Shown here: piece after piece, positions 1-64,000 of the stretch | Numbering within the stretch: the first letter of the stretch is position 1 | Layout of the letters: the number at the start of each line of letters is the position of its first letter | Assembly: GCA_018434325.1 (NCBI GenBank) | Contig: JAHDPO010000049.1 | Coordinates: 1 to 64,000 of the forward strand | From: Clostridia bacterium | GTDB lineage: Bacteria; Bacillota; Peptococcia; DRI-13; UBA5745 | Direction of reading: 5' to 3' | DNA length: 64,000 nt | Made by a program: the position numbers and the translations under genes | Notes under the pieces: model-generated | Databases searched by the model: none | What the model was told of the DNA's origin: nothing | Seen by the model: the letters and a program-made list of their open reading frames with translations, nothing else

Positions 1-95
1 AAGGCCTTCCCCTTGTTTTTTGTGCCTAATTGAAGGCTAAAATGGTGATGCAGCCCTCTATTTAAGGTGTTTTCTTGCCTGAATATCTCAAACAA

Positions 96-140
96 GGGCG
101 TATCGCCCAACGTTTTTTATTAACGTTTTGCGACACGCCC
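96..140 (-). terminator. Long hairpin downstream of the leftmost gene
   Basis: Two 17-base arms (96-112 and 124-140) pair with only three mismatches around a T-rich loop. The structure lies just past the stop of the leftward gene at 173. No clear T-tract follows on the minus strand, so it may be a terminator or an mRNA-stabilising or regulatory hairpin. The rest of 1-172 shows no gene that I can support. Confidence 0.4.
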
Positions 141-172
141 AGCATAATAATCGGGAATAAAAGTCCCTCCAT

Positions 173-820
173 TTATCGTTCCTCCATTTCTTCGGCGGCT
201 TCCTCGTCAAAATCCTCCTGATAATCGAGCAATCGCCGGTAGCGTTCTCTGTCCTCCTGCGCCTGCGGTGAGTTTAAGTATTCCGTCAGCCGCATATCCC
301 CACGGGATTTTTCCAACAGGGCTTCGATGCCGGTTCCTTGCTGATAAATTGCGATAAGCTGGTTGAAATCGTAGATTTCCTTTTCATCAGCATAGGCCAT
401 GAGCTTTTCGACATTTTCAATCCCCGTTGAAATGGGAATAGACAGATTATCCATAGACTGATACCATGGGCAATTACGGTTATACTCCAACAGGCAGCTA
501 TCATGGTCAAGGTCGAGGGTAATTCGCATTCCCAGTCCACTTTTCTGCGAAAATGCCTGTTCGCAGCCTGCGGCTTCTTCATCGGTAAGGGGCTTACAGA
601 ACATATCCACATCACGGAGACGGAAAAGACAATACTGCCCCTCATAATCCAAATGCGCAAAAATGTGTGCAATCGTTTCTGGAAAGTTATCTGGCTGTTG
701 TTGAATTGCTTTGGCTTGCGAAAGGCGAAAAAGAGGTGACAGGGCGTTTGCACCCCAATCCGCAAAAAAAGCATGGGTTTCCCCATGCTCAATGATGTTG
801 TAAATTGCTCGGTTTCCCAT
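173..820 (-). CDS. Hypothetical ICE protein, acidic C-terminus
   Basis: A 215-residue soluble protein with no signal peptide or membrane segment. The ATG start is preceded by AGGAGGG, which overlaps the end of the upstream gene, so the two are probably co-translated. The C-terminal 40 residues are rich in Glu, Asp and Arg and likely helical. The opening, about 15 residues including IIEHGETHAFFADWG, and the remaining pattern resemble hypothetical proteins that ride in clostridial ICE operons, but I recognise no named domain. It follows the Tad-like gene block and could be cargo or a regulator. Function unknown. Confidence 0.75.
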   Translation of the reverse strand: MGNRAIYNIIEHGETHAFFADWGANALSPLFRLSQAKAIQQQPDNFPETIAHIFAHLDYEGQYCLFRLRDVDMFCKPLTDEEAAGCEQAFSQKSGLGMRITLDLDHDSCLLEYNRNCPWYQSMDNLSIPISTGIENVEKLMAYADEKEIYDFNQLIAIYQQGTGIEALLEKSRGDMRLTEYLNSPQAQEDRERYRRLLDYQEDFDEEAAEEMEER

Positions 821-831
821 AAGCTGCCCTC

Positions 832-1611
832 CTAACGCTCATATTCTTCTTCGGCGTCCAGCGTGTTTTCAGCCAGCATAGCATATTCCGCTTTTGAATG
901 TTCTTTCAGCAGCGCATGATCCGCCATGTAGTCCAGACAACAGTTCATGGCATCCAGCTCCTGCTCTGTGGCATTTCTCAGCGGACCGGAGCCATAAGAG
1001 AACACCGTTACCGTAGCCGTACACGGCGGCCGGAGATCTCCGGTCATCAGCATCTCCCTATACTGTGGTGCGTCTTTCACATCATCTTGACCGACACTTC
1101 CCGGCATCAGAAATCCATCCATTACACTATTGTGAGGTAGATGGACTTGTGAAAAGACAATCCCGTTCTCTCCGCAAAGCTGGTCAAGCATCTGATTTTC
1201 ATGCTCGCAAAACTGCTCTCCGTGCCTGCCTTTCATTCTGTAATCGCACAGCATATACGGAGGACCGTTCAGGTCATTTATGCTTTCAAGATACAGACAT
1301 TGGTGCTGCAACTTCGTCAGACAAGCCTTTGCTTCCAAGGAATACGCCCACGATGAAGAATAATGCTCCACCTCTTTGTCCTTGAAATAGATAAAGCCCT
1401 CATGGTCACGGGTCATATATTCCACGCCAAGATGGTAGGGCTTGGTATAGGTTCCGTCCTCTACGCTTTCGTACAGGCGGTCAAGGGCAGCCAGTCCAGC
1501 TTGATTCAGGTAGCCGTTGATGCCCAGCTCCACCAACTTCAGATGTTCGGGGGAAAGATTATCGCCATCGTTGGTTTTCTGCAATATAGCAAGTATTTTA
1601 TCCATTTTCAT
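832..1611 (-). CDS. Hypothetical ICE protein
   Basis: A 259-residue cytosolic protein. The frame is open further upstream, into the preceding gene, but the ATG at 1611 is chosen because GAGGTG lies eight bases before it and it begins 11 bases after the upstream stop. It has no membrane segments. The middle is Cys/His-containing (CEHENQMLDQLCGE) and the end is acidic (DAEEEYER). No known family is recognised. It sits between a secreted Trp-rich protein and another hypothetical gene in the last part of the leftward operon that is visible here. Confidence 0.7.
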   Translation of the reverse strand: MKMDKILAILQKTNDGDNLSPEHLKLVELGINGYLNQAGLAALDRLYESVEDGTYTKPYHLGVEYMTRDHEGFIYFKDKEVEHYSSSWAYSLEAKACLTKLQHQCLYLESINDLNGPPYMLCDYRMKGRHGEQFCEHENQMLDQLCGENGIVFSQVHLPHNSVMDGFLMPGSVGQDDVKDAPQYREMLMTGDLRPPCTATVTVFSYGSGPLRNATEQELDAMNCCLDYMADHALLKEHSKAEYAMLAENTLDAEEEYER

Positions 1612-1622
1612 TATCAGACACC

Positions 1623-3335
1623 TCACTTTATCGGACGAATATGCCAGTCGGAAAACAAAGAATCCCGGATGGTCAAATCGTCCGTCAGGTTGATTTGCAA
1701 CATTCCTGCCGGTGTCCATGCGTCGATACACTCCGCATAGATTGTATATCGTCCGTCAGGAAACCAAACCGGCGAAAAGTGGCAGGGGCGGCCATATGTG
1801 CTGTACTTGTTTTTCTGAAATTCAAAGGTACTGGAATACCCGGTGTTCAGCCGTTTAAGCAGCCGCCAATAAGTTGCATAGTTAAATTCAGGGAAGTATG
1901 CCACCACATTCTGCACACCGGTGATATGGCTGCTGGGTGCGGAGGAACGGACCTGTGCCGACACGTTGGCATTTAGTCCATATCCACTTTTCATTGTCTT
2001 GCCAGAAGCCGTAGGCGATTTTGCATCCGGCTTGGTCTGCATTTCAGCGGTCAAGGTTGCCGAATAAGAGAGCCAGGCATATTCCCACCACCCCCTATCT
2101 ACCCACTCTCCATCATCTTCCCAAGAACCGCCGCCGTTGCCATCATCATACCAATTCCAATCACTTTCCCATACCCAATATTCATGCCACCAGCAGTCCC
2201 ACTCTCCCCATGAGAGGGAGGTCACATTCGGTTTGCTGGGTTTGGCTGAGATGGAGAAACCATCGTTGCGGTCGTTGGCCTGCGGATCGGGCGGCGGATT
2301 CCTATCAAGGTCTACAATCTGTGCCGCAATCTCACTGCTGCTCACAGAACAGTTGCTGGAAACGGTAATCGTAATAAATCCCGGCTCTTTGGGGGTACGC
2401 CATTTCACCCATGCAAGCTGGGAGCCACCGTCAGGGATATAGATACTATTATGGGAATAGGTTCTGCCGTTGATAGTAAACCTTGCGTATGCAGGATTAT
2501 CCGGTGTTTTTTGTGAACCGGCGGAAAGCGTGACGGCCGTGATGACTTCGGTATCACAACGGTAAGTCACATTGCTCTCCCTTGGCGGCTCCGGGTCAGG
2601 CTCGGAAAAGCGGATAATGCCCAGCCCCAAGCTTGCTATGATGGTTTCATCATTCTGCGCCTGTGTGGTTGAGCCGCCCCATGCAGGGAAACCCAAATCC
2701 GGGGTTTCAAGAAACATGGACAGCGGCAGATTTTTATGAGATAAAGATACCATCTTGCTCCGCAGACCGTTTCCAGCCTGTTTGTTGTAAAGCGCGGCTT
2801 CTGTGGCAGTCATCGCAAACATGACACCGGTGTACTTAAAATACGCTATCGGTTCCAAAAGGATTTTATAATCCCCACCGATCAGGGTGTCATAGTCAAA
2901 GCCTGCGGCATTCGCTATGTCCCGAATAGTTCCTTCACGGCAGAAGTAGTTTCGGATAGCTGTAATGTTGCTGGAGCCGTTTGAGCTGATGATGCGGGGC
3001 ATGGCATTTGCTGGCTTAAAAGATGTATAGCCGTTTTGCTTTGGTGACAGTGTATAACCATTTTTATAGCTGATTTTGCTTTTATATTGAAAATGAATGG
3101 CTATATCACTATTTGCGCCATTCGATAAATCAATCGGCGTTGATGCAGGTGTATTGTCGCTGTCACGAACAATCGTGATGCGTACACCGTCACGCCCCGG
3201 CGTCCATGAGTTCTGACTGGTTCCCTGATTCATGCCGCCACCGCCGCCGTCAATGTTGGGGTCTGCGGCAAAAGCGGGAACGGATAAAGAAAAAAGCATT
3301 GCCAGTAAAAGCAATGCACAAATCAATCGTTTCAA
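1623..3335 (-). CDS. Secreted Trp-rich protein of the Tad-like cluster
   Basis: A 570-residue protein with a clear Sec signal peptide: MKR, a hydrophobic core, and a likely cut after AFA at about residue 23. It starts with TTG behind GGAGGTG. After a Gly-rich stretch come Ser/Thr/Asn-rich regions of extracellular character and an extraordinary acidic segment at about residues 372-424 with roughly 13 tryptophans. There is no LPXTG or C-terminal anchor, so it should be released or held by partners. It lies directly after the pseudopilin genes of the Tad-like cluster, separated from them by an intrinsic terminator. An exported pilus-associated protein or adhesin is a reasonable guess, not shown. 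Confidence 0.75.
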   Translation of the reverse strand: MKRLICALLLLAMLFSLSVPAFAADPNIDGGGGGMNQGTSQNSWTPGRDGVRITIVRDSDNTPASTPIDLSNGANSDIAIHFQYKSKISYKNGYTLSPKQNGYTSFKPANAMPRIISSNGSSNITAIRNYFCREGTIRDIANAAGFDYDTLIGGDYKILLEPIAYFKYTGVMFAMTATEAALYNKQAGNGLRSKMVSLSHKNLPLSMFLETPDLGFPAWGGSTTQAQNDETIIASLGLGIIRFSEPDPEPPRESNVTYRCDTEVITAVTLSAGSQKTPDNPAYARFTINGRTYSHNSIYIPDGGSQLAWVKWRTPKEPGFITITVSSNCSVSSSEIAAQIVDLDRNPPPDPQANDRNDGFSISAKPSKPNVTSLSWGEWDCWWHEYWVWESDWNWYDDGNGGGSWEDDGEWVDRGWWEYAWLSYSATLTAEMQTKPDAKSPTASGKTMKSGYGLNANVSAQVRSSAPSSHITGVQNVVAYFPEFNYATYWRLLKRLNTGYSSTFEFQKNKYSTYGRPCHFSPVWFPDGRYTIYAECIDAWTPAGMLQINLTDDLTIRDSLFSDWHIRPIK

Positions 3336-3347
3336 GTTTCCACCTCC

Positions 3348-3386
3348 AAAATAAAAAGGGATACAGCCGTCAATAGCTGTATCCCT
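3348..3386 (-). terminator. Intrinsic terminator
   Basis: An 11-base perfect inverted repeat (3357-3367 with 3376-3386) has an 8-base loop and on the minus strand is followed by TTTTTATTTT. It lies between the small anchored protein gene and the secreted Trp-rich protein gene. It would end or attenuate the Tad-like operon before the downstream secreted gene. Confidence 0.85.
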
Positions 3387-3405
3387 CTGAATAGGTTATT
3401 CCGTT

Positions 3406-3930
3406 TTACATATCGCCAACCGGATCACCGGTTCCTGCGTTGGGGGCAGTTTTTGTTTCGTTTTCTTCTCCGCTATCTTCAACCCAACCAAAGCCCGGAA
3501 CGTAGATTGCGCCATCTGAACGCTTTTCTCCGCCTTGCGGCTGCTCCTGCTTCGGTTCAGTCTTGGGAGAATTGGCTGGCGGAGGACTGGAGGGAGGAAC
3601 GGCCTCTGACGGTGACTTTGGTTTCCCATCAGACGGCTTGCTTACCTGTCCCTGCGGTTCAGTGCTGGCAGGCGGCGCAGTCTGTTCCGGTGTTTCTGGC
3701 GGCGTGACCGCAGATGTGTTACCGTCCTGCTTGACCTCCGGCGTTGTTTCCGGCTTAATTTCCGGCACAAAAACCTCAACCTCGGCAGGGGGTGTACTCC
3801 CCACAGGGGTTTCCGGCGGCTGACCGCCCATATTGCTGATATAATAGAAAAGTCCTCCTGCAAGGCAGACTGCCACAAGGGACAATGCGGTGATAACCGC
3901 TTTTTTCTTGGCTGTATAATTCTTTTTCAT
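3406..3930 (-). CDS. Membrane-anchored Pro-rich protein (DUF6550-like)
   Basis: A 174-residue protein with a basic N-terminus, one membrane segment at about residues 12-32 (ALSLVAVCLAGGLFYYI), a long extracellular Pro/Glu/Thr-rich stalk, and a short conserved-looking tail motif, IYVPGFGWVE, at about residue 142. This layout matches small proteins found in clostridial ICE Tad-like clusters that are filed, as I recall, as DUF6550. It follows the TadE-like gene after 130 bases and ends just before a terminator. It may be a minor accessory subunit that spans the cell wall. The family name is from memory. Confidence 0.7.
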   Translation of the reverse strand: MKKNYTAKKKAVITALSLVAVCLAGGLFYYISNMGGQPPETPVGSTPPAEVEVFVPEIKPETTPEVKQDGNTSAVTPPETPEQTAPPASTEPQGQVSKPSDGKPKSPSEAVPPSSPPPANSPKTEPKQEQPQGGEKRSDGAIYVPGFGWVEDSGEENETKTAPNAGTGDPVGDM

Positions 3931-4060
3931 ATGATGGCCTCACTTTCATATTGTTATGAATGGTTCAGCCCTATTTACCCATATCGCTGTTTTTACCCAA
4001 CTTCATTATATCCTGAATCTTCCTGCGCGTCCAGACATTTCAGCGGGCAGCAATCGTCTT

Positions 4061-4597
4061 TTAGAATTTGGGCATATAGGCTGACCGTGTACGAAGTTCC
4101 ATCTGTAACGGCGGGAGCTTCCCCCAGCCGAAGGACAGAGGGATTTCAATGGTAATGCGGGCGTCCGCTTCCAGATTGTTGTCGGCGTTCCCCGGCGTCA
4201 GGGGTGCGTTGGACAATTCCACGGAAAGCCCTGACAGGCGGTATTCGTAACCCTCCGCCTGCCGCTTGATGTGGTAGCCGTCCTGCTCATCCGTGCCAAG
4301 CAGATTGTCAAGGCGGTAATACACATCATCATAGTCAAGGTTCTCCTGCCAGCTATCGCCGGACAGGATATAACCGCCGGAGTACCCTTCACGCAGTCCG
4401 TTGTAGGCTTCGTCATAATTGGTGGTGACTACGGTGATGACCGCCTGCTGGAGTCCGTCACGGACACCCTGCACCATGATCCCCAGCCTGAAAAACTCCG
4501 AGACGGCGCAAATCAGGAGCAGAAGCCCTAAAATCAGGGCAACCGTCAGGGGCGTTGAACCGCCTTTTTTATCTTTTATGATTTTTTTCAGTTGCAT
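4061..4597 (-). CDS. TadE-like pseudopilin
   Basis: A 178-residue protein with a short basic leader (QLKKIIKDKKGGSTP) followed at once by a long hydrophobic helix (residues 16-38) and then a soluble domain of about 135 residues. This is the layout of TadE/TadF minor pilins, which are kept in the membrane by the N-terminal helix. Thr-Pro-Leu-Thr-Val follows the Lys-Lys-Gly-Gly, a plausible prepilin-peptidase site. The gene is 14 bases from the DUF4320 gene and in line with TadB/TadC and CpaF homologues. Likely a minor subunit of the same pilus or pseudopilus. Confidence 0.75.
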   Translation of the reverse strand: MQLKKIIKDKKGGSTPLTVALILGLLLLICAVSEFFRLGIMVQGVRDGLQQAVITVVTTNYDEAYNGLREGYSGGYILSGDSWQENLDYDDVYYRLDNLLGTDEQDGYHIKRQAEGYEYRLSGLSVELSNAPLTPGNADNNLEADARITIEIPLSFGWGKLPPLQMELRTRSAYMPKF

Positions 4598-4611
4598 AAG
4601 CTCTGCCCCCC

Positions 4612-5013
4612 TTACTTGTAATAGACTTCGGATTTCCCGGTTGCTTTGGCGTGAAGTTCAATAGGAAACGGGCCAAAGATGAAAAATCCAATGTCCACCG
4701 TATCGGTCAGAACCACCTCAATATCTCCGTTAAGCTGTACCTTTCGTCCGCTGTAATAGTCACAGTCCCAGCGGATGTCCGGGTCAAGGCCGGTCTGCTC
4801 CCGCATATCCGAGATACGGGACTCCACGCTGGTGCTTCCCTTGATTTCCGCTTCACGCACAATCTCCGCGGCGAAAATATCAAGCTGCTGTTTTGTGGTA
4901 AAGACCGGAAACAGGGAGACGGCAAAGGATACCACCAGCAGCAGGCAGAGAATGCCGACAGCCACATCAAGATAGCCCTCGCCTCGTTTTGATTTCAGTA
5001 TTTTTCTAATCAT
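4612..5013 (-). CDS. DUF4320 family pilin-like protein
   Basis: A 133-residue protein that begins MIRKILKSKRGEGYLD and continues directly into a hydrophobic helix at about residues 16-38, then a mixed soluble domain with an Asp/Arg-rich centre. This matches DUF4320, small pilin-like proteins always found near TadB/TadC-type genes in clostridial mobile elements. The Arg-Gly-Glu-Gly-Tyr junction before the helix recalls a prepilin-peptidase cut site and is nearly repeated (SGEGFVD) in the 94-residue pilin-like protein at 15,823. Probably a pilus or pseudopilus subunit. Confidence 0.8.
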   Translation of the reverse strand: MIRKILKSKRGEGYLDVAVGILCLLLVVSFAVSLFPVFTTKQQLDIFAAEIVREAEIKGSTSVESRISDMREQTGLDPDIRWDCDYYSGRKVQLNGDIEVVLTDTVDIGFFIFGPFPIELHAKATGKSEVYYK

Positions 5014-5024
5014 AGCCGCACCCC

Positions 5025-5900
5025 CTAAAACATTCCCGACATGGCGCCGAGAATCTGATACCCCATGACACCCATATACAGGAGCAGCATACAGCCAAGG
5101 AGCAGGAAGGAAAACTTGCGGATTTTGGGCGGGCGTTCCATCGCCAGCCGCTTTAGTCTCTGCAATTCCAGTTGTTTAAGGTCGTGAGAGAGCATTTGAA
5201 AGAACACCACGCCGTCATCACCGCGGAGAACTCCAATCAATCCCCGCACAATATCCGAAAGCATGGCACTGGACACTCTGGCCTCAAACCGGGTCAGCGC
5301 CCCCTCATAATTGCCGGTACGCATATCCGAGGTGGTGATGGTAAGCTCGTTTTTCATGGCTCTCCCAGCGTTCTTTTGATAATGCTCTAAAATGGAAAGT
5401 ACATCACGGCTTGCCTTCAGCTCCTGTACCAGTGTTGACACAAAACGGGGCAGTTCGTATTCTATATCCTGCCGCCTTGCGGTAATGAGCTTTTCCGCCT
5501 TGGTGCTTTCTGTAAAGTACACGGCAATCCCAATGATTACAAACACCGGCGACAGGATCGGCAGAAACAGCAGACACGGAACAACACCTGAAAAAATCAA
5601 TCCTGCCTTTACGATTGCCTGTGCCGCATAGACCTCTGCGGTCATGGGAATTTCAGCGGATTTGAGAATGGCGGTCAGCTTGCGTTTTTTGTATTCGTCC
5701 ATGGGCAGGATTTTTGACAGCTTAACCGCCAGTTCCATAATAAAGGCGTCGGAATCCCGTGCCTGCTTTTTCGTCTTTTTTCCCATGCCGAGAATCGCCT
5801 TGGTTGCCTTATAGGTCGGTACGCTGAGAAGCTCCGCCATAATAAGATAAAGCCCTGCCGTCAGAAACAGGGCGAAGAAAATTAAAATCATACTGTGCAT
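5025..5900 (-). CDS. tadC: TadC-like type II secretion F-domain protein
   Basis: A 291-residue inner-membrane protein. A first membrane helix (residues 1-25) is followed by a cytosolic domain, two helices near residues 100-135, a second helical cytosolic domain (ELKASRDVLSILEHY to SDIVRGLIG) and a C-terminal helix. This is the GspF/TadC fold that forms the membrane platform for pilus assembly. It is 14 bases downstream of the TadB-like gene and upstream of the two pilin-like genes. Such paired F-domain proteins work with one CpaF/TadA ATPase, which is encoded about 2 kb upstream. Confidence 0.8.
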   Translation of the reverse strand: MHSMILIFFALFLTAGLYLIMAELLSVPTYKATKAILGMGKKTKKQARDSDAFIMELAVKLSKILPMDEYKKRKLTAILKSAEIPMTAEVYAAQAIVKAGLIFSGVVPCLLFLPILSPVFVIIGIAVYFTESTKAEKLITARRQDIEYELPRFVSTLVQELKASRDVLSILEHYQKNAGRAMKNELTITTSDMRTGNYEGALTRFEARVSSAMLSDIVRGLIGVLRGDDGVVFFQMLSHDLKQLELQRLKRLAMERPPKIRKFSFLLLGCMLLLYMGVMGYQILGAMSGMF

Positions 5901-5914
5901 TGTATCGCGCCTCC

Positions 5915-6847
5915 TTATCGCTTGTACTCTATGGGGCGTGTGTGTTTCGCAACGGCCGCTACCGATACAAAAATCATTCCGGCGCAGATTGCCAGCAGTA
6001 TCTTTCCAAAGTCAGTAAACATCAAGGTGTGATACCAGTCCTGATTGAGAAAATACATCAGTGGAACGCTGCCCAAAAGGAGTACCACCATCGTGATATA
6101 CTCCTTGACCGGCTCAAACAAAAGCAAGTCCAGTTCAGCCGATACCACACGCATATCCGACAGCTTGGCGACAATAGGCGGCAGAATGTTTTTCAAGTTG
6201 TAATCATCCTGACACGCTATCACCGCGTCCACCCATTCATGGAAAACACTGTTGTCAATCCCTGCTTTTAATCCTTCTAAGGCTTCCTTAGTATTGGAAT
6301 TGATGAGCTTTGCCTGCAAGAGAAAGTTTCGGAATACCTCGGCCACCGGGGGATTTAAGTAAGGCTGGTTTTCCTCAATGGCGCGGATAATCGTGTTTTT
6401 CCCTCTCAGGTAGCTGGTCGTGATGATGGACAGCGCCGTTTCCAGTTCGGTGTTGATCTGCTTCTTATGCCTGCCTGCGGTCAGCTTCACAAAATAAAAC
6501 GGCAAGAGCGCAAACCCCACCGCCAGTACCGGCACAAGAAAGCTGTTTTTCATGGTGAGGGCAATCATAGCACCCACCACAAACAGAAACATGGACAGGA
6601 TACAGAGTGCCGTAAACTGTCCGCTTTTTCCGGTGATACGCAAAATCTCCTTGGTTTCAATAAAAAGCAGTTTCAGTCCTTTGGGCTGCTTATTCTTTCG
6701 GCTCTTGGCAATCCTGCTTTTGAGTGTGGTGTTTCGGGGCTTCACATAATCCGCAAGCCCCTCCAAAAAAGTAAAGGGCGATAACGAAAGCAGGATAAAA
6801 CTGCCCGTTACCGCCAGTAAAAACGCAATCGTCACAAGTATTGTCAC
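5915..6847 (-). CDS. tadB: TadB-like type II secretion F-domain protein
   Basis: A 310-residue integral membrane protein. It has an N-terminal helix, a basic cytosolic stretch (SRIAKSRKNKQPKG), two adjacent helices at about residues 80-125, a large cytosolic F-type domain and two C-terminal helices with a short loop. This is the topology of TadB in Flp/Tad pilus systems. Its start overlaps no gene; a 289-residue hypothetical gene ends four bases before it. It should form the inner-membrane platform with the TadC-like protein and the CpaF ATPase. Confidence 0.8.
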   Translation of the reverse strand: MTILVTIAFLLAVTGSFILLSLSPFTFLEGLADYVKPRNTTLKSRIAKSRKNKQPKGLKLLFIETKEILRITGKSGQFTALCILSMFLFVVGAMIALTMKNSFLVPVLAVGFALLPFYFVKLTAGRHKKQINTELETALSIITTSYLRGKNTIIRAIEENQPYLNPPVAEVFRNFLLQAKLINSNTKEALEGLKAGIDNSVFHEWVDAVIACQDDYNLKNILPPIVAKLSDMRVVSAELDLLLFEPVKEYITMVVLLLGSVPLMYFLNQDWYHTLMFTDFGKILLAICAGMIFVSVAAVAKHTRPIEYKR

Positions 6848-6851
6848 TGTG

Positions 6852-7721
6852 TCAAACCTCCATTTCCTCTAAATCCTCCATCAAGTCCTCATAACCCTTA
6901 TACCGTGTCACGGTATCGGACACTTCCTGCAAACCATCCACCATATCCTGATGGGTTTGTGGCAGGCTTTGGGATGCAATCTCCTTTGCCACCTCCAAAA
7001 AGCTCCCCAAAAAGCCCCAGCAGCTATCGGTTTCTTCTCCATTCTCATAAAGCCGAAAGCCATAGCATTGCCCGGAAAGGTAGTAGTCATAGCACTCCAC
7101 CTCGGATTTCAAAAGCGCCTTTGCTTTGTCGTAGCTCTCCGGTGTCAGGTTGCCGTACTCCTTTTCGATGTCCTCCGCTGTGGCATAAATCCAGCCCACC
7201 TGACCGGAATCCCATTCGGCGTGCTGCGCCCTGCCAAGAAAAGAGCTGACCGACATACTGAGCATGGAGTGGTCGTATAGGTTCAGGGGCAGGATGATAT
7301 TTTTCTCCGCAGCCAGTGCATAGAGGTCAGCGTTGGGCAGGGAATCCACAAGGCTTTCAAAAGCCTCCTGCCGATTCACTTCCAGCCTGCCCTCAATAGA
7401 AGCCTCGTGATACCATTTCTTAAAATGGGTATCATAGCTGCTGATTTCCCAGCTTGCTGCCGAACGGTCATATTCCAGCTTCACCTTGTCTGTCTTGCCG
7501 GATTTCACATAGGCAATGAGGGTGTCGGGTGAAACACTGTCACGCACCAAAGTCTTGAGTAAATCGTTGGTGTCCTCGAAATTATGCTGATCCCCAAGGT
7601 TATACCGGCTGTGCCAGCAAATCATATGCCCGAAGTTGTCGTAGTCGGTGCGGGGGTTCAGCGGTTCATCATCCATCATAATTTGCAGAAGATAAGGTGC
7701 TTTATAGGCTACCATGCTCAT
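6852..7721 (-). CDS. Hypothetical ICE protein
   Basis: A 289-residue soluble acidic protein with no signal peptide. An early stretch (FGHMICWHSRYNLGD, about residues 32-46) looks like a conserved signature of proteins carried by clostridial and Tn916-type elements, where a His/Trp/Arg cluster is usual. The C-terminus is strongly acidic (EDLMEDLEEMEV). It is inserted between cpaF and tadB, so it is co-transcribed with the Tad-like genes, though it is probably not a structural part. Function unknown. Confidence 0.75.
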   Translation of the reverse strand: MSMVAYKAPYLLQIMMDDEPLNPRTDYDNFGHMICWHSRYNLGDQHNFEDTNDLLKTLVRDSVSPDTLIAYVKSGKTDKVKLEYDRSAASWEISSYDTHFKKWYHEASIEGRLEVNRQEAFESLVDSLPNADLYALAAEKNIILPLNLYDHSMLSMSVSSFLGRAQHAEWDSGQVGWIYATAEDIEKEYGNLTPESYDKAKALLKSEVECYDYYLSGQCYGFRLYENGEETDSCWGFLGSFLEVAKEIASQSLPQTHQDMVDGLQEVSDTVTRYKGYEDLMEDLEEMEV

Positions 7722-7736
7722 TGTAATGCACCTCCC

Positions 7737-9092
7737 TTACGCACTTAAAAGCCGCTGCTGTAATTTCAGCGGCATACCGTTCTCTCTAAGCCGCTTGCAC
7801 AGGCTCTCAGACGGTTCATGAACCTTTTCATAGTGACCGATGATCTTGGGCTTTCCATTTTCCGTGAGGGTGTCGGTGATATTGAAGCGGTACAGGGTGC
7901 GCATGACAGGCGCCCCCGCTTTTACACCCACGCACTCGGCAATCTCCATCAGGCGGCGGCTGTTGTCCTCCAGCTTCTTGGCAAAGGCCACCACGGGAAA
8001 GCCCCTTGTGGCAAGTCCCATCAAGGTGGCATCATCCATGGAGCTGCTTTCCTTGCACAGCGCCGCCATGCGGTAATAGGTATCCTCGCAGCCGTTGGCG
8101 TGAATGGTGGTCAGGGAGGTATGGCCGGTATTCGCCGCTTTGATGGCTTGCAGGCTTTCCTCGCTTTTCATTTCCGCCACCACAAGGAAATCCGGGTGCA
8201 TGGTAAGGGCAAGCTCCAAGAGCTTCACCATGGACACCACCTGTTTGGGATCGTCGGACTCCTTGGTGATGAAGTGAATGACATTATTAAGGACCCTGCC
8301 CAATTCATCACGCTTTACGCTGTCAAACTCACGGCAGCCCTTTTCAATGGTAATCAGCCGCTTGTCGTTAGGTATCTGATCGAGTATCCAGCTCATAAGC
8401 GTCGTTTTGCCGGAGGAAGTCGCCCCGGTCATGCACATGGAAACCCCATAATTGAAAAACACTGAAAGCATATCCAGCATTTCGGCGGTGGCAGTCCCAT
8501 AGCTGACAAATTCCTCTTTTTTGAGCTTGCGGGGGTTGACGATACGAATAGATACGGACAGCCCCTTGTCCTCGTCCACAATGCCGGGAGATGTGGCGGT
8601 AATACGGATTTTGTTGGAAAGATGGCCGATCACATAGGGCTTGGCATTGTCCAGTATCATGCCGGACTTGTGCAGCATACGCTTGATGACATCAAGGGCG
8701 TGCTGGGGTGAGGTAAAGGCTTCCTTGGTGGGGAGTACCTCGCCGCTTGCATAGATGACCTTCACATCGTCCCACTGGTTGATGTTGACTTCCTCTACAT
8801 CATCACGATAGAGGTACTTGGAGAGAAAGGAAAAGCCGGTCATTTCTCCATACAGGAGTTCGGCAAGCTCATCCGGTTCCATGCCGTCCACGCCGAGCTG
8901 CTTTTCTTCAAGATATTTGCGGATATAGCTGCCGATCAACGTCCGGCTATGCTCCGGGTCATCTTTTAGCTGGTCGGCATAGTTCTTGGTGATGTACTCC
9001 TGCACATCCTTCAAGACCTCGGCAAAGGGGCGCAGGCGGGTTTCCCCGCCCATCAATCCCACATTGTTATGAATATTTAAGACATTCTGCAA
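7737..9092 (-). CDS. cpaF: CpaF/TadA-type secretion ATPase
   Basis: A 451-residue hexameric-ATPase homologue of the CpaF/TadA/VirB11 family, which powers pilus assembly or secretion from the cytosolic face. The N-terminal domain (residues 1-150) ends in SNKIRITATSPG; Walker A is GATSSGKTT at about 224, a Walker B-like region reads FLVVAEMKSEES, and GHTSLTTIHAN matches the family His box. A TTG at 9092 is chosen because GGGAGG lies seven bases before it; a TTG at 9110 would lack a site. It is flanked by CpaE-like, TadB and TadC genes, which supports a Tad-type machine. Confidence 0.9.
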   Translation of the reverse strand: MQNVLNIHNNVGLMGGETRLRPFAEVLKDVQEYITKNYADQLKDDPEHSRTLIGSYIRKYLEEKQLGVDGMEPDELAELLYGEMTGFSFLSKYLYRDDVEEVNINQWDDVKVIYASGEVLPTKEAFTSPQHALDVIKRMLHKSGMILDNAKPYVIGHLSNKIRITATSPGIVDEDKGLSVSIRIVNPRKLKKEEFVSYGTATAEMLDMLSVFFNYGVSMCMTGATSSGKTTLMSWILDQIPNDKRLITIEKGCREFDSVKRDELGRVLNNVIHFITKESDDPKQVVSMVKLLELALTMHPDFLVVAEMKSEESLQAIKAANTGHTSLTTIHANGCEDTYYRMAALCKESSSMDDATLMGLATRGFPVVAFAKKLEDNSRRLMEIAECVGVKAGAPVMRTLYRFNITDTLTENGKPKIIGHYEKVHEPSESLCKRLRENGMPLKLQQRLLSA

Positions 9093-9106
9093 TTTACGTC
9101 CTCCCT

Positions 9107-9550
9107 TCAATTCAGGATGATTTCATATAAATGTTTCGGGCAGACCGGAGCCTTATCGGTTCTCGGCCTGCCCGGTTGGTTCCAGCTCCCGCCTTTGCTT
9201 TTGTAGCAATAGGAAAAGCCGCTTGCCAAAAGGCTTTTTCCTTTTTCTCCATCCAAAATATAAGTGATGAGCCTGCTATAACCCAATGCCCTCGCTGCAC
9301 GGCGGTAAGCCCCGTACAGCTTGGAACAAGCATTGCGTGTGCCATCCGTGCAAAGCCGCAGGACCTCAACAGTCATGTGCTGGTCAATGCGGCGTGATCG
9401 GGGTCTGCCAACGATAGCAACACCGCAGAGCTTGCCATTTTCATAGCAGGCAAGGGAAAAACGGTGTCCTCTTACGGCTTTATGGTGACGGTGATGCTCC
9501 ATCACATAGGCGTTGGCGTCCTTTAGCTCGATGTGTCCGGTGGAGAGCAT
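9107..9550 (-). CDS. XF1762-type GNAT-like protein
   Basis: A 147-residue protein with the look of the XF1762 family, small acetyltransferase-fold proteins that phages and ICEs often carry. Seen features are the AYVMEHHRHHKAVRGHRF start motif, GVAIVGRPRSR in the middle and a C-terminal GFSYCYKSKGGSW stretch. The start is ATG at 9550, which shares one base with the stop of the upstream ATPase gene (TGATG) behind GGGGGAG. The substrate is unknown. It interrupts the Tad-like block and is likely an accessory passenger that protects or modifies DNA or tRNA; that role is a guess. Confidence 0.7.
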   Translation of the reverse strand: MLSTGHIELKDANAYVMEHHRHHKAVRGHRFSLACYENGKLCGVAIVGRPRSRRIDQHMTVEVLRLCTDGTRNACSKLYGAYRRAARALGYSRLITYILDGEKGKSLLASGFSYCYKSKGGSWNQPGRPRTDKAPVCPKHLYEIILN

Positions 9551-10401
9551 CAAAACTCCCCCCGGCCTTTGGCAAAGGGCAGCCGAAACGCTGTCTTGCT
9601 CTTTGTCCTTTTTGGAGATTGCGCCGCTGGGGCAGCTTCAGGCACGACCTTGGCCTTGGATTTCTCCGGCTGTATCCCCAAAATTTGTTGGATTGCCGCA
9701 GAGTACCCGGCACTCTCCGGCTGTGTCAGCGTAATCAACAGGGATAACTCGTCAAACTGCTGTTCCAGTTCAGGCGTATAGGGCAGAACAAAATCAGTGC
9801 CACCGAGCTGCTGTGCCACAGCCTCCCAATCCTGCCCCGTTTTGAGATTTCCGATGACGGTGCTGTGGGTATCCTTACGGAACCGGCTGTCCGCCAGCAT
9901 GGGATTGTGGGTCAGGTAATAAGAAACGCCTTTCAGATTGGCGGTTCCCAGCTTTAGTACCCTGTCAGCCAGTTCAATGGCAACGATAGATGCCGGGTCT
10001 GCTTCAAAGGTAGAGGTGCAGTCAACGATGATGTAATCCGCCAAATATCGGAGCAGAATGAAAAACTCCACCGCTTTTTCTCTTGTAATCTGCGGATAGT
10101 GCATCAGGCTTTCTCCTGCGCAATATCCCAGCAGGCTGATATAATCGCTTTTTTCCGTAGGCACACAGGCGTTCAGGATAGTGGTCTGTGCAAGCGCAGG
10201 AGCCGTTAAAAGACTTCCCAGCGAGGTGTCATGCGTGATATGGGCGGGAAGTACGGCAGGGATCACCGGCGTAAAAGGGTCGCAAAATACCACAATCACA
10301 TTCTTCTTCGCCGCCGAAAGCGCAAGGGCAAGTTTCAGGGCAGCGGTGGTTTTACCGCTGCCCTGACTGCCCATGACGGCAATTACTTTGCTTTCTTCCA
10401 T
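9550..10401 (-). CDS. CpaE/MinD-like P-loop ATPase
   Basis: A 283-residue ParA/MinD-fold protein. Walker A is MGSQGSGKTTAAL at about residues 10-22, a second motif reads YIIVDCTSTFEADP near 125, and the C-terminal 40 residues are a basic low-complexity tail (KRTKSKTAFRLPFAKG). In Tad systems the CpaE/TadZ ATPase places the machine at a cell pole. Position between the CpaB-like and CpaF genes fits this. The start ATG has GGGAGG nine bases upstream. It differs from the ParA at 42,880, which belongs to DNA partition. Confidence 0.8.
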   Translation of the reverse strand: MEESKVIAVMGSQGSGKTTAALKLALALSAAKKNVIVVFCDPFTPVIPAVLPAHITHDTSLGSLLTAPALAQTTILNACVPTEKSDYISLLGYCAGESLMHYPQITREKAVEFFILLRYLADYIIVDCTSTFEADPASIVAIELADRVLKLGTANLKGVSYYLTHNPMLADSRFRKDTHSTVIGNLKTGQDWEAVAQQLGGTDFVLPYTPELEQQFDELSLLITLTQPESAGYSAAIQQILGIQPEKSKAKVVPEAAPAAQSPKRTKSKTAFRLPFAKGRGEF

Positions 10402-10419
10402 GGTTTTGGCCTCCCTTTC

Positions 10420-11271
10420 TTAATCCTGCACATCTGGAATATTGCCGTTTGCAGGCACACTTCCGTCCACACTGTCAGGAGCCGATGCCTGTGTGCTGTC
10501 ATTGTTTTCGGTTTCATAGGTTAAGCCCTCGCTTTTCACAGGATACAAAGCCTCCGACAGCTTGGCTTGCTCGTCCAAAAACTTCTGTGCGTTCTCTGCA
10601 CCGCCACGGTAGACCAGGGCGGCATGAAGTTTTCCCGTCTGCTCAAGCTCCGCAAGAAGCCTTGCCTGCTGCGGTGTTGCAAGGACGGTGATGGTGCTGG
10701 CAAGCTCGGTATCCTCGTTATTCTTGGGCTGCTCCTGAATATTGCTGTCGTTGCCGCTGCTGTCGGTGGTGGCGATAATCTCTACATATTGCAGTTCATC
10801 AGGGATAAGGGTTTTTCGGGCCTCGCCCACATCACTGGCAATCAGGGAAACAATGTCCCCGCGCTCCAGCTTGCCGGACAAACCGGATGCAAAGCTCTTG
10901 ATGGTAACGGAAATGGCTCTGTTCGTGCCGTCCAGCCCGCTGAGATATTCGTTTTTCAGTTGGGGAGTATCCGAGAGCTTGCTTTTCAGAATATAATCGC
11001 CTTTGTAAAGGTCGGCATTGGCGAATTTGCCGATGACATCCTCTTTTTGATAGATCACATCAGAGGGCAGATTGTAGCCGCCGGTATCCACGGTGGTAAT
11101 CATGCCTGCCGTAATTTCATCGCCCTTTTTGATTTCAGTTGTAACACGCACCAGCTCCACCTTGGACTGGAGTGCATTATTGAACATGGGTGTCAAGCCG
11201 AAGCAGATGATGAGGGCTGTGATAATGCACAGCAGCCCCACCACAATTCTGTTTTTGAGTAAATCTTTCAT
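10420..11271 (-). CDS. cpaB: CpaB-like SAF-domain pilus assembly protein
   Basis: A 283-residue protein with one N-terminal membrane helix (KNRIVVGLLCIITALIIC) and then a SAF domain beginning VRVTTEIKKGDEITAGM at about residue 40, followed by a conserved-looking RAISVTIKSFASGLSGKL. This is the CpaB/RcpC layout; in Tad systems it works outside the membrane, in the cell wall. An upstream ATG at 11,289 also exists; 11,271 is preferred because GGAGG lies within that short extension. The C-terminal third is an acidic low-complexity tail. It is 25 bases from the prepilin peptidase gene. Confidence 0.8.
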   Translation of the reverse strand: MKDLLKNRIVVGLLCIITALIICFGLTPMFNNALQSKVELVRVTTEIKKGDEITAGMITTVDTGGYNLPSDVIYQKEDVIGKFANADLYKGDYILKSKLSDTPQLKNEYLSGLDGTNRAISVTIKSFASGLSGKLERGDIVSLIASDVGEARKTLIPDELQYVEIIATTDSSGNDSNIQEQPKNNEDTELASTITVLATPQQARLLAELEQTGKLHAALVYRGGAENAQKFLDEQAKLSEALYPVKSEGLTYETENNDSTQASAPDSVDGSVPANGNIPDVQD

Positions 11272-11296
11272 ATTGTTGTTATCCTCCATATCGTTA

Positions 11297-11860
11297 TTAA
11301 GTTGGAAAAAGGGTCAGGAATGCCCCCAAAGCTAAAAACGGTGCAAGGGGCAAGCTTTTTTGTTCCCTGCAAAACGCACGGTTCCAAAGCAGGGCAAATA
11401 AAAGTCCCCATATCATCATCCAGATGCCGCCTGTTACACCCAGGGCAAAGCCGCTGGCCGCCATGAGCTTTACATCACCGCCGCCGATTTTTTCCGTTTT
11501 CAGCGCAGCGATTAGAAATGGCAGGGGAACAAGCAGAAAACCCAAAAGCGCAGGCAGGGGCTGAAAGCAAATCAGCCCCGCCATTGCAAGCAGTAAATGC
11601 AGACAATCGGGGATTTCATAAGTCATTAGGTCAAATACCCCCGCCACTATCAGAACCTGGCATAGCAGGATACAGCGCAGAGCCGCAGGGGTAAATCCGT
11701 ATAAGCAGAGAAAAACCGCCGTCACAGTCATACTGAGAACGGCGGTTTTCGGTGCGGTTTGCTTTAGTATTCTGCGGATGGCCATATCGCACAGGCTGCC
11801 CATGAACAGGGCAAGGAGCAGGCAGGCAAGAAAAAGTGATGGGGGTTCTTCAAATACCAT
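11297..11860 (-). CDS. Prepilin peptidase (A24 family, CpaA/TadV-like)
   Basis: A 187-residue polytopic membrane protease that removes the leader of pilin-like proteins. The two catalytic aspartates are visible: one in AGVFDLMTYEIPD at about residue 78 and one in IGGGDVKLMAASG near 128, the GxGD motif. It is short, lacking the N-terminal methylase domain of PilD, as in Tad systems. The ATG at 11,860 follows GGAGGG that lies in the end of the MT-A70 gene. Likely substrates are the pilin-like proteins at 4061, 4612 and perhaps 15,823. Confidence 0.85.
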   Translation of the reverse strand: MVFEEPPSLFLACLLLALFMGSLCDMAIRRILKQTAPKTAVLSMTVTAVFLCLYGFTPAALRCILLCQVLIVAGVFDLMTYEIPDCLHLLLAMAGLICFQPLPALLGFLLVPLPFLIAALKTEKIGGGDVKLMAASGFALGVTGGIWMMIWGLLFALLWNRAFCREQKSLPLAPFLALGAFLTLFPT

Positions 11861-11861
11861 A

Positions 11862-12437
11862 TCATCCCTCCATTTCTTTGACTTGCTTGATGGCCTCCCG
11901 TATATCAAGACCGTCGATTTCATCACCAAGGCACACCCAGCCGTCGTACTGCTGTCTGGCAAACAGCTCCGCACGGGGAACATCCCCCATGAGCTGTCCA
12001 ATACGGCGGCGCACCTCGTCCGGTTTCTTGCTGTGGGATTCCACCGGTGTATCCACAATGCAGTGAACCGCTTTGGACAGGCGCTTCGGCCTGCCTCTTG
12101 ATGCGATCAGGCACAGTTCGGGATTAGCTCTCGTCCAAAAGCCAAGCCCCCAAAACCATTTCTCTTGCTGCTTTTTACACCGCTTTACCCAGCAAAAGCC
12201 GAGGGTCTTATAGGTAAATCCCCAACGCTCGATGGCTTTCAGTCCCTCCAGCAGACAAGGGAATGTCACCCACAGAAACAGCACACAGTCCTTATCTGCA
12301 ATCCCTGCCACATCAAGGTTGAAGATATCCTCGGCACTCATGGTATGGTAATGGTTTTCGGCACTGCGCCCCTGTCCCTTTTTGGAAAAAACCTTGTAAG
12401 ACCAGGGCGGGTCTACATACAAAACAGAAAATCTCAT
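11862..12437 (-). CDS. MT-A70 family adenine-N6 methyltransferase
   Basis: A 191-residue enzyme with the MT-A70 signature: VLYVDPPWSYKVF at residues 5-17, with the DPPW catalytic motif, then VLFLWVTFPCL and a C-terminal RPKRLSKAVHCIVDTPVESHSKKP. It would add a methyl to N6 of adenine in DNA. No restriction enzyme is nearby, so it is an orphan, and in a conjugative element its likely value is shielding transferred DNA from host restriction. The start overlaps the cytosine methylase stop by four bases (ATGA), so the two are translated together. Confidence 0.85.
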   Translation of the reverse strand: MRFSVLYVDPPWSYKVFSKKGQGRSAENHYHTMSAEDIFNLDVAGIADKDCVLFLWVTFPCLLEGLKAIERWGFTYKTLGFCWVKRCKKQQEKWFWGLGFWTRANPELCLIASRGRPKRLSKAVHCIVDTPVESHSKKPDEVRRRIGQLMGDVPRAELFARQQYDGWVCLGDEIDGLDIREAIKQVKEMEG

Positions 12438-13999
12438 AGGCGACCTCCCGGCAAGCGCACTCCAATCTCATAGACAACATTGACCGTGACGGCGTTCCCG
12501 GCCTGCCGGTAAAGCTGGGCATCGCTGATGCCTGCCGCCTTTGCACGGTCAAACAGGTAGTCCTCAAAGGCTTGCAGCCTGAAGCACTCTCTCGGTGTCA
12601 GCCTGCGGATGCGGCAGCACAAAAGAACGCCCATGCTCCCGCCTGTCATCAGGGTTTGAGAACACTGGCGCCCGACACGCCCCCGGCTTCGGTGGCTGTT
12701 GGGATAGGCCAAATTGATGCCGTCGCCGGGATATGCCATAGTGTAGCCGTCTTTTTTATCCTCTCTGATCGGCAGACCGTCTTTCCACCCCTCACAACAG
12801 CACAGCAGAATGCCGTGCTGATCCTGCGTTGTCAGGGTAAAGCTGGGTTCTCCCGGTGCCTTGAACCGCCTGCCGTTTTGCCGCTTTTCCATGCGGTCGG
12901 GAGTGATGACTGCCATCACGCAGTCCGGGTGCCCATGGCACAAAAAGACACCGGAGGTTTCCCCCCGGTGATTGCCGATGCCTGAATGATACCGTGCTTT
13001 TAGGCATCTGGCGTTTTCAGTCAACACCGCCCCCTCATCCATATCAATAAAAGTGACATAAGAAGGTACAGGTGAAGCTACCTTTAGCCCTTCTCCTTTA
13101 TTCGTCGTAAGTGTTGGAGAAAGACCATGTGTACTATACACGTTTCCATTCATGCCATTGCCACTTGGATTGATATTGCCCAAGCGAACAATGCCTGCCT
13201 CGATGGAATGGACTTCTATTTCATTGTCCGCTGGAACAGCATAAAGCCCCGTTCGCCCGGCAAAGCCGCCGCCTTCCGCCGTCAGGGTGACAGAAACACC
13301 GCTTATGTCGTAGACTCGTTTTCCTTGGCTGCCTCCGATAAGTTGCTTAACAGGCGCCGTGTTTGCTCCGCCGATAGGAAATATCTTTCGTCCACGGATT
13401 CCTCCAAAATGTCCAACAAGGTACACTCGCTCCCTGTGCTGGGGAACGCCGAAATGTTTTGAATTGACGGCCTGCCATTCGCAGTCATACCCAGCTTCCC
13501 ATAGTTCAGCGAGAACGGTGGTAAATGCCCCGCCATTCTCGCTTGACAGCAGATGCTTAACATTCTCAACGATAAGCTGCTGGGGTCGATTTTCGGGACT
13601 CGTGCTTTTGAGCAGGCCAACGACTGTAAAAAACAGTCCGCTTCGGCTTCCTCTAAGACCTTCCATGCGTCCTGCAATGGAAAGGTCAGTGCAAGGAAAT
13701 CCAAAAGTCCAGATTTCAGCTTTTGGAATCTCTCCTGCTCGGATTTGTTTAATGTCCTTGGCATACCATTCGCCTTTGCAGTTTTTCCCATCACAGTTTT
13801 TTCTCACCTCCGGTTTGCACATCATAGAAAAATTAGAGCCTGCGTCCTCCCGGTAAGGGCAGGGTGCAAGCTCGTATAGTGCCATATAGCTTTTATTTGC
13901 GTATTTATCAATTTCGACATGACCTATACAGGTATGTCCGCTTCTTTCGAGACCTCTACGGAATCCGCCGATTCCTGCAAAAAGGTCGAGAAACGTCAA
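12434..13999 (-). CDS. C5-cytosine DNA methyltransferase
   Basis: A 521-residue Dcm-type enzyme. Motif I is DLFAGIGGFRRGLE at residue 4; the catalytic Pro-Cys is in FGFPCTDLSIAG near 103; motif VI is VENVKH near 146; motif VIII is PQHRERVYLVG near 190; and the C-terminal motif IX/X region reads RRLTPRECFRLQAF and YRQAGNAVTVNVV. The long middle holds the target-recognition region. TTG start behind GGAGG. No restriction partner is present. It overlaps the adenine methylase gene and forms a two-methylase module set between the type IV secretion and Tad-like genes. Confidence 0.92.
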   Translation of the reverse strand: MTFLDLFAGIGGFRRGLERSGHTCIGHVEIDKYANKSYMALYELAPCPYREDAGSNFSMMCKPEVRKNCDGKNCKGEWYAKDIKQIRAGEIPKAEIWTFGFPCTDLSIAGRMEGLRGSRSGLFFTVVGLLKSTSPENRPQQLIVENVKHLLSSENGGAFTTVLAELWEAGYDCEWQAVNSKHFGVPQHRERVYLVGHFGGIRGRKIFPIGGANTAPVKQLIGGSQGKRVYDISGVSVTLTAEGGGFAGRTGLYAVPADNEIEVHSIEAGIVRLGNINPSGNGMNGNVYSTHGLSPTLTTNKGEGLKVASPVPSYVTFIDMDEGAVLTENARCLKARYHSGIGNHRGETSGVFLCHGHPDCVMAVITPDRMEKRQNGRRFKAPGEPSFTLTTQDQHGILLCCCEGWKDGLPIREDKKDGYTMAYPGDGINLAYPNSHRSRGRVGRQCSQTLMTGGSMGVLLCCRIRRLTPRECFRLQAFEDYLFDRAKAAGISDAQLYRQAGNAVTVNVVYEIGVRLPGGRL

Positions 14000-14011
14000 A
14001 GTTCTACCTCC

Positions 14012-14335
14012 TTATCTCATACCCCATTCATCCTGCATACGGTAGGGGTAAATCTGCTGGCTGCGCCGAAACCGGAGCATATCCCCGACTTGGTCAACCA
14101 CACTTTGGTTATTTTGGTCTTTGGTACACATCATCACCGAGCCGAAAATGCCGGACAGAACCGCTACAACGGTCAGCGCTACATTCCCGGCAATCAGCCA
14201 AAGAAGTGCCGCGACAGCGCCGCCAAACAGGGAGCCGACAACACTCTGCAAAAGCTCCCGCCTGCCAAAACCGTTGAACAGCTCGTTTTCAGCCTTTACT
14301 CCGGTGGGGATGTAAAGGTTTATTTCATTGTTCAC
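14012..14335 (-). CDS. PrgI-like (VirB3-like) conjugation membrane protein
   Basis: A 107-residue protein beginning NNEINLYIPTGVKAENELF, with two membrane helices at about residues 30-75 and an ending DMLRFRRSQQIYPY. This matches the PrgI family, a small membrane subunit of Gram-positive type IV secretion systems that normally sits next to the VirB4 ATPase gene. GTG at 14,335 is chosen because GGAGG is nine bases upstream. Here it is followed not by virB4 but by two methylase genes, so the usual order is broken. Confidence 0.8.
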   Translation of the reverse strand: MNNEINLYIPTGVKAENELFNGFGRRELLQSVVGSLFGGAVAALLWLIAGNVALTVVAVLSGIFGSVMMCTKDQNNQSVVDQVGDMLRFRRSQQIYPYRMQDEWGMR

Positions 14336-14346
14336 GCCATTCCTCC

Positions 14347-14559
14347 TTACGCTCCGTAGTAGAAGAATACAATCTCCTTGATTTGCCAGATACACTCGGC
14401 AATCACATAGAAAACAACGGTGTTTTTCGCCCGCTTCTTATACCGCCCCTGTTCTTCCTCTGCCGATTGCAGCCTGATCATGCAGTAAATAAAGCGGAAC
14501 ACCACACCCAAGCGGATGAGAGAAATGACCGCCATGGAAATATCGTCGAGGGTTATCAT
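14347..14559 (-). CDS. Small membrane protein of the T4SS block
   Basis: A 70-residue protein with two hydrophobic stretches (ISMAVISLIRLGVVFRFIY and VVFYVIAECIWQIKEIVFF) separated by a charged loop (QSAEEEQGRYKKRAK). The ATG at 14,559 is taken because GGTGATGA precedes it; the open frame extends upstream into the TrbL-like gene but that part reads as a shadow. It lies between the VirB6-like and PrgI-like genes, 13 bases from each, so it is probably a small subunit of the same membrane channel. No family name is known to me. Confidence 0.7.
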   Translation of the reverse strand: MITLDDISMAVISLIRLGVVFRFIYCMIRLQSAEEEQGRYKKRAKNTVVFYVIAECIWQIKEIVFFYYGA

Positions 14560-14572
14560 TTCATCACCGCCT

Positions 14573-15415
14573 TTACTTGACCATACCCTTTGCCATGCCC
14601 ACCAGCCGGACGGAATGATACATATTGTTGATGACACCCGCACCGCCGCCGCCGGTGGGAACCATAAACTCACTGAGGAAACGGGGGGTCTTGATGGCAA
14701 GCACGATACAGGCAATACCCCAAAAGATATTCATTATGCTTACATTCATCATCATGCCGACACCCAGCTTGCAAAGGCATATCTGCACCACCACCGCAAA
14801 GGTGGTCTGAAAGAATTTGTTGATATAGGCTTTGAAAACGCCCTTGTCGCTGTCCAGCAGACCGACACAGGCAAGGGGCAGACCAATGCGCAGAATCATA
14901 ATTTCCAGCCCCCTCATCAGGAACTGGAAATACAGCACAAAGTAGCAGATCACGAAAATCAGCCCGAAAATAGCTGTCACCAGTCCAAGAGAGCTGATTC
15001 CGTTGACCCAAGCCTGCCAGTTGTAGCCTGTGCTTGCGCTGATGGCTGTCATCAGCTCATCGGTCAGGCTTTGCGTGATCTCGGCAAGCCAGCCGTACAT
15101 GACCGGAAAACAGACCGCCACGGCAATGGCCTGAATAAAGCGAATGACCAAATAGGCCGGTTCTGCGTCCGGGTCGCCGTCCGTCCACATGACATAGCAC
15201 TCAAACCCTTTTTTCAGAAATTTGAGGATAATCAAAGACACGCCAAAGCCCAGCAGAATGTCAAACAGCACGCTTACCATACTGCCGCCGCCAACCGCCG
15301 TCATGTACTGGTCGGCGTTTAATGTCATGGGAACAAGGCCGGAGAGCATTTCATCAATAAAAGCTACGGCGCCATTTAGGATAGCCACAATCAGCAGCAC
15401 AAGAATTATTTCCAA
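14573..15415 (-). CDS. TrbL/VirB6-like conjugation membrane protein
   Basis: A 280-residue polytopic protein with about six membrane segments, a Gly-rich loop near the C-terminus (VPTGGGGAGVINN) and a Trp-Gly-containing last loop. Length, topology and place between VirB2-like and PrgI-like genes fit the VirB6/TrbL channel subunit of conjugative type IV systems. The start is TTG at 15,415, eight bases after GAGGAGGTG. A strong 10-base-pair RNA hairpin ends just three bases before that ribosome site and may tune translation or mRNA stability. Confidence 0.8.
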   Translation of the reverse strand: MEIILVLLIVAILNGAVAFIDEMLSGLVPMTLNADQYMTAVGGGSMVSVLFDILLGFGVSLIILKFLKKGFECYVMWTDGDPDAEPAYLVIRFIQAIAVAVCFPVMYGWLAEITQSLTDELMTAISASTGYNWQAWVNGISSLGLVTAIFGLIFVICYFVLYFQFLMRGLEIMILRIGLPLACVGLLDSDKGVFKAYINKFFQTTFAVVVQICLCKLGVGMMMNVSIMNIFWGIACIVLAIKTPRFLSEFMVPTGGGGAGVINNMYHSVRLVGMAKGMVK

Positions 15416-15432
15416 TCAAAAATCACCTCCTC

Positions 15433-15456
15433 GCCCTGCGGGAGATCCCGCAGGGC
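15433..15456 (-). promoter_or_regulatory. Perfect RNA hairpin abutting the trbL ribosome site
   Basis: A 10-base perfect stem (15,433-15,442 with 15,447-15,456) and a four-base loop lie between the spoVG stop and the GAGGAGGTG of the next gene. No T-tract follows, so it is not an intrinsic terminator. It could protect the downstream mRNA, or be a protein-binding site that controls translation. Confidence 0.55.
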
Positions 15457-15472
15457 ATAAATTTCGTGCGGC

Positions 15473-15748
15473 TTACTCTTCCGGAACCGTTTCTTTCCCT
15501 TGGCTGTGGTAAACCTCCAGTACGGTGTCTTTGATTTGACCATGCAATTCCGGTGTGATAGGAAAACAAATATCCCGGTATTCCCCGGCATTGGTTTTCC
15601 TGCTGGGCATGAATACGCAGGGGCCTTTTTCGCACTCTACAACACGCACCCCGGTAATCAAAAACTCATTATTTAAGCAGACCGTGGCAATAGCCTTGAG
15701 TCTGCCTTCGTCACTTAAATGCGCAACGATTTTAGCGGTTACTTTCAT
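15473..15748 (-). CDS. spoVG: SpoVG family regulatory protein
   Basis: A 91-residue protein that matches SpoVG throughout: MKVTAKIVAHLSDEGRLKAI, a NNEFLITGVRVVE core, then VFMPSRKTNAGEYRDICFPI, the family signature. SpoVG proteins bind nucleic acid and act as global regulators in Firmicutes; many ICEs carry a copy in the transfer region. The ATG at 15,748 has GGAG upstream; the longer open frame to 15,814 runs through a terminator and is rejected. It lies between pilin-like and TrbL-like genes. Confidence 0.92.
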   Translation of the reverse strand: MKVTAKIVAHLSDEGRLKAIATVCLNNEFLITGVRVVECEKGPCVFMPSRKTNAGEYRDICFPITPELHGQIKDTVLEVYHSQGKETVPEE

Positions 15749-15770
15749 GGCAATTTCTCCTTTACCTTTA

Positions 15771-15810
15771 TAAAAAATCCCATGCCGCCGCATCATAACG
15801 GCAGCATGGG
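15771..15810 (-). terminator. Intrinsic terminator
   Basis: A 12-base stem with one unpaired base (15,779-15,790 with 15,799-15,810) on the minus strand is followed by ATTTTTTA. It sits between the pilin-like gene and spoVG, so spoVG and the genes after it either depend on read-through or have their own promoter. Confidence 0.85.
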
Positions 15811-15822
15811 TCACTCAGGGTC

Positions 15823-16107
15823 TTACCCTTTGTAATTGAAAAGCTCTTTGACACGCTCAACCAGCGTAGGGAGTACGGTGTCGTTGAACAGCATATAAAG
15901 CCCCGCCAGAAGGAGGGCGCCGATCACCACAGAAATCAAAATTTTTAGCGCCGTGTCCACAAAGCCCTCGCCGGACTGCTGGGCAAGGACCATACCGGAT
16001 TTTGCTCTGAGCTGCTGGAGTTTCAGAGCCCCCGCCATGGCGGTAGCCTTTACCTTTTCTTTCACATCGTTCACCTGGGAAATGACCTTGTTCATAAAGT
16101 TTTTCAT
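15823..16107 (-). CDS. Small pilin-like membrane protein (DUF6133-like)
   Basis: A 94-residue protein: a basic helical N-terminal half, SGEGFVD at about residues 46-52, then one long hydrophobic helix (ALKILISVVIGALLLAGLYML) and a short C-terminal tail. ATG at 16,107 is chosen for its GGAG site nine bases upstream. Layout resembles small Flp-like or DUF6133 proteins found next to VirB2-like genes in ICEs. The GEG-aromatic junction ahead of the helix is close to that of the DUF4320 protein at 4612 and may be cut by the element's own prepilin peptidase. That link is inference. Confidence 0.7.
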   Translation of the reverse strand: MKNFMNKVISQVNDVKEKVKATAMAGALKLQQLRAKSGMVLAQQSGEGFVDTALKILISVVIGALLLAGLYMLFNDTVLPTLVERVKELFNYKG

Positions 16108-16195
16108 CGTGTTTGTTCTCCTTTTCATTGATATATTTGGGGTTATGATAAAGCCGGGAGAGGTTTCCCGGCCTTATGCCGAACAGTTCACCGGC

Positions 16196-16564
16196 TTACT
16201 GGTAGTAGCCGATGATGATATTGAGGGTGGCGCTGCCCAGCACCGCACCGATGCAGGACACAATCGCCACCACAATGCGGTTGTTCCACTTTTTCTGATC
16301 CATCTCATCCGCCGCACCTCGACGGATGCAGAAATAGATAATGAGCAGACCTGCCACCACGGGAGCCAGAATCATTAGCCATGTGGTGGCGTCCTGAATG
16401 AGCTTTTCCGTACCCTTGGCAATCTGGCTTCCGCCAATCCCGCCACCGGTGGCATAGGCAACCGTACTGTTTTGGAGCAAAAGGAAAGCGGTGAGCACAC
16501 CCGCACTCACCGCTTTGCCTTTTGCCCTGATTTTTTTAATCATCTGTTCCATCTTCACTTTCAT
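16196..16564 (-). CDS. VirB2-like (Maff2/TrbC-type) conjugation protein
   Basis: A 122-residue protein with an N-terminal hydrophobic stretch ending STVAYATGGG, consistent with a signal peptide cut after AYA, then two membrane helices (WLMILAPVVAGLLIIYF and IVVAIVSCIGAVLGSATLNI) with a basic loop RRGAADEMDQKKWNNRI between. This is the layout of Maff2/VirB2-like pilin subunits of Gram-positive conjugation systems. The ATG at 16,564 has GGAGG ten bases upstream and overlaps the virD4 end by 29 bases; later ATGs at 16,552 or 16,543 are possible. Confidence 0.8.
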   Translation of the reverse strand: MKVKMEQMIKKIRAKGKAVSAGVLTAFLLLQNSTVAYATGGGIGGSQIAKGTEKLIQDATTWLMILAPVVAGLLIIYFCIRRGAADEMDQKKWNNRIVVAIVSCIGAVLGSATLNIIIGYYQ

Positions 16565-18821
16565 TGTGTTTGGAACCTCCTTTCCGGAATCCTTTTTCTG
16601 AAAAAATTGCGCCCATCTGAGAAGCAAAAGCCTGGGACTTCTGCTGGGCTTCCTTCATCTGCAAGTCCTTGGCGTAATACACCCAAATGTTCCATAGCGG
16701 AATATCGCCTGCCACATCAGAGAGGACCGGCCGGGCCGCTTCTCTTGATTCCCGAACCAGGCGGTTATGCTCCTTGCCGCCCAATCCGCACATCTGATTG
16801 AAATACCACTGTGACAGATCGGGGGCGTTCATCATCGCCGGATGGGAACGGCTGATGACGATTTGAGCCGGTCGCTGGATTCTGCGGATTTCATCCGTGG
16901 TCAAAAGCTCCCTTGCCACAAGACTGATGCTGTGGGAGCTGGAGGGGTTGACATACCGCCCATGCTGACTGGAAAGCTGATAGGCGCTGGTGGTGTACTT
17001 GCCCAGCTTGTCACACACATCCTGCAAGGTTTCCTTATCATCCGCTTGCAGATAAATCCATGTCTGACAGTTGGATTTGACGATAGCCGCCGTTTCCTTA
17101 TCGTACTTTTGGGTAAGCTGTTCAAAGGATTGCAGGAACAGGTTAAACCGCACCCCGCGTCCGCCAGCCACCGTCAGCTTGTTGGTAAAGTCCGTGAGCT
17201 TGGTAAAGTTTCCAAACTCATCCAGCACAAAATTGACCCGGCGCATGAGCCTGCCGCCCCGCTGATCGGACTGGCGCACCAGCAACTCATAGAGCTGGGA
17301 AACCATCAGGCTGGCGATGGGATAATAGGTCGTCTTTTCGTCCGGCAGAATCATAAACAAAGCCTGCTTTTTCTGCCCAATCTCCGATATGTTGTAGTCG
17401 CTCTTATGGGTAACGGAATAGACTGAACGGCTGGTAAACAGGCGCAGGGTCGTCAGCGCCGAGGTATCAAAGCTGCCCTTGGTACGGCTTGGGGCGACCT
17501 CGGCAATGGACATAAGCGCCCGTGCAGGGTGGCTGCTGGGCAGCTTCTTCATGTACTCGCTCATAGGCGTCTTGCCGCCCACCGACTTGCTCATCTCTGC
17601 GATAAACCAGTACACGTTGGTGAGGTTCTGATACTCCGGCCGCTTTTTGTTGTCCACCACCACGCAGAGAATTGCCGCTGCTATGGTGGATTTTTCGCCG
17701 TTCTCCCAAATCTTCTCGTTGGAAACATCATCGCCCACGAGGGTATTGGTAATATCCCACGCATACATTTCCGCACGTTCCATATCTCCCTTATTGACCG
17801 CATCAATGACCGGCTGAAGGAGATTGTACCGGGTACTTTTTTCCGGGTTCTTAAAATCCAGACAGATAACCTCATAACCCAGCTTTTTTAAGAATACCGA
17901 TGTGTAATGGAACAGTTCGGCCTTGGGATCGCTGATAACAAGGCTTTCCCCGGCAAGTCCCAGCGTACAGATAGACTGGATGACAAGGCACCGTGTTTTC
18001 CCGGAACGGGTGGCGCCGATGGTCAGGGTATGGGTATCATCGGGAATGTAGTAAAGCCGTTCGGACGGCTCCCCAAGCTCTTTCGCTCGGATTTTCTCCG
18101 TACCCACCACAATGCCGCCCTCGTCAAACAGCTTGTAAGGGTCTGTCTTTTCTTTCTCCGGCTTATCCTGCGGGGCAACCGGAGAATCCTGCGGCTGTGT
18201 TTTGCTTAAATGCGCAGCCGCAAGGTCATAATCCACGGATTCAAAGTCCGCATCCTGTATCAATTCCTCCTTTTCTTCCTTTGGATTTATGGAATCGGGC
18301 GCTGCGGCGGGTTCGTCCTGTGCCACCGCACCTTGCCCGGTTTCCGCCTGTTCTGATTGCGTTGTTTCTTCTTTGTCCTTTTTCATAAACGGAAGATCAT
18401 CAAAGCCGGTATCCAGCAGCTTTCGGATGAGGGGATTCGCCGGATTGATGATCTGTGTTCCAAATACCTTGCGCTTTTCTTCCTCCCGCAGCCATCGGGC
18501 TGAGCCGTGCTGATACTGCCCTACCGGAGCTGGGGTAAAAATATCCTCGGCTACCCGCACAAGCTCGCTTTGGTAGGGGCGGTTGTTCTGTACCCAAAAC
18601 AGCACACAGCACAGGCACAGGAAACCCTCAAAGGATAGGAACAACAAAAGCTGCTGGCGCTGGGTAAACAGCCCTGCGATACAGTCCCATAACGGGAGTA
18701 AAGTCAGGGTGCGGACCCTGTGCGACAGCAGCCCATGCAAAGCCGCCGTAAAGAACAGGTTAAAAATTGTTCCAAGACCGATGATCATGGACCCTAAAAT
18801 GAGCTTTTCCTTTTTCTTCAT
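16536..18821 (-). CDS. virD4: VirD4/TraG coupling ATPase
   Basis: A 761-residue coupling protein that brings the relaxase-DNA complex to the secretion channel. Two membrane helices lie at about residues 7-30 and 55-78, followed by a Gln/Glu/Pro-rich stretch (about 130-220). Walker A is GATRSGKTR near 270, then VISDPKAELF; Walker B is VNFVLDEFGNF near 535; the end is a basic Gly/Lys tail. ATG at 18,821 overlaps the previous stop as ATGA, so translation is coupled. The long acidic spacer between the helices and the motor is unusual in length. Confidence 0.93.
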   Translation of the reverse strand: MKKKEKLILGSMIIGLGTIFNLFFTAALHGLLSHRVRTLTLLPLWDCIAGLFTQRQQLLLFLSFEGFLCLCCVLFWVQNNRPYQSELVRVAEDIFTPAPVGQYQHGSARWLREEEKRKVFGTQIINPANPLIRKLLDTGFDDLPFMKKDKEETTQSEQAETGQGAVAQDEPAAAPDSINPKEEKEELIQDADFESVDYDLAAAHLSKTQPQDSPVAPQDKPEKEKTDPYKLFDEGGIVVGTEKIRAKELGEPSERLYYIPDDTHTLTIGATRSGKTRCLVIQSICTLGLAGESLVISDPKAELFHYTSVFLKKLGYEVICLDFKNPEKSTRYNLLQPVIDAVNKGDMERAEMYAWDITNTLVGDDVSNEKIWENGEKSTIAAAILCVVVDNKKRPEYQNLTNVYWFIAEMSKSVGGKTPMSEYMKKLPSSHPARALMSIAEVAPSRTKGSFDTSALTTLRLFTSRSVYSVTHKSDYNISEIGQKKQALFMILPDEKTTYYPIASLMVSQLYELLVRQSDQRGGRLMRRVNFVLDEFGNFTKLTDFTNKLTVAGGRGVRFNLFLQSFEQLTQKYDKETAAIVKSNCQTWIYLQADDKETLQDVCDKLGKYTTSAYQLSSQHGRYVNPSSSHSISLVARELLTTDEIRRIQRPAQIVISRSHPAMMNAPDLSQWYFNQMCGLGGKEHNRLVRESREAARPVLSDVAGDIPLWNIWVYYAKDLQMKEAQQKSQAFASQMGAIFSEKGFRKGGSKHNESEDGTDD

Positions 18822-19501
18822 CGGCAAAAGTCCTTGTCCTGCTCTGCGGCTGGCTGGAGGGCAGCATCAAACTCTGGATAAGTCTGCCGGATGCAGTCCA
18901 TCGTTTCAGGCGTGGGAACGCCCCATACATCGCCGCGCCCAACCGCCATGCGATCCCCATCCGCAGGATGCGTCAGGTGAACGGTATCGCTGTGGATATA
19001 ATCCGGGCGGCAGCCGGGGCCATGGGTAACAGTCCATATCTGATTGCGGGGCGTCCGGTACTCCGGCTTTAGATGTTCATGCCGAAGAATCACAAACTTC
19101 CCCTTGTAGCTTTCCCGTCTGCTTTCAGGGAGACAGTCAACCGAGGTCAACAGCCTGTTCTCATCGGCGCTGACGGGATAGTAAGCCGGGTCATGGGGAT
19201 GGGTCACGAAAAATATCGGTATCTTATGCTCCATAGCAAATGCTACCTCGCCTTGCATCCCTTGACTGAATGTGGTTCCCATGACCCACAGCTCATCGGA
19301 CTTTTCCAGCAGGGCAAGGCCAAGCAGCAACCCCGTTTCACGCTGTTCGGGAATGGTATCATTGCACCATTGGCTGAAAATGATATGCGGGGCAAGAGGA
19401 AGTACCCCTTGCGCCCCGGCAAGGCGGCAATATTCCACAGCATTATTAATATTGGTGTTGTAGTCCCCACGCAGGGGACTGGCGATATACACCATTTTCA
19501 A
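18818..19501 (-). CDS. DUF4406-like nucleoside-transferase-fold protein
   Basis: A 227-residue protein whose N-terminal 115 residues match the DUF4406/DUF7768 group, relatives of nucleoside 2-deoxyribosyltransferases: VYIASPLRGDYNTNINNAVEYC at the start, then PLAPHIIFSQWCND and DELWVMGTTFSQGMQGE. The C-terminal half (FVILRHEHLKPEYRTP onward) is a separate domain of unknown role. TTG at 19,501 is preferred, six bases after GGGAGGTG; an in-frame ATG lies six bases on. Its stop overlaps virD4 (ATGA). It may act on nucleotides; activity is not shown. Confidence 0.75.
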   Translation of the reverse strand: MKMVYIASPLRGDYNTNINNAVEYCRLAGAQGVLPLAPHIIFSQWCNDTIPEQRETGLLLGLALLEKSDELWVMGTTFSQGMQGEVAFAMEHKIPIFFVTHPHDPAYYPVSADENRLLTSVDCLPESRRESYKGKFVILRHEHLKPEYRTPRNQIWTVTHGPGCRPDYIHSDTVHLTHPADGDRMAVGRGDVWGVPTPETMDCIRQTYPEFDAALQPAAEQDKDFCR

Positions 19502-19519
19502 GTTCTTCACCTCCCGAAA

Positions 19520-19565
19520 AAACAAAAAATGCCCTCCTGCACCATCAAAGACGGTGCAGGAGGGC
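19520..19565 (-). terminator. Strong intrinsic terminator
   Basis: A perfect 13-base-pair stem (19,531-19,543 with 19,553-19,565) is followed on the minus strand by ATTTTTTGTTTTTTC. It separates the 278-residue gene from the DUF4406-virD4 group, so the transfer genes past this point probably have a further promoter or rely on antitermination. Confidence 0.9.
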
Positions 19566-19593
19566 GGTCGTTGTTCTATTAAGTTTTCAATGA

Positions 19594-20430
19594 TTAAGGC
19601 TCATAGCCGAAGTCCTCGGCTTCTTCCCCCTGATTATGGGGTTCTTTTGCAGTATCTTCCTTGAAGTCAATGTATTCCGGCTCATTGGCAGACCGGTCAA
19701 GCTGCTTTTGCAGAAACAAGCTGACAGGGGCGTTTACAGGCGGGATTTTCGCTTCCTCCTCCATCAGTTCGTTGTAGTACAAAACGTAGGTTTTGAAGTT
19801 GGTGTTCAGCGTAGACAGCAGGCTGTCCTCGGAAACAATCAGGTCATTCACTTCATCGAAAAGCTGGCTCAGTTCATAAAGTGGAATTGCAGCGGTGTTC
19901 AGATCGTACAGCAGATACTCGTCCTGCCGCTTGCCAAAGGCTACGGCTACATCAGACATAAAGTTATCCGCGACAGCCTCATGGACAGCAAAGAAATCCT
20001 GTCCGCCCGACTGTACGAAATAGACACCGTTTCTCACTTCAACAGGTGCTTTGCTGTCTTTGCCTTGCTGGGCAGGCGGGGCGCACTCGCCAAAGTAATC
20101 AGTCAGGCTCAGCTTGCCATCACGCCTGATTTCCTCCATCATTTCCATCGCCTTGGCTTCCATGCGCTTGCAGGCCGTCACACGCCGCTGGAGCATTTCA
20201 TACATGGGAATATCCTTGGTGTCCTCGCCGTAGCAGAGCCAATCCCCGTCCCGCTCTGCCATGGAAATGGCTTTGTCCGACAAAATCTCCTTTGCCTTTT
20301 CTTTCGGAACCATAATACCCTCACGCTCAAGGCCGGTTTCATTGGTTGCCATGATGAGATAAATATTCAGGGCGACTTCAAGGGCGGTATTGATATTGCC
20401 CCAAATCGACTCCCCACTTGGATGGTTCAT
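19594..20430 (-). CDS. Hypothetical ICE protein, first gene of a leftward unit
   Basis: A 278-residue soluble protein. The N-terminal region (SIWGNINTALEVALNIYLIM) is hydrophobic-amphipathic but not a convincing signal. Residues 45-105 are a charged helical region (PKEKAKEILSDKA and onward); the C-terminal half (VRNGVYFVQSGGQDFFAVHEAV) repeats a pattern seen in several ICE hypothetical proteins. It starts 37 bases after a strong promoter and ends before a strong terminator, so it may be a single-gene transcript facing the XRE regulator. I do not recognise a named family. Possible regulator or transfer accessory protein. Confidence 0.75.
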   Translation of the reverse strand: MNHPSGESIWGNINTALEVALNIYLIMATNETGLEREGIMVPKEKAKEILSDKAISMAERDGDWLCYGEDTKDIPMYEMLQRRVTACKRMEAKAMEMMEEIRRDGKLSLTDYFGECAPPAQQGKDSKAPVEVRNGVYFVQSGGQDFFAVHEAVADNFMSDVAVAFGKRQDEYLLYDLNTAAIPLYELSQLFDEVNDLIVSEDSLLSTLNTNFKTYVLYYNELMEEEAKIPPVNAPVSLFLQKQLDRSANEPEYIDFKEDTAKEPHNQGEEAEDFGYEP

Positions 20431-20473
20431 AAAATCACTCTCCTATCTGAATGGGTTACGCAGTTACTCTTAC

Positions 20474-20502
20474 ATAATACAACTATATATCCGTACTATC
20501 AA
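20474..20502 (-). promoter_or_regulatory. Sigma-A type promoter for the 19,594-20,430 gene
   Basis: On the minus strand TTGATA and TATTAT are separated by exactly 17 bases. The predicted start of transcription near 20,467 leaves a leader of about 37 bases that contains the AGGAGAG ribosome site. This is the best-formed promoter in the ICE part of the window. Confidence 0.8.
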
Positions 20503-20514
20503 CAAATATCGTTG
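20500..20514. promoter_or_regulatory. Candidate operator for the XRE regulator
   Basis: The 15-base sequence CAACAAATATCGTTG is a near-perfect palindrome (CAAC with GTTG ends). It overlaps the -35 box of the leftward promoter and lies between the divergent genes, where an XRE repressor would bind. A related half-site, ACAACTATAT, lies at 20,479-20,488. Confidence 0.45.
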
Positions 20515-20575
20515 TCTTATCTTTTATTGTGTTATCCACCATAATAAAAGAAGTACAGAATATGGGAGGATGACG

Positions 20576-20884
20576 ATGGACTTACCACAAAAATTTAAGC
20601 AGCTCCGAACGCAAAGGGGCATTAGCGTCTACAAGCTGTCAAAGGACACGGACATATCGCAAAATTATATCCGTAAAATTGAGAAAGGCGACAGCCAGCC
20701 GTCCGTGCTTGTTCTTGAAAAATTGCTTGCTCGTCTTGGCACAACACTTGCCGAGTTCTTCAATGAAGGCGCCGATGTGCTGTACCCCACGGCTTACGAA
20801 CGGGAGCTGGTGGAAAGCGCCCGGTTGCTGAATCAGGAAAAAGCGGATGCGCTTCTCCATGTTGCAAAGCTGATGGCAAAGTAA
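20576..20884 (+). CDS. XRE-family transcriptional regulator
   Basis: A 102-residue protein with an N-terminal Cro/CI helix-turn-helix (residues 5-60): FKQLRTQRGISVYKLSKDTD, then SQNYIRKIEKGDSQPSV. The C-terminal 40 residues are a short helical dimerisation-like tail. ATG at 20,576 is chosen because GGGAGG lies just upstream at a proper distance; the longer open frame has no ribosome site. It is the only rightward gene in the ICE part and faces a strong leftward promoter, the classic arrangement for a repressor that controls itself and the transfer genes. Confidence 0.9.
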   Translation: MDLPQKFKQLRTQRGISVYKLSKDTDISQNYIRKIEKGDSQPSVLVLEKLLARLGTTLAEFFNEGADVLYPTAYERELVESARLLNQEKADALLHVAKLMAK

Positions 20885-20915
20885 GTGGCTGCCCTAACAA
20901 GGCAGCTACTTTTAT
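20883..20915 (+). terminator. Terminator after the XRE gene
   Basis: An 11-base stem with one wobble (20,883-20,893 with 20,901-20,911) and a seven-base loop is followed by TTTTATT. It also lies at the end of the convergent gene at 20,912 and may act in both directions. Confidence 0.75.
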
Positions 20916-21595
20916 TCCCGTTCGATTCCTGGCTCCATGCTGCCAAAGAGCCAGGAGAAGTCCAGTGCCTTTTCCCTTTTTTGCAGCTCCGGCATAATGT
21001 CCTCGATTTTATCCACCAGCCGTTCCACGGAGTTGAGATCATCCTGCGTCATGTCGTTGTCAATGGTGCGCATTTTGACCAGCCCTGCATAGATGACCTT
21101 CAAATCGGTTTCAGAGAACAGCCGCTTTTCATCAATTAGGCCGCTTCTGGTGGCAAAACTCTCAAAGGCGTCCTCTTTGTTGTAGAAATACTGGCGCTGG
21201 ATGGGGTTTTTCTTTTCATCACAGCGGTAGGTGGAAAGCACATACTCAAACAGGGGGTGATGCTTGCAGGCCAGCACCACGCCGTTATGCTCATTGATTT
21301 TATACAGGTTGTTGGGCAGCTTCACGGCGGTTTCCTCGTCAAAAGGCTTATCCGCACAGATCCCGCAAGCCACCGCTGTGGACTTGGCAAGGGTCTGTAT
21401 CCTGTCCATGAGCTTATCCTGCACCTCCACAAAGGGGTTTTTCATCACCATGTCATTCTTGGTGAAAAAGGCGATCAGTTTATCTCTGTGGTAAATGTCC
21501 GCCACATAGTCCGGCGAAGTGGACGGCTGCACGGTAAACCCCTTCTTTTGCAGGGTTTCAAAATAACTTTGGTAAAACTCGGTTTTGGTTTTCAT
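20912..21595 (-). CDS. Hypothetical ICE protein, paralogue of the next two
   Basis: A 227-residue soluble protein. It starts MKTKTEFYQSYFETLQKKGF, closely like its neighbour at 21,607, and its C-terminal part (DAFESFATRSGL to EDIMPELQ) shares the pattern RSGL, acidic Phe-Ser-x-x-Asp/Glu, two basic positions and a final Glu-x-x-Pro with the genes at 21,607 and 33,287. ATG start with AAGGAG. The family is ICE-encoded and of unknown function. The shared tail suggests one fold used by several proteins in this element. Confidence 0.75.
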   Translation of the reverse strand: MKTKTEFYQSYFETLQKKGFTVQPSTSPDYVADIYHRDKLIAFFTKNDMVMKNPFVEVQDKLMDRIQTLAKSTAVACGICADKPFDEETAVKLPNNLYKINEHNGVVLACKHHPLFEYVLSTYRCDEKKNPIQRQYFYNKEDAFESFATRSGLIDEKRLFSETDLKVIYAGLVKMRTIDNDMTQDDLNSVERLVDKIEDIMPELQKREKALDFSWLFGSMEPGIERE

Positions 21596-21606
21596 TGGCG
21601 TTCTCC

Positions 21607-22278
21607 TTACATTTCATTCTGAAAGTAGTGGCGGGGGGAAAGGTCAGGCTGCCCGGGCAGGCTTTCTTCAATCCTTGCCATCAATTCACGGATACGGTCT
21701 TCCTGTCCGCTGTCCATCTCATTATCCAGCATGACGCACCTCGCACAGCAGGATACCAGTACCCGGAGTTCTTCGTGAGAAAAGGAAAGCGGAGCCGGTA
21801 TCTTTAAGCCGCTGCGCTCCAAAAAATCATCCTGTGCCAACACCGGGTCATAAAAGAAATGTTCCCGGTAAAAGCGTTTTGTGTTGTGCTTCGGCATAGC
21901 TTTCTGACAGGTGACAAACTCATATCCAAACAGCGTAGTGCGGCGGCAAAGGAGCACCACCCCGGCACTTTCAAACACCTTGATGTAAGAGCCGCCTGTC
22001 AGCAGGACCGTTTCCGTCCGTTCCATGTCTGCAAATGGCGGCTGCATACAGCAGGATAGACCGGCGCGTGTTTCTTCAGCCGCCTGCTCCAAAGCCCTGA
22101 CCTTTTCGCCGCCGTAGGTTTCAAAAACAAGCTCCCCATCCTGTGTAACCACACAGAACAGGGAGCTTTCGTTGTAGACCTCGGCGGCTATATCACTTTC
22201 CATAATGCTTTCCACACGGAAACCCGTTCGGGTCAGCCGTGTAAAAAATTCTTCAAAAAACTCTTTTCTTGTTTTCAA
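21607..22278 (-). CDS. Hypothetical ICE protein, paralogue
   Basis: A 223-residue soluble protein, TTG start behind GGGAGG. N-terminal KTRKEFFEEFFTRLTRTGF mirrors the gene at 20,912, and the C-terminal segment (DDFLERSGL, then LSFSHEELRVLV and IEESLPGQP) is the same domain. The middle differs and is richer in Cys (LSCCMQPPF, LVSCCARCV). It sits between the relaxase and its paralogue with 11-base gaps. Two adjacent copies with divergent middles point to tandem duplication followed by divergence. Function unknown. Confidence 0.75.
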   Translation of the reverse strand: MKTRKEFFEEFFTRLTRTGFRVESIMESDIAAEVYNESSLFCVVTQDGELVFETYGGEKVRALEQAAEETRAGLSCCMQPPFADMERTETVLLTGGSYIKVFESAGVVLLCRRTTLFGYEFVTCQKAMPKHNTKRFYREHFFYDPVLAQDDFLERSGLKIPAPLSFSHEELRVLVSCCARCVMLDNEMDSGQEDRIRELMARIEESLPGQPDLSPRHYFQNEM

Positions 22279-22298
22279 TCCACATTCCTCCCTGATGT

Positions 22299-23526
22299 TT
22301 AATGTTCATAGCCTTTATCCTGCAATTTCAAAAACAGCTCCTTTTTAGCGTCCTTTGACAGCTCCCGGCCGTTTTTCTTCTCCCAATCATCAAATCGGCT
22401 GTCATTGTCACGGGTCAGACTGGAAAGCATATCCAGCGCCTCCATTAGCATCTGCTCTGCAAAATAGGAACGGCGGGCGCTTTTGTATTCCTCGGACTTT
22501 ATTTCATAGTCCAGCCGGTTCAGGGTCTTTACCATGCCCAGCACTCGGTTTGCAATGATTTTGTCCGCTTCCCCGGAAAATCGGTTTCGCTGGCTATTAA
22601 GGTATTCATCACTGCCGCCGTAGAGCAGAACCATCTTCATTTTGCTGTCTATGTAGCTTTCTTTCTGCTCCCTAAGTGCTGGAACATTTTCAAGAAGATA
22701 CTCCACCAGTTCATCCACCTTGGCTTTCATATCTGGAGTCAAAAGCTGATAGGCAATGCGGCCGGTGGGCGGAAGTTCGGATTTAAGGCGGAATACACGG
22801 TCGGCAGTTTCATTCAGTACCGCATCGTCAAAATCAAAGCTGCCGGACAACTCGTTTTCCTCGTCATAGTCGGCACGGAGCCGCTTATACTGATCCTTGC
22901 CCATCCGTCGCAAATGCTGTTCAAACTCGTCCACCAGTTCATTGCTGATACTGCGGAGTTCAGCGGCAGACTTGGTTTTCTGCTCTCCGTAGGCACGGAT
23001 GCGCTCCGCAAAGGTATCCTTAATGAGCTGCTTTCTGATAGCATTAGGAACGGCAGGCGGGGTAAAGGGATTTTTGACCCGTGACGAGGTATCCCAAAAC
23101 ACCACATGGATATGAGGATGGTGCCTTTCTTTATGGAGCGCACAAGCCCATTGTAAATGCTCCCGCCGAATATTGTTTTTTTCGGCAATGGTCATAATGT
23201 GGTTTTCAATATACCTTTGCCATGCCTTTTGGTCGGTCAGGTTCAGTTCAGCAGCCGTTTCCTCGTCAAAAGAAATCACGCTGCGGTACATGGTGATATG
23301 CTTTTTGGAATTGGCATAAACCAGCCTTGCCACATCACGCCAGTCCTCAAACTCGGTAACGGGACCAGGGGAGAGCTTCCCAAACAGGCCATGGTTCATG
23401 CCCTCATTTTTGGCAACCCTCGGACGGGTGGCAATGTAGCGCACATGGGCATAATTCTTGCCAGCGGTGCTTTTATAATTGGGATTTTTGAATCTCTGCT
23501 TATAGACTAAAAGGGAGATTGCCCAT
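22299..23526 (-). CDS. MobP-type relaxase, apparent N-terminal frameshift
   Basis: The relaxase nicks oriT and leads the DNA strand into the recipient. The metal-binding His cluster is in HKERHHPHIHVVFWD at about residue 140, and RYIATRPRVAKNEGMNHGLFG is the usual start region. In the same frame the sequence upstream reads VYKQRFKNPNYKSTAGKNY, which looks like true relaxase N-terminus, but no start codon precedes it. The ATG at 23,526 is out of frame; deleting one T from the run at 23,509-23,512 would join them. Without that, translation may begin at GTG 23,444 and lose about 25 residues. The C-terminal half is helical and basic. Confidence 0.75.
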
Positions 23527-23535
23527 CACCTCCCG

Positions 23536-24057
23536 TCAGCGTTCCCATTCATCCTCATCGGATTCCAACATCCGATTTACCTCTCTGATATTGCGATCGT
23601 CCTCCGCGGCCTCCGCTTCGCATACAGTGCGGTAATTCTCCATTGTGGAGTGATACCGCCTGCTTTCCTCCAAAATAAATTTCATGCCCCCTGCGGTGCT
23701 GGGCGGCAGAGTTTCATAGGGCTTATAAAACGCATAACGGTTAAAACCGGCTTGCGGATCAGGTTCGAGCATATCCAAAAATTCCTCATACCCAAAGGGG
23801 CAGACACGGTTCACCTCCTGACAGGCAAGGTTCACGCCGGAGAGCGTGTCGCTGTCCCGAAGGTTGGTAAGAATGAATGCTCCAATCGGTTCACTGGCTG
23901 CCAGCTTTACCTCAACCTGTTGCGTACCATGGGCTAAAATCTCCGAAGCCGGGGAACGGATGCCGATACTGCCCAAATGCTCCGCCAGCTCATAAGCTCC
24001 GCAGGGCAGCTCCACCACCAGCGTACCGCCCTGATAACGGATAACTCCTGTAATCAT
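23536..24057 (-). CDS. Hypothetical ICE protein upstream of the relaxase
   Basis: A 173-residue acidic protein beginning MITGVIRYQGGTLVVELPCG. The first 90 residues contain LAEHLGSIGIRSP and a VEVKLAASEPIGAFI stretch that recall small ArdA-like antirestriction or DNA-mimic proteins, which are also acidic, but I cannot confirm it. The C-terminal 45 residues are charged and helical (AEAAEDDRNIREVNRM). It ends nine bases before the relaxase ATG and overlaps no gene, so it is part of the relaxation operon. Confidence 0.7.
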   Translation of the reverse strand: MITGVIRYQGGTLVVELPCGAYELAEHLGSIGIRSPASEILAHGTQQVEVKLAASEPIGAFILTNLRDSDTLSGVNLACQEVNRVCPFGYEEFLDMLEPDPQAGFNRYAFYKPYETLPPSTAGGMKFILEESRRYHSTMENYRTVCEAEAAEDDRNIREVNRMLESDEDEWER

Positions 24058-24069
24058 AATAAATTCACC

Positions 24070-24564
24070 TTACCTTTCCGGCTCTGTGGCCTCGTCCTGC
24101 ACCGTGTCAGCAATCATAGCTTTTTGAAGTTGCTCAAATCTCTGCTGGATACGCCTGCTTTGCTGATAATGGCTGGCATCCAGTTTGATTCCGGGTTGCT
24201 CGTCCTGTCCCTGCTCCAAAACGACTTGAACCTCTCCTGTGGCAATATAGAAAGAATTGCACACAATTTCCAAGTAGGGATAACCCAGCCGTGAAATCTC
24301 AAAGGGAGTAGCTTTGCAAGCACTGTTATAGGAAAACAGGTTATGGGCAATGTCAACAACAAAGCGTGTGCGTTCGTCAAAGTCACGGGTTGCCCGTTTT
24401 ATGCCGGTGAAGCCGATGCCGTCCACATTCACAAATCTGCGGGCGGTTTCGTAAAGTTCCGGGTCATAGGACAGCAGATAAAAAGCCGCATGATAAGCAG
24501 GGTCGAGGTTGTCAGCCCGCTTTGTCAATGCAGCAAGTTCTTTGTATCGGTTTGCCTGTGTCAT
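24070..24564 (-). CDS. Hypothetical ICE protein (DUF6075-like)
   Basis: A 164-residue soluble protein. The opening (NRYKELAALTKRADNLDPAY) followed by HAAFYLLSYDPELYETARRF matches small proteins that accompany ICE relaxases and that I recall as DUF6075. A helical Arg/Gln-rich C-terminus (SRRIQQRFEQLQKAM) follows. ATG at 24,564 is chosen; GAGGG lies nine bases upstream, and the longer frame from a GTG has no ribosome site. It lies between the ribbon-helix-helix gene and the relaxase. Role unknown, perhaps in the relaxosome. Confidence 0.65.
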   Translation of the reverse strand: MTQANRYKELAALTKRADNLDPAYHAAFYLLSYDPELYETARRFVNVDGIGFTGIKRATRDFDERTRFVVDIAHNLFSYNSACKATPFEISRLGYPYLEIVCNSFYIATGEVQVVLEQGQDEQPGIKLDASHYQQSRRIQQRFEQLQKAMIADTVQDEATEPER

Positions 24565-24585
24565 AGTATTTTCCCTCACTCTCTG

Positions 24586-25056
24586 TTACAGCTTATCCGC
24601 AAGGCGGCGCAGATTGTCAGTATCCTGCAAAAAGCTGTTGATTTGAAAATCCTTTTTCTGCATATAGTCAACTCCCAGCGTGACGGCCTCATTCAGCATT
24701 TGGTCAAACTGATCCTCCGTACCCTCATGGGCAACATTCATTAAAACTTTGATGAGCAGGAAAAAGGCAGCGGCGTCCACCTTGCCGGACTTCATGTGCA
24801 TTTTGGCAATGCGGTTTGTCTGCTGCTCCACAACAGCCTTGATGTCCTCAAGATGGTAAACCGCCATCAATTCCTGCCGGACAATCCGTGCGATGAAATC
24901 AATGTCCTGACTGTATCCCTCAATGGACAGTCCTTTTTCGACATACTGGCGAACCAGCTCCGAGGTGGTCGTGTTGTTTTTCGCGGCAAGGGTATCCAAC
25001 GCCTTTAAGGTTTCAGGTGAAAAATTGATAGACCGTTTCACGCTTTTTTCAGGCAT
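24586..25056 (-). CDS. Ribbon-helix-helix relaxosome-type protein
   Basis: A 156-residue protein with an N-terminal ribbon-helix-helix DNA-binding segment: VKRSINFSPETLKALDTLAA followed by KNNTTTSELVRQYVEKGL. The C-terminal 100 residues are all-helical. It starts 30 to 60 bases from the inverted-repeat array that I propose as oriT and is followed by the relaxase region. Accessory proteins of this fold bind oriT and guide the relaxase (MobC/TraY-like role), which is the likely job here. It could also repress its own operon. Confidence 0.8.
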   Translation of the reverse strand: MPEKSVKRSINFSPETLKALDTLAAKNNTTTSELVRQYVEKGLSIEGYSQDIDFIARIVRQELMAVYHLEDIKAVVEQQTNRIAKMHMKSGKVDAAAFFLLIKVLMNVAHEGTEDQFDQMLNEAVTLGVDYMQKKDFQINSFLQDTDNLRRLADKL

Positions 25057-25109
25057 AGCAGCCTCCTTTCCTCGGTGTTCCGTTTAGAACACCTCTATAT
25101 GATGGGGAA

Positions 25110-25260
25110 CCCGGTTACAGGCTTTGCCTGTAAGCTGTTTTCTTGGCGGGTGGAACCCGCCTATTCCTGCCTTAACTCCAAAATCTGAGATTTTGGAATT
25201 AAGTAGCCCCCACCGGCAAGCGGTGGGGGCATGGGTCGCTTCGCTCCCTGAAAAGGGCGA
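25110..25260. other. Candidate origin of transfer (oriT)
   Basis: This non-coding stretch holds four consecutive inverted repeats: 25,115-25,133 (8 bp, loop 3), 25,145-25,161 (7 bp, loop 3), 25,171-25,203 (14 of 15 bp, loop 3) and 25,206-25,230 (10 bp perfect, loop 5). The last is followed by ATGGGTCGCTTCGCTCCC, a plausible nick region. It lies between the ribbon-helix-helix gene and a TOPRIM protein gene and about 1.6 kb from the relaxase, where ICE origins of transfer are usual. Confidence 0.7.
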
Positions 25261-25282
25261 AAAAAGAAGTATGGCACCGGCA

Positions 25283-25399
25283 TTAGTAATGATCCAGAAA
25301 AACGGTGGCAGTCCTGTACACCTTAGTCGCATGGGCGACTGCCAATACGCCTAAAACAATAACGGCTGCAACTGTGCCGCCAATCAATAATACTTTCAT
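25283..25399 (-). CDS. 38-residue single-span membrane peptide
   Basis: A very short gene: MKVLLIGGTVAAVIVLGVL, then AVAHATKVYRTATVFLDHY. One membrane helix fills residues 3-23, with a polar tail of 15 residues. The ATG at 25,399 overlaps the TGA of the upstream TOPRIM gene (ATGA), and GGAGG is eight bases before it, so translation is strongly coupled. It ends about 20 bases before the oriT candidate. Its function is unknown; a link to entry exclusion or membrane attachment of the relaxosome is only a guess. Confidence 0.75.
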   Translation of the reverse strand: MKVLLIGGTVAAVIVLGVLAVAHATKVYRTATVFLDHY

Positions 25400-26439
25400 C
25401 GAATATCCTCCATTTCATTCTCCGCTTGAGAATAGCTGGCCTCTGCCGCCAACAGTTTCAAAAAGGTAGTCAAATCCTTGTTGAAATCTTTGGTGTTTGG
25501 TGTCTGAATATAGGCGGTATAGCCTAAATCGGCAAATATCCCTGCGGAAAGCTCTGCCCGGACCTGACCATGATTGTGGGGTGTACCGTCAGGTAACACT
25601 CCATCCATATCGTTATCGTAGCAGAATACGATTTCGTCAATCTCCGGGTGTCGTTCCAAATAGCGGTACAAAGCCTTATCCGACAGGCAGCCCTCGGCTA
25701 CCCGGTGATCCTCCTGCCAGTCGATACCGTTTAGCTTACAGAGGGTGGCGTGGCTCATGGCGTCAATGGGAGCCTCAAATTCATAGACACGGTTGGAACG
25801 TCCCTCCATACAGAAACCATAGGTCTTATCGGAGTTCTCCACATCCTGCCGAAAGCTGCTGTCTGCACTGGGGGCGCGCAGTGCGCAGTATCTTGGCTTA
25901 CTATTCTCGTCAAAGCCAACAAAGGCACAATTTTGAAAGGTATATCCGTTTTTCTCCGTCACGGCCTGATACACCTTACCTTGGTTTATCATGGCATAGA
26001 CGATTTCCTTGTCAATGCCACGGGTCTGCGTCAAATAGGCAATCGTGCGGTTAAAGTTTTTGGCTTTCGGCGGCAACACTAAGTCGCCCCGTGGCTTTTT
26101 CTCTGTGGGCGGTACATAATGATCCGTCTGCTCGTAAGCCCGGCAGCCTAAAATCATTTCAACCGCCGATTTGAAATCCTTTGCCCCCATATATTCCTGC
26201 ACAAAGGTAATAATGTTGCGCTTCATCCCACTTGGAGCCTGCTCACTAAAGCACTTATAGCCACGGCCATGCTTGAACAGATATAGGCCGCCGCTGTGTT
26301 TTACATGAACAGTGTTGGCATCTCCTTTTTCAATTTCAAAACCGTTTTGAACGGCAAAATCAATCAGGTTCGTGTCAAAGACCTGTTTCATCTGTTCCTC
26401 GGTAAACGGCATGGGCCTTGACTGTGTTCTCAAATCCAT
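25396..26439 (-). CDS. DUF3991/TOPRIM domain protein
   Basis: A 347-residue protein in the DUF3991-TOPRIM class that ICEs and plasmids carry. Residues 15-95 hold a CHC2-like region (GGLYLFKHGRGYKCFSEQAP), followed by RTIAYLTQTRGIDKEIVYAM (DUF3991), and the TOPRIM core near 225-290 with the acidic motif IVFCYDNDMDG. This fold occurs in primases and topoisomerases; a priming or DNA-processing role after transfer is likely but not shown. Start ATG at 26,439. Its stop is fused to the membrane peptide start. Confidence 0.8.
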   Translation of the reverse strand: MDLRTQSRPMPFTEEQMKQVFDTNLIDFAVQNGFEIEKGDANTVHVKHSGGLYLFKHGRGYKCFSEQAPSGMKRNIITFVQEYMGAKDFKSAVEMILGCRAYEQTDHYVPPTEKKPRGDLVLPPKAKNFNRTIAYLTQTRGIDKEIVYAMINQGKVYQAVTEKNGYTFQNCAFVGFDENSKPRYCALRAPSADSSFRQDVENSDKTYGFCMEGRSNRVYEFEAPIDAMSHATLCKLNGIDWQEDHRVAEGCLSDKALYRYLERHPEIDEIVFCYDNDMDGVLPDGTPHNHGQVRAELSAGIFADLGYTAYIQTPNTKDFNKDLTTFLKLLAAEASYSQAENEMEDIR

Positions 26440-26449
26440 TCACCTCCAT

Positions 26450-26477
26450 CATAAAACCGCCCTGCAAGCAGAGCGGT
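26450..26477 (-). terminator. Weak terminator-like hairpin
   Basis: A stem of about ten pairs with one mismatch (26,456-26,465 with 26,468-26,477) is followed on the minus strand by TTTTATG. It touches the stop codon of the upstream gene. The short T-tract makes it a partial terminator at best. Confidence 0.4.
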
Positions 26478-27031
26478 CAGCGTTCCATGTCTATATCCTT
26501 ATTTTCTTCAAACAAAAGCTCCGCCGTATGCTCCTGAAAGGTTTGCAGAATTTCCTTGATACCCTCCGGCAGACTACCCTTGGAAATATGAATGTCACCG
26601 GGAATATCCGCAGTATAGCAATAGTCATAGGGTAAATACCTTGCGGTAATTTCACCGGCAAGGGCTTTCGGCAAGTTGTTATGCCCCTGTGAGATCACGC
26701 CATACTTACAGAGAAATTCTGTCTGGCAGTGTTCACCGGAGGATAATAGGTCAATGCCCAGCAGAGCAAGGGCAGTTTCTCCCGTTCGCTTTCCCTGTAT
26801 CACGCCGGGAACCACAGCATATTCTTCCTGCATATCGCCATGGCCGCAAACAAGCCGGGTATCTCCATACTGCTCCAACATGGCCGTATGCAGTCGGTTC
26901 AAGATCCCTTTTGCATACGCTTTTTCCTCCGTTCGGTAGGAACGGTCAAGCTCGTTATAGTCGATAAAAGGCAGGATATGTGCATTGATATAGTCAATAT
27001 AGCTGTCCAGCTTACTTTTGTTTTCTCCCAT
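26477..27031 (-). CDS. Hypothetical ICE protein
   Basis: A 184-residue soluble acidic protein that starts MGENKSKLDSYIDYINAHIL. A Cys/His stretch (TRLVCGHGDMQEEYAVVPG) and a C-terminal acidic helix (EHTAELLFEENKDID) are the visible features. The ATG at 27,031 is chosen because GGAGAGA lies just upstream and the upstream stop TAA is one base away. No family is recognised; the pattern is that of conserved ICE cargo with unknown role. Confidence 0.65.
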   Translation of the reverse strand: MGENKSKLDSYIDYINAHILPFIDYNELDRSYRTEEKAYAKGILNRLHTAMLEQYGDTRLVCGHGDMQEEYAVVPGVIQGKRTGETALALLGIDLLSSGEHCQTEFLCKYGVISQGHNNLPKALAGEITARYLPYDYCYTADIPGDIHISKGSLPEGIKEILQTFQEHTAELLFEENKDIDMER

Positions 27032-27032
27032 C

Positions 27033-27716
27033 TTATCTCTCCATTCCGTCATTGCCGTCCTGTAAAAAACCAAGCATACGCATTACATCCTCTATGCTGT
27101 CGCTTGCGGAAGGCATAATCTTGATGACACACTCTGCATGATGGGCTTCCTCATCGGTGTAGTGTTCCGGCTCCCGAAAACGCTCGGTGTAGTATTTAAT
27201 CTGCTCATCATTCAGAGAAATGTCATTTCCATATCCATTATCTGCACAGATAAAAAATGTGCCGCAGATAATATCTTTGTTGTCAAGGCGGCGGTTTCCG
27301 GGCATACCGGTCAGCTTGCCTTCATCATTGCAGTAGATATGACAGTCCGTCTCCGGCAAGGGAACAAATTCAATACAGCCGTCCACCAGCTTTTGCATTT
27401 CCCGGTAGTCATTCTCTATATGTTTGGCGTAGGGAGCTTTGCCCGGCTCCACTACCAGCACACAGATTTGATTTTCCTCCTGCTTTTGTTCGGATTGGAG
27501 GATATGAAACAAATCGGCATTTGGAATAAGAGAAAGGGTTCTCCCATTATCCCAAAGCATTCCAAGTTGACCTGCGTCATCCACATACCGAACGGTTCCT
27601 TTCAGTCCCACCGGCATATCCCGCTCATTCTCCATGCCATCCAACTCAATCCTCGAACCGGGAGGGTACTTCTTTTTTATCTGTTCCACCTGATAAGGCT
27701 TCAAAAATCCCTGCAT
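27033..27716 (-). CDS. DUF4314 and DUF3846 domain protein
   Basis: A 227-residue protein with two small domains. Residues 10-70 match DUF4314 (KYPPGSRIELDGM, GLKGTVRYVDDAGQLGMLWD, LIPNADLFHIL). Residues 75-190 match DUF3846 (LVVEPGKAPYAKHI and GTFFICADNGYGNDISLNDEQ). Both domains occur widely as passengers in Firmicutes ICEs. The remaining C-terminus is a His/Glu-rich stretch. ATG 27,716 is preferred since GGAG lies upstream. It lies between two terminators, so it may be transcribed from its own promoter. Function unknown. Confidence 0.75.
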   Translation of the reverse strand: MQGFLKPYQVEQIKKKYPPGSRIELDGMENERDMPVGLKGTVRYVDDAGQLGMLWDNGRTLSLIPNADLFHILQSEQKQEENQICVLVVEPGKAPYAKHIENDYREMQKLVDGCIEFVPLPETDCHIYCNDEGKLTGMPGNRRLDNKDIICGTFFICADNGYGNDISLNDEQIKYYTERFREPEHYTDEEAHHAECVIKIMPSASDSIEDVMRMLGFLQDGNDGMER

Positions 27717-27734
27717 TTTGTACTCCTTTTCCGA

Positions 27735-27775
27735 TAAAAAATGGCGGGGCACCACCACGACCGGCAATGCCCCGC
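27735..27775 (-). terminator. Intrinsic terminator after the repeat surface protein
   Basis: An 8-base perfect GC-rich stem (27,744-27,751 with 27,768-27,775) with a 16-base loop is followed on the minus strand by CATTTTTTATC. It lies 16 bases past the stop of the 1376-residue protein gene. Confidence 0.8.
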
Positions 27776-27790
27776 AAAAATGTTCTGAAC

Positions 27791-30700
27791 TTACTCGAAG
27801 AAAAACTCCACGCTGTATGTGATATTGCTCTTGTTATACATACAGGTGTGCGGCGTGTAGTAATAAAATTCAAGTTTGGTATATACACCGGCCTGCAATG
27901 TGCCATACATATAGACCCCGTTATAACTGTAAACCCGTGCGGGGTTCCCATCCGCAGCCGCAAAGGATGAGCCAATGGAAGAATCGAAGGACACGGTTGG
28001 CAACTGCTCCCATCTTCCCGTCAATCGGTTGTAGCCTCTTACCTGACCATAATCATAGCTTGCGCTGTGTCCGCTGACAGCCGGAACCGTAAATGTCCAT
28101 GATGTGATGGTTGCACCCTCTACGCCATCCTCAATAATCGTGGATTCCGGACCGGTCAGGGTCATGCCCCCGCCACGGTTCGGATCAGCCACAAAAAAGA
28201 TAATGGCCGCCCATGAAGACTCAGCGCCGGTACTGTCTACCGCTTTGACACGAACCGTATTTTTTCCAAGAGGATAAGTCTGCGTTTCAGCAGCTCGTCC
28301 TTCCCATACATAAGTAATCGCGTCACCATCGGGATCGGTGGAAGCCGCCTTGATGGTAACCGCTGTTCCGGGAGCTACACTGTTACCGCTTGGCGTTCTG
28401 GTAATCACCGGCGTTGTCGGTACGGAGTTGGAAATCGTAAAGGTGGTCTGCGCCCACTCTGATATACCTCCATAATTATCCTTGGCTCTGACCTGTACGG
28501 TGTGAGTGCCTGCCGGATAGTAATTGTCGGCAGCCTTATTCTGATATTCATAGGTAATAGCATCGCCATCCGGGTCGGTGCTGCTGACCGAGAGATTTAC
28601 TAAAAACTTGCCGTTGTTCGCTGTTCTCGTAACGCTGGCCTGAATGGTTGGCTTCGTGGGCGCTGTGTTTGAAACGGTAAACGTCACAGCCGTCCAGTCG
28701 GATACGCCGTCAAATCCATCCTTTGCCCGAACCTTAACGGTATACGTTCCGAGGGAATAATAGTTATCGCTGCTCCTGCCGTCAAATTCATAGGTAATCG
28801 GATCGCCATCCGGGTCGGTGCTGGCGGTGGTCAGGTTTACAAGGAATTTCCCGTTTAAGTATGTTCTTGTGACATTGGCTGTCAGTGTCGGCTTGGTCGG
28901 AGCGGTATTGGTAATCGTGATGGTTTGGGTGCAGGCAAACACTCTGTTCAGTTCATCCGTAATGGATGCGATGAGCTGATAACTGCCTGCCGTATCCACA
29001 TGAACCGTGCCGCCGCCATTGCCCAGCGAACCCTTGAAAAATTCAGAAACGGACACGGCTGCGCCATCTTTCGTTGCTGTCCATACAATGCTCTTGCCGT
29101 TCAGGTTGATGGAGCTGTTCATGTTGACAACAAAGTTTTGCCCTGTATGAATCGCCGCTGGCATAGAAAAGTTGCAGTTATAAAGGGGATAGATGCTGAT
29201 CTTAGCACTATAACAGAATACTCTGCCCAGCGCATCCGTTATGGAAGCGGTCAGGCGGTATTCGCCAACCTCCGGGAAGCGAATTTTGCCGCCCTGTGCG
29301 TTCAGGGAGCCCGTGACCGCCTGATCCAGTGGAATAACTTCGCCATTCTTCATCAGCGTCCATTCCAGCGGCAGCACATTGTTGTTTCCCCTTGTTCTCA
29401 CATCAATCTGCGTATCAGTGTAGCCATTAGCAGGCAATTCAAAGGTCAGGGAAAGCACCGGCAGGACCTCTATTTTTTCGCTGTTAAAGAGAAATACCCG
29501 GCCGGTGGCGTCTGTCACCCGTGCCTGTAAATCATATACTCCCGCACGTTTGAAGTGAATAGAGCCGCCCTGATTGCTGAGTTGGCCGTCGATGTAGGTT
29601 GCCCAATCTTGAAAACCATAGGTATTGTCAACATACCATACCGCCGTTAGTCCATCCATGTCGGTAAGGGCAGTATCAACCGTCACCATATCATCGGTGT
29701 GGACGGCGGCAGGCAGGCTGAATGCCATGCCGGGGATAGGATAAACCTTGACGGTTTTACTGTCCTCAAAAGTCCTCCCGGCCTCATCAGTCACTGCAGC
29801 GGTCACGGTATAGCTGCCTTTTTCTAAAAAGCGGATAGCACCGCCCTTGTCGGTCAGTTCATTCTCCGGCTGTATCGGCACATTGCCTTTCGCCATACTC
29901 CAAGCCACAGGCAGGGAACCGGCGTTTGTCAGCTTGACAGAAGCGGTTGCCGCCTTATCCGTGTGGGTTTCCCTGGCGAGTTCCATCGAAACAGTAATGA
30001 CAGGATATACTTTGACAGAGGCGGTATAGGTAAAGCTGCGGCCGGTGCTGTCGGTAACACCCGCTTGCAACACATATTCGCCAACCTCATAAAAACGGAT
30101 TTTACCGCCGTCATCGGTGAGGGTTCCGTCAAAGCCGTCCTCCAGTGTGATTGGCTTTCCGTCCTTCGTCAAGCTCCATTCGGCAGTCAATCCTGCTGCT
30201 TCCTGAAAGCTGGTCTTAACCTCTACGGCCGTATCCGTGTGGGTCTGAGGGGGGATATAAAAACCTGTCTCCGCAACAGGATAAACCACAGTGCTGGCCT
30301 CATGGCTGTATTCCCGTCCAAGGGCATCCATCAGGGTCGCTTTCAGCGTATAGGCGCCTTTCTGCTTAAACCGGACCGTACCACCCTCATTGGTCAGATT
30401 GCCCTCCAGCACGGAGGTGGCAGGGGTGATCTCTCCATTGTAAAGGATCGTCCAGTCAGCGGTCATATCCTGTAATTCAGAGGACACCACCTCTATTTCA
30501 ACAGGTTTATCGGTGTGGGTGGTGGCGGGAAGTTCAAACGAAAAAGCGGCCACAGGATAGATTTTAATATCCGATTTTCCAATGAACGCTCTGCCAGCCT
30601 TATCGGTCGCTGTGGCGATCAGGCTGTAATCTCCTTTGCCGAGAAAACTCACCGTACCGCCGGTATTGTCCAGCTTGCCCTCCATGCAATCGGCCAGGGG

Positions 30701-31921
30701 GATTTCTTTACCATCCTTGGTCGCAGTCCATACAAGCGTGAGATCTCCCAGCTCCTTAGTATTCACAGCAACGGTAACGGGGGTATCGGTGTGGGCGGCG
30801 GCTGGAGTCTGTACGTCGATTTCGACAATGGGATAAACCTGCACATCAGCCTTTCCGGAAAACTCCCTGCTGGTTTCATCGTAGGCAGTGGCTTTCAGAG
30901 TATAACTGCCCTTATCCTTGATTTGGATAGAGCCGCCATCGTTGGTAAGGGAGCCTGTCACGGCGTCCTGCCATTTTACCTCACCGCCATCCTTGTAGAT
31001 ATGCCAGTTTAATTGCTGCTTCACATTGTCGGAAAGCGTAGTTTTTACCACAAAGGATTGAGCCGTGTGGGCGGTTTTGTCTGTCTCTACCTTGATTTCA
31101 TAGGTGGGGTATATGGTAATGGTTTTGGTAAAGGTATAGGCTCGGTTGCCATGATTTTTAGCGCCAGCCGTCAAAACATACTGCCCCGGCTGGGTAATAG
31201 TGATTTTCCCGCCATTTTTATCAAGCGTACCCTTTAGAAAATCCCCCTGTGGGGTATCCTTTCCGTCCTCGGTAATCGTCCAGTCCAGTGACATCACGTT
31301 GCGCAGAGTGGTCTTTACCTCAAACTCCCTATCCGCGTGACTGTACTCAGGGATAAGGATTTCTACCACAGCGGCGGGATAGCTGGTACTGCCGCCCCCT
31401 GAACCACCGCCGCCCGGTTTGTCGGGCGTACTTGGCTTTTCTTCCTCCTGTTTTGATGGTTCGGTGGGCTTTGTCGGCTTCACAGGCTCACTCGGTTTTG
31501 GTGTGGGAGTAGCAGGTGGCACGGTAGGCTTTGGTATCGGGGTTACAGGCGGCACAGTGGGGGCGGCAGGCTTAGATGGCACTGACGGCTTTTCCGCAGG
31601 CTTTGCAGGGGAAGGCTTATTCTTTCCCTGTTCCATATCTTTGCCGCCGTTCCCGGTTTCCTCCGGCCTGCTATCTTCAACGCCCGGAGAGGTTATGTCA
31701 TCCGGCTGATTTCCGGGGCTTTCTTGGCCAATTTTCGGGATTACAATTTTATCGCCGGGGGTGGGGGCTGGATTGCCACTGTCCGTCACAACGGGCTGTG
31801 TCGGGTCTTTCTGCGAAAGCTGAATGGAGCAGCTTACCAGCCCGACAATAAAAATAAGGAGGGCGATGATGGCAAGAACCATAACCGCCCGCTTTGTTTT
31901 GGGATTCATCTTCTTTTTCAT
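27791..31921 (-). CDS. Repeat-rich surface lipoprotein-like protein
   Basis: A 1376-residue exported protein. Basic N-terminus, hydrophobic core (residues 12-29) and a lipobox-like LVSC put Cys31 as a possible lipid anchor; otherwise a single membrane anchor. A Pro/Thr/Lys-rich stalk (about 35-180) follows, then nine tandem domains of about 92 residues ending in VYP or IYP and carrying a conserved HTD near each start, then three PKD or Ig-like domains of about 83 residues (STDPDGD motif), then a C-terminal domain. No LPXTG. Starts ATGA-coupled to the gene upstream. Likely cell-surface adhesin that aids mating contact. Confidence 0.85.
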   Translation of the reverse strand: MKKKMNPKTKRAVMVLAIIALLIFIVGLVSCSIQLSQKDPTQPVVTDSGNPAPTPGDKIVIPKIGQESPGNQPDDITSPGVEDSRPEETGNGGKDMEQGKNKPSPAKPAEKPSVPSKPAAPTVPPVTPIPKPTVPPATPTPKPSEPVKPTKPTEPSKQEEEKPSTPDKPGGGGSGGGSTSYPAAVVEILIPEYSHADREFEVKTTLRNVMSLDWTITEDGKDTPQGDFLKGTLDKNGGKITITQPGQYVLTAGAKNHGNRAYTFTKTITIYPTYEIKVETDKTAHTAQSFVVKTTLSDNVKQQLNWHIYKDGGEVKWQDAVTGSLTNDGGSIQIKDKGSYTLKATAYDETSREFSGKADVQVYPIVEIDVQTPAAAHTDTPVTVAVNTKELGDLTLVWTATKDGKEIPLADCMEGKLDNTGGTVSFLGKGDYSLIATATDKAGRAFIGKSDIKIYPVAAFSFELPATTHTDKPVEIEVVSSELQDMTADWTILYNGEITPATSVLEGNLTNEGGTVRFKQKGAYTLKATLMDALGREYSHEASTVVYPVAETGFYIPPQTHTDTAVEVKTSFQEAAGLTAEWSLTKDGKPITLEDGFDGTLTDDGGKIRFYEVGEYVLQAGVTDSTGRSFTYTASVKVYPVITVSMELARETHTDKAATASVKLTNAGSLPVAWSMAKGNVPIQPENELTDKGGAIRFLEKGSYTVTAAVTDEAGRTFEDSKTVKVYPIPGMAFSLPAAVHTDDMVTVDTALTDMDGLTAVWYVDNTYGFQDWATYIDGQLSNQGGSIHFKRAGVYDLQARVTDATGRVFLFNSEKIEVLPVLSLTFELPANGYTDTQIDVRTRGNNNVLPLEWTLMKNGEVIPLDQAVTGSLNAQGGKIRFPEVGEYRLTASITDALGRVFCYSAKISIYPLYNCNFSMPAAIHTGQNFVVNMNSSINLNGKSIVWTATKDGAAVSVSEFFKGSLGNGGGTVHVDTAGSYQLIASITDELNRVFACTQTITITNTAPTKPTLTANVTRTYLNGKFLVNLTTASTDPDGDPITYEFDGRSSDNYYSLGTYTVKVRAKDGFDGVSDWTAVTFTVSNTAPTKPTIQASVTRTANNGKFLVNLSVSSTDPDGDAITYEYQNKAADNYYPAGTHTVQVRAKDNYGGISEWAQTTFTISNSVPTTPVITRTPSGNSVAPGTAVTIKAASTDPDGDAITYVWEGRAAETQTYPLGKNTVRVKAVDSTGAESSWAAIIFFVADPNRGGGMTLTGPESTIIEDGVEGATITSWTFTVPAVSGHSASYDYGQVRGYNRLTGRWEQLPTVSFDSSIGSSFAAADGNPARVYSYNGVYMYGTLQAGVYTKLEFYYYTPHTCMYNKSNITYSVEFFFE
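28185..31383 (-). repeat. Nine 92-residue plus three PKD-like coding repeats
   Basis: From about 31,383 down to 28,915 lie nine related units, each holding HTD or a close variant, a Trp near residue 35, GGxIxF or a variant, GxYxL, TDxxGRxF and a final YP. From about 28,915 to 28,185 lie three units that begin APTKP or VPTTP, each with STDPDGD and Tyr-rich ends. DNA identity between units looks moderate, so they are old repeats, not a fresh expansion. Confidence 0.85.
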
Positions 31922-33297
31922 TCTCTATCCTCCATCTCAAATTCATGTTCCTGCTCCAAGGCGATTTGGGGTTCCACCTTTGACATGGCGCACTCTGCTT
32001 TATGAATAATTCGATCCAGCAGGGGAGCCTTTTCGGGATTGTTTTCCATCCCGGCCTGCACAGCAAGAGCGCAGATTTCCCGCATTTCCTCATGGGAAAA
32101 CAGCGGGGTACAGTCTTGCTTGAAATATTGCAAGGTGTCCCGTTCTGATGTTTCCATGCCAAACAAGACACCTCTGTAATGGTGCTTCTGAAAATCGTCT
32201 TGATCGGCAATCAGCTCCTTGATGCCGTCCGAGGAAAGGGCATAGCACGCAAGACCATTTTTCACCGCTTTTTCTGCATCTAGGGGACCGGTCAGTATCA
32301 AATCATCGGCAGTATAGCCATGGTCATGGAGTCGGTCGCGATCCAGCCGTTTCACATAGTCTTCAATCCCCATTGGCTCGGTGGCGTCCCAAAACAGTCC
32401 ATGCGCCTCTATGACCGCACGGGACAGTTCATAGGGGTCTGCCACACGGAAAGACACTCGTTCCACAGTTCCATACCGCTGGGCAATCGACTGAAAGTTC
32501 TGATCGTACTCTTGATAAGAAAAGGTACGGACATCGTTTGGGTTCTTGAACACGATTTCCACCGCAGTCGGTTCAAAGGAGTGGGTGCAGAGATAATCCA
32601 AATGCTTCTGGTAATCCATTTCGACAATATCGCCCATAACCTTTTCATCCCGCATCCCTTTCAGTTCAATCCAAAAGGCTTTAACGTGTTCGCTCCTATT
32701 CCCGGCGCCGTAAAAATTCCATGTGTTATGGGCATTGGTTCTGCGGACATAGACCTCCGGCTCCGCAAAGCACCATGTACCCCCACCCCGGCTCATCCAG
32801 AGGAAATGCCGTTGCGCATTGCGGTCACCGGCAGCCTGCGTCAGTTTTTCCATATCATACTTGAAGTCCGTTTGATAATAGTCGGTGTTATGTTCCACAA
32901 TCTTTTGCAGGGTTTCCAGTACATCTACATTCTGAAAATAGGCGTTCCCATACAGGTGGTATCCCTGCCCCTTGAGTACCTCACGCAGCTCTACCATGAT
33001 TTCTTCTCTGGAGCCACGGACGGAGCTGCCGTTGTACCGGTTTCTGTCTGTAAAATTTTCACCCATATCAACCCGAAGCAGGCGTAAGCCCTCGCTTTGG
33101 GGGAGGAGAAAGTTGCATACTGATTCCGGCTGCTGATCGACGGAACGGATTTCCTCGAACACCCGGCGCATATCGCCCTCTATAACAGGTGTGCCTTGCC
33201 GGATTTCCCCGATTTGGTCACGGGGCATGGTGAGCGTCCAAAGAGAGTAATCGTCCGGGCCGAATTTTGTGATCGTGTTGATCTGGCTATATTCCAT
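31918..33297 (-). CDS. Hypothetical ICE protein with shared C-terminal domain
   Basis: A 459-residue soluble protein. No named domain is recognised. Its C-terminal 60 residues (TPLFSHEEMREICALAVQAG, then NNPEKAPLLDRIIHKAE) follow the pattern of the domain shared by the hypothetical proteins at 20,912, 21,607 and 33,287. The middle contains several Trp and Tyr (RGGGTWCFAEPEVYVRRTNAH). It begins 11 bases inside the end of the upstream gene behind AGGAGG, and its stop overlaps the ATG of the surface protein (ATGA), so translation of all three is tied together. Confidence 0.75.
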   Translation of the reverse strand: MEYSQINTITKFGPDDYSLWTLTMPRDQIGEIRQGTPVIEGDMRRVFEEIRSVDQQPESVCNFLLPQSEGLRLLRVDMGENFTDRNRYNGSSVRGSREEIMVELREVLKGQGYHLYGNAYFQNVDVLETLQKIVEHNTDYYQTDFKYDMEKLTQAAGDRNAQRHFLWMSRGGGTWCFAEPEVYVRRTNAHNTWNFYGAGNRSEHVKAFWIELKGMRDEKVMGDIVEMDYQKHLDYLCTHSFEPTAVEIVFKNPNDVRTFSYQEYDQNFQSIAQRYGTVERVSFRVADPYELSRAVIEAHGLFWDATEPMGIEDYVKRLDRDRLHDHGYTADDLILTGPLDAEKAVKNGLACYALSSDGIKELIADQDDFQKHHYRGVLFGMETSERDTLQYFKQDCTPLFSHEEMREICALAVQAGMENNPEKAPLLDRIIHKAECAMSKVEPQIALEQEHEFEMEDRE

Positions 33298-33958
33298 GTT
33301 CGTCCTCCTGTTCCTGTGCGGCTTCCTGCGCCATACTCTGCTGGGGCAGATTGCTTTCCAGTTTTTCTATGACGGCCTGCAATTCCTGTTCGTTTTCAAA
33401 GGTCAGGTCATCGTCATTTCGCCCTCGAAATACGCAGGAGGCATATAAGACCGCCATTTCTTCCTCCGTGAAAAGCTGGTTTTCGTCAAGCAGGCCGGAG
33501 CGCACGGTAAAATCCTTTAACGCCCCCTGATAATTGGTTTCATAGTAATGTCCGAGGGTTACGCCGCTGCGGTCATAATCATACTGCCATGTAACAAAGC
33601 GGATTTCATTGTCCTTAGACTGCTTGGCGGCAAGAAGATGATTCCCAAACTCTGTAATCAGCCTAAAATCACGGACTCCTCCACAGTCAAGCGGTTTTGC
33701 GTTTAGGTATAAATCATAACGCTCTTTTAGGTCTAACAGCAGCTTGTGCAGTTCCTTGCGTTCCGCCACAAAAGGACTGTCCCTGAAATAGCGCATGGCG
33801 CCGGTCTTTTCAAATTTGCAGATTTCCTCCTGATTTCGAAAAGCGGACAAAAGAAGCTGCGGGTCATGCTCCGCAGCTTCTTCACGAATGGAATACCCTA
33901 AGACTGATGCTTTTTTCTTAAAAAGCTCGGACAGTTCCGGTGAAATATCGTGTTTCAA
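33287..33958 (-). CDS. Hypothetical ICE protein, third paralogue
   Basis: A 223-residue soluble protein. N-terminal helices (SELFKKKASVLGYSI) lead to a middle part with VRDFRLITEFGNHLLAAKQ. The C-terminal part, LKDFTVRSGLLDENQLFTEE, then IEKLESNLPQQ, is the same domain as in the genes at 20,912 and 21,607, about 12 kb away, and more weakly the one at 31,918. The last 20 residues are Gln/Glu-rich. Placed right after the giant helicase gene. The same fold recurring in at least three genes of one element suggests a shared binding partner. Function unknown. Confidence 0.75.
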   Translation of the reverse strand: MKHDISPELSELFKKKASVLGYSIREEAAEHDPQLLLSAFRNQEEICKFEKTGAMRYFRDSPFVAERKELHKLLLDLKERYDLYLNAKPLDCGGVRDFRLITEFGNHLLAAKQSKDNEIRFVTWQYDYDRSGVTLGHYYETNYQGALKDFTVRSGLLDENQLFTEEEMAVLYASCVFRGRNDDDLTFENEQELQAVIEKLESNLPQQSMAQEAAQEQEDEHGI

Positions 33959-33969
33959 AAAAATCCCTC

Positions 33970-36900
33970 CTATCTTTCAAATTCATTTTCATCATTTTCC
34001 GATGCGTAAACGGATACCTTTTCAGGCTCAAAGCCCTGATGTTTGATGTTGGTAAACCACTGTGACATGAAATCCTTCAAATCACGCACCCTTGACGGTG
34101 GTACGCTGTCCGTTTCATAAAAAAGCCCTATATCGTCCTGCAAGAACGAGGTAGGGTGAATGGAACAGGTCTGTTTGTCAATGGTAAAGGTAATCTCTGG
34201 GTCGCGCATGGCGTCACCGTTTTGGCTATAATAATGGGCGATACTGTATTCATCACCGCCGATGGCTTCCAGCACCAAATCTTCAAAGCCTTCGCTTTTT
34301 AACTTCATATAATACGCTTCCCCTTCAAGGACAGGGCCTGCGAAAACCGCCAGCTTCTGATACAGCCGCTGTTCCAAAGTGAGCTGCGCAGAGGGAGGAG
34401 CCGTTCTAACAGGCACACCGTCCTCATTGTCCGGCTCATAATTCATAACATCCGTGTTATCCTCATCCGGCTCTAAAACGGAGTCGGGGGTGTCCTTAAA
34501 TTCCAAAGCAAGGTCAAGTTCAACCTTTCTTCGCTGTAACTGCACCAATTTTTCCTCGCTGGTAAAGGGCTTTTCACTCTCCAGCTTTGCCGCCTCAAGC
34601 TGGTGGTGCAAATCCGCAAGCTCGGTCTTGGCGACTTCTAATTCTGATGCAATGCGTTCCGCAAGGTTCTCAATGCGGGTGATGTTTCCCAGCTCCGACT
34701 CGCCCAACTCTGTGGTATAGGTACATTTGCCGCATAACTGGATACTGATTCCATCTCCCATGTGCCGTATCAACCGGATAGGAAAGCCCGCATAGCTGCC
34801 CATATCAAGGGTGTCCCCGGAGCTTCGTCCCAGCTTGCGGGAACGGACCATAAAGTGTTCCGCCGCCTTGGTTCGCTCGTTATGGAGCCTGCCGTCAATG
34901 GTCATCTGAAACTCGGCTGGCTTATTTCCTGTGTAGGTGGAAAGGTCAGCTTCCATTCCTGCTATTTTACGCTCGGTTGCGGCGATCTTGCTTGGATAGT
35001 GTTTTTCGATTTTATACTGAAGGTCGTTGCGCTGGCTCTGCCATGCGGATTTCAGCACCGTCAGGCGGCTGATTTCATTATCCGTTTCCATCTTCTCCTT
35101 AATTCTCGGATCAGACACGGCCAAAGCCTTAAACTCGGCATACTGGAGCATGGTGCTGTCCACATCCTCACAGGTTCTGAGGGTGGAGCGCCCGGTCATA
35201 ATCTGGCTGATATACCGCTGTTTCTGCTCTAAAATCTGCCACAGATAGGCATCAAATGTCTGTTCTGTAATGTAATTAAAGATGGAAATTTCCTCGTTGT
35301 CATTGCCCTGACGGAGAATACGGCCGTTGCGCTGAATGAGGTCGGAAGGCCGCCACGGCACATCAAGGTGATGGAGCGCCACCAGCTTGTTTTGGACATT
35401 CATGCCGGTGCCCATTTTTCCGGTACTGCCCATCAGAATACGGATTTCACCGCTGCGCACTTTTTCAAAAAGCTGCTCCCGCTGTACATCCGTCTTGGCG
35501 TCGTGAATAAAGGCGATTTCCTCCGGCTTTACCCCCTGCGCAACCAGAACCTCCTTGGTAGCCTCGTAGAAATTAAAGCTGCCGTCACCCTTGGGTGTGC
35601 CTTGGTCGCAGAAGATAAGCTGGGTCAATTGCTTTTCGGCGGTTTCATGATAAATTTCAGCCGCTTTCCGGGCGCAGACATTGAGCTTCGTATTGGGGTC
35701 ATCCGGTAAATCTGGGTCAATGGCTCTCGGATCGGTGGACAGCAGGCGGGCCTCCAGCGTGAGCTTTAGGAAATTATCCTCGGAGCTGTCCACTTGGCCG
35801 TTGCGTATTTTCTCCGCACGTTCGCCAAGTTCCATCACAAAGCGTTTCTGATCCGGTGTAATTTCAGTCTTTACAACCTGTACTGCACCGGTTTTCAGCT
35901 TTGGTGTCGGCAAATCCAGCATATCGGCGGTCTTGATGTCGGCAATTAGGTGGAACATGGCCATCAGCTCAGGCAGGTTATGAAACCGTGCAAAACGGTT
36001 CTTCATTTGGTAGCCGTTACCCTCCGGCTTGATTTCCAACGAGGACTCTACCACGCCAAAGGTGCTTGCCCATGCGTCAAACATCAGCAAGCCGCGCTTT
36101 TCCAGCTCCCATGGCTGCAAGGTCTTTTGCAGAATATACAGCTCCGCCATCGTATTGGAGATGGGAGTGCCGGTCAGGTAAACCACGCCTTTGCCATTGT
36201 TCAGGTCATTGATATACTGGCATTTTTGGTGCATATCCATGGCGCGCTGGCTGCTGACCCCGGTAACCCCGGCCACGTTGCGCATTTTGGTGTAAGAAAA
36301 GTTGTTTTTATAGGCATGGGCCTCGTCCACAAACAGGGCATCCACGCCCAATTCCTCAAAGTTGATAACACTGTCCTTTTTCTCTGCGTTGAACAGCCTA
36401 TCATACCGAAACTGGAGATTAGACTTGAAAATCTGCATTTGCTTAAGCGTCCAGTCCTTGCCGTCACGGGCTTTTACTTCCGCTATCGCCTCTGTAATGG
36501 CCGCCATTTCCGATTCCATGGCCGCAAGCTGGCGCTCTCTGGATAAGCCAATGAGTTCAAAGCTGCTATGCCCCATGATAATAGCGTCATGCTCACCGGT
36601 GGCAATCCTGCTGACAAAGCGGCGGCGGTTCTTTCGCTCAAAATCCTTTTTCTCCGCCACCAAAATATTGGCGTTGGGGTACATCTTCATGTAGTGGGCT
36701 GCCCATTCTCCCACAAGGTGATTCGGCACGGCATACAGGGGTTTGTGGACTGCTCCCAGCCGTTTCATTTCGTAGCCAAGACCGACAGCGGCGTAGGTTT
36801 TCCCAGCCCCCACTTCATGTGCCATCAGCAAATTGCCATCACTGTAAAGGCCATGGGCGATGACATCGCTCTGGTGCTTGCGGAGCTTGATGCCCTCCGC

Positions 36901-37437
36901 CATATCCGGCATGAGTAGGGAGTCACCACTGTATTCACGGGGGCGGATATTATTGAAACGGTCGTTGTAGAGCTTTGTCAGACTTGCTCCACGCTCCGGG
37001 TCGGCAAACAGCCAGCTTTCAAAGGCCATCTTGATTTCCGCTTGTTTTTCACGGGCCAGGATGGTTTCCTTTTTATTGAGGACGTACTTTGTTTTTTCCT
37101 CCCCGGTATTGGGGTCAATATAATCAACCGGGTCTTTGACCTCTACTGAGCGGAGGTTTAGAGTGGTTTCCAGTATTTCGTAAGCGTTGAGCCGTCCTGT
37201 GCCATAGGACTGGTTGACCGTTACGGAGCTTGTTTCCGCACTTTTATTGGTAATATGATAGGCGCCGCTGTATTTGGAAAACTCAAGGGATATGCTAAAG
37301 CGCCCGATTTGATTTCCGGGCGAAGTCTGGAAGGTATCATACATGAATTGCTGGTAAATCTCCGGGGGAATCCATGTGGAACCAAGGGTAAAGCTGATGT
37401 CCTGCGGGGTCAGGGGAACCGGCTGCACCAGCTTCAA
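33970..37437 (-). CDS. SNF2-type helicase, C-terminal part of a split gene
   Basis: A 1155-residue DEAD/DEAH helicase section. Walker A is LMAHEVGAGKTYAA at about residue 210, DEAH box VDEAHAYKN near 370, GTPISNTMAELY near 428, and motifs V-VI run VPWRPSDLIQRNGRILRQG near 700. It belongs to the large methylase-helicase proteins found in many ICEs and phages, normally one chain of about 2600 residues. Here it is out of frame with the upstream gene; the TTG given as start is internal to the open frame and lacks a convincing ribosome site. A single extra C near 37,464-37,465 would explain the break. Confidence 0.85.
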   Translation of the reverse strand: MKLVQPVPLTPQDISFTLGSTWIPPEIYQQFMYDTFQTSPGNQIGRFSISLEFSKYSGAYHITNKSAETSSVTVNQSYGTGRLNAYEILETTLNLRSVEVKDPVDYIDPNTGEEKTKYVLNKKETILAREKQAEIKMAFESWLFADPERGASLTKLYNDRFNNIRPREYSGDSLLMPDMAEGIKLRKHQSDVIAHGLYSDGNLLMAHEVGAGKTYAAVGLGYEMKRLGAVHKPLYAVPNHLVGEWAAHYMKMYPNANILVAEKKDFERKNRRRFVSRIATGEHDAIIMGHSSFELIGLSRERQLAAMESEMAAITEAIAEVKARDGKDWTLKQMQIFKSNLQFRYDRLFNAEKKDSVINFEELGVDALFVDEAHAYKNNFSYTKMRNVAGVTGVSSQRAMDMHQKCQYINDLNNGKGVVYLTGTPISNTMAELYILQKTLQPWELEKRGLLMFDAWASTFGVVESSLEIKPEGNGYQMKNRFARFHNLPELMAMFHLIADIKTADMLDLPTPKLKTGAVQVVKTEITPDQKRFVMELGERAEKIRNGQVDSSEDNFLKLTLEARLLSTDPRAIDPDLPDDPNTKLNVCARKAAEIYHETAEKQLTQLIFCDQGTPKGDGSFNFYEATKEVLVAQGVKPEEIAFIHDAKTDVQREQLFEKVRSGEIRILMGSTGKMGTGMNVQNKLVALHHLDVPWRPSDLIQRNGRILRQGNDNEEISIFNYITEQTFDAYLWQILEQKQRYISQIMTGRSTLRTCEDVDSTMLQYAEFKALAVSDPRIKEKMETDNEISRLTVLKSAWQSQRNDLQYKIEKHYPSKIAATERKIAGMEADLSTYTGNKPAEFQMTIDGRLHNERTKAAEHFMVRSRKLGRSSGDTLDMGSYAGFPIRLIRHMGDGISIQLCGKCTYTTELGESELGNITRIENLAERIASELEVAKTELADLHHQLEAAKLESEKPFTSEEKLVQLQRRKVELDLALEFKDTPDSVLEPDEDNTDVMNYEPDNEDGVPVRTAPPSAQLTLEQRLYQKLAVFAGPVLEGEAYYMKLKSEGFEDLVLEAIGGDEYSIAHYYSQNGDAMRDPEITFTIDKQTCSIHPTSFLQDDIGLFYETDSVPPSRVRDLKDFMSQWFTNIKHQGFEPEKVSVYASENDENEFER

Positions 37438-40400
37438 TGCCTCTATTTCGGCTGAACCGTTCCGGTTCTTCCTCCGCTTTCAAGAGTGCCGTTGCCAGCT
37501 TATCCTTGACATAGCCGCTTAAATACTCGTCGGCGGTTTTCCAGCCGGTGTGCGGGTTGCCGGTGTAATCATCAGGGTCTTGATAAATTTTATCCCCCAG
37601 CTCATCAATGATTTCCTCCGGTGTAGCCTTGCGGTGATCGGGGTACTGATAGAGCCAGGACATATAGGCAAGGTCAACCTTGCCCTTCACATTGAGGGAC
37701 ACCATCAAGGCTTCTTCCGCCGAAAACACCGCTTTAGGCATGATCTTGGGCTTGATGGTCGCTTTGTAGAAGATAGCGGTCTTTTCCCATACATCCTTTT
37801 GGTCTTTTTTCTCCGCCTCGATGGAACGGAGCAGAGGGGCATTGGAATCCCTTGAAAATGCGATTACATTGGCATAGGAATTGAGATAGCCCTGCTTTTT
37901 AACAAAGCCATCATAAACATGGTTGAGATGGGCGATATGCTCCTGAAGCTGCTTTTCATATTCCATAGTGGGCAGTTCATGGAGGTCTGCATACTCGCTG
38001 TTCTGAAAGTCAATCAGGCTGCGGATGGCTGCCGTGACCTCCACCATGCCCCCGATACGCTCGGCTTTTCGGCCGGTGATGTTTTGCTTATACATCCGGG
38101 AGTTTTCACGGTAATACAGTTCTCCATTTACCAGCCCATAGCTGAAATTGCGCACATTAGGATCAGCGGGGATGGATTCGGGCAGCACTTCCTTTTCGCC
38201 CTCATATTCGGAGGTAGCCTCGGTATATTCACCGTCCAGATAGGAAATGGCTCTCTCCAGCCGTTCGTTCAAGTCCTCACCAGCTATCGGGTGGCAAGCG
38301 GTGGTCTTTTCGTTGCCGAACATGGATTCGTCAAACACCATCTCACCCAACAGCATTTCCGGGTGGTCAATAAAATAGGTGTTCATGGGAATTCCGTTTT
38401 CGTCTTGCTCCACGGACAGCCACGGACTGCTTTCCTCGTCCGGTACAATTTCCCGATCTCGCTTTTTCAGAAAAAGAATGTCTGTGGTGGCCTCGGTTCC
38501 GGCAACCTGTTTGAACGCATTGTTCGGCAATCGGATCGCACCAATCAGTTCGGCTTTTCCGGCAATGTAACGGCGCATACTGGAATTTTCCTTATCCATC
38601 GTGAACTTGGAGGTAATGAGCGCCATCATGCCGCCCGGACGGACCTTATCCAGTGATTTTGCGATAAAATAGTCGTGAATATGGAAATTGTGTTTATTAT
38701 AGCGAGGGTCATCCACCTTGATGGAGTTAAACGGCACGTTGCCCACCATCATATCGAAAAAATGGTCGGGGAAAGCCGTCTTTTCAAAGCCCATCACCTG
38801 AATGTCCGCATTGGGATAGAGCTGTTTTGCGATCTGTCCGGGGATGGGGTCGATTTCACAGCCGTAGAGCTTGGAGGACTCCATGCTGTCCGGCAGCACG
38901 GAAAAGAAGTTGCCTGTGCCAAGGGCGGGGTCTAAGATGTTGCCGCCCCGAAACCCCATACGCTCCAGCCCTTTATAGATGTGGCTGACGATGCTCTGTT
39001 CCGTGTAATAGGAGGTCAGGGTGCTTTTCTGTGCCGCCTGCAATTCTTCATTTGTCAGCAGTGATTTGATTTCTGTGTACTCTGTTTCCCAACCGCTTTT
39101 ATCCGACGTCAGCGCATTGGCAAGACCACCCCAGCCCACAAACCTCGCAAGTGTAATCTGTTCCTCCGCTGTTGCAGGGCGCCCTTGTGCTTGCAGCTCC
39201 TTTAGAAGCCGGATGGCTGCAATGTTGTTTTTGAATTTGGTTTTCGGGCCGCCATCGTAAAGATGATGTTCGGGGGAATAGTGGTAATTGAAATCTTCAC
39301 CCCAAGCACGGGCATGGAAATCATCCATAATGGTACGGTTGTACTCATCATTGGACTGGTTGACGAGGGTGGCGGCTTGGATGGCAGCCTGCGTTTCCTC
39401 TGAAAAATCGCCGCTTTGGACGCTTTCCACCACCATGGTAGCAATCTCGCCATTTGTGTAATGGTCTTTTAACGGCTTACAATCAGCAATCGCAGACAGC
39501 GGTACACGCTCGGTAATTTTTAGGCCATTCAGATTTTTAAGCTGTGCAATATCTCCAATTTCCACCGTGCGCCCATCGTGCAGGAATTTAACGATTTCAA
39601 ACACACGGTCATGGTAATAAATGCGGTCACCCTCTTGAAAGGGCATTTGCACCGGCTCCATGGAGTTTCCATCAATCAGGCCGTCGTTGCTGTCCTCGGC
39701 GGCGTCTTCATAACTATCCCGCATGGCGGGGATTGTATCGAATAAGGTGAGCTGTCTGTCGGGAGCCTCCTGTGCTGGTGTTTCAGGTTCTGAAAAGTAC
39801 ACCGTCTGCCCCTCAGCTTCCATCTCCGCTTTATCTTTTTCTGTCAGGTAGCGGTCTTGCCGGATCAGGTTAAAAATGCCGCTTTCCACCTGATTCCATG
39901 AAAGGACTTCGTTCATTTCCAGAGAACCGGATCGGTAATCAATCGCCAGCCCCTTGGGGGTATACTCCAAGCGCCATCTGTCGCCATTGGGCTGACTACT
40001 GTAACTGCCGTAGGAGTAATATTCTTTTCGAATGAAATCAGCTCTGTCTTTTTTGGCAGGCATAGACAGCATGGCTTGAAAAATCCGTTGCCTGCCGCCC
40101 TGCGTGCCGCTGCCGTACTGGAGGTATTCGTCAATAATTTTTTGCCTGTCCGTTTCAGACAGCTCAGCGGATGCCGGAGGTTCATCAGGACTATCTTCGT
40201 CCTCGTCCGCAATGCTCTGCATTTCCTCCTGTTCATCGGGAATGGCATAATCATCAATCACGGTATCTGCGGAGCTGAACGGATATGCCCCGGTCAGAAT
40301 TAAGCGGTCAATTCGAGCCGTGAGCTTGCCATAATCCTCAGTGAATTGCTGTCCCTCAACTTCAAATGTCAATCCATCATCGCCTGCGGTAAGATATAGA

Positions 40401-41863
40401 TGTTCCCCGGTTTCCGTGATATAATCGGTATCCAGCTTGCCATAAAAGGCTTTTAGGATTTTAGCTTTCACGGTCTGCTTATGTCCGCCCTCAAAGAATT
40501 TGTGAATTTCCGCTGCCCATTCCCTTGTGTCAGGGGTAATATCATCAGCGCACAGCACCACATCAATGAGGTCGGAGATTTCTTCCGCGTCCAGTGCATG
40601 AACCTGTTCGGGGGCCTCCTGCTCGGAAACAGGTTCATGCGTTTTGGAGGTAGGCGGGACAGAAAAAAAGCCGCCCGCAGACGGCTGTTTACCATCTGTG
40701 GGCGGCTCTGTTGTTTGTGTTATTGGGGCTTCTGTACCAATTCGCTGATCACGATTTCCTCCGCTGTATCGGTTATCATGCTCATGTGGGCGGCTCTCTC
40801 CATCGTATCCTCGGTGTCCGGCATCGGCTGGGCGGTCAAAAGTTCCTGTATCAGCCGTTCCTTGCGGTTCTCGGCTTCCTCGTCCACCTTCAGAATCATC
40901 TCGTTGATTTTGCCCTGTGCCACCAGCTCCGACAGGCGGTGCGGGTGGTTCTCCAGCATGAAGTTCTTCCACAGGTTCCCGAATCTGCCCACCGGCATCT
41001 GGTCGGTTTTCTCGTTCTCCGAGATTTGCAGTTCGGGGTAGAGCAGACCGTCCTCGCCCTTCCGGTAATTGAATTTCATTAACGGTTCGGTTCTCATAAA
41101 CTTGGCTCCTTTCGATTTTAATTTGCTGAATTTCCTGATGAATTTCTCTTAAAATGGGTCTTGCAAGGGAAACTGTGTAGCTTCCCATTACCATAAATAG
41201 TTCCAAGCTGTTAAAGTGGCTGATGTTCGTAAAGGTGTTTTCCTCAAATAGCTCCGTGGAAAGTCCACACTTTTGGAACACGGTATAGGCTACGCTGTCG
41301 GTGACAAGCTCCATAAACTCCGCTTTTACCGCTTCGATAGGGGCGTCGTAAAGCACACTGCTTTCGTCACGCACCTTAAAGTTTTCCATGTACTGCGGTA
41401 AGATCTGACGTACCCGTTGCTGCACCAGCTTATATAGGCACCGCTCGATACTGGAGGTAGGTGTACTGTACCTTTCATGAAATCTTGCTAAAACGCTGGG
41501 CTTATACTGATCCTCCAACTCCCAATGATACCGCAAAACATTTTGAAAGCTCTGTGGAGTGCCATTGGTGTCCGTTAAGTCAAACAGGTATTTTAGACTG
41601 GCATTGGGGTTGGTCATGTCGATGACAGCAATGCCTTTTGCGCCTGCATTGATATTTCGGTCAATTCGCTTGTCATGCCATTCGTCAAAGGTGGCAAGCT
41701 GGGTTGCATCAGGCCGCTGCGCATAAACGAGTACCGCATTATCAAAGGAACGCTTATAATACCTCGCCGCGCAGGACAGCAGACCTTTCCACTCCACAGG
41801 GTTTTTCGTGTATTCCTGTACCGACTTTTTATATAGGTCGGCAAGAATGGTTGTCTTGCTCAA
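37337..41863 (-). CDS. LtrC/methylase-helicase protein, N-terminal part
   Basis: A 1508-residue section. Residues 1-250 resemble the N-terminal region of LtrC/ArdC-like ICE proteins. Residues 256-381 are a disordered Gly/Arg/Pro-rich linker. Residues near 970-1060 form an adenine-methylase fold: motif I ILDPALGTGNFFSV and motif IV GNVPFN, where the usual NPPF has become NVPF. The last 50 residues are out of frame relative to the true continuation, so the natural reading passes to the frame that opens at 37,437. TTG start overlaps the parB stop. Likely helps DNA handling or protection during transfer. A second gene is nested in the linker. Confidence 0.85.
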   Translation of the reverse strand: MSKTTILADLYKKSVQEYTKNPVEWKGLLSCAARYYKRSFDNAVLVYAQRPDATQLATFDEWHDKRIDRNINAGAKGIAVIDMTNPNASLKYLFDLTDTNGTPQSFQNVLRYHWELEDQYKPSVLARFHERYSTPTSSIERCLYKLVQQRVRQILPQYMENFKVRDESSVLYDAPIEAVKAEFMELVTDSVAYTVFQKCGLSTELFEENTFTNISHFNSLELFMVMGSYTVSLARPILREIHQEIQQIKIERSQVYENRTVNEIQLPEGRGRSALPRTANLGERENRPDAGGQIREPVEELHAGEPPAPPVGAGGTGQNQRDDSEGGRGSREPQGTADTGTFDRPADAGHRGYDGESRPHEHDNRYSGGNRDQRIGTEAPITQTTEPPTDGKQPSAGGFFSVPPTSKTHEPVSEQEAPEQVHALDAEEISDLIDVVLCADDITPDTREWAAEIHKFFEGGHKQTVKAKILKAFYGKLDTDYITETGEHLYLTAGDDGLTFEVEGQQFTEDYGKLTARIDRLILTGAYPFSSADTVIDDYAIPDEQEEMQSIADEDEDSPDEPPASAELSETDRQKIIDEYLQYGSGTQGGRQRIFQAMLSMPAKKDRADFIRKEYYSYGSYSSQPNGDRWRLEYTPKGLAIDYRSGSLEMNEVLSWNQVESGIFNLIRQDRYLTEKDKAEMEAEGQTVYFSEPETPAQEAPDRQLTLFDTIPAMRDSYEDAAEDSNDGLIDGNSMEPVQMPFQEGDRIYYHDRVFEIVKFLHDGRTVEIGDIAQLKNLNGLKITERVPLSAIADCKPLKDHYTNGEIATMVVESVQSGDFSEETQAAIQAATLVNQSNDEYNRTIMDDFHARAWGEDFNYHYSPEHHLYDGGPKTKFKNNIAAIRLLKELQAQGRPATAEEQITLARFVGWGGLANALTSDKSGWETEYTEIKSLLTNEELQAAQKSTLTSYYTEQSIVSHIYKGLERMGFRGGNILDPALGTGNFFSVLPDSMESSKLYGCEIDPIPGQIAKQLYPNADIQVMGFEKTAFPDHFFDMMVGNVPFNSIKVDDPRYNKHNFHIHDYFIAKSLDKVRPGGMMALITSKFTMDKENSSMRRYIAGKAELIGAIRLPNNAFKQVAGTEATTDILFLKKRDREIVPDEESSPWLSVEQDENGIPMNTYFIDHPEMLLGEMVFDESMFGNEKTTACHPIAGEDLNERLERAISYLDGEYTEATSEYEGEKEVLPESIPADPNVRNFSYGLVNGELYYRENSRMYKQNITGRKAERIGGMVEVTAAIRSLIDFQNSEYADLHELPTMEYEKQLQEHIAHLNHVYDGFVKKQGYLNSYANVIAFSRDSNAPLLRSIEAEKKDQKDVWEKTAIFYKATIKPKIMPKAVFSAEEALMVSLNVKGKVDLAYMSWLYQYPDHRKATPEEIIDELGDKIYQDPDDYTGNPHTGWKTADEYLSGYVKDKLATALLKAEEEPERFSRNRGIEAGAAGSPDPAGHQLYPWFHMDSPGDLPAIHV
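40663..40707 (-). terminator. Intrinsic terminator inside the helicase gene
   Basis: A 13-base stem with one wobble pair (40,669-40,681 with 40,695-40,707) and a 13-base loop is followed on the minus strand by seven or eight T. It begins 13 bases after the stop of the nested TnpV-like gene. In the helicase frame this sequence encodes a Pro/Thr/Gly-rich stretch. Confidence 0.75.
40720..41097 (-). CDS. TnpV-like protein nested in the helicase gene
   Basis: A 125-residue protein in another frame of the same strand as the helicase gene. It has folded-protein character: MPVGRFGNLWKNFMLENHP, GKINEMILKVDEEAENRKER and a final AEEIVISELV. This fits the TnpV pattern (a Gly-x-Phe/Tyr-Gly motif, Leu-rich helix, GKL/GKI, then AEEIV-Glu-Leu) of transposon-borne small proteins. 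A clear GGAG lies eight bases before the ATG at 41,097 and an intrinsic terminator follows the stop. The helicase chain across the same bases is low-complexity. Both frames appear to be used. Function of TnpV is unknown. Confidence 0.7.
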   Translation of the reverse strand: MRTEPLMKFNYRKGEDGLLYPELQISENEKTDQMPVGRFGNLWKNFMLENHPHRLSELVAQGKINEMILKVDEEAENRKERLIQELLTAQPMPDTEDTMERAAHMSMITDTAEEIVISELVQKPQ

Positions 41864-42876
41864 GCTGTCACCTCCGATTCTTGATTTTCAAAGTACAGTG
41901 CCAAAGCCTTATCAATGACTTCCTCAATTTCCTTTTGGGTCTGCTGTGCGGAAAAATACTTGGAAATGACCGCAGGCTTGATTTTGACCGGCTGTGGCTT
42001 GTTGCTTTTGGGCTTGCGGGTTTTTTCGCCGGAAAGGATTTGCACAATGGCGGGATCAGTCAGCTTTCCGGTTTCGTAGTAACTGCGGAACAGCTCCGCC
42101 TTTTTCATATCCATCTGATAGTTGTCGGACTCCATGAGGTCTGCCACCTGTTGTTGTTTTGCTGTGTCCTCCACAAAGGAGAGGTCATAGGCAGCAAGGA
42201 AAGCAATCTCGCCGGCATCAAGCCGTTCCATAAGCGGGTCAACGAGGTTAGCTATTCGAATGTACTTGGCCACCTTATCCCTTGACAAGCCATATTCCTG
42301 CCCGATTTTATCCCGGCTTTTCAACCTGTGCTGAGGTTCAGCCGAAGTTTCATTTTCACTGGTATCATGCGGGTTTAGGAGCATTTCAATCTCTTGTAAA
42401 AGGTCGCTTCTTTTGCCTTGGCATTTCATGGCTTCATAATGCTGGGCAAGGCAGTAGGCGCATTCTGAATGACTCATATCGGAGAAGGAACGCTGGCGCA
42501 GATTGGTTTCTGTGACGATTAAAACAGCATCCTCATGGGTCAGGTTTTCACGGATGATCACAGGACCTTTCGTAATCCCTGCAAGCTGGGCAGCATTTCG
42601 GCGGTTGTGACCGCTGAGAATGATGTACCGCCCATCCTCGGTGTGCCAGAGGATAATCGGGAGCAGAATACCGAATTGGCGAATACTGTCCACCATATCG
42701 TCAAGCTGCTGTCCCTCATAGAGCTTGAACCTGTGATTCGGAAAGGACTCCATCTGTGAAAAGTCCATTTCCAAGATACCGCCCTGCACAGGAGCAGGGG
42801 CGGTATCTTGCTGGGTTTCTATACCCAGCATTTCATCAAAATCAATTAGGGCTGCTTTGGGCTTTGGTATTGCCAT
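41860..42876 (-). CDS. parB: ParB-family partition protein
   Basis: A 338-residue ParB/Spo0J-type protein. The nuclease-like N-domain has RQFGILLPIILW, then YIILSGHNRRNAAQLAG at about residue 90, the CTP-binding box region, and ETNLRQRSFSDMSHSE; a helix-turn-helix (RDKIGQEYGLSRDKVAKYIR) lies near 190. The C-terminus is helical. It follows parA by three bases and overlaps the TTG of the helicase gene, so the three form one operon start. It would bind a centromere-like site; the nearby GGGTAA repeats are a candidate. Confidence 0.92.
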   Translation of the reverse strand: MAIPKPKAALIDFDEMLGIETQQDTAPAPVQGGILEMDFSQMESFPNHRFKLYEGQQLDDMVDSIRQFGILLPIILWHTEDGRYIILSGHNRRNAAQLAGITKGPVIIRENLTHEDAVLIVTETNLRQRSFSDMSHSECAYCLAQHYEAMKCQGKRSDLLQEIEMLLNPHDTSENETSAEPQHRLKSRDKIGQEYGLSRDKVAKYIRIANLVDPLMERLDAGEIAFLAAYDLSFVEDTAKQQQVADLMESDNYQMDMKKAELFRSYYETGKLTDPAIVQILSGEKTRKPKSNKPQPVKIKPAVISKYFSAQQTQKEIEEVIDKALALYFENQESEVTA

Positions 42877-42879
42877 GGG

Positions 42880-43692
42880 TTAGACGCTCCTTTCCGCAAT
42901 TTTGCCGTATTCATTGGAGAGAAGTTCGTCCACAAATTGCCCATAGGCGATTGCCGCAGGGTTTCCCGGCAGAAATTCGCAAATGGTCTGATGGTGAAGT
43001 ACAGCTTCCGCAACCTTGATAGACCGGGGAATACGGGTCTTGAAAATGGGAACCTTGTCCGCAAAGCCACGCTGAATCAAGTCGTTTACCTGTGCCGAAA
43101 GTATCGTGTTGGGGGAATCCATGGTAATCAAGATGCCCTCGATACGCAGGCGGTGGTTACTATTCCGTTGAATTGCCTGATGGTGCTTTAGCAACTCTGC
43201 AAGACCTTGGGCAGATAAAAGCTCCGCCTGTGTCGGAATTATGATGCTGTCGGCACACATCATCACGTTAATCATCGGCGTACCCATTTGCGGCATACAG
43301 TCGATGATGATGTACTCATAGCTGTCCTTGATGGCGTCAATGTATTGGCTCAAAATCCTCTCTCTGAAATCTACATTGCAGAGATTGCGTTCAAGGGTGA
43401 AAAGCTGGGTATTGGATGGGATCAGGTTAACACCGCATTCGGTTTTGATGATATAGCTTTCGGGTTCGGGTAAAGGCTCGTCCTCAACCAGCTTGCGTAA
43501 CAGGGTGTTGATTGTCACCTCCAGTTTATTGGGGTTCTTCACCCCGAAGATAATGCTTGAATGCCCCTGACCGTCAAAGTCAAGCAGGGCGGTGCGGTGT
43601 CCTCTCTTGGACAGGAGATAGGCAAGCGTGGTAGCCGTGGCTGTCTTGCCCACGCCGCCTTTCTCGTTGATAATTGCAATGATTTTCGCCAT
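42880..43692 (-). CDS. parA: ParA-family partition ATPase
   Basis: A 270-residue ParA/Soj ATPase. Deviant Walker A EKGGVGKTATAT at residues 10-21, then ALLDFDGQGHSSI, a Walker B YIIIDCMPQMGTPM near 150, and a DNA-binding C-terminal region. With ParB it would keep the excised circular element in both daughter cells. It is the first gene at the right end of the ICE, with a GGAG site upstream, and the probable promoter lies in the 43,700-43,760 repeat stretch. Confidence 0.93.
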   Translation of the reverse strand: MAKIIAIINEKGGVGKTATATTLAYLLSKRGHRTALLDFDGQGHSSIIFGVKNPNKLEVTINTLLRKLVEDEPLPEPESYIIKTECGVNLIPSNTQLFTLERNLCNVDFRERILSQYIDAIKDSYEYIIIDCMPQMGTPMINVMMCADSIIIPTQAELLSAQGLAELLKHHQAIQRNSNHRLRIEGILITMDSPNTILSAQVNDLIQRGFADKVPIFKTRIPRSIKVAEAVLHHQTICEFLPGNPAAIAYGQFVDELLSNEYGKIAERSV

Positions 43693-43709
43693 CGGCGCGC
43701 TCCTTTCTT

Positions 43710-43755
43710 GGGTAAAAGATTTTTGGGTAAATGGGTAATGGGTAAATAGGGTATA
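43710..43755. repeat. Five GGGTAA direct repeats upstream of parA
   Basis: GGGTAA or a one-base variant begins at 43,710, 43,725, 43,733, 43,740 and 43,749, with spacings of 15, 8, 7 and 9 bases. They lie between the parA start and the end of the element. Possible roles are binding sites for ParB or for an ICE regulator; they overlap the likely parA promoter. Confidence 0.7.
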
Positions 43756-43817
43756 AAAAAATAGGACTTAATCGGTAAAACCCCTCAATTCGAGGTTTTC
43801 TGATTAAGTCCTATTTT
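43755..43817 (-). terminator. Nested palindrome at the ICE right end, bidirectional
   Basis: A 16-base perfect outer stem (43,758-43,773 with 43,802-43,817) encloses a smaller hairpin (CCTC-AATTC-GAGG with AAAA/TTTT flanks). On the minus strand it is followed by TTTTTTATAC, so it can terminate leftward transcription from the PAS gene before it enters the element. The PAS stop codon lies inside the right arm. It may also be part of the integrase site at the element end. Confidence 0.75.
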
Positions 43818-44269
43818 ATCGCTATCATCGTCATAAACATGGCAATCACGCCGCAAAGGAACCGCTCTGTACTCCATAGCGGAAAACAGATGATATCCTG
43901 ATACAGGTCCCCGGCGACCACCTTTCCCTTTGCAACGTGGTATCGGATGCTGATTTCCTCAAAGGGGACCTTCGCGTCAGACACGGACAAGACTTCGCCG
44001 GCAAAAACACGGCGCAGATAGTCGGACAAGCCTATTTTGTGATTCAGGTAGGGATCCTCCAGAACATTAAACTTCCCGACAAGCTTCTCCGCGTCAATAT
44101 GGAGGGATTCCACAAAAGCCCGGTTGACAAAGAGGCTTATTCCATCTGGCGCGAATACCTCCAGTGGAATGGGAAAAAGCTCAAGGACGGAGAACAGGCT
44201 GCTTTGCCATTCGATGGTTGTATCAAAAAAACGGCTGTTCCCTTGCTGGATTTGAGTAGCTTCACTCAT
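43811..44269 (-). CDS. PAS-domain regulator, probably cut by the ICE
   Basis: A 152-residue protein with a PAS fold (SSLFSVLELFPIPLEVFAPD, residues 25-44, and a final VIAMFMT). Such PAS domains normally begin AraC-type regulators of about 250-300 residues whose helix-turn-helix follows soon after VMFMT. Here the frame changes at once to MIAIK and stops inside the palindrome at the ICE end. The DNA-binding half is therefore missing. ATG at 44,269 is chosen for AGAAGGGG upstream. The remaining fragment may be inert. The truncation is inferred from recall of the family, not from an alignment. Confidence 0.6.
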   Translation of the reverse strand: MSEATQIQQGNSRFFDTTIEWQSSLFSVLELFPIPLEVFAPDGISLFVNRAFVESLHIDAEKLVGKFNVLEDPYLNHKIGLSDYLRRVFAGEVLSVSDAKVPFEEISIRYHVAKGKVVAGDLYQDIICFPLWSTERFLCGVIAMFMTMIAIK

Positions 44270-44316
44270 AAACCTGACCCCTTCTCGCAGCACATATTTC
44301 AGTAAGGCCCATATAT

Positions 44317-44329
44317 CGGTAGTATACCG
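44317..44329. promoter_or_regulatory. Inverted repeat between divergent regulators
   Basis: CGGTA-GTA-TACCG is a 5-base perfect inverted repeat about 50 bases upstream of the PAS gene. GGTAGTAT recurs in the TetR-type gene promoter at 44,487-44,494, so one regulator could bind both. Confidence 0.35.
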
Positions 44330-44465
44330 AAAGCATAACACATCTTCACGTAAATTAATGCGATTATTTCAATATTCTTAGCACTATTATATATCAATCA
44401 ATGCGCAATAACGACATTATGCTACAGCAAGCTCTCTCTAAGAAAAAGCTACATACGTAATATAA

Positions 44466-44494
44466 TTGACATCTGTCTTACTTTTTGGTAGTAT
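44466..44494 (+). promoter_or_regulatory. Sigma-A promoter of the TetR-type gene
   Basis: TTGACA (44,466-44,471) and TAGTAT (44,489-44,494) are separated by exactly 17 bases and face the TetR gene. The start of transcription would fall near 44,501, leaving a leader of about 38 bases with GGAGG. Confidence 0.8.
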
Positions 44495-44538
44495 CAGAAT
44501 TGTTATTAAAAAGACCTCATAGACTGGAGGTATGCGCC

Positions 44539-45087
44539 GTGTATAAAGGGACGAACCCTTCCGCCAAGCGTTCTCAGGAGTGGATTGCCAAAACCCTTGT
44601 TTCTTTGATGCAAGAAAAGCCCTTCGATCAAATCACAATAAAAGAAATCATGGAAAACAGCAAGCTGGCCCGGCAGACTTTCTATCAGGTATTCGATTCA
44701 AAAGAAGATGTGCTGGAGTATTACATGGACAGCTTGTTTGGGGAATATTTGAAGCGCTGCCAAGCAGAGGTCGTCGGCGGCCTTTGTGACGCCGCAAAAT
44801 TATTTTTTAAATTTTTCGGCCAGAACGAGTCTTTTATTGATTCATTGGCCCAAAATTATCTGATTTGCATCCTGCAAAAAAAATGCAGCGAGTATTTACA
44901 GGATGAACGCTTTATGAACTTCACCCATGCCGGTATCCAAAATCCCCGGGAAAAAGCCTTCGCTTCCGCTTTTGTTACAGCCGGTTTGACCGGTTTGCTG
45001 ATCGATTGGTTTGACAGCGGCAAAACCATCAGCACAGAGGAACTGGCAGGCCTTGTTTGCCGGATCACCAATACAACGACTACCTGA
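44539..45087 (+). CDS. TetR/AcrR-family transcriptional regulator
   Basis: A 182-residue regulator. Helix-turn-helix at residues 10-55: SAKRSQEWIAKTLVSLMQEK, then ITIKEIMENSKLARQTFYQVF, the TetR signature. The rest is a helical ligand domain. GTG at 44,539 follows GGAGG by eight bases; a nearer ATG is cut by a stop. It lies just upstream of a CGGC protein and two membrane-protein genes in the same direction and could control them. The ligand is unknown. Confidence 0.85.
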   Translation: MYKGTNPSAKRSQEWIAKTLVSLMQEKPFDQITIKEIMENSKLARQTFYQVFDSKEDVLEYYMDSLFGEYLKRCQAEVVGGLCDAAKLFFKFFGQNESFIDSLAQNYLICILQKKCSEYLQDERFMNFTHAGIQNPREKAFASAFVTAGLTGLLIDWFDSGKTISTEELAGLVCRITNTTTT

Positions 45088-45102
45088 TAAGGAGAACCTG
45101 CC

Positions 45103-45435
45103 ATGAAAGTTGGAATAATCAGATGTATGCAAACAGAAGACTTCTGTCCCGGCACCTCGGATTTTCGTATGATCCGTGAGAAAAAGGGTGTTTTTGAAGG
45201 CGTCGAAGAAGATATCGAGCTGGTTGGCTTCACCAGTTGCGGCGGCTGCCCCGGCAAAAAGGCGGTGCTGAGAGCCCGGGAGCTGGTGAAAAGAGGAGCG
45301 GACACCATCGTTTTTGCTTCCTGTATCCAAAGGGGGTTGCCCATCGGCTATCCCTGTCCTTTCGCCAAGAAAATGAAAGAGATCGTTGCCCAAGAGGCGG
45401 GGGAACAAATCAGAATCCTGGATTATACGCATTAG
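45103..45435 (+). CDS. CGGC-domain protein
   Basis: A 110-residue protein with the CGGC signature (SCGGCPGKKAV, residues 45-55), a conserved early Cys (VGIIRCMQTEDFCPG) and a late FASCIQRGLPIGYPC. CGGC domains hold several Cys and His and are thought to bind metal or be redox active. It starts 16 bases after the TetR gene, with GGAG upstream, and is followed by a membrane-protein gene. Role unknown; the pairing with a regulator and transporter suggests metal or stress response, which is inference. Confidence 0.85.
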   Translation: MKVGIIRCMQTEDFCPGTSDFRMIREKKGVFEGVEEDIELVGFTSCGGCPGKKAVLRARELVKRGADTIVFASCIQRGLPIGYPCPFAKKMKEIVAQEAGEQIRILDYTH

Positions 45436-45465
45436 ATTTTAAGCTGCAGAGGTATGGAGGTATTT

Positions 45466-46677
45466 ATGGCGATTATTAAACTGCTGGTGATCTTTGCCGT
45501 CATGGTGATTGTACTGAAACTAAAAAAACCTTTGTTCATGTCCATTATTGGGGCGACGATCACCGCCGCCCTTTTATTCGGTATAGGTATAGGGCCATTT
45601 TTTTCAGCATTATATCACGGGGCCACCAGCTGGAGCACCCTTTCCATACTGCTGGTTTTTTATCTCATTGCTTTCCTCCAGCGGATGCTGGAAAAGCGGG
45701 GCAGCTTGGATCTGGCCCAGCGGTCGTTAAACCGCTTATTTAACAGCCGCCGAATCACGGCCTCTCTGGCCCCTTTTCTCCTTGGCCTGCTGCCTTCGGC
45801 CAGCGTAGTCATTCTCTGTGGTGAGATCGTGGAAAAAACCGTGGGCCAGGATTTGACCACGGAAGAAAAAGCTTTCGTCACCTCATTTTACCGCCACATA
45901 CCGGAAAGTTTTCTGCCCACTTTCTCTTCCGTCGTTATTGCCCTCAATCTAACCCAAGGAGCGGTAACCGCCGGCGCTTTTATCATAGGCATGGTGCCCA
46001 TGGTCATTGTACTGGCCCTATTGGGTTACGTTTTTTATCTAAGGAGGATTCCCAAAGAAACGCAGCTTCCCCCCAGCACCAATAAGTGGCAGGACTTTCT
46101 AAACCTTTGCTTAGGCTGTTGGCCCATCGCTTTGATTATCGCTCTGATTCTTGCCCTTAATATCCCCGTATATACAGCTGCGGCCATTTCTATTCTGCTT
46201 TTCATCTTTATCGGCCGCTTCAGTTTAGCGGAGCTGCAACCCTTTTTGCGTTCTGCCATTGAATCGAATCTGCTAATCAGCACCTTCTTCATCATGATTT
46301 TTAAAGAGGTCTTAGGGGCCACCGGCGTCATTGCCACCTTGCCGGCCTTGTTCGCCAAGCTGCCGCTGCCGGAATTTTTAATTTTTGCACTGATCTTCTT
46401 TTTCGGAACGGTGATCAGCGGCTCCCAGGGTATTGCGGTAATCGGTATTCCCCTGGTCTTCATGTCCCTTACGGAGGCCCATCTGCCCATGTTCATCCTG
46501 CTGATGGGCATGATCTTTACCGCCAACCAAATCACGCCAACCCATGTCTGCCTGCCCATCGCCGCCGAATATTTTCACATCAGCTTTGACGCTTTGGTCA
46601 AGGAATCCATACCCCTTCTTGCCGTTTATTGCGCCGTACTTTTCGGTTATTACTTTTTACTGATGCTGTTTGTCTAA
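45466..46677 (+). CDS. DUF401 family membrane protein
   Basis: A 403-residue polytopic protein with about 10-12 membrane helices, resembling DUF401, a group distantly like anion permeases. Internal re-entrant-like motifs: LLGLLPSASVVILCGE near residue 110 and FGTVISGSQGIAVIG near 330, then FTANQITPTHVCLPI at about 365. ATG 45,466 is chosen with GGAGG five bases before. It follows the CGGC gene and could carry an organic or inorganic anion. The substrate is unknown. Confidence 0.75.
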   Translation: MAIIKLLVIFAVMVIVLKLKKPLFMSIIGATITAALLFGIGIGPFFSALYHGATSWSTLSILLVFYLIAFLQRMLEKRGSLDLAQRSLNRLFNSRRITASLAPFLLGLLPSASVVILCGEIVEKTVGQDLTTEEKAFVTSFYRHIPESFLPTFSSVVIALNLTQGAVTAGAFIIGMVPMVIVLALLGYVFYLRRIPKETQLPPSTNKWQDFLNLCLGCWPIALIIALILALNIPVYTAAAISILLFIFIGRFSLAELQPFLRSAIESNLLISTFFIMIFKEVLGATGVIATLPALFAKLPLPEFLIFALIFFFGTVISGSQGIAVIGIPLVFMSLTEAHLPMFILLMGMIFTANQITPTHVCLPIAAEYFHISFDALVKESIPLLAVYCAVLFGYYFLLMLFV

Positions 46678-46746
46678 TCCTTAAAAAAATGGTACTCTAT
46701 TAGTATTACAGAATATCCAAGAAGCAGTACACATGGAGGGGACGAG

Positions 46747-48135
46747 ATGAATCAAAAGCCTTACACCGCCACGGATCATTTATTGCGCTGGATCAGTATT
46801 TCTTTTGCCGCCTTGTTTGTCGTCAATTATTTTGCCAAAATCGAATTGCTCAGACTGATTTGCGCCTTTCTTTTAATTATTATTTTATCTCAGGGCTTGC
46901 GCCAAATGCGCCCCGTTAATCTTCGGGTGGTGGGCGGACTTTTTTTGGCCGGGGCTGTTATCTTGATCTGGTCCCGTGCCGATATCCATACCTGGTTGGA
47001 AGCATTGATGCAAAACGCCAGCCTGGCCACCATGTTTACGGCGGCTCCCATGTTGGCTCTGCCCTTTTATTACGAGGATTACCAAGGTGAGCTGGCCCGC
47101 TTTGCCAGATTAAAGATGCAATTCCTGCTGTCTTTTATGTTGCTGAACGCTGTCAGCGGCTTTTTCTTAAGCCTTTTGGTTGGCGTAGGCGCAGTCGTAA
47201 TTGCCTATGAAATGTTTTATCCTCATAGCAAAATGTACGATGCCGAAGAATTGTTTTATCCTTCCCTGACCCGCTACAACTGCTCTCCCGGCTTTTTAGC
47301 GCCGGCCTGGGCTTCTATTGCGGTGACTACCATGGCAACGGGTACGCCCTGGGTTTCCCTGGTACCCATAGGCCTGGCTTTCGGCTGCGTTTACATTTTA
47401 ATTGATATGATCATGCTGTCCATACACATTCGGCGGCGGCCGGGCCGTTATCCCAGACTGCAGCCCATTGCCGGCGAGAAGGTCAATTACAAAAGAATCT
47501 TAATCATGCTGCTCTTGGCTGTAATTATGCTGGGGATGATCGGAACGATTAATGCCGGTACCGGCTGGAGCTTGATGATCGTTATCCCTATTGTGGCTAT
47601 TTCCTTCCCTTTGCTGACAGCCCTGTTTCAACGAAAAATCCCGGCCTACCGGGCGGGCATGGCTCAATATTATGACAAGCCTCTGCTGAAAGTCCGGACG
47701 GAAATAGGCCTGTTTACGGCAGCAGGTTTTCTGGGCAAAGCCCTGGAGGCCTCCGGTATCGGCGCCAAAATACCGGCTTTATTGCCGGATTGGCTCCATG
47801 CTTATCCAATTTTCATGAGCATCGCCATCATGCTGGTGATCATTTTGCCATCGTTGGTGGGCATCCATGCCGTGGCCACAGGCACCGCCCTGCTGGCGGC
47901 CTTGACGCCGGCGGCGGTGGGCATGAACCAAATGACCTTCGTGCTGACCGTGCTGGCAGGCTGGATGATTTCCATCATCGTATCGCCTTTTTCCGGTGCG
48001 GCTTTGATCGTAGGTGGCTATGCGGAGCAGCCTCCTTGGCAGATTTCTCTGGGTAAAAACGGCCCCTTTGGCCTGGTCTGCCTAATCGTGTTCAGCCTGC
48101 TGATTTATCTGATAGGGCCTTTTTTGCAGGTTTAA
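46747..48135 (+). CDS. Polytopic membrane protein, permease-like
   Basis: A 462-residue protein with about 11 membrane helices. The N-terminal half includes a charged loop (KLQF-like HSKMYDAEELFYPSLTRYNC); the C-terminal half has SLVGIHAVATGTALLAALTP and GWMISIIVSPFSGAALIVGGY, a pattern seen in ion-transporter superfamily proteins. ATG with GGAGGGG upstream, 70 bases after the DUF401 gene. The two membrane proteins may be related by function or may form a pair. No named family is recognised with confidence. Confidence 0.7.
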   Translation: MNQKPYTATDHLLRWISISFAALFVVNYFAKIELLRLICAFLLIIILSQGLRQMRPVNLRVVGGLFLAGAVILIWSRADIHTWLEALMQNASLATMFTAAPMLALPFYYEDYQGELARFARLKMQFLLSFMLLNAVSGFFLSLLVGVGAVVIAYEMFYPHSKMYDAEELFYPSLTRYNCSPGFLAPAWASIAVTTMATGTPWVSLVPIGLAFGCVYILIDMIMLSIHIRRRPGRYPRLQPIAGEKVNYKRILIMLLLAVIMLGMIGTINAGTGWSLMIVIPIVAISFPLLTALFQRKIPAYRAGMAQYYDKPLLKVRTEIGLFTAAGFLGKALEASGIGAKIPALLPDWLHAYPIFMSIAIMLVIILPSLVGIHAVATGTALLAALTPAAVGMNQMTFVLTVLAGWMISIIVSPFSGAALIVGGYAEQPPWQISLGKNGPFGLVCLIVFSLLIYLIGPFLQV

Positions 48136-48187
48136 ATCGCCTGTTTGCCAAGTTGGCTCGTACTATCGTGTAAAGGAGAGGGGTTCT

Positions 48188-49207
48188 ATGCCTTCCAGTT
48201 CCTGCCGTTGCCCTAATTGCGGTGCTCAAATTTATGTAAACAAAGAAAATTCCTTGGGCTTATGCGAATATTGTGGCACTCAAACCATAGAGGATAAAGC
48301 GGCCCGGGAGCAGCCTGCCTCTGTCCGCTTATTGGAATACCAGGATTCGGGCGCCTGGTATTCATGGTATTATAAAGCTAAAGCACAATTGACAATCCCT
48401 ATAAAATCCCTTGCCGACTACCGAGAAGTGAAAGAGTATATCGAGAAGGCTGCCGAACTGGCGCCGGCCCAAGCAAAAGAAGCAGTGCAGCAAAAGCTGG
48501 AGCCTCTCCGGCGCTATAATGAAAAAAGACGCAGAGGGCATATCAATTTTTTAGTTTTAGCCGCTTTGTTTTTCGGCGTGGCTTTTTTAAGCTTTTATAA
48601 TGCTAAATTCTTCACCTGGTTATTTCCCCTGGGCATCGCCCTCTTTGCCTATATCTATATAACTTTCTTCATCCCGAAAAAGAATTTTAAGGAATTGGAA
48701 CCGGGCGAGACAGAAGATGACCAGACAGACGATAGCCTGCTGAACAAGATATACAGCAGATCCAGCCTGCTGATCATCATCGGTATTGTCTTAATCGGCA
48801 TAATTGTTTATCAAATTGGCTGGTACACCTTTAATGGCTGGAGCCGGCATGAATATAATTCGGTAAACCTGCCGAATATCAGTTATAGCTTTCGCGGCAG
48901 TGGCAGATGGAAATATCCTGCGCCCGAATCTGAGTCCAGAAGGATTCGCTTAAGCCAATCCTGTAATTGCGAGGTTTGGTTTTACGAACAAAAAGAGAGG
49001 GAATTACCTGAATCGGGGAGACATTTTTTTATTGACGGACACAAGGCGGCAATCATGGATTTTGGTTCAGACCAGGTTCTATACATTGTTCTTGATGAAA
49101 ATACGGTTTTACTAGCTGACACAGATTTTGATTATTGCAGAATTCATAAACCGTCCGATTCCTACTATAAAAGGTTTTTTAATTCTTTCCGCATCATCTC
49201 CCATTAG
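48188..49207 (+). CDS. Zinc-ribbon membrane protein, copy 1
   Basis: A 339-residue protein. Residues 6-33 form a zinc ribbon with two Cys pairs (CRCPNCGAQIY and LCEYCGTQTIE). A helical domain (residues 60-115) ends EPLRRYNEKRRR, followed by two membrane helices near 118-160, a charged loop, a third helix (LLIIIGIVLIGIIVYQIGWY) and a C-terminal domain likely outside the cell (ISYSFRGSGRWKYP onward). Closely related in order and motifs to the gene at 49,749. ATG with GGAGAGG upstream. Function unknown, perhaps envelope stress sensing. Confidence 0.75.
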   Translation: MPSSSCRCPNCGAQIYVNKENSLGLCEYCGTQTIEDKAAREQPASVRLLEYQDSGAWYSWYYKAKAQLTIPIKSLADYREVKEYIEKAAELAPAQAKEAVQQKLEPLRRYNEKRRRGHINFLVLAALFFGVAFLSFYNAKFFTWLFPLGIALFAYIYITFFIPKKNFKELEPGETEDDQTDDSLLNKIYSRSSLLIIIGIVLIGIIVYQIGWYTFNGWSRHEYNSVNLPNISYSFRGSGRWKYPAPESESRRIRLSQSCNCEVWFYEQKERELPESGRHFFIDGHKAAIMDFGSDQVLYIVLDENTVLLADTDFDYCRIHKPSDSYYKRFFNSFRIISH

Positions 49208-49251
49208 TTTTAAGAGTCACTTGTATTTTAATTGAATTTGTGAGGTTTGCT

Positions 49252-49707
49252 GTGCTAAAGAAAATATTTACCGCCCTCGTTACCGCAAGCGCCATCATTT
49301 ATATTTTCATTTTGTACTGGATGCTATTTCGAGGATTCGGCAGAGCGAATATCATGCTGTCGGAAAGTATGCAGTATAGCTACGCATTTAATCTCATTCC
49401 CTTCAAAACGATAATTAAATATACCTCTGCTATTTTTGATGGAGACATAAGAGGCCATGCAATAAGGAACCTCTTCGGGAATTTGTTCCTGTTATTGCCG
49501 GTAGGGTTTTATCTACCGTTTTTTCACAAAAAAGCTGCCTCGCTAAAGACATATGCAATCGTTGTCGCTATATTTATCGTTATCATTGAAGTTGGCCAGC
49601 TCATCACCATGTCCGGCAGTTTGGACATTGACGATTTTATTCTCAACTTCACCGGAGCGCTCCTGGGGTTTCTTATTAATCGCTCAATCCAAAGCGTTGA
49701 AAAGTAA
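49252..49707 (+). CDS. VanZ-family membrane protein
   Basis: A 151-residue protein with four membrane helices and VanZ features: N-terminal IIYIFILYWMLFRGFG, then NLIPFKTIIKY near residue 55, GNLFLLLPVGFYLPF near 80, and VIIEVGQLITMSGSLDIDDF with the family Asp-x-Asp-Asp. VanZ-like proteins are linked to low-level teicoplanin resistance and other envelope traits. GTG at 49,252 is preferred for the GTGAGGT upstream. It lies between two copies of the zinc-ribbon membrane protein gene. Confidence 0.88.
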   Translation: MLKKIFTALVTASAIIYIFILYWMLFRGFGRANIMLSESMQYSYAFNLIPFKTIIKYTSAIFDGDIRGHAIRNLFGNLFLLLPVGFYLPFFHKKAASLKTYAIVVAIFIVIIEVGQLITMSGSLDIDDFILNFTGALLGFLINRSIQSVEK

Positions 49708-49748
49708 ATTATCAATCCAAATTATATGGCCGGCAGAGGAGGTTCGCC

Positions 49749-50807
49749 ATGTCTTTCACCCCCTACAGCTGCCCTAATTGCGGCACCCTGATTTATGCGG
49801 ATAGAGAAAATCCTTTAGGTATCTGCGAATACTGCGGCACCCAAACCGTAGAGGGCAGAGAACCGCGCCAACGTCCAACGGCCGGCAGGGCGCTAATACA
49901 GCAGGAGCCGGATACCTGGGAAGTCTGGTATGCTAAGGCTAAAGAGGAAATGGAAGTCCCCCTTTGGGCTTCTCAATATGGGCAGGCGAAGAAAAGCATC
50001 GCAAGGGCTTTGGAGCTGGCGCCGGCAGCAGAGCGGGCGCTGGTTGATCAAAAGCTGGAGCCCCTGCGGCGATACAATGAGAAAAGACGCAGGCAAACGA
50101 TAAATTATTATCTTGTCGGTATTAGCGTTTGCGTCGACGCAATCATATACGGTACTCTTTTAAGCATCTCTACTTTAAGAGTATCTAGCCCTATCTTAGT
50201 TGGTTTGTTTGCTTATGCTACGGTTGCAGTGATTTATTGCCTTTACCTTTTTTTCCATGCAAAACCTTTACCGGACTTTGAAGCTTTGGAGCGGAAATGT
50301 ATAGAAAATGAGGCCACAGGCGAGCGCCTGCTTAATAAGCTGTACAGTAGATTTGGGGTAGCGGCAATTGCGGTGCTTCTTCTGGTTGGGGTGCTTGTTT
50401 ACCAGCTCGGCTGGTATACCTTTAATGGCTGGTCGAAACAGGAATATAATTCGTTTATTATACCTGAGATTAGCTACAGCTTTTATGGCGGCGATACCTG
50501 GCAATATTATCAATATCAAGAATATACAAGAGTAGGCGCTAAATTAAGCGAACAATGCAATTGCCGACTTTTGCTTAGAGAGGTAGATCTCAATTATTTT
50601 CAAGGCAGTAGATCAGATAAGACGGAAAAATACTTTTTTATTGACGGACATGAGGCGCTCATCAACACTGATGGGGATACCTTATACATTGCTTTTGATG
50701 AAAACGTAACTTTCGAAGCCACTGCTTATTTTGGCTGCAAGAAACATGGTTCATCCTACTATAAAAAGTTTTTTGATTCCTTCCGCATCATACATTCTCC
50801 GGAATAA
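49749..50807 (+). CDS. Zinc-ribbon membrane protein, copy 2
   Basis: A 352-residue paralogue of the gene at 48,188, in the same order: zinc ribbon (SCPNCGTLIYAD, CEYCGTQTVEG), EPLRRYNEKRRR helix, two membrane helices, a third helix (AVLLLVGVLVYQLGWYTFNG) and an extracytoplasmic domain ending SYYKKFFDSFRII. Shared stretches such as YQ-GWYTFNGWS and KYFFIDGHEA show recent duplication. ATG with GGAGG ahead. Function unknown; presence of two copies around vanZ suggests a small envelope-related cluster. Confidence 0.75.
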   Translation: MSFTPYSCPNCGTLIYADRENPLGICEYCGTQTVEGREPRQRPTAGRALIQQEPDTWEVWYAKAKEEMEVPLWASQYGQAKKSIARALELAPAAERALVDQKLEPLRRYNEKRRRQTINYYLVGISVCVDAIIYGTLLSISTLRVSSPILVGLFAYATVAVIYCLYLFFHAKPLPDFEALERKCIENEATGERLLNKLYSRFGVAAIAVLLLVGVLVYQLGWYTFNGWSKQEYNSFIIPEISYSFYGGDTWQYYQYQEYTRVGAKLSEQCNCRLLLREVDLNYFQGSRSDKTEKYFFIDGHEALINTDGDTLYIAFDENVTFEATAYFGCKKHGSSYYKKFFDSFRIIHSPE

Positions 50808-50879
50808 ATTCTCTTCGTCTGTATGAATTTACCTGCATGGACAATACTACGTATAGGAATTTCTATAGGGAGGTATTAC

Positions 50880-52934
50880 ATGCAGGCAGAGAAGCAAAAC
50901 GCAAAATCCCTGGATCTTGACGCTGCCCGGGTCAGCCACAGCAGCGGTTATCTCACCACCAATCAAGGCGTCGGTATCAGCAATACCGACGATAGCCTCA
51001 AGGCAGGCAAACGGGGGCCGACGCTGATGGAAGATTTCATCTTCCGGGAGAAAATCACCCATTTCGACCATGAGCGGATTCCCGAAAGGATTGTCCACGC
51101 CCGGGGCTCAGGAGCTCATGGCTATTTTCAGGTTTACGAAAGCCTTGCCCATCTGACGAGCGCCCATTTTCTCAGCGATCCCAAGCTGGTTACGCCGGTC
51201 TTCGTCCGTTTTTCCACGGTGGCCGGCTTTCGCGGCTCTCCCGACACGGTGCGGGATGTCCGGGGCTTTGCCGTTAAGTTTTATACGGAGGAAGGCAACT
51301 ACGACCTTGTGGGCAACAACATGCCGGTATTTTTCATTCAGGACGCCATCAAGTTTCCCGATCTGATCCATGCCTTGAAGCCCGAGCCCAATAATGAGAT
51401 GCCCCAGGCAGCCTCAGCCCATGATACCTTGTGGGACTTTGTGGTCAATACGCCGGAAACTATGCATAATGTCATGTGGCTGATGTCGCCCCGAGCCGTG
51501 CCCCAAAGCTACCGGATGATGGAGGGCTTTGGCATTCACACCTTCCGGCTCGTCAACGCTAAAGGTGAATTCAAATTCGTCAAATTCCACTGGAAGCCGC
51601 TGCTGGGCGTCCATTCCCTCGTCTGGGATGAAGCCCAGAAAATCGCCGGTAAAGACCCGGATTTCAACCGCAGGGATCTCTGGGAAAAAATCGAAGAGGG
51701 CCAGTCCGTTGAGTTTGAGCTGGCCATTCAGGTGCTGAATCCGGAAGATGAGTTCAAGTTTGACTTCGATGTGCTGGACTGCTCAAAGCTTTGGCCGGAA
51801 GAGCTGGTTCCCCTGCAGCGCATCGGCAAGATGACCCTGAACGGCAACGTCAGCAACTTTTTTGCCGAAACGGAGCAAGTGGCCTTTTGTCCGGGCAATG
51901 TGGTGCCGGGTATCGATTTCACTAACGATCCCATGCTCCAGGGCCGGCTGTTTTCCTATGTCGATACGCAGATTTCCCGTCTAGGGGGCCCCAACTTTCA
52001 GCAGATCCCCATTAACCGGCCGCTGCTCACCGTCAACAACAACCAGCGGGACGGCATGCACCGCATGACCATTGACGAAGGCCAGACCAGCTATTACCCC
52101 AACTCCCTGAATAACGGCCAGCCTCACGCTGCCCGCCCCGACGAAAGTCATTTTGAGCATTATCAGGAAAAAGTAGATGGCCATATTATCCGGGAACGCA
52201 GCGCCAGCTTCCGGGATCACTATACGCAGCCGGCTATGTTTTGGAACAGTATGTCCGACTGGGAGAAAAAGCACATCATTGACGCTTTTCGGTTTGAGCT
52301 GGGCAAATGCAAAAATAAAAGCACCCACCAAAAGCTAGTAGATATGCTGGGCAATGTTGACCCGGAGCTGGCACAAAAGGTTGCCGAAGGTTTAGGCGTC
52401 ACAGCGCCGGCAAAAAGGGCTAAGCCCACCACATTTTCTTCTCCCGCTCTCAGCATGGCCAACACGCCTAAAAGCCCCAAAACCAAAAAGGCGGCTGTGT
52501 TGGTTGCCGAAGGCTTTGACCGGGCGCAGTTTGATGCCGTCACTACGGCTCTTACCGGGTCCGGCGCCTGCTTCGATGTCGTATCCTGTCATTTGGGACC
52601 GGTCACCGCCTGCGACAGCAGCACCGTAGAGGCCAACAAAACCTACGCTACTACAGCCCCCGTCTTTTATGACGCTCTTTATATCCCCGGCGGCTCTCAG
52701 GCCGAGATCCTCAAAGGCATACCCGAGGTGCAGGAATATCTTCGGGATACCTTTAACCATTATAAAACCATTGGCCTCAGCGGCGAGGCCTCGGCCCTGC
52801 TCTGTCTGCTGCGCTGCGAAGAGCAAAAAGAGCCGGGCATCATCTGCGATCCGGCTCCGAATATGGAAAGCTACGCCGCTGATTTTCTGGCGGCCCTGAC
52901 GGCGGGACGCCATTTCCAGCGTAAAATTCATTAG
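50880..52934 (+). CDS. katE: Large-subunit catalase, KatE type
   Basis: A 684-residue heme catalase of the HPII class, which turns hydrogen peroxide into water and oxygen. Catalytic His lies in RIVHARGSGAHGYF near residue 75, the Asn region is FAVKFYTEEGNYDLVGNN, and the heme-ligand Tyr is in GRLFSYVDTQISRLG near 363. A flavodoxin/DJ-1-like C-terminal domain (KKAAVLVAEGFD onward, about residues 535-684) is typical of large catalases. ATG at 50,880 has GGGAGG seven bases upstream. Followed by a strong terminator. Single-gene transcript. Confidence 0.95.
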   Translation: MQAEKQNAKSLDLDAARVSHSSGYLTTNQGVGISNTDDSLKAGKRGPTLMEDFIFREKITHFDHERIPERIVHARGSGAHGYFQVYESLAHLTSAHFLSDPKLVTPVFVRFSTVAGFRGSPDTVRDVRGFAVKFYTEEGNYDLVGNNMPVFFIQDAIKFPDLIHALKPEPNNEMPQAASAHDTLWDFVVNTPETMHNVMWLMSPRAVPQSYRMMEGFGIHTFRLVNAKGEFKFVKFHWKPLLGVHSLVWDEAQKIAGKDPDFNRRDLWEKIEEGQSVEFELAIQVLNPEDEFKFDFDVLDCSKLWPEELVPLQRIGKMTLNGNVSNFFAETEQVAFCPGNVVPGIDFTNDPMLQGRLFSYVDTQISRLGGPNFQQIPINRPLLTVNNNQRDGMHRMTIDEGQTSYYPNSLNNGQPHAARPDESHFEHYQEKVDGHIIRERSASFRDHYTQPAMFWNSMSDWEKKHIIDAFRFELGKCKNKSTHQKLVDMLGNVDPELAQKVAEGLGVTAPAKRAKPTTFSSPALSMANTPKSPKTKKAAVLVAEGFDRAQFDAVTTALTGSGACFDVVSCHLGPVTACDSSTVEANKTYATTAPVFYDALYIPGGSQAEILKGIPEVQEYLRDTFNHYKTIGLSGEASALLCLLRCEEQKEPGIICDPAPNMESYAADFLAALTAGRHFQRKIH

Positions 52935-52975
52935 GCCGCAGACCAATATCTCGCATTAAAAATCCCCTAAATATA

Positions 52976-53032
52976 CGGACTGCCTCCCTCTTGGTTTTTG
53001 TTAACCAATAGGAAGACAGCCCGTTTTTTTTA
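52976..53032 (+). terminator. Terminator after the catalase gene
   Basis: A long imperfect inverted repeat (52,976-52,998 with 53,001-53,023), with arms ending CGG and CCG, is followed by nine T. It ends rightward transcription from katE and stands between it and the leftward binding-protein gene. Confidence 0.8.
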
Positions 53033-53070
53033 AGGCAGCTTAAATATTAGCTGATACAGCTTAATTATGG

Positions 53071-54246
53071 CTAATACAAAGCAGTATACTGACCTTGGGC
53101 TATGGTTTCAATGACCGTTTGCCGGTTAAGGGGGCTATGGGTATCAGGATTCATTGTAATGACGCCGGTCAGCACCCGAATATCCCGGCTGCCGGCAATC
53201 CAATCCGCCAGCCGCCCTGCATCAGTGCCTTCCGTCTCTTTAATCCCTTCTATAATCAGATAAAGAGCATCTGCCGCCAGGGCCCCATTGGGCATCATGG
53301 GTTCTTCTCCCCAATATTTACTATAGCTATCAAACCAATAAGCCATAGCTGAATCCTCATTTTTGGAGATATTGACAAAGAAGCTGCCCTCCATTATCTC
53401 ACTATCTATCCCTTGTAATTGCTGACCGGCCCAGGCGTCGCCTCCCAGGAAAAAGCAATCCAATGTCATCTCCTTGGCCTGCTTGATCACCAGCTTCCCT
53501 TCAGTAGGGAAAGTAGGGATAAATAAAAGCTGGGCGCCTGACTCCTTGATTCGGGAAAGCTGTCCCGTAAGCTCCGGATCGCCGGCCTGAAAAGATTCAT
53601 TGGCGGTTATAACGCCGCCTTTTTCGGCAAAGGCCTGCTCAAAGTAAGCGGTTAGATTAAGAGAATAGTCCGAACTGCTGTCTTTCAAAATACCGGCTTT
53701 GCTAACACCCAGATATTCAATGGCAAAAAGGGCCGCCTTTTCCGCCTGGTCGGCATCAGTAAAATTGGTTCTGAAAATATACCGTAAAGGCTGACTATGG
53801 CCTGCCGGTACTGTCAGCTGATCGTTAGTACCTGTTGTACTGATCATGACAATACCTGTCTCCTCAAAAACCTGGGCGGCAGTGATGCTGAGATTGGATT
53901 GAGAAGGACCGATTACCGCCAAAGCTCCATCATTAGCCAAACGGTTGGCTGCCGTAAAGGCCCCTGTCTGATCGCCGCCATTGTCATAGCTGATCAATTT
54001 CAGCTCTCGGTCCAAAACTCCGCCGTCAGCATTGATGTTATTCACCATCATCTCCAGAGCTTTCTTCTCCGACTGGCCCCAGGCAGCATTATCACCGGAC
54101 AAAGCCGCTATATGCCCAATGATAATAGGGTCTTCTCCTTTGCTGCCCTCAACAGTACCGGCAGATGGGGCAGCCATGCCGCAGCCCCCTGCAATAATAA
54201 CTAAAAAAGCCACTATCAATAAAAAGGCTGCTTTATTCTTTCTCAT
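53071..54246 (-). CDS. Branched-chain amino-acid-type substrate-binding lipoprotein
   Basis: A 391-residue periplasmic-binding-protein-fold lipoprotein of the LivJ/Leu-Ile-Val family. Lipobox IAGGC puts the anchor at Cys22; then IIIGHIAALSGDNAAWGQSE, the family start, and PSQSNLSITAAQVFEETGI near 120. It would bind an amino acid or similar small molecule for an ABC importer, but no permease or ATPase gene is nearby. It is divergent from a LysR gene, which may control it. ATG 54,246 with GGGAG. Confidence 0.9.
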   Translation of the reverse strand: MRKNKAAFLLIVAFLVIIAGGCGMAAPSAGTVEGSKGEDPIIIGHIAALSGDNAAWGQSEKKALEMMVNNINADGGVLDRELKLISYDNGGDQTGAFTAANRLANDGALAVIGPSQSNLSITAAQVFEETGIVMISTTGTNDQLTVPAGHSQPLRYIFRTNFTDADQAEKAALFAIEYLGVSKAGILKDSSSDYSLNLTAYFEQAFAEKGGVITANESFQAGDPELTGQLSRIKESGAQLLFIPTFPTEGKLVIKQAKEMTLDCFFLGGDAWAGQQLQGIDSEIMEGSFFVNISKNEDSAMAYWFDSYSKYWGEEPMMPNGALAADALYLIIEGIKETEGTDAGRLADWIAGSRDIRVLTGVITMNPDTHSPLNRQTVIETIAQGQYTALY

Positions 54247-54268
54247 TTTGTCTCCCCCTTGCCGCAGA

Positions 54269-54297
54269 TTTACTAAATTTCTTATTTATAGTATAAT
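54269..54297 (+). promoter_or_regulatory. Candidate promoter for the LysR gene
   Basis: TTTACT (54,269-54,274) and TATAAT (54,292-54,297) are separated by 17 bases. ATTTACTAAAT at 54,268-54,278 is palindromic and could be part of a LysR box shared by the divergent genes. Confidence 0.55.
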
Positions 54298-54390
54298 GGT
54301 GGCCTGGATCAAAGTAAAATGAATGATTTTTATATTTTACATAAGTGACTCTTATATAAAAAAGATCATATTGAAAGGCAGAGGGTTGAC

Positions 54391-55251
54391 ATGAACATTT
54401 CCCGATATCAGATATTGATTAAAGTGGCGGAGCTGGGCAGCTTATCAAAAGCTGCTGATGTGCTTGGCTATACCCAACCCGGCATCAGCCACACGTTAAA
54501 CGCCCTGGAGGCTGAATGGGGCATACAATTGTTAACCAGGGGCCGCTCCGGCGTGGAATTAACGGCCGAGGGGGAATTGTTGCTGCCTGCCGTCAGGCGG
54601 GTTTGTAACGTCCATGATGATCTGCTTCACCAAATATCGGCTGTCAAAGGCCTAGAAACGGGAATCCTTCGAGTGAGCACCATCAACAGCGTATCCGCCC
54701 ACTATTTGCCGGCCCTGATAAAATCCTTTAAACAATCTTACCCAAATATCCGATTTGAACTATTTCAGGGTGAAGACAAGGAGAATGAGAAATGGATAAC
54801 AACGGGCAAAGTCGATTGCAGTTTTACTTTGCTGCCAAGTCTTAAGGAATTGTCCAGCATCAGTCTTTATGAGGATCAAATGGTAGCCATACTGCCTGAG
54901 GATTACCCTGGGGATAAAGAAGCTTTTCCCATTCAAAACTTTGAACGGGAACCTTACATCTATGTTGACGGCAGCCCGAGAAATATTGAGAAGCATTTTG
55001 AAATTCTGGGTGTGAAGCCCAATATCCAGTTTACGGTAAAGGATGAGTTTTCGGCCATGCAAATGGTGGAATCCGGTCTGGGGATCAGTGTTCTTTCCGA
55101 ATTATTTCTGCGGCGGACCTCTTACCGGATTAAAATGCTGCCTCTGGACCCGCCTAATCACCGGCGCATTGGCCTGGTATATAACCACCGCACCTATTTG
55201 TCTTATGCCGCCAGACAATTTATCGCCTTCGTCCGGCAGTATAATAAATAA
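54391..55251 (+). CDS. LysR-family transcriptional regulator
   Basis: A 286-residue regulator. N-terminal winged helix (residues 1-60): ISRYQILIKVAELGSLSKAA, then LGYTQPGISHTLNALEAEWG, classic LysR. The C-terminal ligand domain starts LRVSTINSVSAHYLPALI and ends VYNHRTYLSYAARQFIAFV. It is divergently placed from the binding-protein gene, the usual sign of local control. ATG has GCAGAGGG upstream. The ligand cannot be read from the sequence. Confidence 0.92.
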   Translation: MNISRYQILIKVAELGSLSKAADVLGYTQPGISHTLNALEAEWGIQLLTRGRSGVELTAEGELLLPAVRRVCNVHDDLLHQISAVKGLETGILRVSTINSVSAHYLPALIKSFKQSYPNIRFELFQGEDKENEKWITTGKVDCSFTLLPSLKELSSISLYEDQMVAILPEDYPGDKEAFPIQNFEREPYIYVDGSPRNIEKHFEILGVKPNIQFTVKDEFSAMQMVESGLGISVLSELFLRRTSYRIKMLPLDPPNHRRIGLVYNHRTYLSYAARQFIAFVRQYNK

Positions 55252-55268
55252 CCGGCATTAATGTCTCC

Positions 55269-55304
55269 CAAAAAATAAGCCCCCTGCATAATAAAACAGG
55301 AGGC
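55269..55304 (-). terminator. Terminator of the proBA-nadD-yqeK-rsfS operon
   Basis: An 8-base stem with one wobble (55,279-55,286 with 55,297-55,304) and a ten-base loop is followed on the minus strand by TTATTTTTTGG. It lies 45 bases past the rsfS stop. Confidence 0.8.
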
Positions 55305-55348
55305 CTACCTATCTACGGCTTATCCATATGAGAACTGGGGCATTTGGC

Positions 55349-55711
55349 TTATGCTTCTTCCGGAAAGACCTCTGCATGGGGCAAAGCCGGAGCATCGGAC
55401 CATAAGCGTTCCAGATTATAAAAGCTCCTTTCGTCCTCCTGGAAAATATGAATGATGATCTGGCCATAATCCATTAAAACCCAGCGGCCCTCCTGCATAC
55501 CCTCGATGCGGTTGAGGATGGCCCCGGCCTTCTCCAGTTCTTCTTCAATGCAGTCGGCCATAGCCTGGGTCTGGGTGCGGCTGCTGCCGGTGCCCACCAC
55601 GAAATAATCGGTGAGGGTAGACAAATCCTCCAATTTCAATACGGTGATCTTTGAGCCTTTACGCTGATCCATGGCCCTGGCGGCCAAAATTGCTAATTCT
55701 TTGCTTTCCAT
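55349..55711 (-). CDS. rsfS: Ribosome silencing factor RsfS
   Basis: A 120-residue RsfS/Iojap protein. It binds ribosomal protein uL14 on the large subunit and blocks joining to the small subunit when nutrients are short. Signature: LSTLTDYFVVGTGSSRTQTQ near residue 30 and EGRWVLMDYGQIIIHIF near 78. ATG 55,711, with AGGGG upstream, lies inside the end of yqeK (19-base overlap). Its place after nadD-yqeK is the usual Firmicutes order. Confidence 0.95.
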   Translation of the reverse strand: MESKELAILAARAMDQRKGSKITVLKLEDLSTLTDYFVVGTGSSRTQTQAMADCIEEELEKAGAILNRIEGMQEGRWVLMDYGQIIIHIFQEDERSFYNLERLWSDAPALPHAEVFPEEA

Positions 55712-56415
55712 ACTATTCCCCTTTCTTCTTTCAACCACTCCAAACAACGCAAAGTGCCCTGATGGAGCGGCAGTTTTTTTCTTTCCAGATAAACGAGAGT
55801 CTGCTCGATGGCCTCAATCATGGCGGCCCGTAAATCCTGCCGGCAAAGCCGCCGTAAAATCTCTACTCCATTGTATGACCGGCCGGGCTCGATTAAATCT
55901 GCCATAAAAATAATACAGGCTTCCAGACCCATGGCCGGTCCCCCCGTAGTATGCAGCCGGATTGCTTCCAAAATAATCGGATCCTCTATACCCCATTGCT
56001 GAAAGGCCAGCCAGGCTCCCACAGGTCCGTGGAGTATAGAAGGGTTTGCCCTTTCCGCCGGGTCGGTGATCAGCCCCCGAGCTTCAGCCAAAGCCAAGAG
56101 CTGTTCATTGTCCAACTCTTTAGCGCTGTCATGCAAAAGGCCTGCCAGGGCCAGCTTAACCAAATCACCGCCGAACAAATGGCCCATGGCTACCGCCTGG
56201 TCGGCTACCGCCAAGCTATGATTCAACCGCCGCAGCTTCAGCCTGCCGGTCAGCTCAGTTTGCAGCCTTTGCCACTCTTCCCCGCAGCCGGCCAGGCGGC
56301 AAACCTCCGCCCCCCTGCTGCCCGGGCGACAAGCGCCTTGGACGTTGCTGTCGGGACGGCAGGCGCCTTCACCTCTGTCGTCTTTTTTCCCTGTTTTGCC
56401 TGTTTCCTCGATCAT
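55693..56415 (-). CDS. yqeK: YqeK-type HD hydrolase, long N-terminal extension
   Basis: A 240-residue HD-domain protein; YqeK enzymes cleave diadenosine tetraphosphate. HD residues are in [17 protein letters not shown] near 60 and [13 protein letters not shown] near 88, with [13 protein letters not shown] and [21 protein letters not shown] after it. Family members are about 190 residues; this one has some 45 extra residues at the start with a doubled GACRP motif and several Cys. Start ATG overlaps the nadD stop by four bases. The extension could be a real Cys-rich region. Confidence 0.9.
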
Positions 56416-57074
56416 GCTTTATATAGCCCCTGCTTATATATGTATTGTTCCACCGGTTCCGGCAGCAGATACTTGATGGAGCGGCCCCGGTCTACCCGAC
56501 TGCGGATGTCCGTAGAAGATATGGCCATGGCCGGCACCTCAATGGTAATGATTTTCTTCAGGTATTCCGGTTTCAGCTGAGCACCCAGCCGCTCCGCCAT
56601 GGCCTGGGGCTGAAAACCCGGCCGGGTGGCGGCGATAAACGTACACTCGGCAAAAAGCTTGTCGATGCCCTTCCAGGTGAGTATCTCCAAAATAGCATCG
56701 GCGCCGGTGATGAAGAACAATTCGCCGTCGGGGTCCATCAGCTGCCGGAAGTAGCTCACCGTATCGGCGGAGTAAGAATAGCCCTGCCGATTAATCTCTA
56801 CCCGGGACACCTCAAAGTAAGGGTTGGTCACCGTAGCCAGTTCCGTCATCAGAAAGCGTCTTTCTTTGGCGGTGACCTTTTTTTCCACCTTGTGAGGAGG
56901 TTGCCCCGAGGGAACAAAAATCACTTTATCCAGATTAAAGCTGGTACGAACTGCCTCGGCCGTCACCAGATGCCCCTGATGAATAGGGTCAAAGGTACCG
57001 CCCATCAGGCCCAGGCGTTTGATATGAGAAATATCGATGTCTTCTTCCGGCAATAAGAATGCTCTGTCGCTCAT
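56412..57074 (-). CDS. nadD: Nicotinate-nucleotide adenylyltransferase
   Basis: A 220-residue NadD, which makes deamido-NAD from nicotinate mononucleotide and ATP. Nucleotide motif [16 protein letters not shown] at about residue 20 (GGTFDPxHxGH), PSGQPPHK near 56 and [20 protein letters not shown] near 185 are the family signatures. ATG with AAGGAG. The 18 residues before the first motif are longer than usual. Part of the proB-proA-nadD-yqeK-rsfS operon. Confidence 0.95.
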
Positions 57075-57083
57075 GCTGACTCC

Positions 57084-58352
57084 TTATTCTCTGACCTGCC
57101 CATCTCCCTGGACGATATATTTGATGGTGGTCATCTCTTCAAGGCCCATAGGACCCCTGGCATGCAGCTTCTGGGTACTGATGCCGATTTCCGCCCCGAA
57201 GCCAAACATGCCTCCATCGGTGAACCTGGTGGAAGCGTTGACGAGGACGACGGCGGCGTCAATACGGCTGGTAAAGTGGCGGGCAGCATCATAATCCTTC
57301 GTGATAATAGCCTCCGAATGCCTGGTGCCGTAAGTATTAATGTGATCGATGGCTTCATCCAGATCAGCCACTACTTTTATGGAGATAATCATGTCCAAAA
57401 ACTCGGCGCCAAAGTCGGCCTCCGTCGCCGCTGCCGCCTGGGGCAGATAACGGCGGCTTTCGGGGCAAGCCCGCAGCTCCACGCCTTGCGCTGCCAACGC
57501 CGCGCCGGCCATAGGCAGAAATTCGGCAGCTATGGAGCGATGTACCAACAGGGATTCGGCGGCATTGCAAACGCCGATGCGCTGGGTTTTGGCATTGAGG
57601 AGAATATCCAGGGCCATCTGTTGATCGGCAGAAGCATCAGCATAAATATGGCAATTACCGATACCGGTTTCAATTACCGGCACCGTGGCTTCCCGCACCA
57701 CCGTCTGAATCAGGCCTGCCCCGCCTCTGGGAATTAAAAGATCCAGATAACGGTTCATCCGCATAAATGCAAGGGCGGCTTCCCGGCTGGTATCTTCCAG
57801 CAGCTGCACCGCATCTTCGGGACCGCCCTGCTGGCGGACGGCCTGGCGCAGCGCCTGCACCACCGCCAGATTCGAGGCCTTCGCTTCACCGGACCCCCGC
57901 AAAATCACGGCATTGCCGGTCTTAAAGCAGATGCCGGCAGCGTCAGCCGTCACGTTAGGCCGTGCTTCGTAGATCATGCCAATGACGCCGAAGGGTACCC
58001 GCACCTTGGTGATTTCAATATCCTGGGCTCCTTTCCAGCCGCCCAGCACCTGGCCTATCGGATCCTTCAACCCCACCAGATCCTCCAGGCCTTTAGCCAT
58101 GCCCTCCAGGCGGTCTGGCGTCAAGGTCAGACGATCCACAAAGGCGGCTGTCATGGCTTTGGCTTTAGCCGCCGCCACATCGACGGCGTTTGCAGCCAAA
58201 ATAGCCGGTGCTTCACTGCGTAAAGCTGCCGCCATCGCCGTCAGCATCCTATTTTTATCTTTTGCAGAAAGAACTGCCATGCAGGCTGCGGCCTGTCGGG
58301 CTTTAGCTCCCAGGGCATAGGTTTCCGTCTTTATCTCTTCCTTAATTTCCAT
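57084..58352 (-). CDS. proA: Gamma-glutamyl phosphate reductase
   Basis: A 422-residue aldehyde-dehydrogenase-fold enzyme, the second step of proline synthesis. The catalytic Cys is in RIGVCNAAESLLVHR near 256; NAD(P)-binding motifs FGVIGMIYEARPN near 110 and AVILRGSGEAKASN follow. ATG 58,352 is chosen because AGAAGG precedes it; the longer frame into proB is not needed. It lies 17 bases after the proB stop and the two form the proline operon. Confidence 0.95.
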   Translation of the reverse strand: MEIKEEIKTETYALGAKARQAAACMAVLSAKDKNRMLTAMAAALRSEAPAILAANAVDVAAAKAKAMTAAFVDRLTLTPDRLEGMAKGLEDLVGLKDPIGQVLGGWKGAQDIEITKVRVPFGVIGMIYEARPNVTADAAGICFKTGNAVILRGSGEAKASNLAVVQALRQAVRQQGGPEDAVQLLEDTSREAALAFMRMNRYLDLLIPRGGAGLIQTVVREATVPVIETGIGNCHIYADASADQQMALDILLNAKTQRIGVCNAAESLLVHRSIAAEFLPMAGAALAAQGVELRACPESRRYLPQAAAATEADFGAEFLDMIISIKVVADLDEAIDHINTYGTRHSEAIITKDYDAARHFTSRIDAAVVLVNASTRFTDGGMFGFGAEIGISTQKLHARGPMGLEEMTTIKYIVQGDGQVRE

Positions 58353-58369
58353 AAAATAGCCTTCTTTCT

Positions 58370-59521
58370 TTATTCCCAAGGGGATAAGTTATCCCGGTGT
58401 ATGACTTCCGGCTCGTGGCCGGGACCGAGGATACCTTCAATCTCACTGCTGTGCCGGCCCCGGATGTTTGCCAGATCTTTGGAACTGTAATTTACTATTC
58501 CCCGGGCAATGATCCGGGAGCCAAAGCTGATCTCCACCACCTGGCCCCGCTCAAAGCTGCCCTCTACCCGAAGAATGCCGCTGGCCAGCAGGCTCTTGCC
58601 TCTTTCCAGCAGGGCCTCCGCCGCTCCCTCGTCAACCGTTATGCTGCCGGCAGCCCGGGCGCTGAAGGCCAGCCAGCCCTTACGGCTGCCCAGGGGATGG
58701 GCTTTCGGTAAAAACAGGGTGCCTTGGTTGACGAACAATGCCTGCTCGGCGACACCATTCAGAAATTGCAGGCAATCCCGGCGGCTGCCGTTGGTCAGCA
58801 CCATAGGAATGCCTTGCGTTACGGCGATCCTGGCCGCCGCAATTTTCGTCTGCATGCCGCCGCTGCCAAACTTGCTGCCCTCGCCGCCGGCCAAGGCTTC
58901 CACCTCCGGCGTGATCTCTTCTACCAAGGTAATCAGGCTGGCGCCGGGATCTTTACGGGGATCGCTGGTATACAGCCCGTCGATATCCGACAAAAGCACC
59001 AGCAGATCTGCATCCGTCAAACCGGCCACCATGGCGGCCAAGGTATCATTATCCCCCACTTTGATCTGGTCGAAGGCTACCGTATCATTCTCATTAATGA
59101 TGGGAACGGCGCCATATTCCATGATCTGCCGCAGAGTGGTTCTGGCATTGAGGTAACGCTGGCGGTGGGCTACGTCATCTTTCGTCAGCAGCACTTGTGC
59201 TACGGCTACGCCGTACTCGCCGAACAGTTTTTCGTAAATGTGCATCAAAATGCCTTGACCAATAGCCGCCAAAGCCTGTTTGGCAGAAATCTCCTTCGGC
59301 TTTTCTTGTATATTAAGACGGCCCATACCGGCCCCTACGGCAGCGGAGGTGACGAGAATCACTTCCCGGCCCTGGTTTTTCAAATCCGCCAGCTGACGGA
59401 CAAGCAGCTCCATTCTCACCAGGTTAAGGTTGCCGGTCTGATGGGTCAGTGTGCTGGTGCCTACCTTGACTACGATACGCTTTGCTTTATGCAGTTTGGA
59501 CCATTCCGTACTAATCTCCAT
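58370..59521 (-). CDS. proB: Glutamate 5-kinase with PUA domain
   Basis: A 383-residue ProB, the first step of proline synthesis. Kinase motifs: RIVVKVGTSTLTHQTGN near residue 15, LVTSAAVGAGMGRL near 56, VPIINENDTVAFD near 140 and LLSDIDGLYTSDPRKDP near 172, then GSGGMQTKIAAARIA. The PUA domain occupies about 285-365. ATG with an adequate ribosome site; an extended -10 promoter lies just upstream. First gene of the operon. Confidence 0.96.
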   Translation of the reverse strand: MEISTEWSKLHKAKRIVVKVGTSTLTHQTGNLNLVRMELLVRQLADLKNQGREVILVTSAAVGAGMGRLNIQEKPKEISAKQALAAIGQGILMHIYEKLFGEYGVAVAQVLLTKDDVAHRQRYLNARTTLRQIMEYGAVPIINENDTVAFDQIKVGDNDTLAAMVAGLTDADLLVLLSDIDGLYTSDPRKDPGASLITLVEEITPEVEALAGGEGSKFGSGGMQTKIAAARIAVTQGIPMVLTNGSRRDCLQFLNGVAEQALFVNQGTLFLPKAHPLGSRKGWLAFSARAAGSITVDEGAAEALLERGKSLLASGILRVEGSFERGQVVEISFGSRIIARGIVNYSSKDLANIRGRHSSEIEGILGPGHEPEVIHRDNLSPWE

Positions 59522-59552
59522 AGTTTCGCTCCTGACTGATGCTATTCCCTTA

Positions 59553-59580
59553 ATTATACCACATTTAGCTCTCCTGCCAA
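59553..59580 (-). promoter_or_regulatory. Promoter of the proB operon
   Basis: On the minus strand TTGGCA and TATAAT are separated by 16 bases, and the -10 box has the extended TGG ahead of it. It lies across the trkH stop and 32 bases before the proB ATG. Confidence 0.8.
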
Positions 59581-61013
59581 AAGCCCCGGCTGAACAGTAT
59601 TAAAATCGTATAAAGCTCCAAGCGGCCTAATAGCATCAGAAAGGACATAAAATACAAGCTCCAGGCCGGCATATTACCGTAATTGTCCATAGGCCCCAAT
59701 TGGCCAAAGCCTGGGCCTACATTATTGATACAAGTAGCCACCACCGAAAAAGAAGTCAGCAAATCATAATCGGCCAAGCAAAACACAGCTGTAGAAATCA
59801 AGGTGATCAGTACATAAATAAAGAAAAAGCTCTGGGTGCTGGCCATGACCTCCGGCGTAATCAGCCGGTCATTGACCCGGGGATTGACTACAGCCCGTGG
59901 ATGCAAAATGCGGGTAAAAATTGATTTGGCCCCTTTGAACAAAATCAAAACCCTGCCGGCTTTGAGGCCGCCGCCGGTGGAACCGGCACAAGAGCCGACA
60001 AAAGGAATCATCAGCACCAATAATTGCCCGATGGGCGGCCATAACGTATAATCGGCATTGACAAATCCCGAGGACGTATAGACGGAAGACAGCTGCACGT
60101 AGCTTTCGATCAAAGCCCCGCCAATTTGACGGCCGCCTTTCCAAAGAAAAAGGCTATTGAGGCCGACGGCCCCCAAAAGCAGGCCCATGTAGAGCCTGAA
60201 TTCTTCGTTTTTCCAGAAAGGCCTCAGCGAATGCTGTTTGAAAGCAAGATAAAAAAGCCCGATGCTCAGGCCGGACGTCATCATGAAAAAAGCCAAAGTC
60301 ACCTGAATCAAAGGACTAAAGCCGATAAGGCTGTCATTTTTGGTGGAAAATCCGCCGGTGGAAATCGTGCTGAAAACATGGCAGACCGCATCAAAAGGCG
60401 TCATGCCTACTAGAATCATGACCAGAATCATGAAGAAGGTAAGCAGCAAGTAGGTAATCCAAAGAATCTTCGCCGTCTCTTTGATCCGCGGCACAATTTT
60501 TTCTTTGATGGGGCCGGTAGCCTCGGCCTTAAACATCTGCATGCCGCTGTTGCCAAAAAAGCTGAGAAGAGAGACGAAGAGCACGACAATACCCAGCCCT
60601 CCCAGCCAGTGGGTCAGGCTGCGCCATAAAAGTACGCTGCGTTCCAATGCTTCCACATCAGCAATCACCGAAGCGCCGGTGGTAGTAAAGCCGGAAACCG
60701 TCTCAAAAAAGGCTTCAGGAAAATTAGGAATGACGCCATAGGCCAGATAAGGAATGGCGCCATAGACGCCGGCCACCAGCCAGGTTATCGCGACCAGGAT
60801 ATAAGCATCCCTGGAAGTTATATCGCTAAACTCATTGAAGAAATGGCGCAGAGCCACGCCTCCTAAAGCTCCCGACAAGCCTACCACACCGAAAACCAAA
60901 GCATGGCGATCGCCGTCAATAATACCCAAAACCATAGGGAAAAACATGGAAAGCCCCAGAACGGCCAGGGCTACACCTAAATAAGAAAGTATGCGTTTAA
61001 CATTTGTCCCCAA
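59565..61013 (-). CDS. trkH: Trk-type potassium channel subunit
   Basis: A 482-residue membrane protein that moves potassium with TrkA as regulator. About ten helices with four pore loops: GFTTTGASVIADVEAL near 110, ISTGGFSTKNDSLIGF near 220, SVYTSSGFVNADYTL, and CINNVGPGFGQLG near 440; SCAGSTGGGLKAGRVLIL is the family signature near 345. TTG start behind GAAGGGAAG. The regulator trkA lies just upstream. It could also be called KtrB; the neighbour's length favours Trk. Confidence 0.92.
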   Translation of the reverse strand: MGTNVKRILSYLGVALAVLGLSMFFPMVLGIIDGDRHALVFGVVGLSGALGGVALRHFFNEFSDITSRDAYILVAITWLVAGVYGAIPYLAYGVIPNFPEAFFETVSGFTTTGASVIADVEALERSVLLWRSLTHWLGGLGIVVLFVSLLSFFGNSGMQMFKAEATGPIKEKIVPRIKETAKILWITYLLLTFFMILVMILVGMTPFDAVCHVFSTISTGGFSTKNDSLIGFSPLIQVTLAFFMMTSGLSIGLFYLAFKQHSLRPFWKNEEFRLYMGLLLGAVGLNSLFLWKGGRQIGGALIESYVQLSSVYTSSGFVNADYTLWPPIGQLLVLMIPFVGSCAGSTGGGLKAGRVLILFKGAKSIFTRILHPRAVVNPRVNDRLITPEVMASTQSFFFIYVLITLISTAVFCLADYDLLTSFSVVATCINNVGPGFGQLGPMDNYGNMPAWSLYFMSFLMLLGRLELYTILILFSRGFWQES

Positions 61014-61080
61014 GAAAACGTCTTCCCTTCAATTATCTGACTAAACGAATATCTGCTGAATGATCATCTGAACAAATGAT

Positions 61081-62418
61081 CTAACTAAACAATTTAATGA
61101 CTTGATCATGAACCCGAGGCAGGCAAAAAATGGTGACCTGATCATCAGGCAGCAACCGGTCGTTGCCTTTGGCGATCATTACTTCGCCGTCTCTCATGAT
61201 GGAGCCTACAAGAGAGCCTACGGGGAAGGTCAAATCCTTCAATTTGTGCCCGGCCAGCTTGGAATCAGAATCCACAATAAATTCCATCATGCTGGCGCCT
61301 TCTTCCCTGAGAAGGGTGAAAGAAAGCAAATGAGCACTTTTTTTGATAAATCTAAATATGGCATTAGCCGTCAAAACTCTGGGACTTACACCGATATCGA
61401 TGCCTACCCGCTCCATCATATCGATATAATCGGAACGCCGCACCTGAGCAATAGTACGCCTGGCCCCCAAATGCTTGGCAATCAGGCTGACCAGCAGATT
61501 GACCTTATCATCGTCGGTAACGCTGACGAAAACGTCGGTTTTACCTGCGCCTTCCTGCTTCAGCAAATCGAGGTCCGTGGCGTCGCCGTGGATCACCAGC
61601 ACCCGCCGCAGCTCCTCAGATAAAGCTTCGCATTTCTTATAGTCTTTTTCAATCAGCCTGACGGCGTAGTCCTTTTTCTCCAATATCTTGGCCAAATGGC
61701 CGCCGGTGCGGCCGCCGCCTAAAATCATCACCCGCTGAGTCTCCTGACGCTCCATGCCCAGGAAATGCTCTACCTGAATCATCTCATTGGTTCGGGCCAG
61801 CAGAAAAATCGTATCGCCGGAGAAAATCTTGTCGCTGCCCCGGGGAATGATCACCTTATGATTACGGGCCAAAGCCACAATCAAATAAGGCAGCTTAGGA
61901 TTCAACTGGCTCATGCTAAGACCCTTAACCGGGGATTTCTCCGTGATCGGCAGCTCCAGCAGCATTGCCTTGTGATCGGCATAATACATCACATCCAGGG
62001 CTTCCGGCACTTCAATAAGCTTAGCGATTTCCCGGGCAGTAACCAGCTCCGGATTGATAATCAAATCGATACCTGACAAGAAATTGGCTCCGGAAGACTT
62101 CTCCTCCAAATACTCTGGATTGCGTACCCGGGCGATGGTACTCTGGACGCCGGCTTGCTTGCCCAGCATGCAGGCTACCATGTTGACCTCATCGGAGGCG
62201 GTGACCGCCACCAAAAGGCCGGCATCCGCTATACCGGCGCTTTCCAGAACCGATATGCTGGCGCCGTTGCCTTGAATCACCTGGATATCCAATTTTTCTT
62301 CCAATGAATCAATGTGCTCCTCATTCTTCTCAATGACGGTCACATCGTAGCCTTCCTCCGTCAGCAGCTCAGCAATAGCAAAACCCAGTTTACCGCCGCC
62401 AACAATAATCGCAAGCAT
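61081..62418 (-). CDS. trkA: Trk potassium uptake regulator, NAD-binding
   Basis: A 445-residue cytosolic protein with two RCK repeats. The first has MLAIIVGGGKLGFAIAELLT (Rossmann Gly motif) and the second RVMILGGGRTGGHLAKILEK at about residue 230; each is followed by a small ligand-binding TrkA-C domain. It senses nucleotides such as NAD or ATP and opens TrkH. The ATG follows the upstream stop directly, with GGAGG ahead. It forms a two-gene operon with trkH. Confidence 0.95.
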   Translation of the reverse strand: MLAIIVGGGKLGFAIAELLTEEGYDVTVIEKNEEHIDSLEEKLDIQVIQGNGASISVLESAGIADAGLLVAVTASDEVNMVACMLGKQAGVQSTIARVRNPEYLEEKSSGANFLSGIDLIINPELVTAREIAKLIEVPEALDVMYYADHKAMLLELPITEKSPVKGLSMSQLNPKLPYLIVALARNHKVIIPRGSDKIFSGDTIFLLARTNEMIQVEHFLGMERQETQRVMILGGGRTGGHLAKILEKKDYAVRLIEKDYKKCEALSEELRRVLVIHGDATDLDLLKQEGAGKTDVFVSVTDDDKVNLLVSLIAKHLGARRTIAQVRRSDYIDMMERVGIDIGVSPRVLTANAIFRFIKKSAHLLSFTLLREEGASMMEFIVDSDSKLAGHKLKDLTFPVGSLVGSIMRDGEVMIAKGNDRLLPDDQVTIFCLPRVHDQVIKLFS

Positions 62419-62715
62419 TTACCTTATGCCTCCCCAATATAATAGTAAACCCCATTGTAAAATAGCTAAAAGGGGTGTCAGATAATAAAAAACCGGTTTA
62501 TTTGTCTTATGCCGGAACCAGGTCATGGCCAGCCATAAACCTAAGGCCCCGCCGAAAAAAGCTCCCCAAAGCAGCACTTTTTCCGGCACCCGGCGTTTTT
62601 GCCTTTTGGCTTGTAGTTTATCCCAACCGGCTAACAAAAGCAATACAAAACTGGCAAAAAGACAAAACATTATCAGCTGTTGATTATTGAATTGCGGCAA
62701 GTAAAAAAGCTCCAT
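62419..62715 (-). CDS. DUF1294 small membrane protein
   Basis: A 98-residue protein with two to three membrane helices and the DUF1294 motifs WDKLQAKRQKRRVPEKVLL and FFGGALGLWLAMTWFRHKT. DUF1294 proteins are common in bacteria, and their function is unknown. Its stop directly precedes the trkA start, so the two genes are translationally coupled. It lies after ligA by 36 bases and may be in the same transcript. Confidence 0.9.
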   Translation of the reverse strand: MELFYLPQFNNQQLIMFCLFASFVLLLLAGWDKLQAKRQKRRVPEKVLLWGAFFGGALGLWLAMTWFRHKTNKPVFYYLTPLLAILQWGLLLYWGGIR

Positions 62716-62751
62716 CTTTCTTCTCCTCCGACAACGATATTCTTGGCCGCC

Positions 62752-64000
<1,249 letters not shown>

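Follow-up and report, generated by a model that had tools for sequence, protein, structure and literature searches.

A tnpV gene nested out of frame within polyvalent methylase/helicase genes of Bacillota conjugative elements

The nested gene and its host

We analyzed a 64,000-nucleotide stretch of DNA from a Clostridia bacterium (hereafter, the window) and found on its minus strand a polyvalent adenine-methylase/SNF2-helicase gene of a conjugative element. The first part of this gene is an ORF of 1,508 amino acids (37337–41863, minus strand) encoding an N-terminal domain, a linker and an N6-adenine methylase; the second part (33970–37437, minus strand) encodes an SNF2/Helicase_C ATPase and DUF6908. 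The two parts are joined in loci L031 and L081, where the gene runs uninterrupted, and the methylase and the ATPase also form a single chain in L039 and L045. In the window, a frameshift near position 37443, some 3.6 kb beyond tnpV, divides the gene, so that either the giant protein may be inactive in this copy or the assembly may be in error. The N-terminal domain (41099–41863, minus strand; 255 residues) served as the single-coding control region. None of 13 such domains produced a Pfam match when ArdC-N was sought, and the structure model of the region was of low confidence and too poor for a fold search. The linker that follows (40720–41098, minus strand; residues 256–381) is the putatively dual-coding stretch, with a hydrophilic helicase reading rich in Gly, Arg, Pro, Asp and Glu.

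Across this linker, at 40720–41097 on the minus strand, lies an ORF of 125 codons that begins with an ATG at 41097 and is one base off the frame of the surrounding 37337–41863 ORF. The minus strand at the start reads AATCGAAAGGAGCCAAGTTTATG, containing a Shine–Dalgarno site AAGGAG at 41106–41111, with 8 bases between its GGAG and the ATG. The sequence-only reading had described a TnpV-like protein of 125 residues, encoded on the same strand as helicase residues 256–381 in another frame and preceded at eight bases by GGAG; its coordinates proved exact, and the GGAG was found on the minus strand, within AAGGAG. The assignment to TnpV held as well, since the predicted protein matches Pfam family PF14198 over its full length (profile positions 5–111 of 111) with an E value of 5.7e-22 and a score of 78.2 bits (cut-off 27). 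Both the central G(K/R)(Y/F/W)G motif and the C-terminal AEE of the family are present; across 27 members, A112 and E114 are invariant and G40, G62 and E113 nearly so. It is the sole TnpV of its genome. An alternative-frame ORF of 114 amino acids also occurs within the same host ORF, so the bare length of the tnpV frame is unremarkable, and we rejected length by itself as evidence; the Pfam match and the conservation in relatives are far beyond chance.

Distribution of the nesting and selection in the two frames

We searched for TnpV over Bacillota genomes and located the hosts independently by a search with the helicase N-terminal domain. This gave 142 distinct TnpV genes, 92 of them immediately following this same N-terminal domain of the helicase and 50 standalone; loci within one clade are related, and these counts are not numbers of independent events. 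A comparison across homologous helicases was one of the checks that the sequence-only reading had proposed, and it found TnpV in the same place and in frame +1 in 92 of 92 cases, 90 of them within an open helicase frame. All 50 standalone genes had stops in the helicase-equivalent frame (mean 5.3). In one class, represented by 245 genomes, 48 of 67 matches to the N-terminal domain (E ≤ about 1e-31) had a TnpV 14–233 bases downstream, again without exception in frame +1. Most of the remaining 19 also have a TnpV-like ORF, divergent or unlisted, whose site and frame are the same; they include streptococcal-type helicases, in which Pfam detects little or nothing in the nested ORF but its dN/dS is 0.14. 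Nested genes were also found in the more distant helicases L216 and L217, at 43 and 36 bits and both with Shine–Dalgarno sites. Named carriers comprise Lacrimispora, Butyricicoccus, Anaerocolumna, Oscillibacter, Kineothrix, Virgibacillus and Enterococcus. The nesting is thus general in this helicase family and not peculiar to the element in the window.

Several loci deserve separate mention. In the streptococcal-type and related helicases L175–L178, L180–L183 and L187, the ORF at the nested site is of the type MYFDEMIR..., which is an unrecognised branch of the TnpV family. A true exception is the helicase L174/L218 (G448:C68), which belongs to the same family but whose linker is shorter and lacks a nested TnpV; L218 indicates that loss of tnpV is possible, and the TnpV-less form suggests that the linker is dispensable. 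Two hosts were broken: L191 (G448:C216) has two tandem TnpV copies where the helicase breaks, and L145 (G427:C50) has a stop in the helicase frame and an intact TnpV; both are possible steps of escape. For scans of sequence collections, family-wide patterns were unusable because the TnpV family is too divergent, and scans with close TnpV subfamilies found little nested material from viral contigs.

Nested genes typically carry their own translation start. A strong Shine–Dalgarno site at proper spacing preceded 83 of the 92 nested starts, a figure slightly inflated by loci with more than one candidate start, and 77 of these 83 starts were ATG. The corresponding background among start-like triplets in the host N-terminal domain was 3.2%.

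We then compared the two frames in 11 close relatives, whose overlap aligned without indels. Within the N-terminal domain, the differences at helicase codon positions 1, 2 and 3 were 0.18, 0.14 and 0.47, whereas in the overlap they were 0.33, 0.17 and 0.12: the helicase first position, which is the TnpV wobble position, was the most variable and the helicase third position the least. Amino acid identity across the overlap was 75% for TnpV, 58% for the helicase reading and 59% for the unused third frame. Using our own site-class implementation in the manner of OLGenie, with bootstrap, we estimated dN/dS (dNN/dSN) in the overlap at 0.19 for TnpV (bootstrap range 0.13–0.26) and 1.07 for the helicase; the pattern was reversed in the N-terminal control, with 0.07 for the helicase and 1.03 for the TnpV frame. 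The TnpV frame also had values of 0.14–0.28 in the overlaps of five further TnpV clades, the streptococcal-type clade and a small related group. These estimates show purifying selection on TnpV in the overlap. The sequence-only reading had called for a codon-position test in both frames and expected the low-complexity helicase reading to be the constrained one; its Gly/Arg/Pro-rich composition was borne out, but it is TnpV that holds its residues.

For the helicase frame, we saw no selection on residue identity in the overlap (dN/dS about 1) and asked what else is kept. In a first set, none of 30 nested loci and all of 18 standalone loci had at least one stop in the helicase frame, a partly circular contrast, as the nested class was defined by an open host ORF; larger sets, with nested loci defined instead by the upstream N-terminal domain, gave the same result. 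Where a T at the TnpV wobble position would create a helicase stop, it was present at 8 of 2,050 positions in nested genes and 264 of 1,083 in standalone genes. All eight come from the two hosts that are broken; T is used at 20% of the other wobble positions of nested genes. We further permuted synonymous codons, holding the TnpV protein and the codon usage constant and excluding helicase stops. The helicase reading was less hydrophobic than the permutations in 41 of 42 nested genes, and below expectation in just 14 of 50 standalone genes. The linker is therefore selected as open and hydrophilic and not for given residues, and it is probably disordered. Taken together, TnpV is the frame selected residue by residue and the helicase the frame constrained mainly in openness and hydrophilicity, which agrees with the true dual coding proposed from the first reading of the locus.

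Origin of the overlap and alternative explanations

Strong selection and the recurrence of the same site and frame across Bacillota indicate that dual coding of this stretch of DNA has been maintained for a long time, and we hold it very probable that 40720–41097 is a true dual-coding locus, a degree of confidence that applies to the dual coding and not to the role or origin of tnpV. In the proposed mechanism, one mRNA would carry the giant methylase/SNF2-helicase gene and a complete tnpV nested in its +1 frame. Ribosomes making the giant chain would read the overlap as an unstructured hydrophilic linker from the N-terminal domain to the methylase part, while other ribosomes would bind the internal AAGGAG and start at the tnpV ATG, releasing a separate protein of about 115–125 residues. 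From these sequence patterns, we infer that the nested gene is actually translated.

To place the nested and standalone genes relative to each other, we used trees of 135 and 98 TnpV proteins, based on 114 columns and with many weak forks. The trees required 6–7 changes between the nested and standalone states, at least four of them forced by supported branches. When they were rooted on L216 and L217, the nested genes came out at the base, with the main standalone clade (98/95 support) inside them, and a standalone branch in that position has probably escaped from the overlap. Nesting is thus probably the ancestral state, left several times by standalone genes, and overprinting is the likely origin of tnpV. 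A broader scenario, to which we give roughly even chances, is that overprinting in the polyvalent methylase/helicase linker of Bacillota conjugative elements gave rise to the TnpV family as a whole, which stayed there as the elements spread and repeatedly escaped as standalone genes such as the tnpV of Tn4451. An origin by insertion, with a standalone tnpV entering the linker and being kept there, would leave the present dual coding unchanged and is compatible with the explanation preferred here. Standalone TnpV is known in Tn4451-type elements (PMC3158075), and one early insertion would be enough to account for nesting in nearly every helicase sampled. With the distant nested outgroup, however, the main standalone clade lies deep inside the nested genes, and the lack of a confident structural relative of TnpV is weak evidence in the same direction; we regard insertion as a real though somewhat less probable origin.

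The remaining alternatives fare much worse. The N-terminal domain, tnpV and the methylase/helicase could be three separate proteins, with the helicase frame across tnpV fortuitously open and untranslated, and the helicase dN/dS near 1 indeed means that nothing shows the linker residues to matter. Against this, the frame is open in 90 of 92 hosts, compared with about five stops per standalone TnpV; the permutation test reveals extra selection against hydrophobic residues in that same frame; and the hosts are single ORFs of about 2,000–3,500 codons with sequence conserved on either side of tnpV. We consider separate genes quite improbable. Marginally less probable still is that TnpV has no start of its own and that programmed ribosomal frameshifting appends it to the N-terminal domain, an idea to which some loci lend appeal in that their TnpV frame is free of stops for tens of codons before the start. 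In 11 of 83 loci, the TnpV start is preceded by an in-frame stop at a distance of 0–1 codons, and in about half of the loci such a stop is no more than 14 codons away, which argues against a fusion of this kind, as do the strong Shine–Dalgarno sites and the predominance of ATG among the starts. A –1 shift leads into the other frame and was rejected on that ground. Finally, a dead tnpV frame kept open just through helicase constraint on the DNA has nothing in its favour among our results and is refuted by the codon-position test, with residues retained by the TnpV frame at low dN/dS while the helicase reading changes as freely as the unused third frame.

TnpV function and relation to known systems

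In an AlphaFold2 model of TnpV (pLDDT 85), helices follow a beta hairpin. A lambda Xis-like winged-helix fold was sought by comparing the model with the PDB, without a confident match (best E 1.2), and Foldseek and VIA-align likewise found no confident relative. The TnpV profile (alignment A1) gave weak matches to two Alba-type chains (E 0.062 and 0.13); the Alba family binds nucleic acid, and the matches are probably due to chance. Neither these nor the serine-integrase matches were used. Among PHROGs, TnpV hit just a family of unknown function (phrog_24764). In four inspected loci (L199, L206, L041 and L205), standalone TnpV genes lie directly beside large serine recombinase genes, which fits the idea of a recombination accessory in Tn4451, where TnpV was postulated to aid excision from its resemblance to lambda Xis (PMC3158075). 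Nested copies are linked to a DarB-like protein, for which protection of incoming element DNA has been proposed (PMC5512222). We tentatively suggest that TnpV might be a small accessory factor that is produced together with the giant protein and works on the DNA of the element during transfer, excision or establishment; calling the Tn4451 protein excisionase-like is one form of this guess. The nesting ties TnpV to the DNA-entry machinery.

The TnpV proteins of Tn4451 and Tn6104–Tn6106 belong to the same family over the full length (PF14198), but their genes are standalone, apparently a state derived from the nesting described here. The host gene resembles those of the polyvalent SWI2/SNF2 ATPase-adenine methylase proteins of phages and conjugative elements (DarB-like; PMC5512222) in having a methylase, an SNF2 ATPase and an N-terminal domain within one giant chain, while the second gene inside it is new; the words TnpV and overlap are absent from the main text of that paper. 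Literature searches, which covered subscription journals in part, found no report of nesting in these elements.

Long same-strand, fully nested bacterial genes with strong evidence of selection are, to our knowledge, rare, and the cases known to us are recent or lineage-bound. In Bacillus subtilis, the small regulatory gene comS is nested out of frame in the giant Firmicute gene srfAB, a case that is not known outside Bacillus. The two genes have been treated together (PMC12915044). Unlike comS, the tnpV nesting spans Clostridia and Bacilli, and its product is a Pfam-known protein also encoded by separate genes. Full overlap of the coding sequence and a proposed origin by overprinting are shared with laoB, which is reported to be antiparallel (PMC5810103), and with an E. 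coli orphan gene reportedly of recent origin (PMC4683798); tnpV is on the same strand as its host, occurs throughout the phylum and has dN/dS support from several clades. As the tnpV overlap is old, phylum-wide and carried by mobile elements, with both partners of recognisable families, it allows comparative study of how an overlapping gene arises, is maintained and escapes. The nested start codon can be removed with the helicase protein unchanged, which makes a clean test of tnpV possible.

Under annotation rules that admit embedded genes only when individually justified (PMC8665328), a nested tnpV would be hidden; in the two plasmid records inspected, the SNF2 gene alone was listed at the site, in an incomplete gene table. 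Elsewhere in the window, at 27791–31921 on the minus strand, a cargo gene encodes what is likely a surface protein of 1,376 amino acids, in which similar segments recur many times and the N-terminal stretch is rich in proline.
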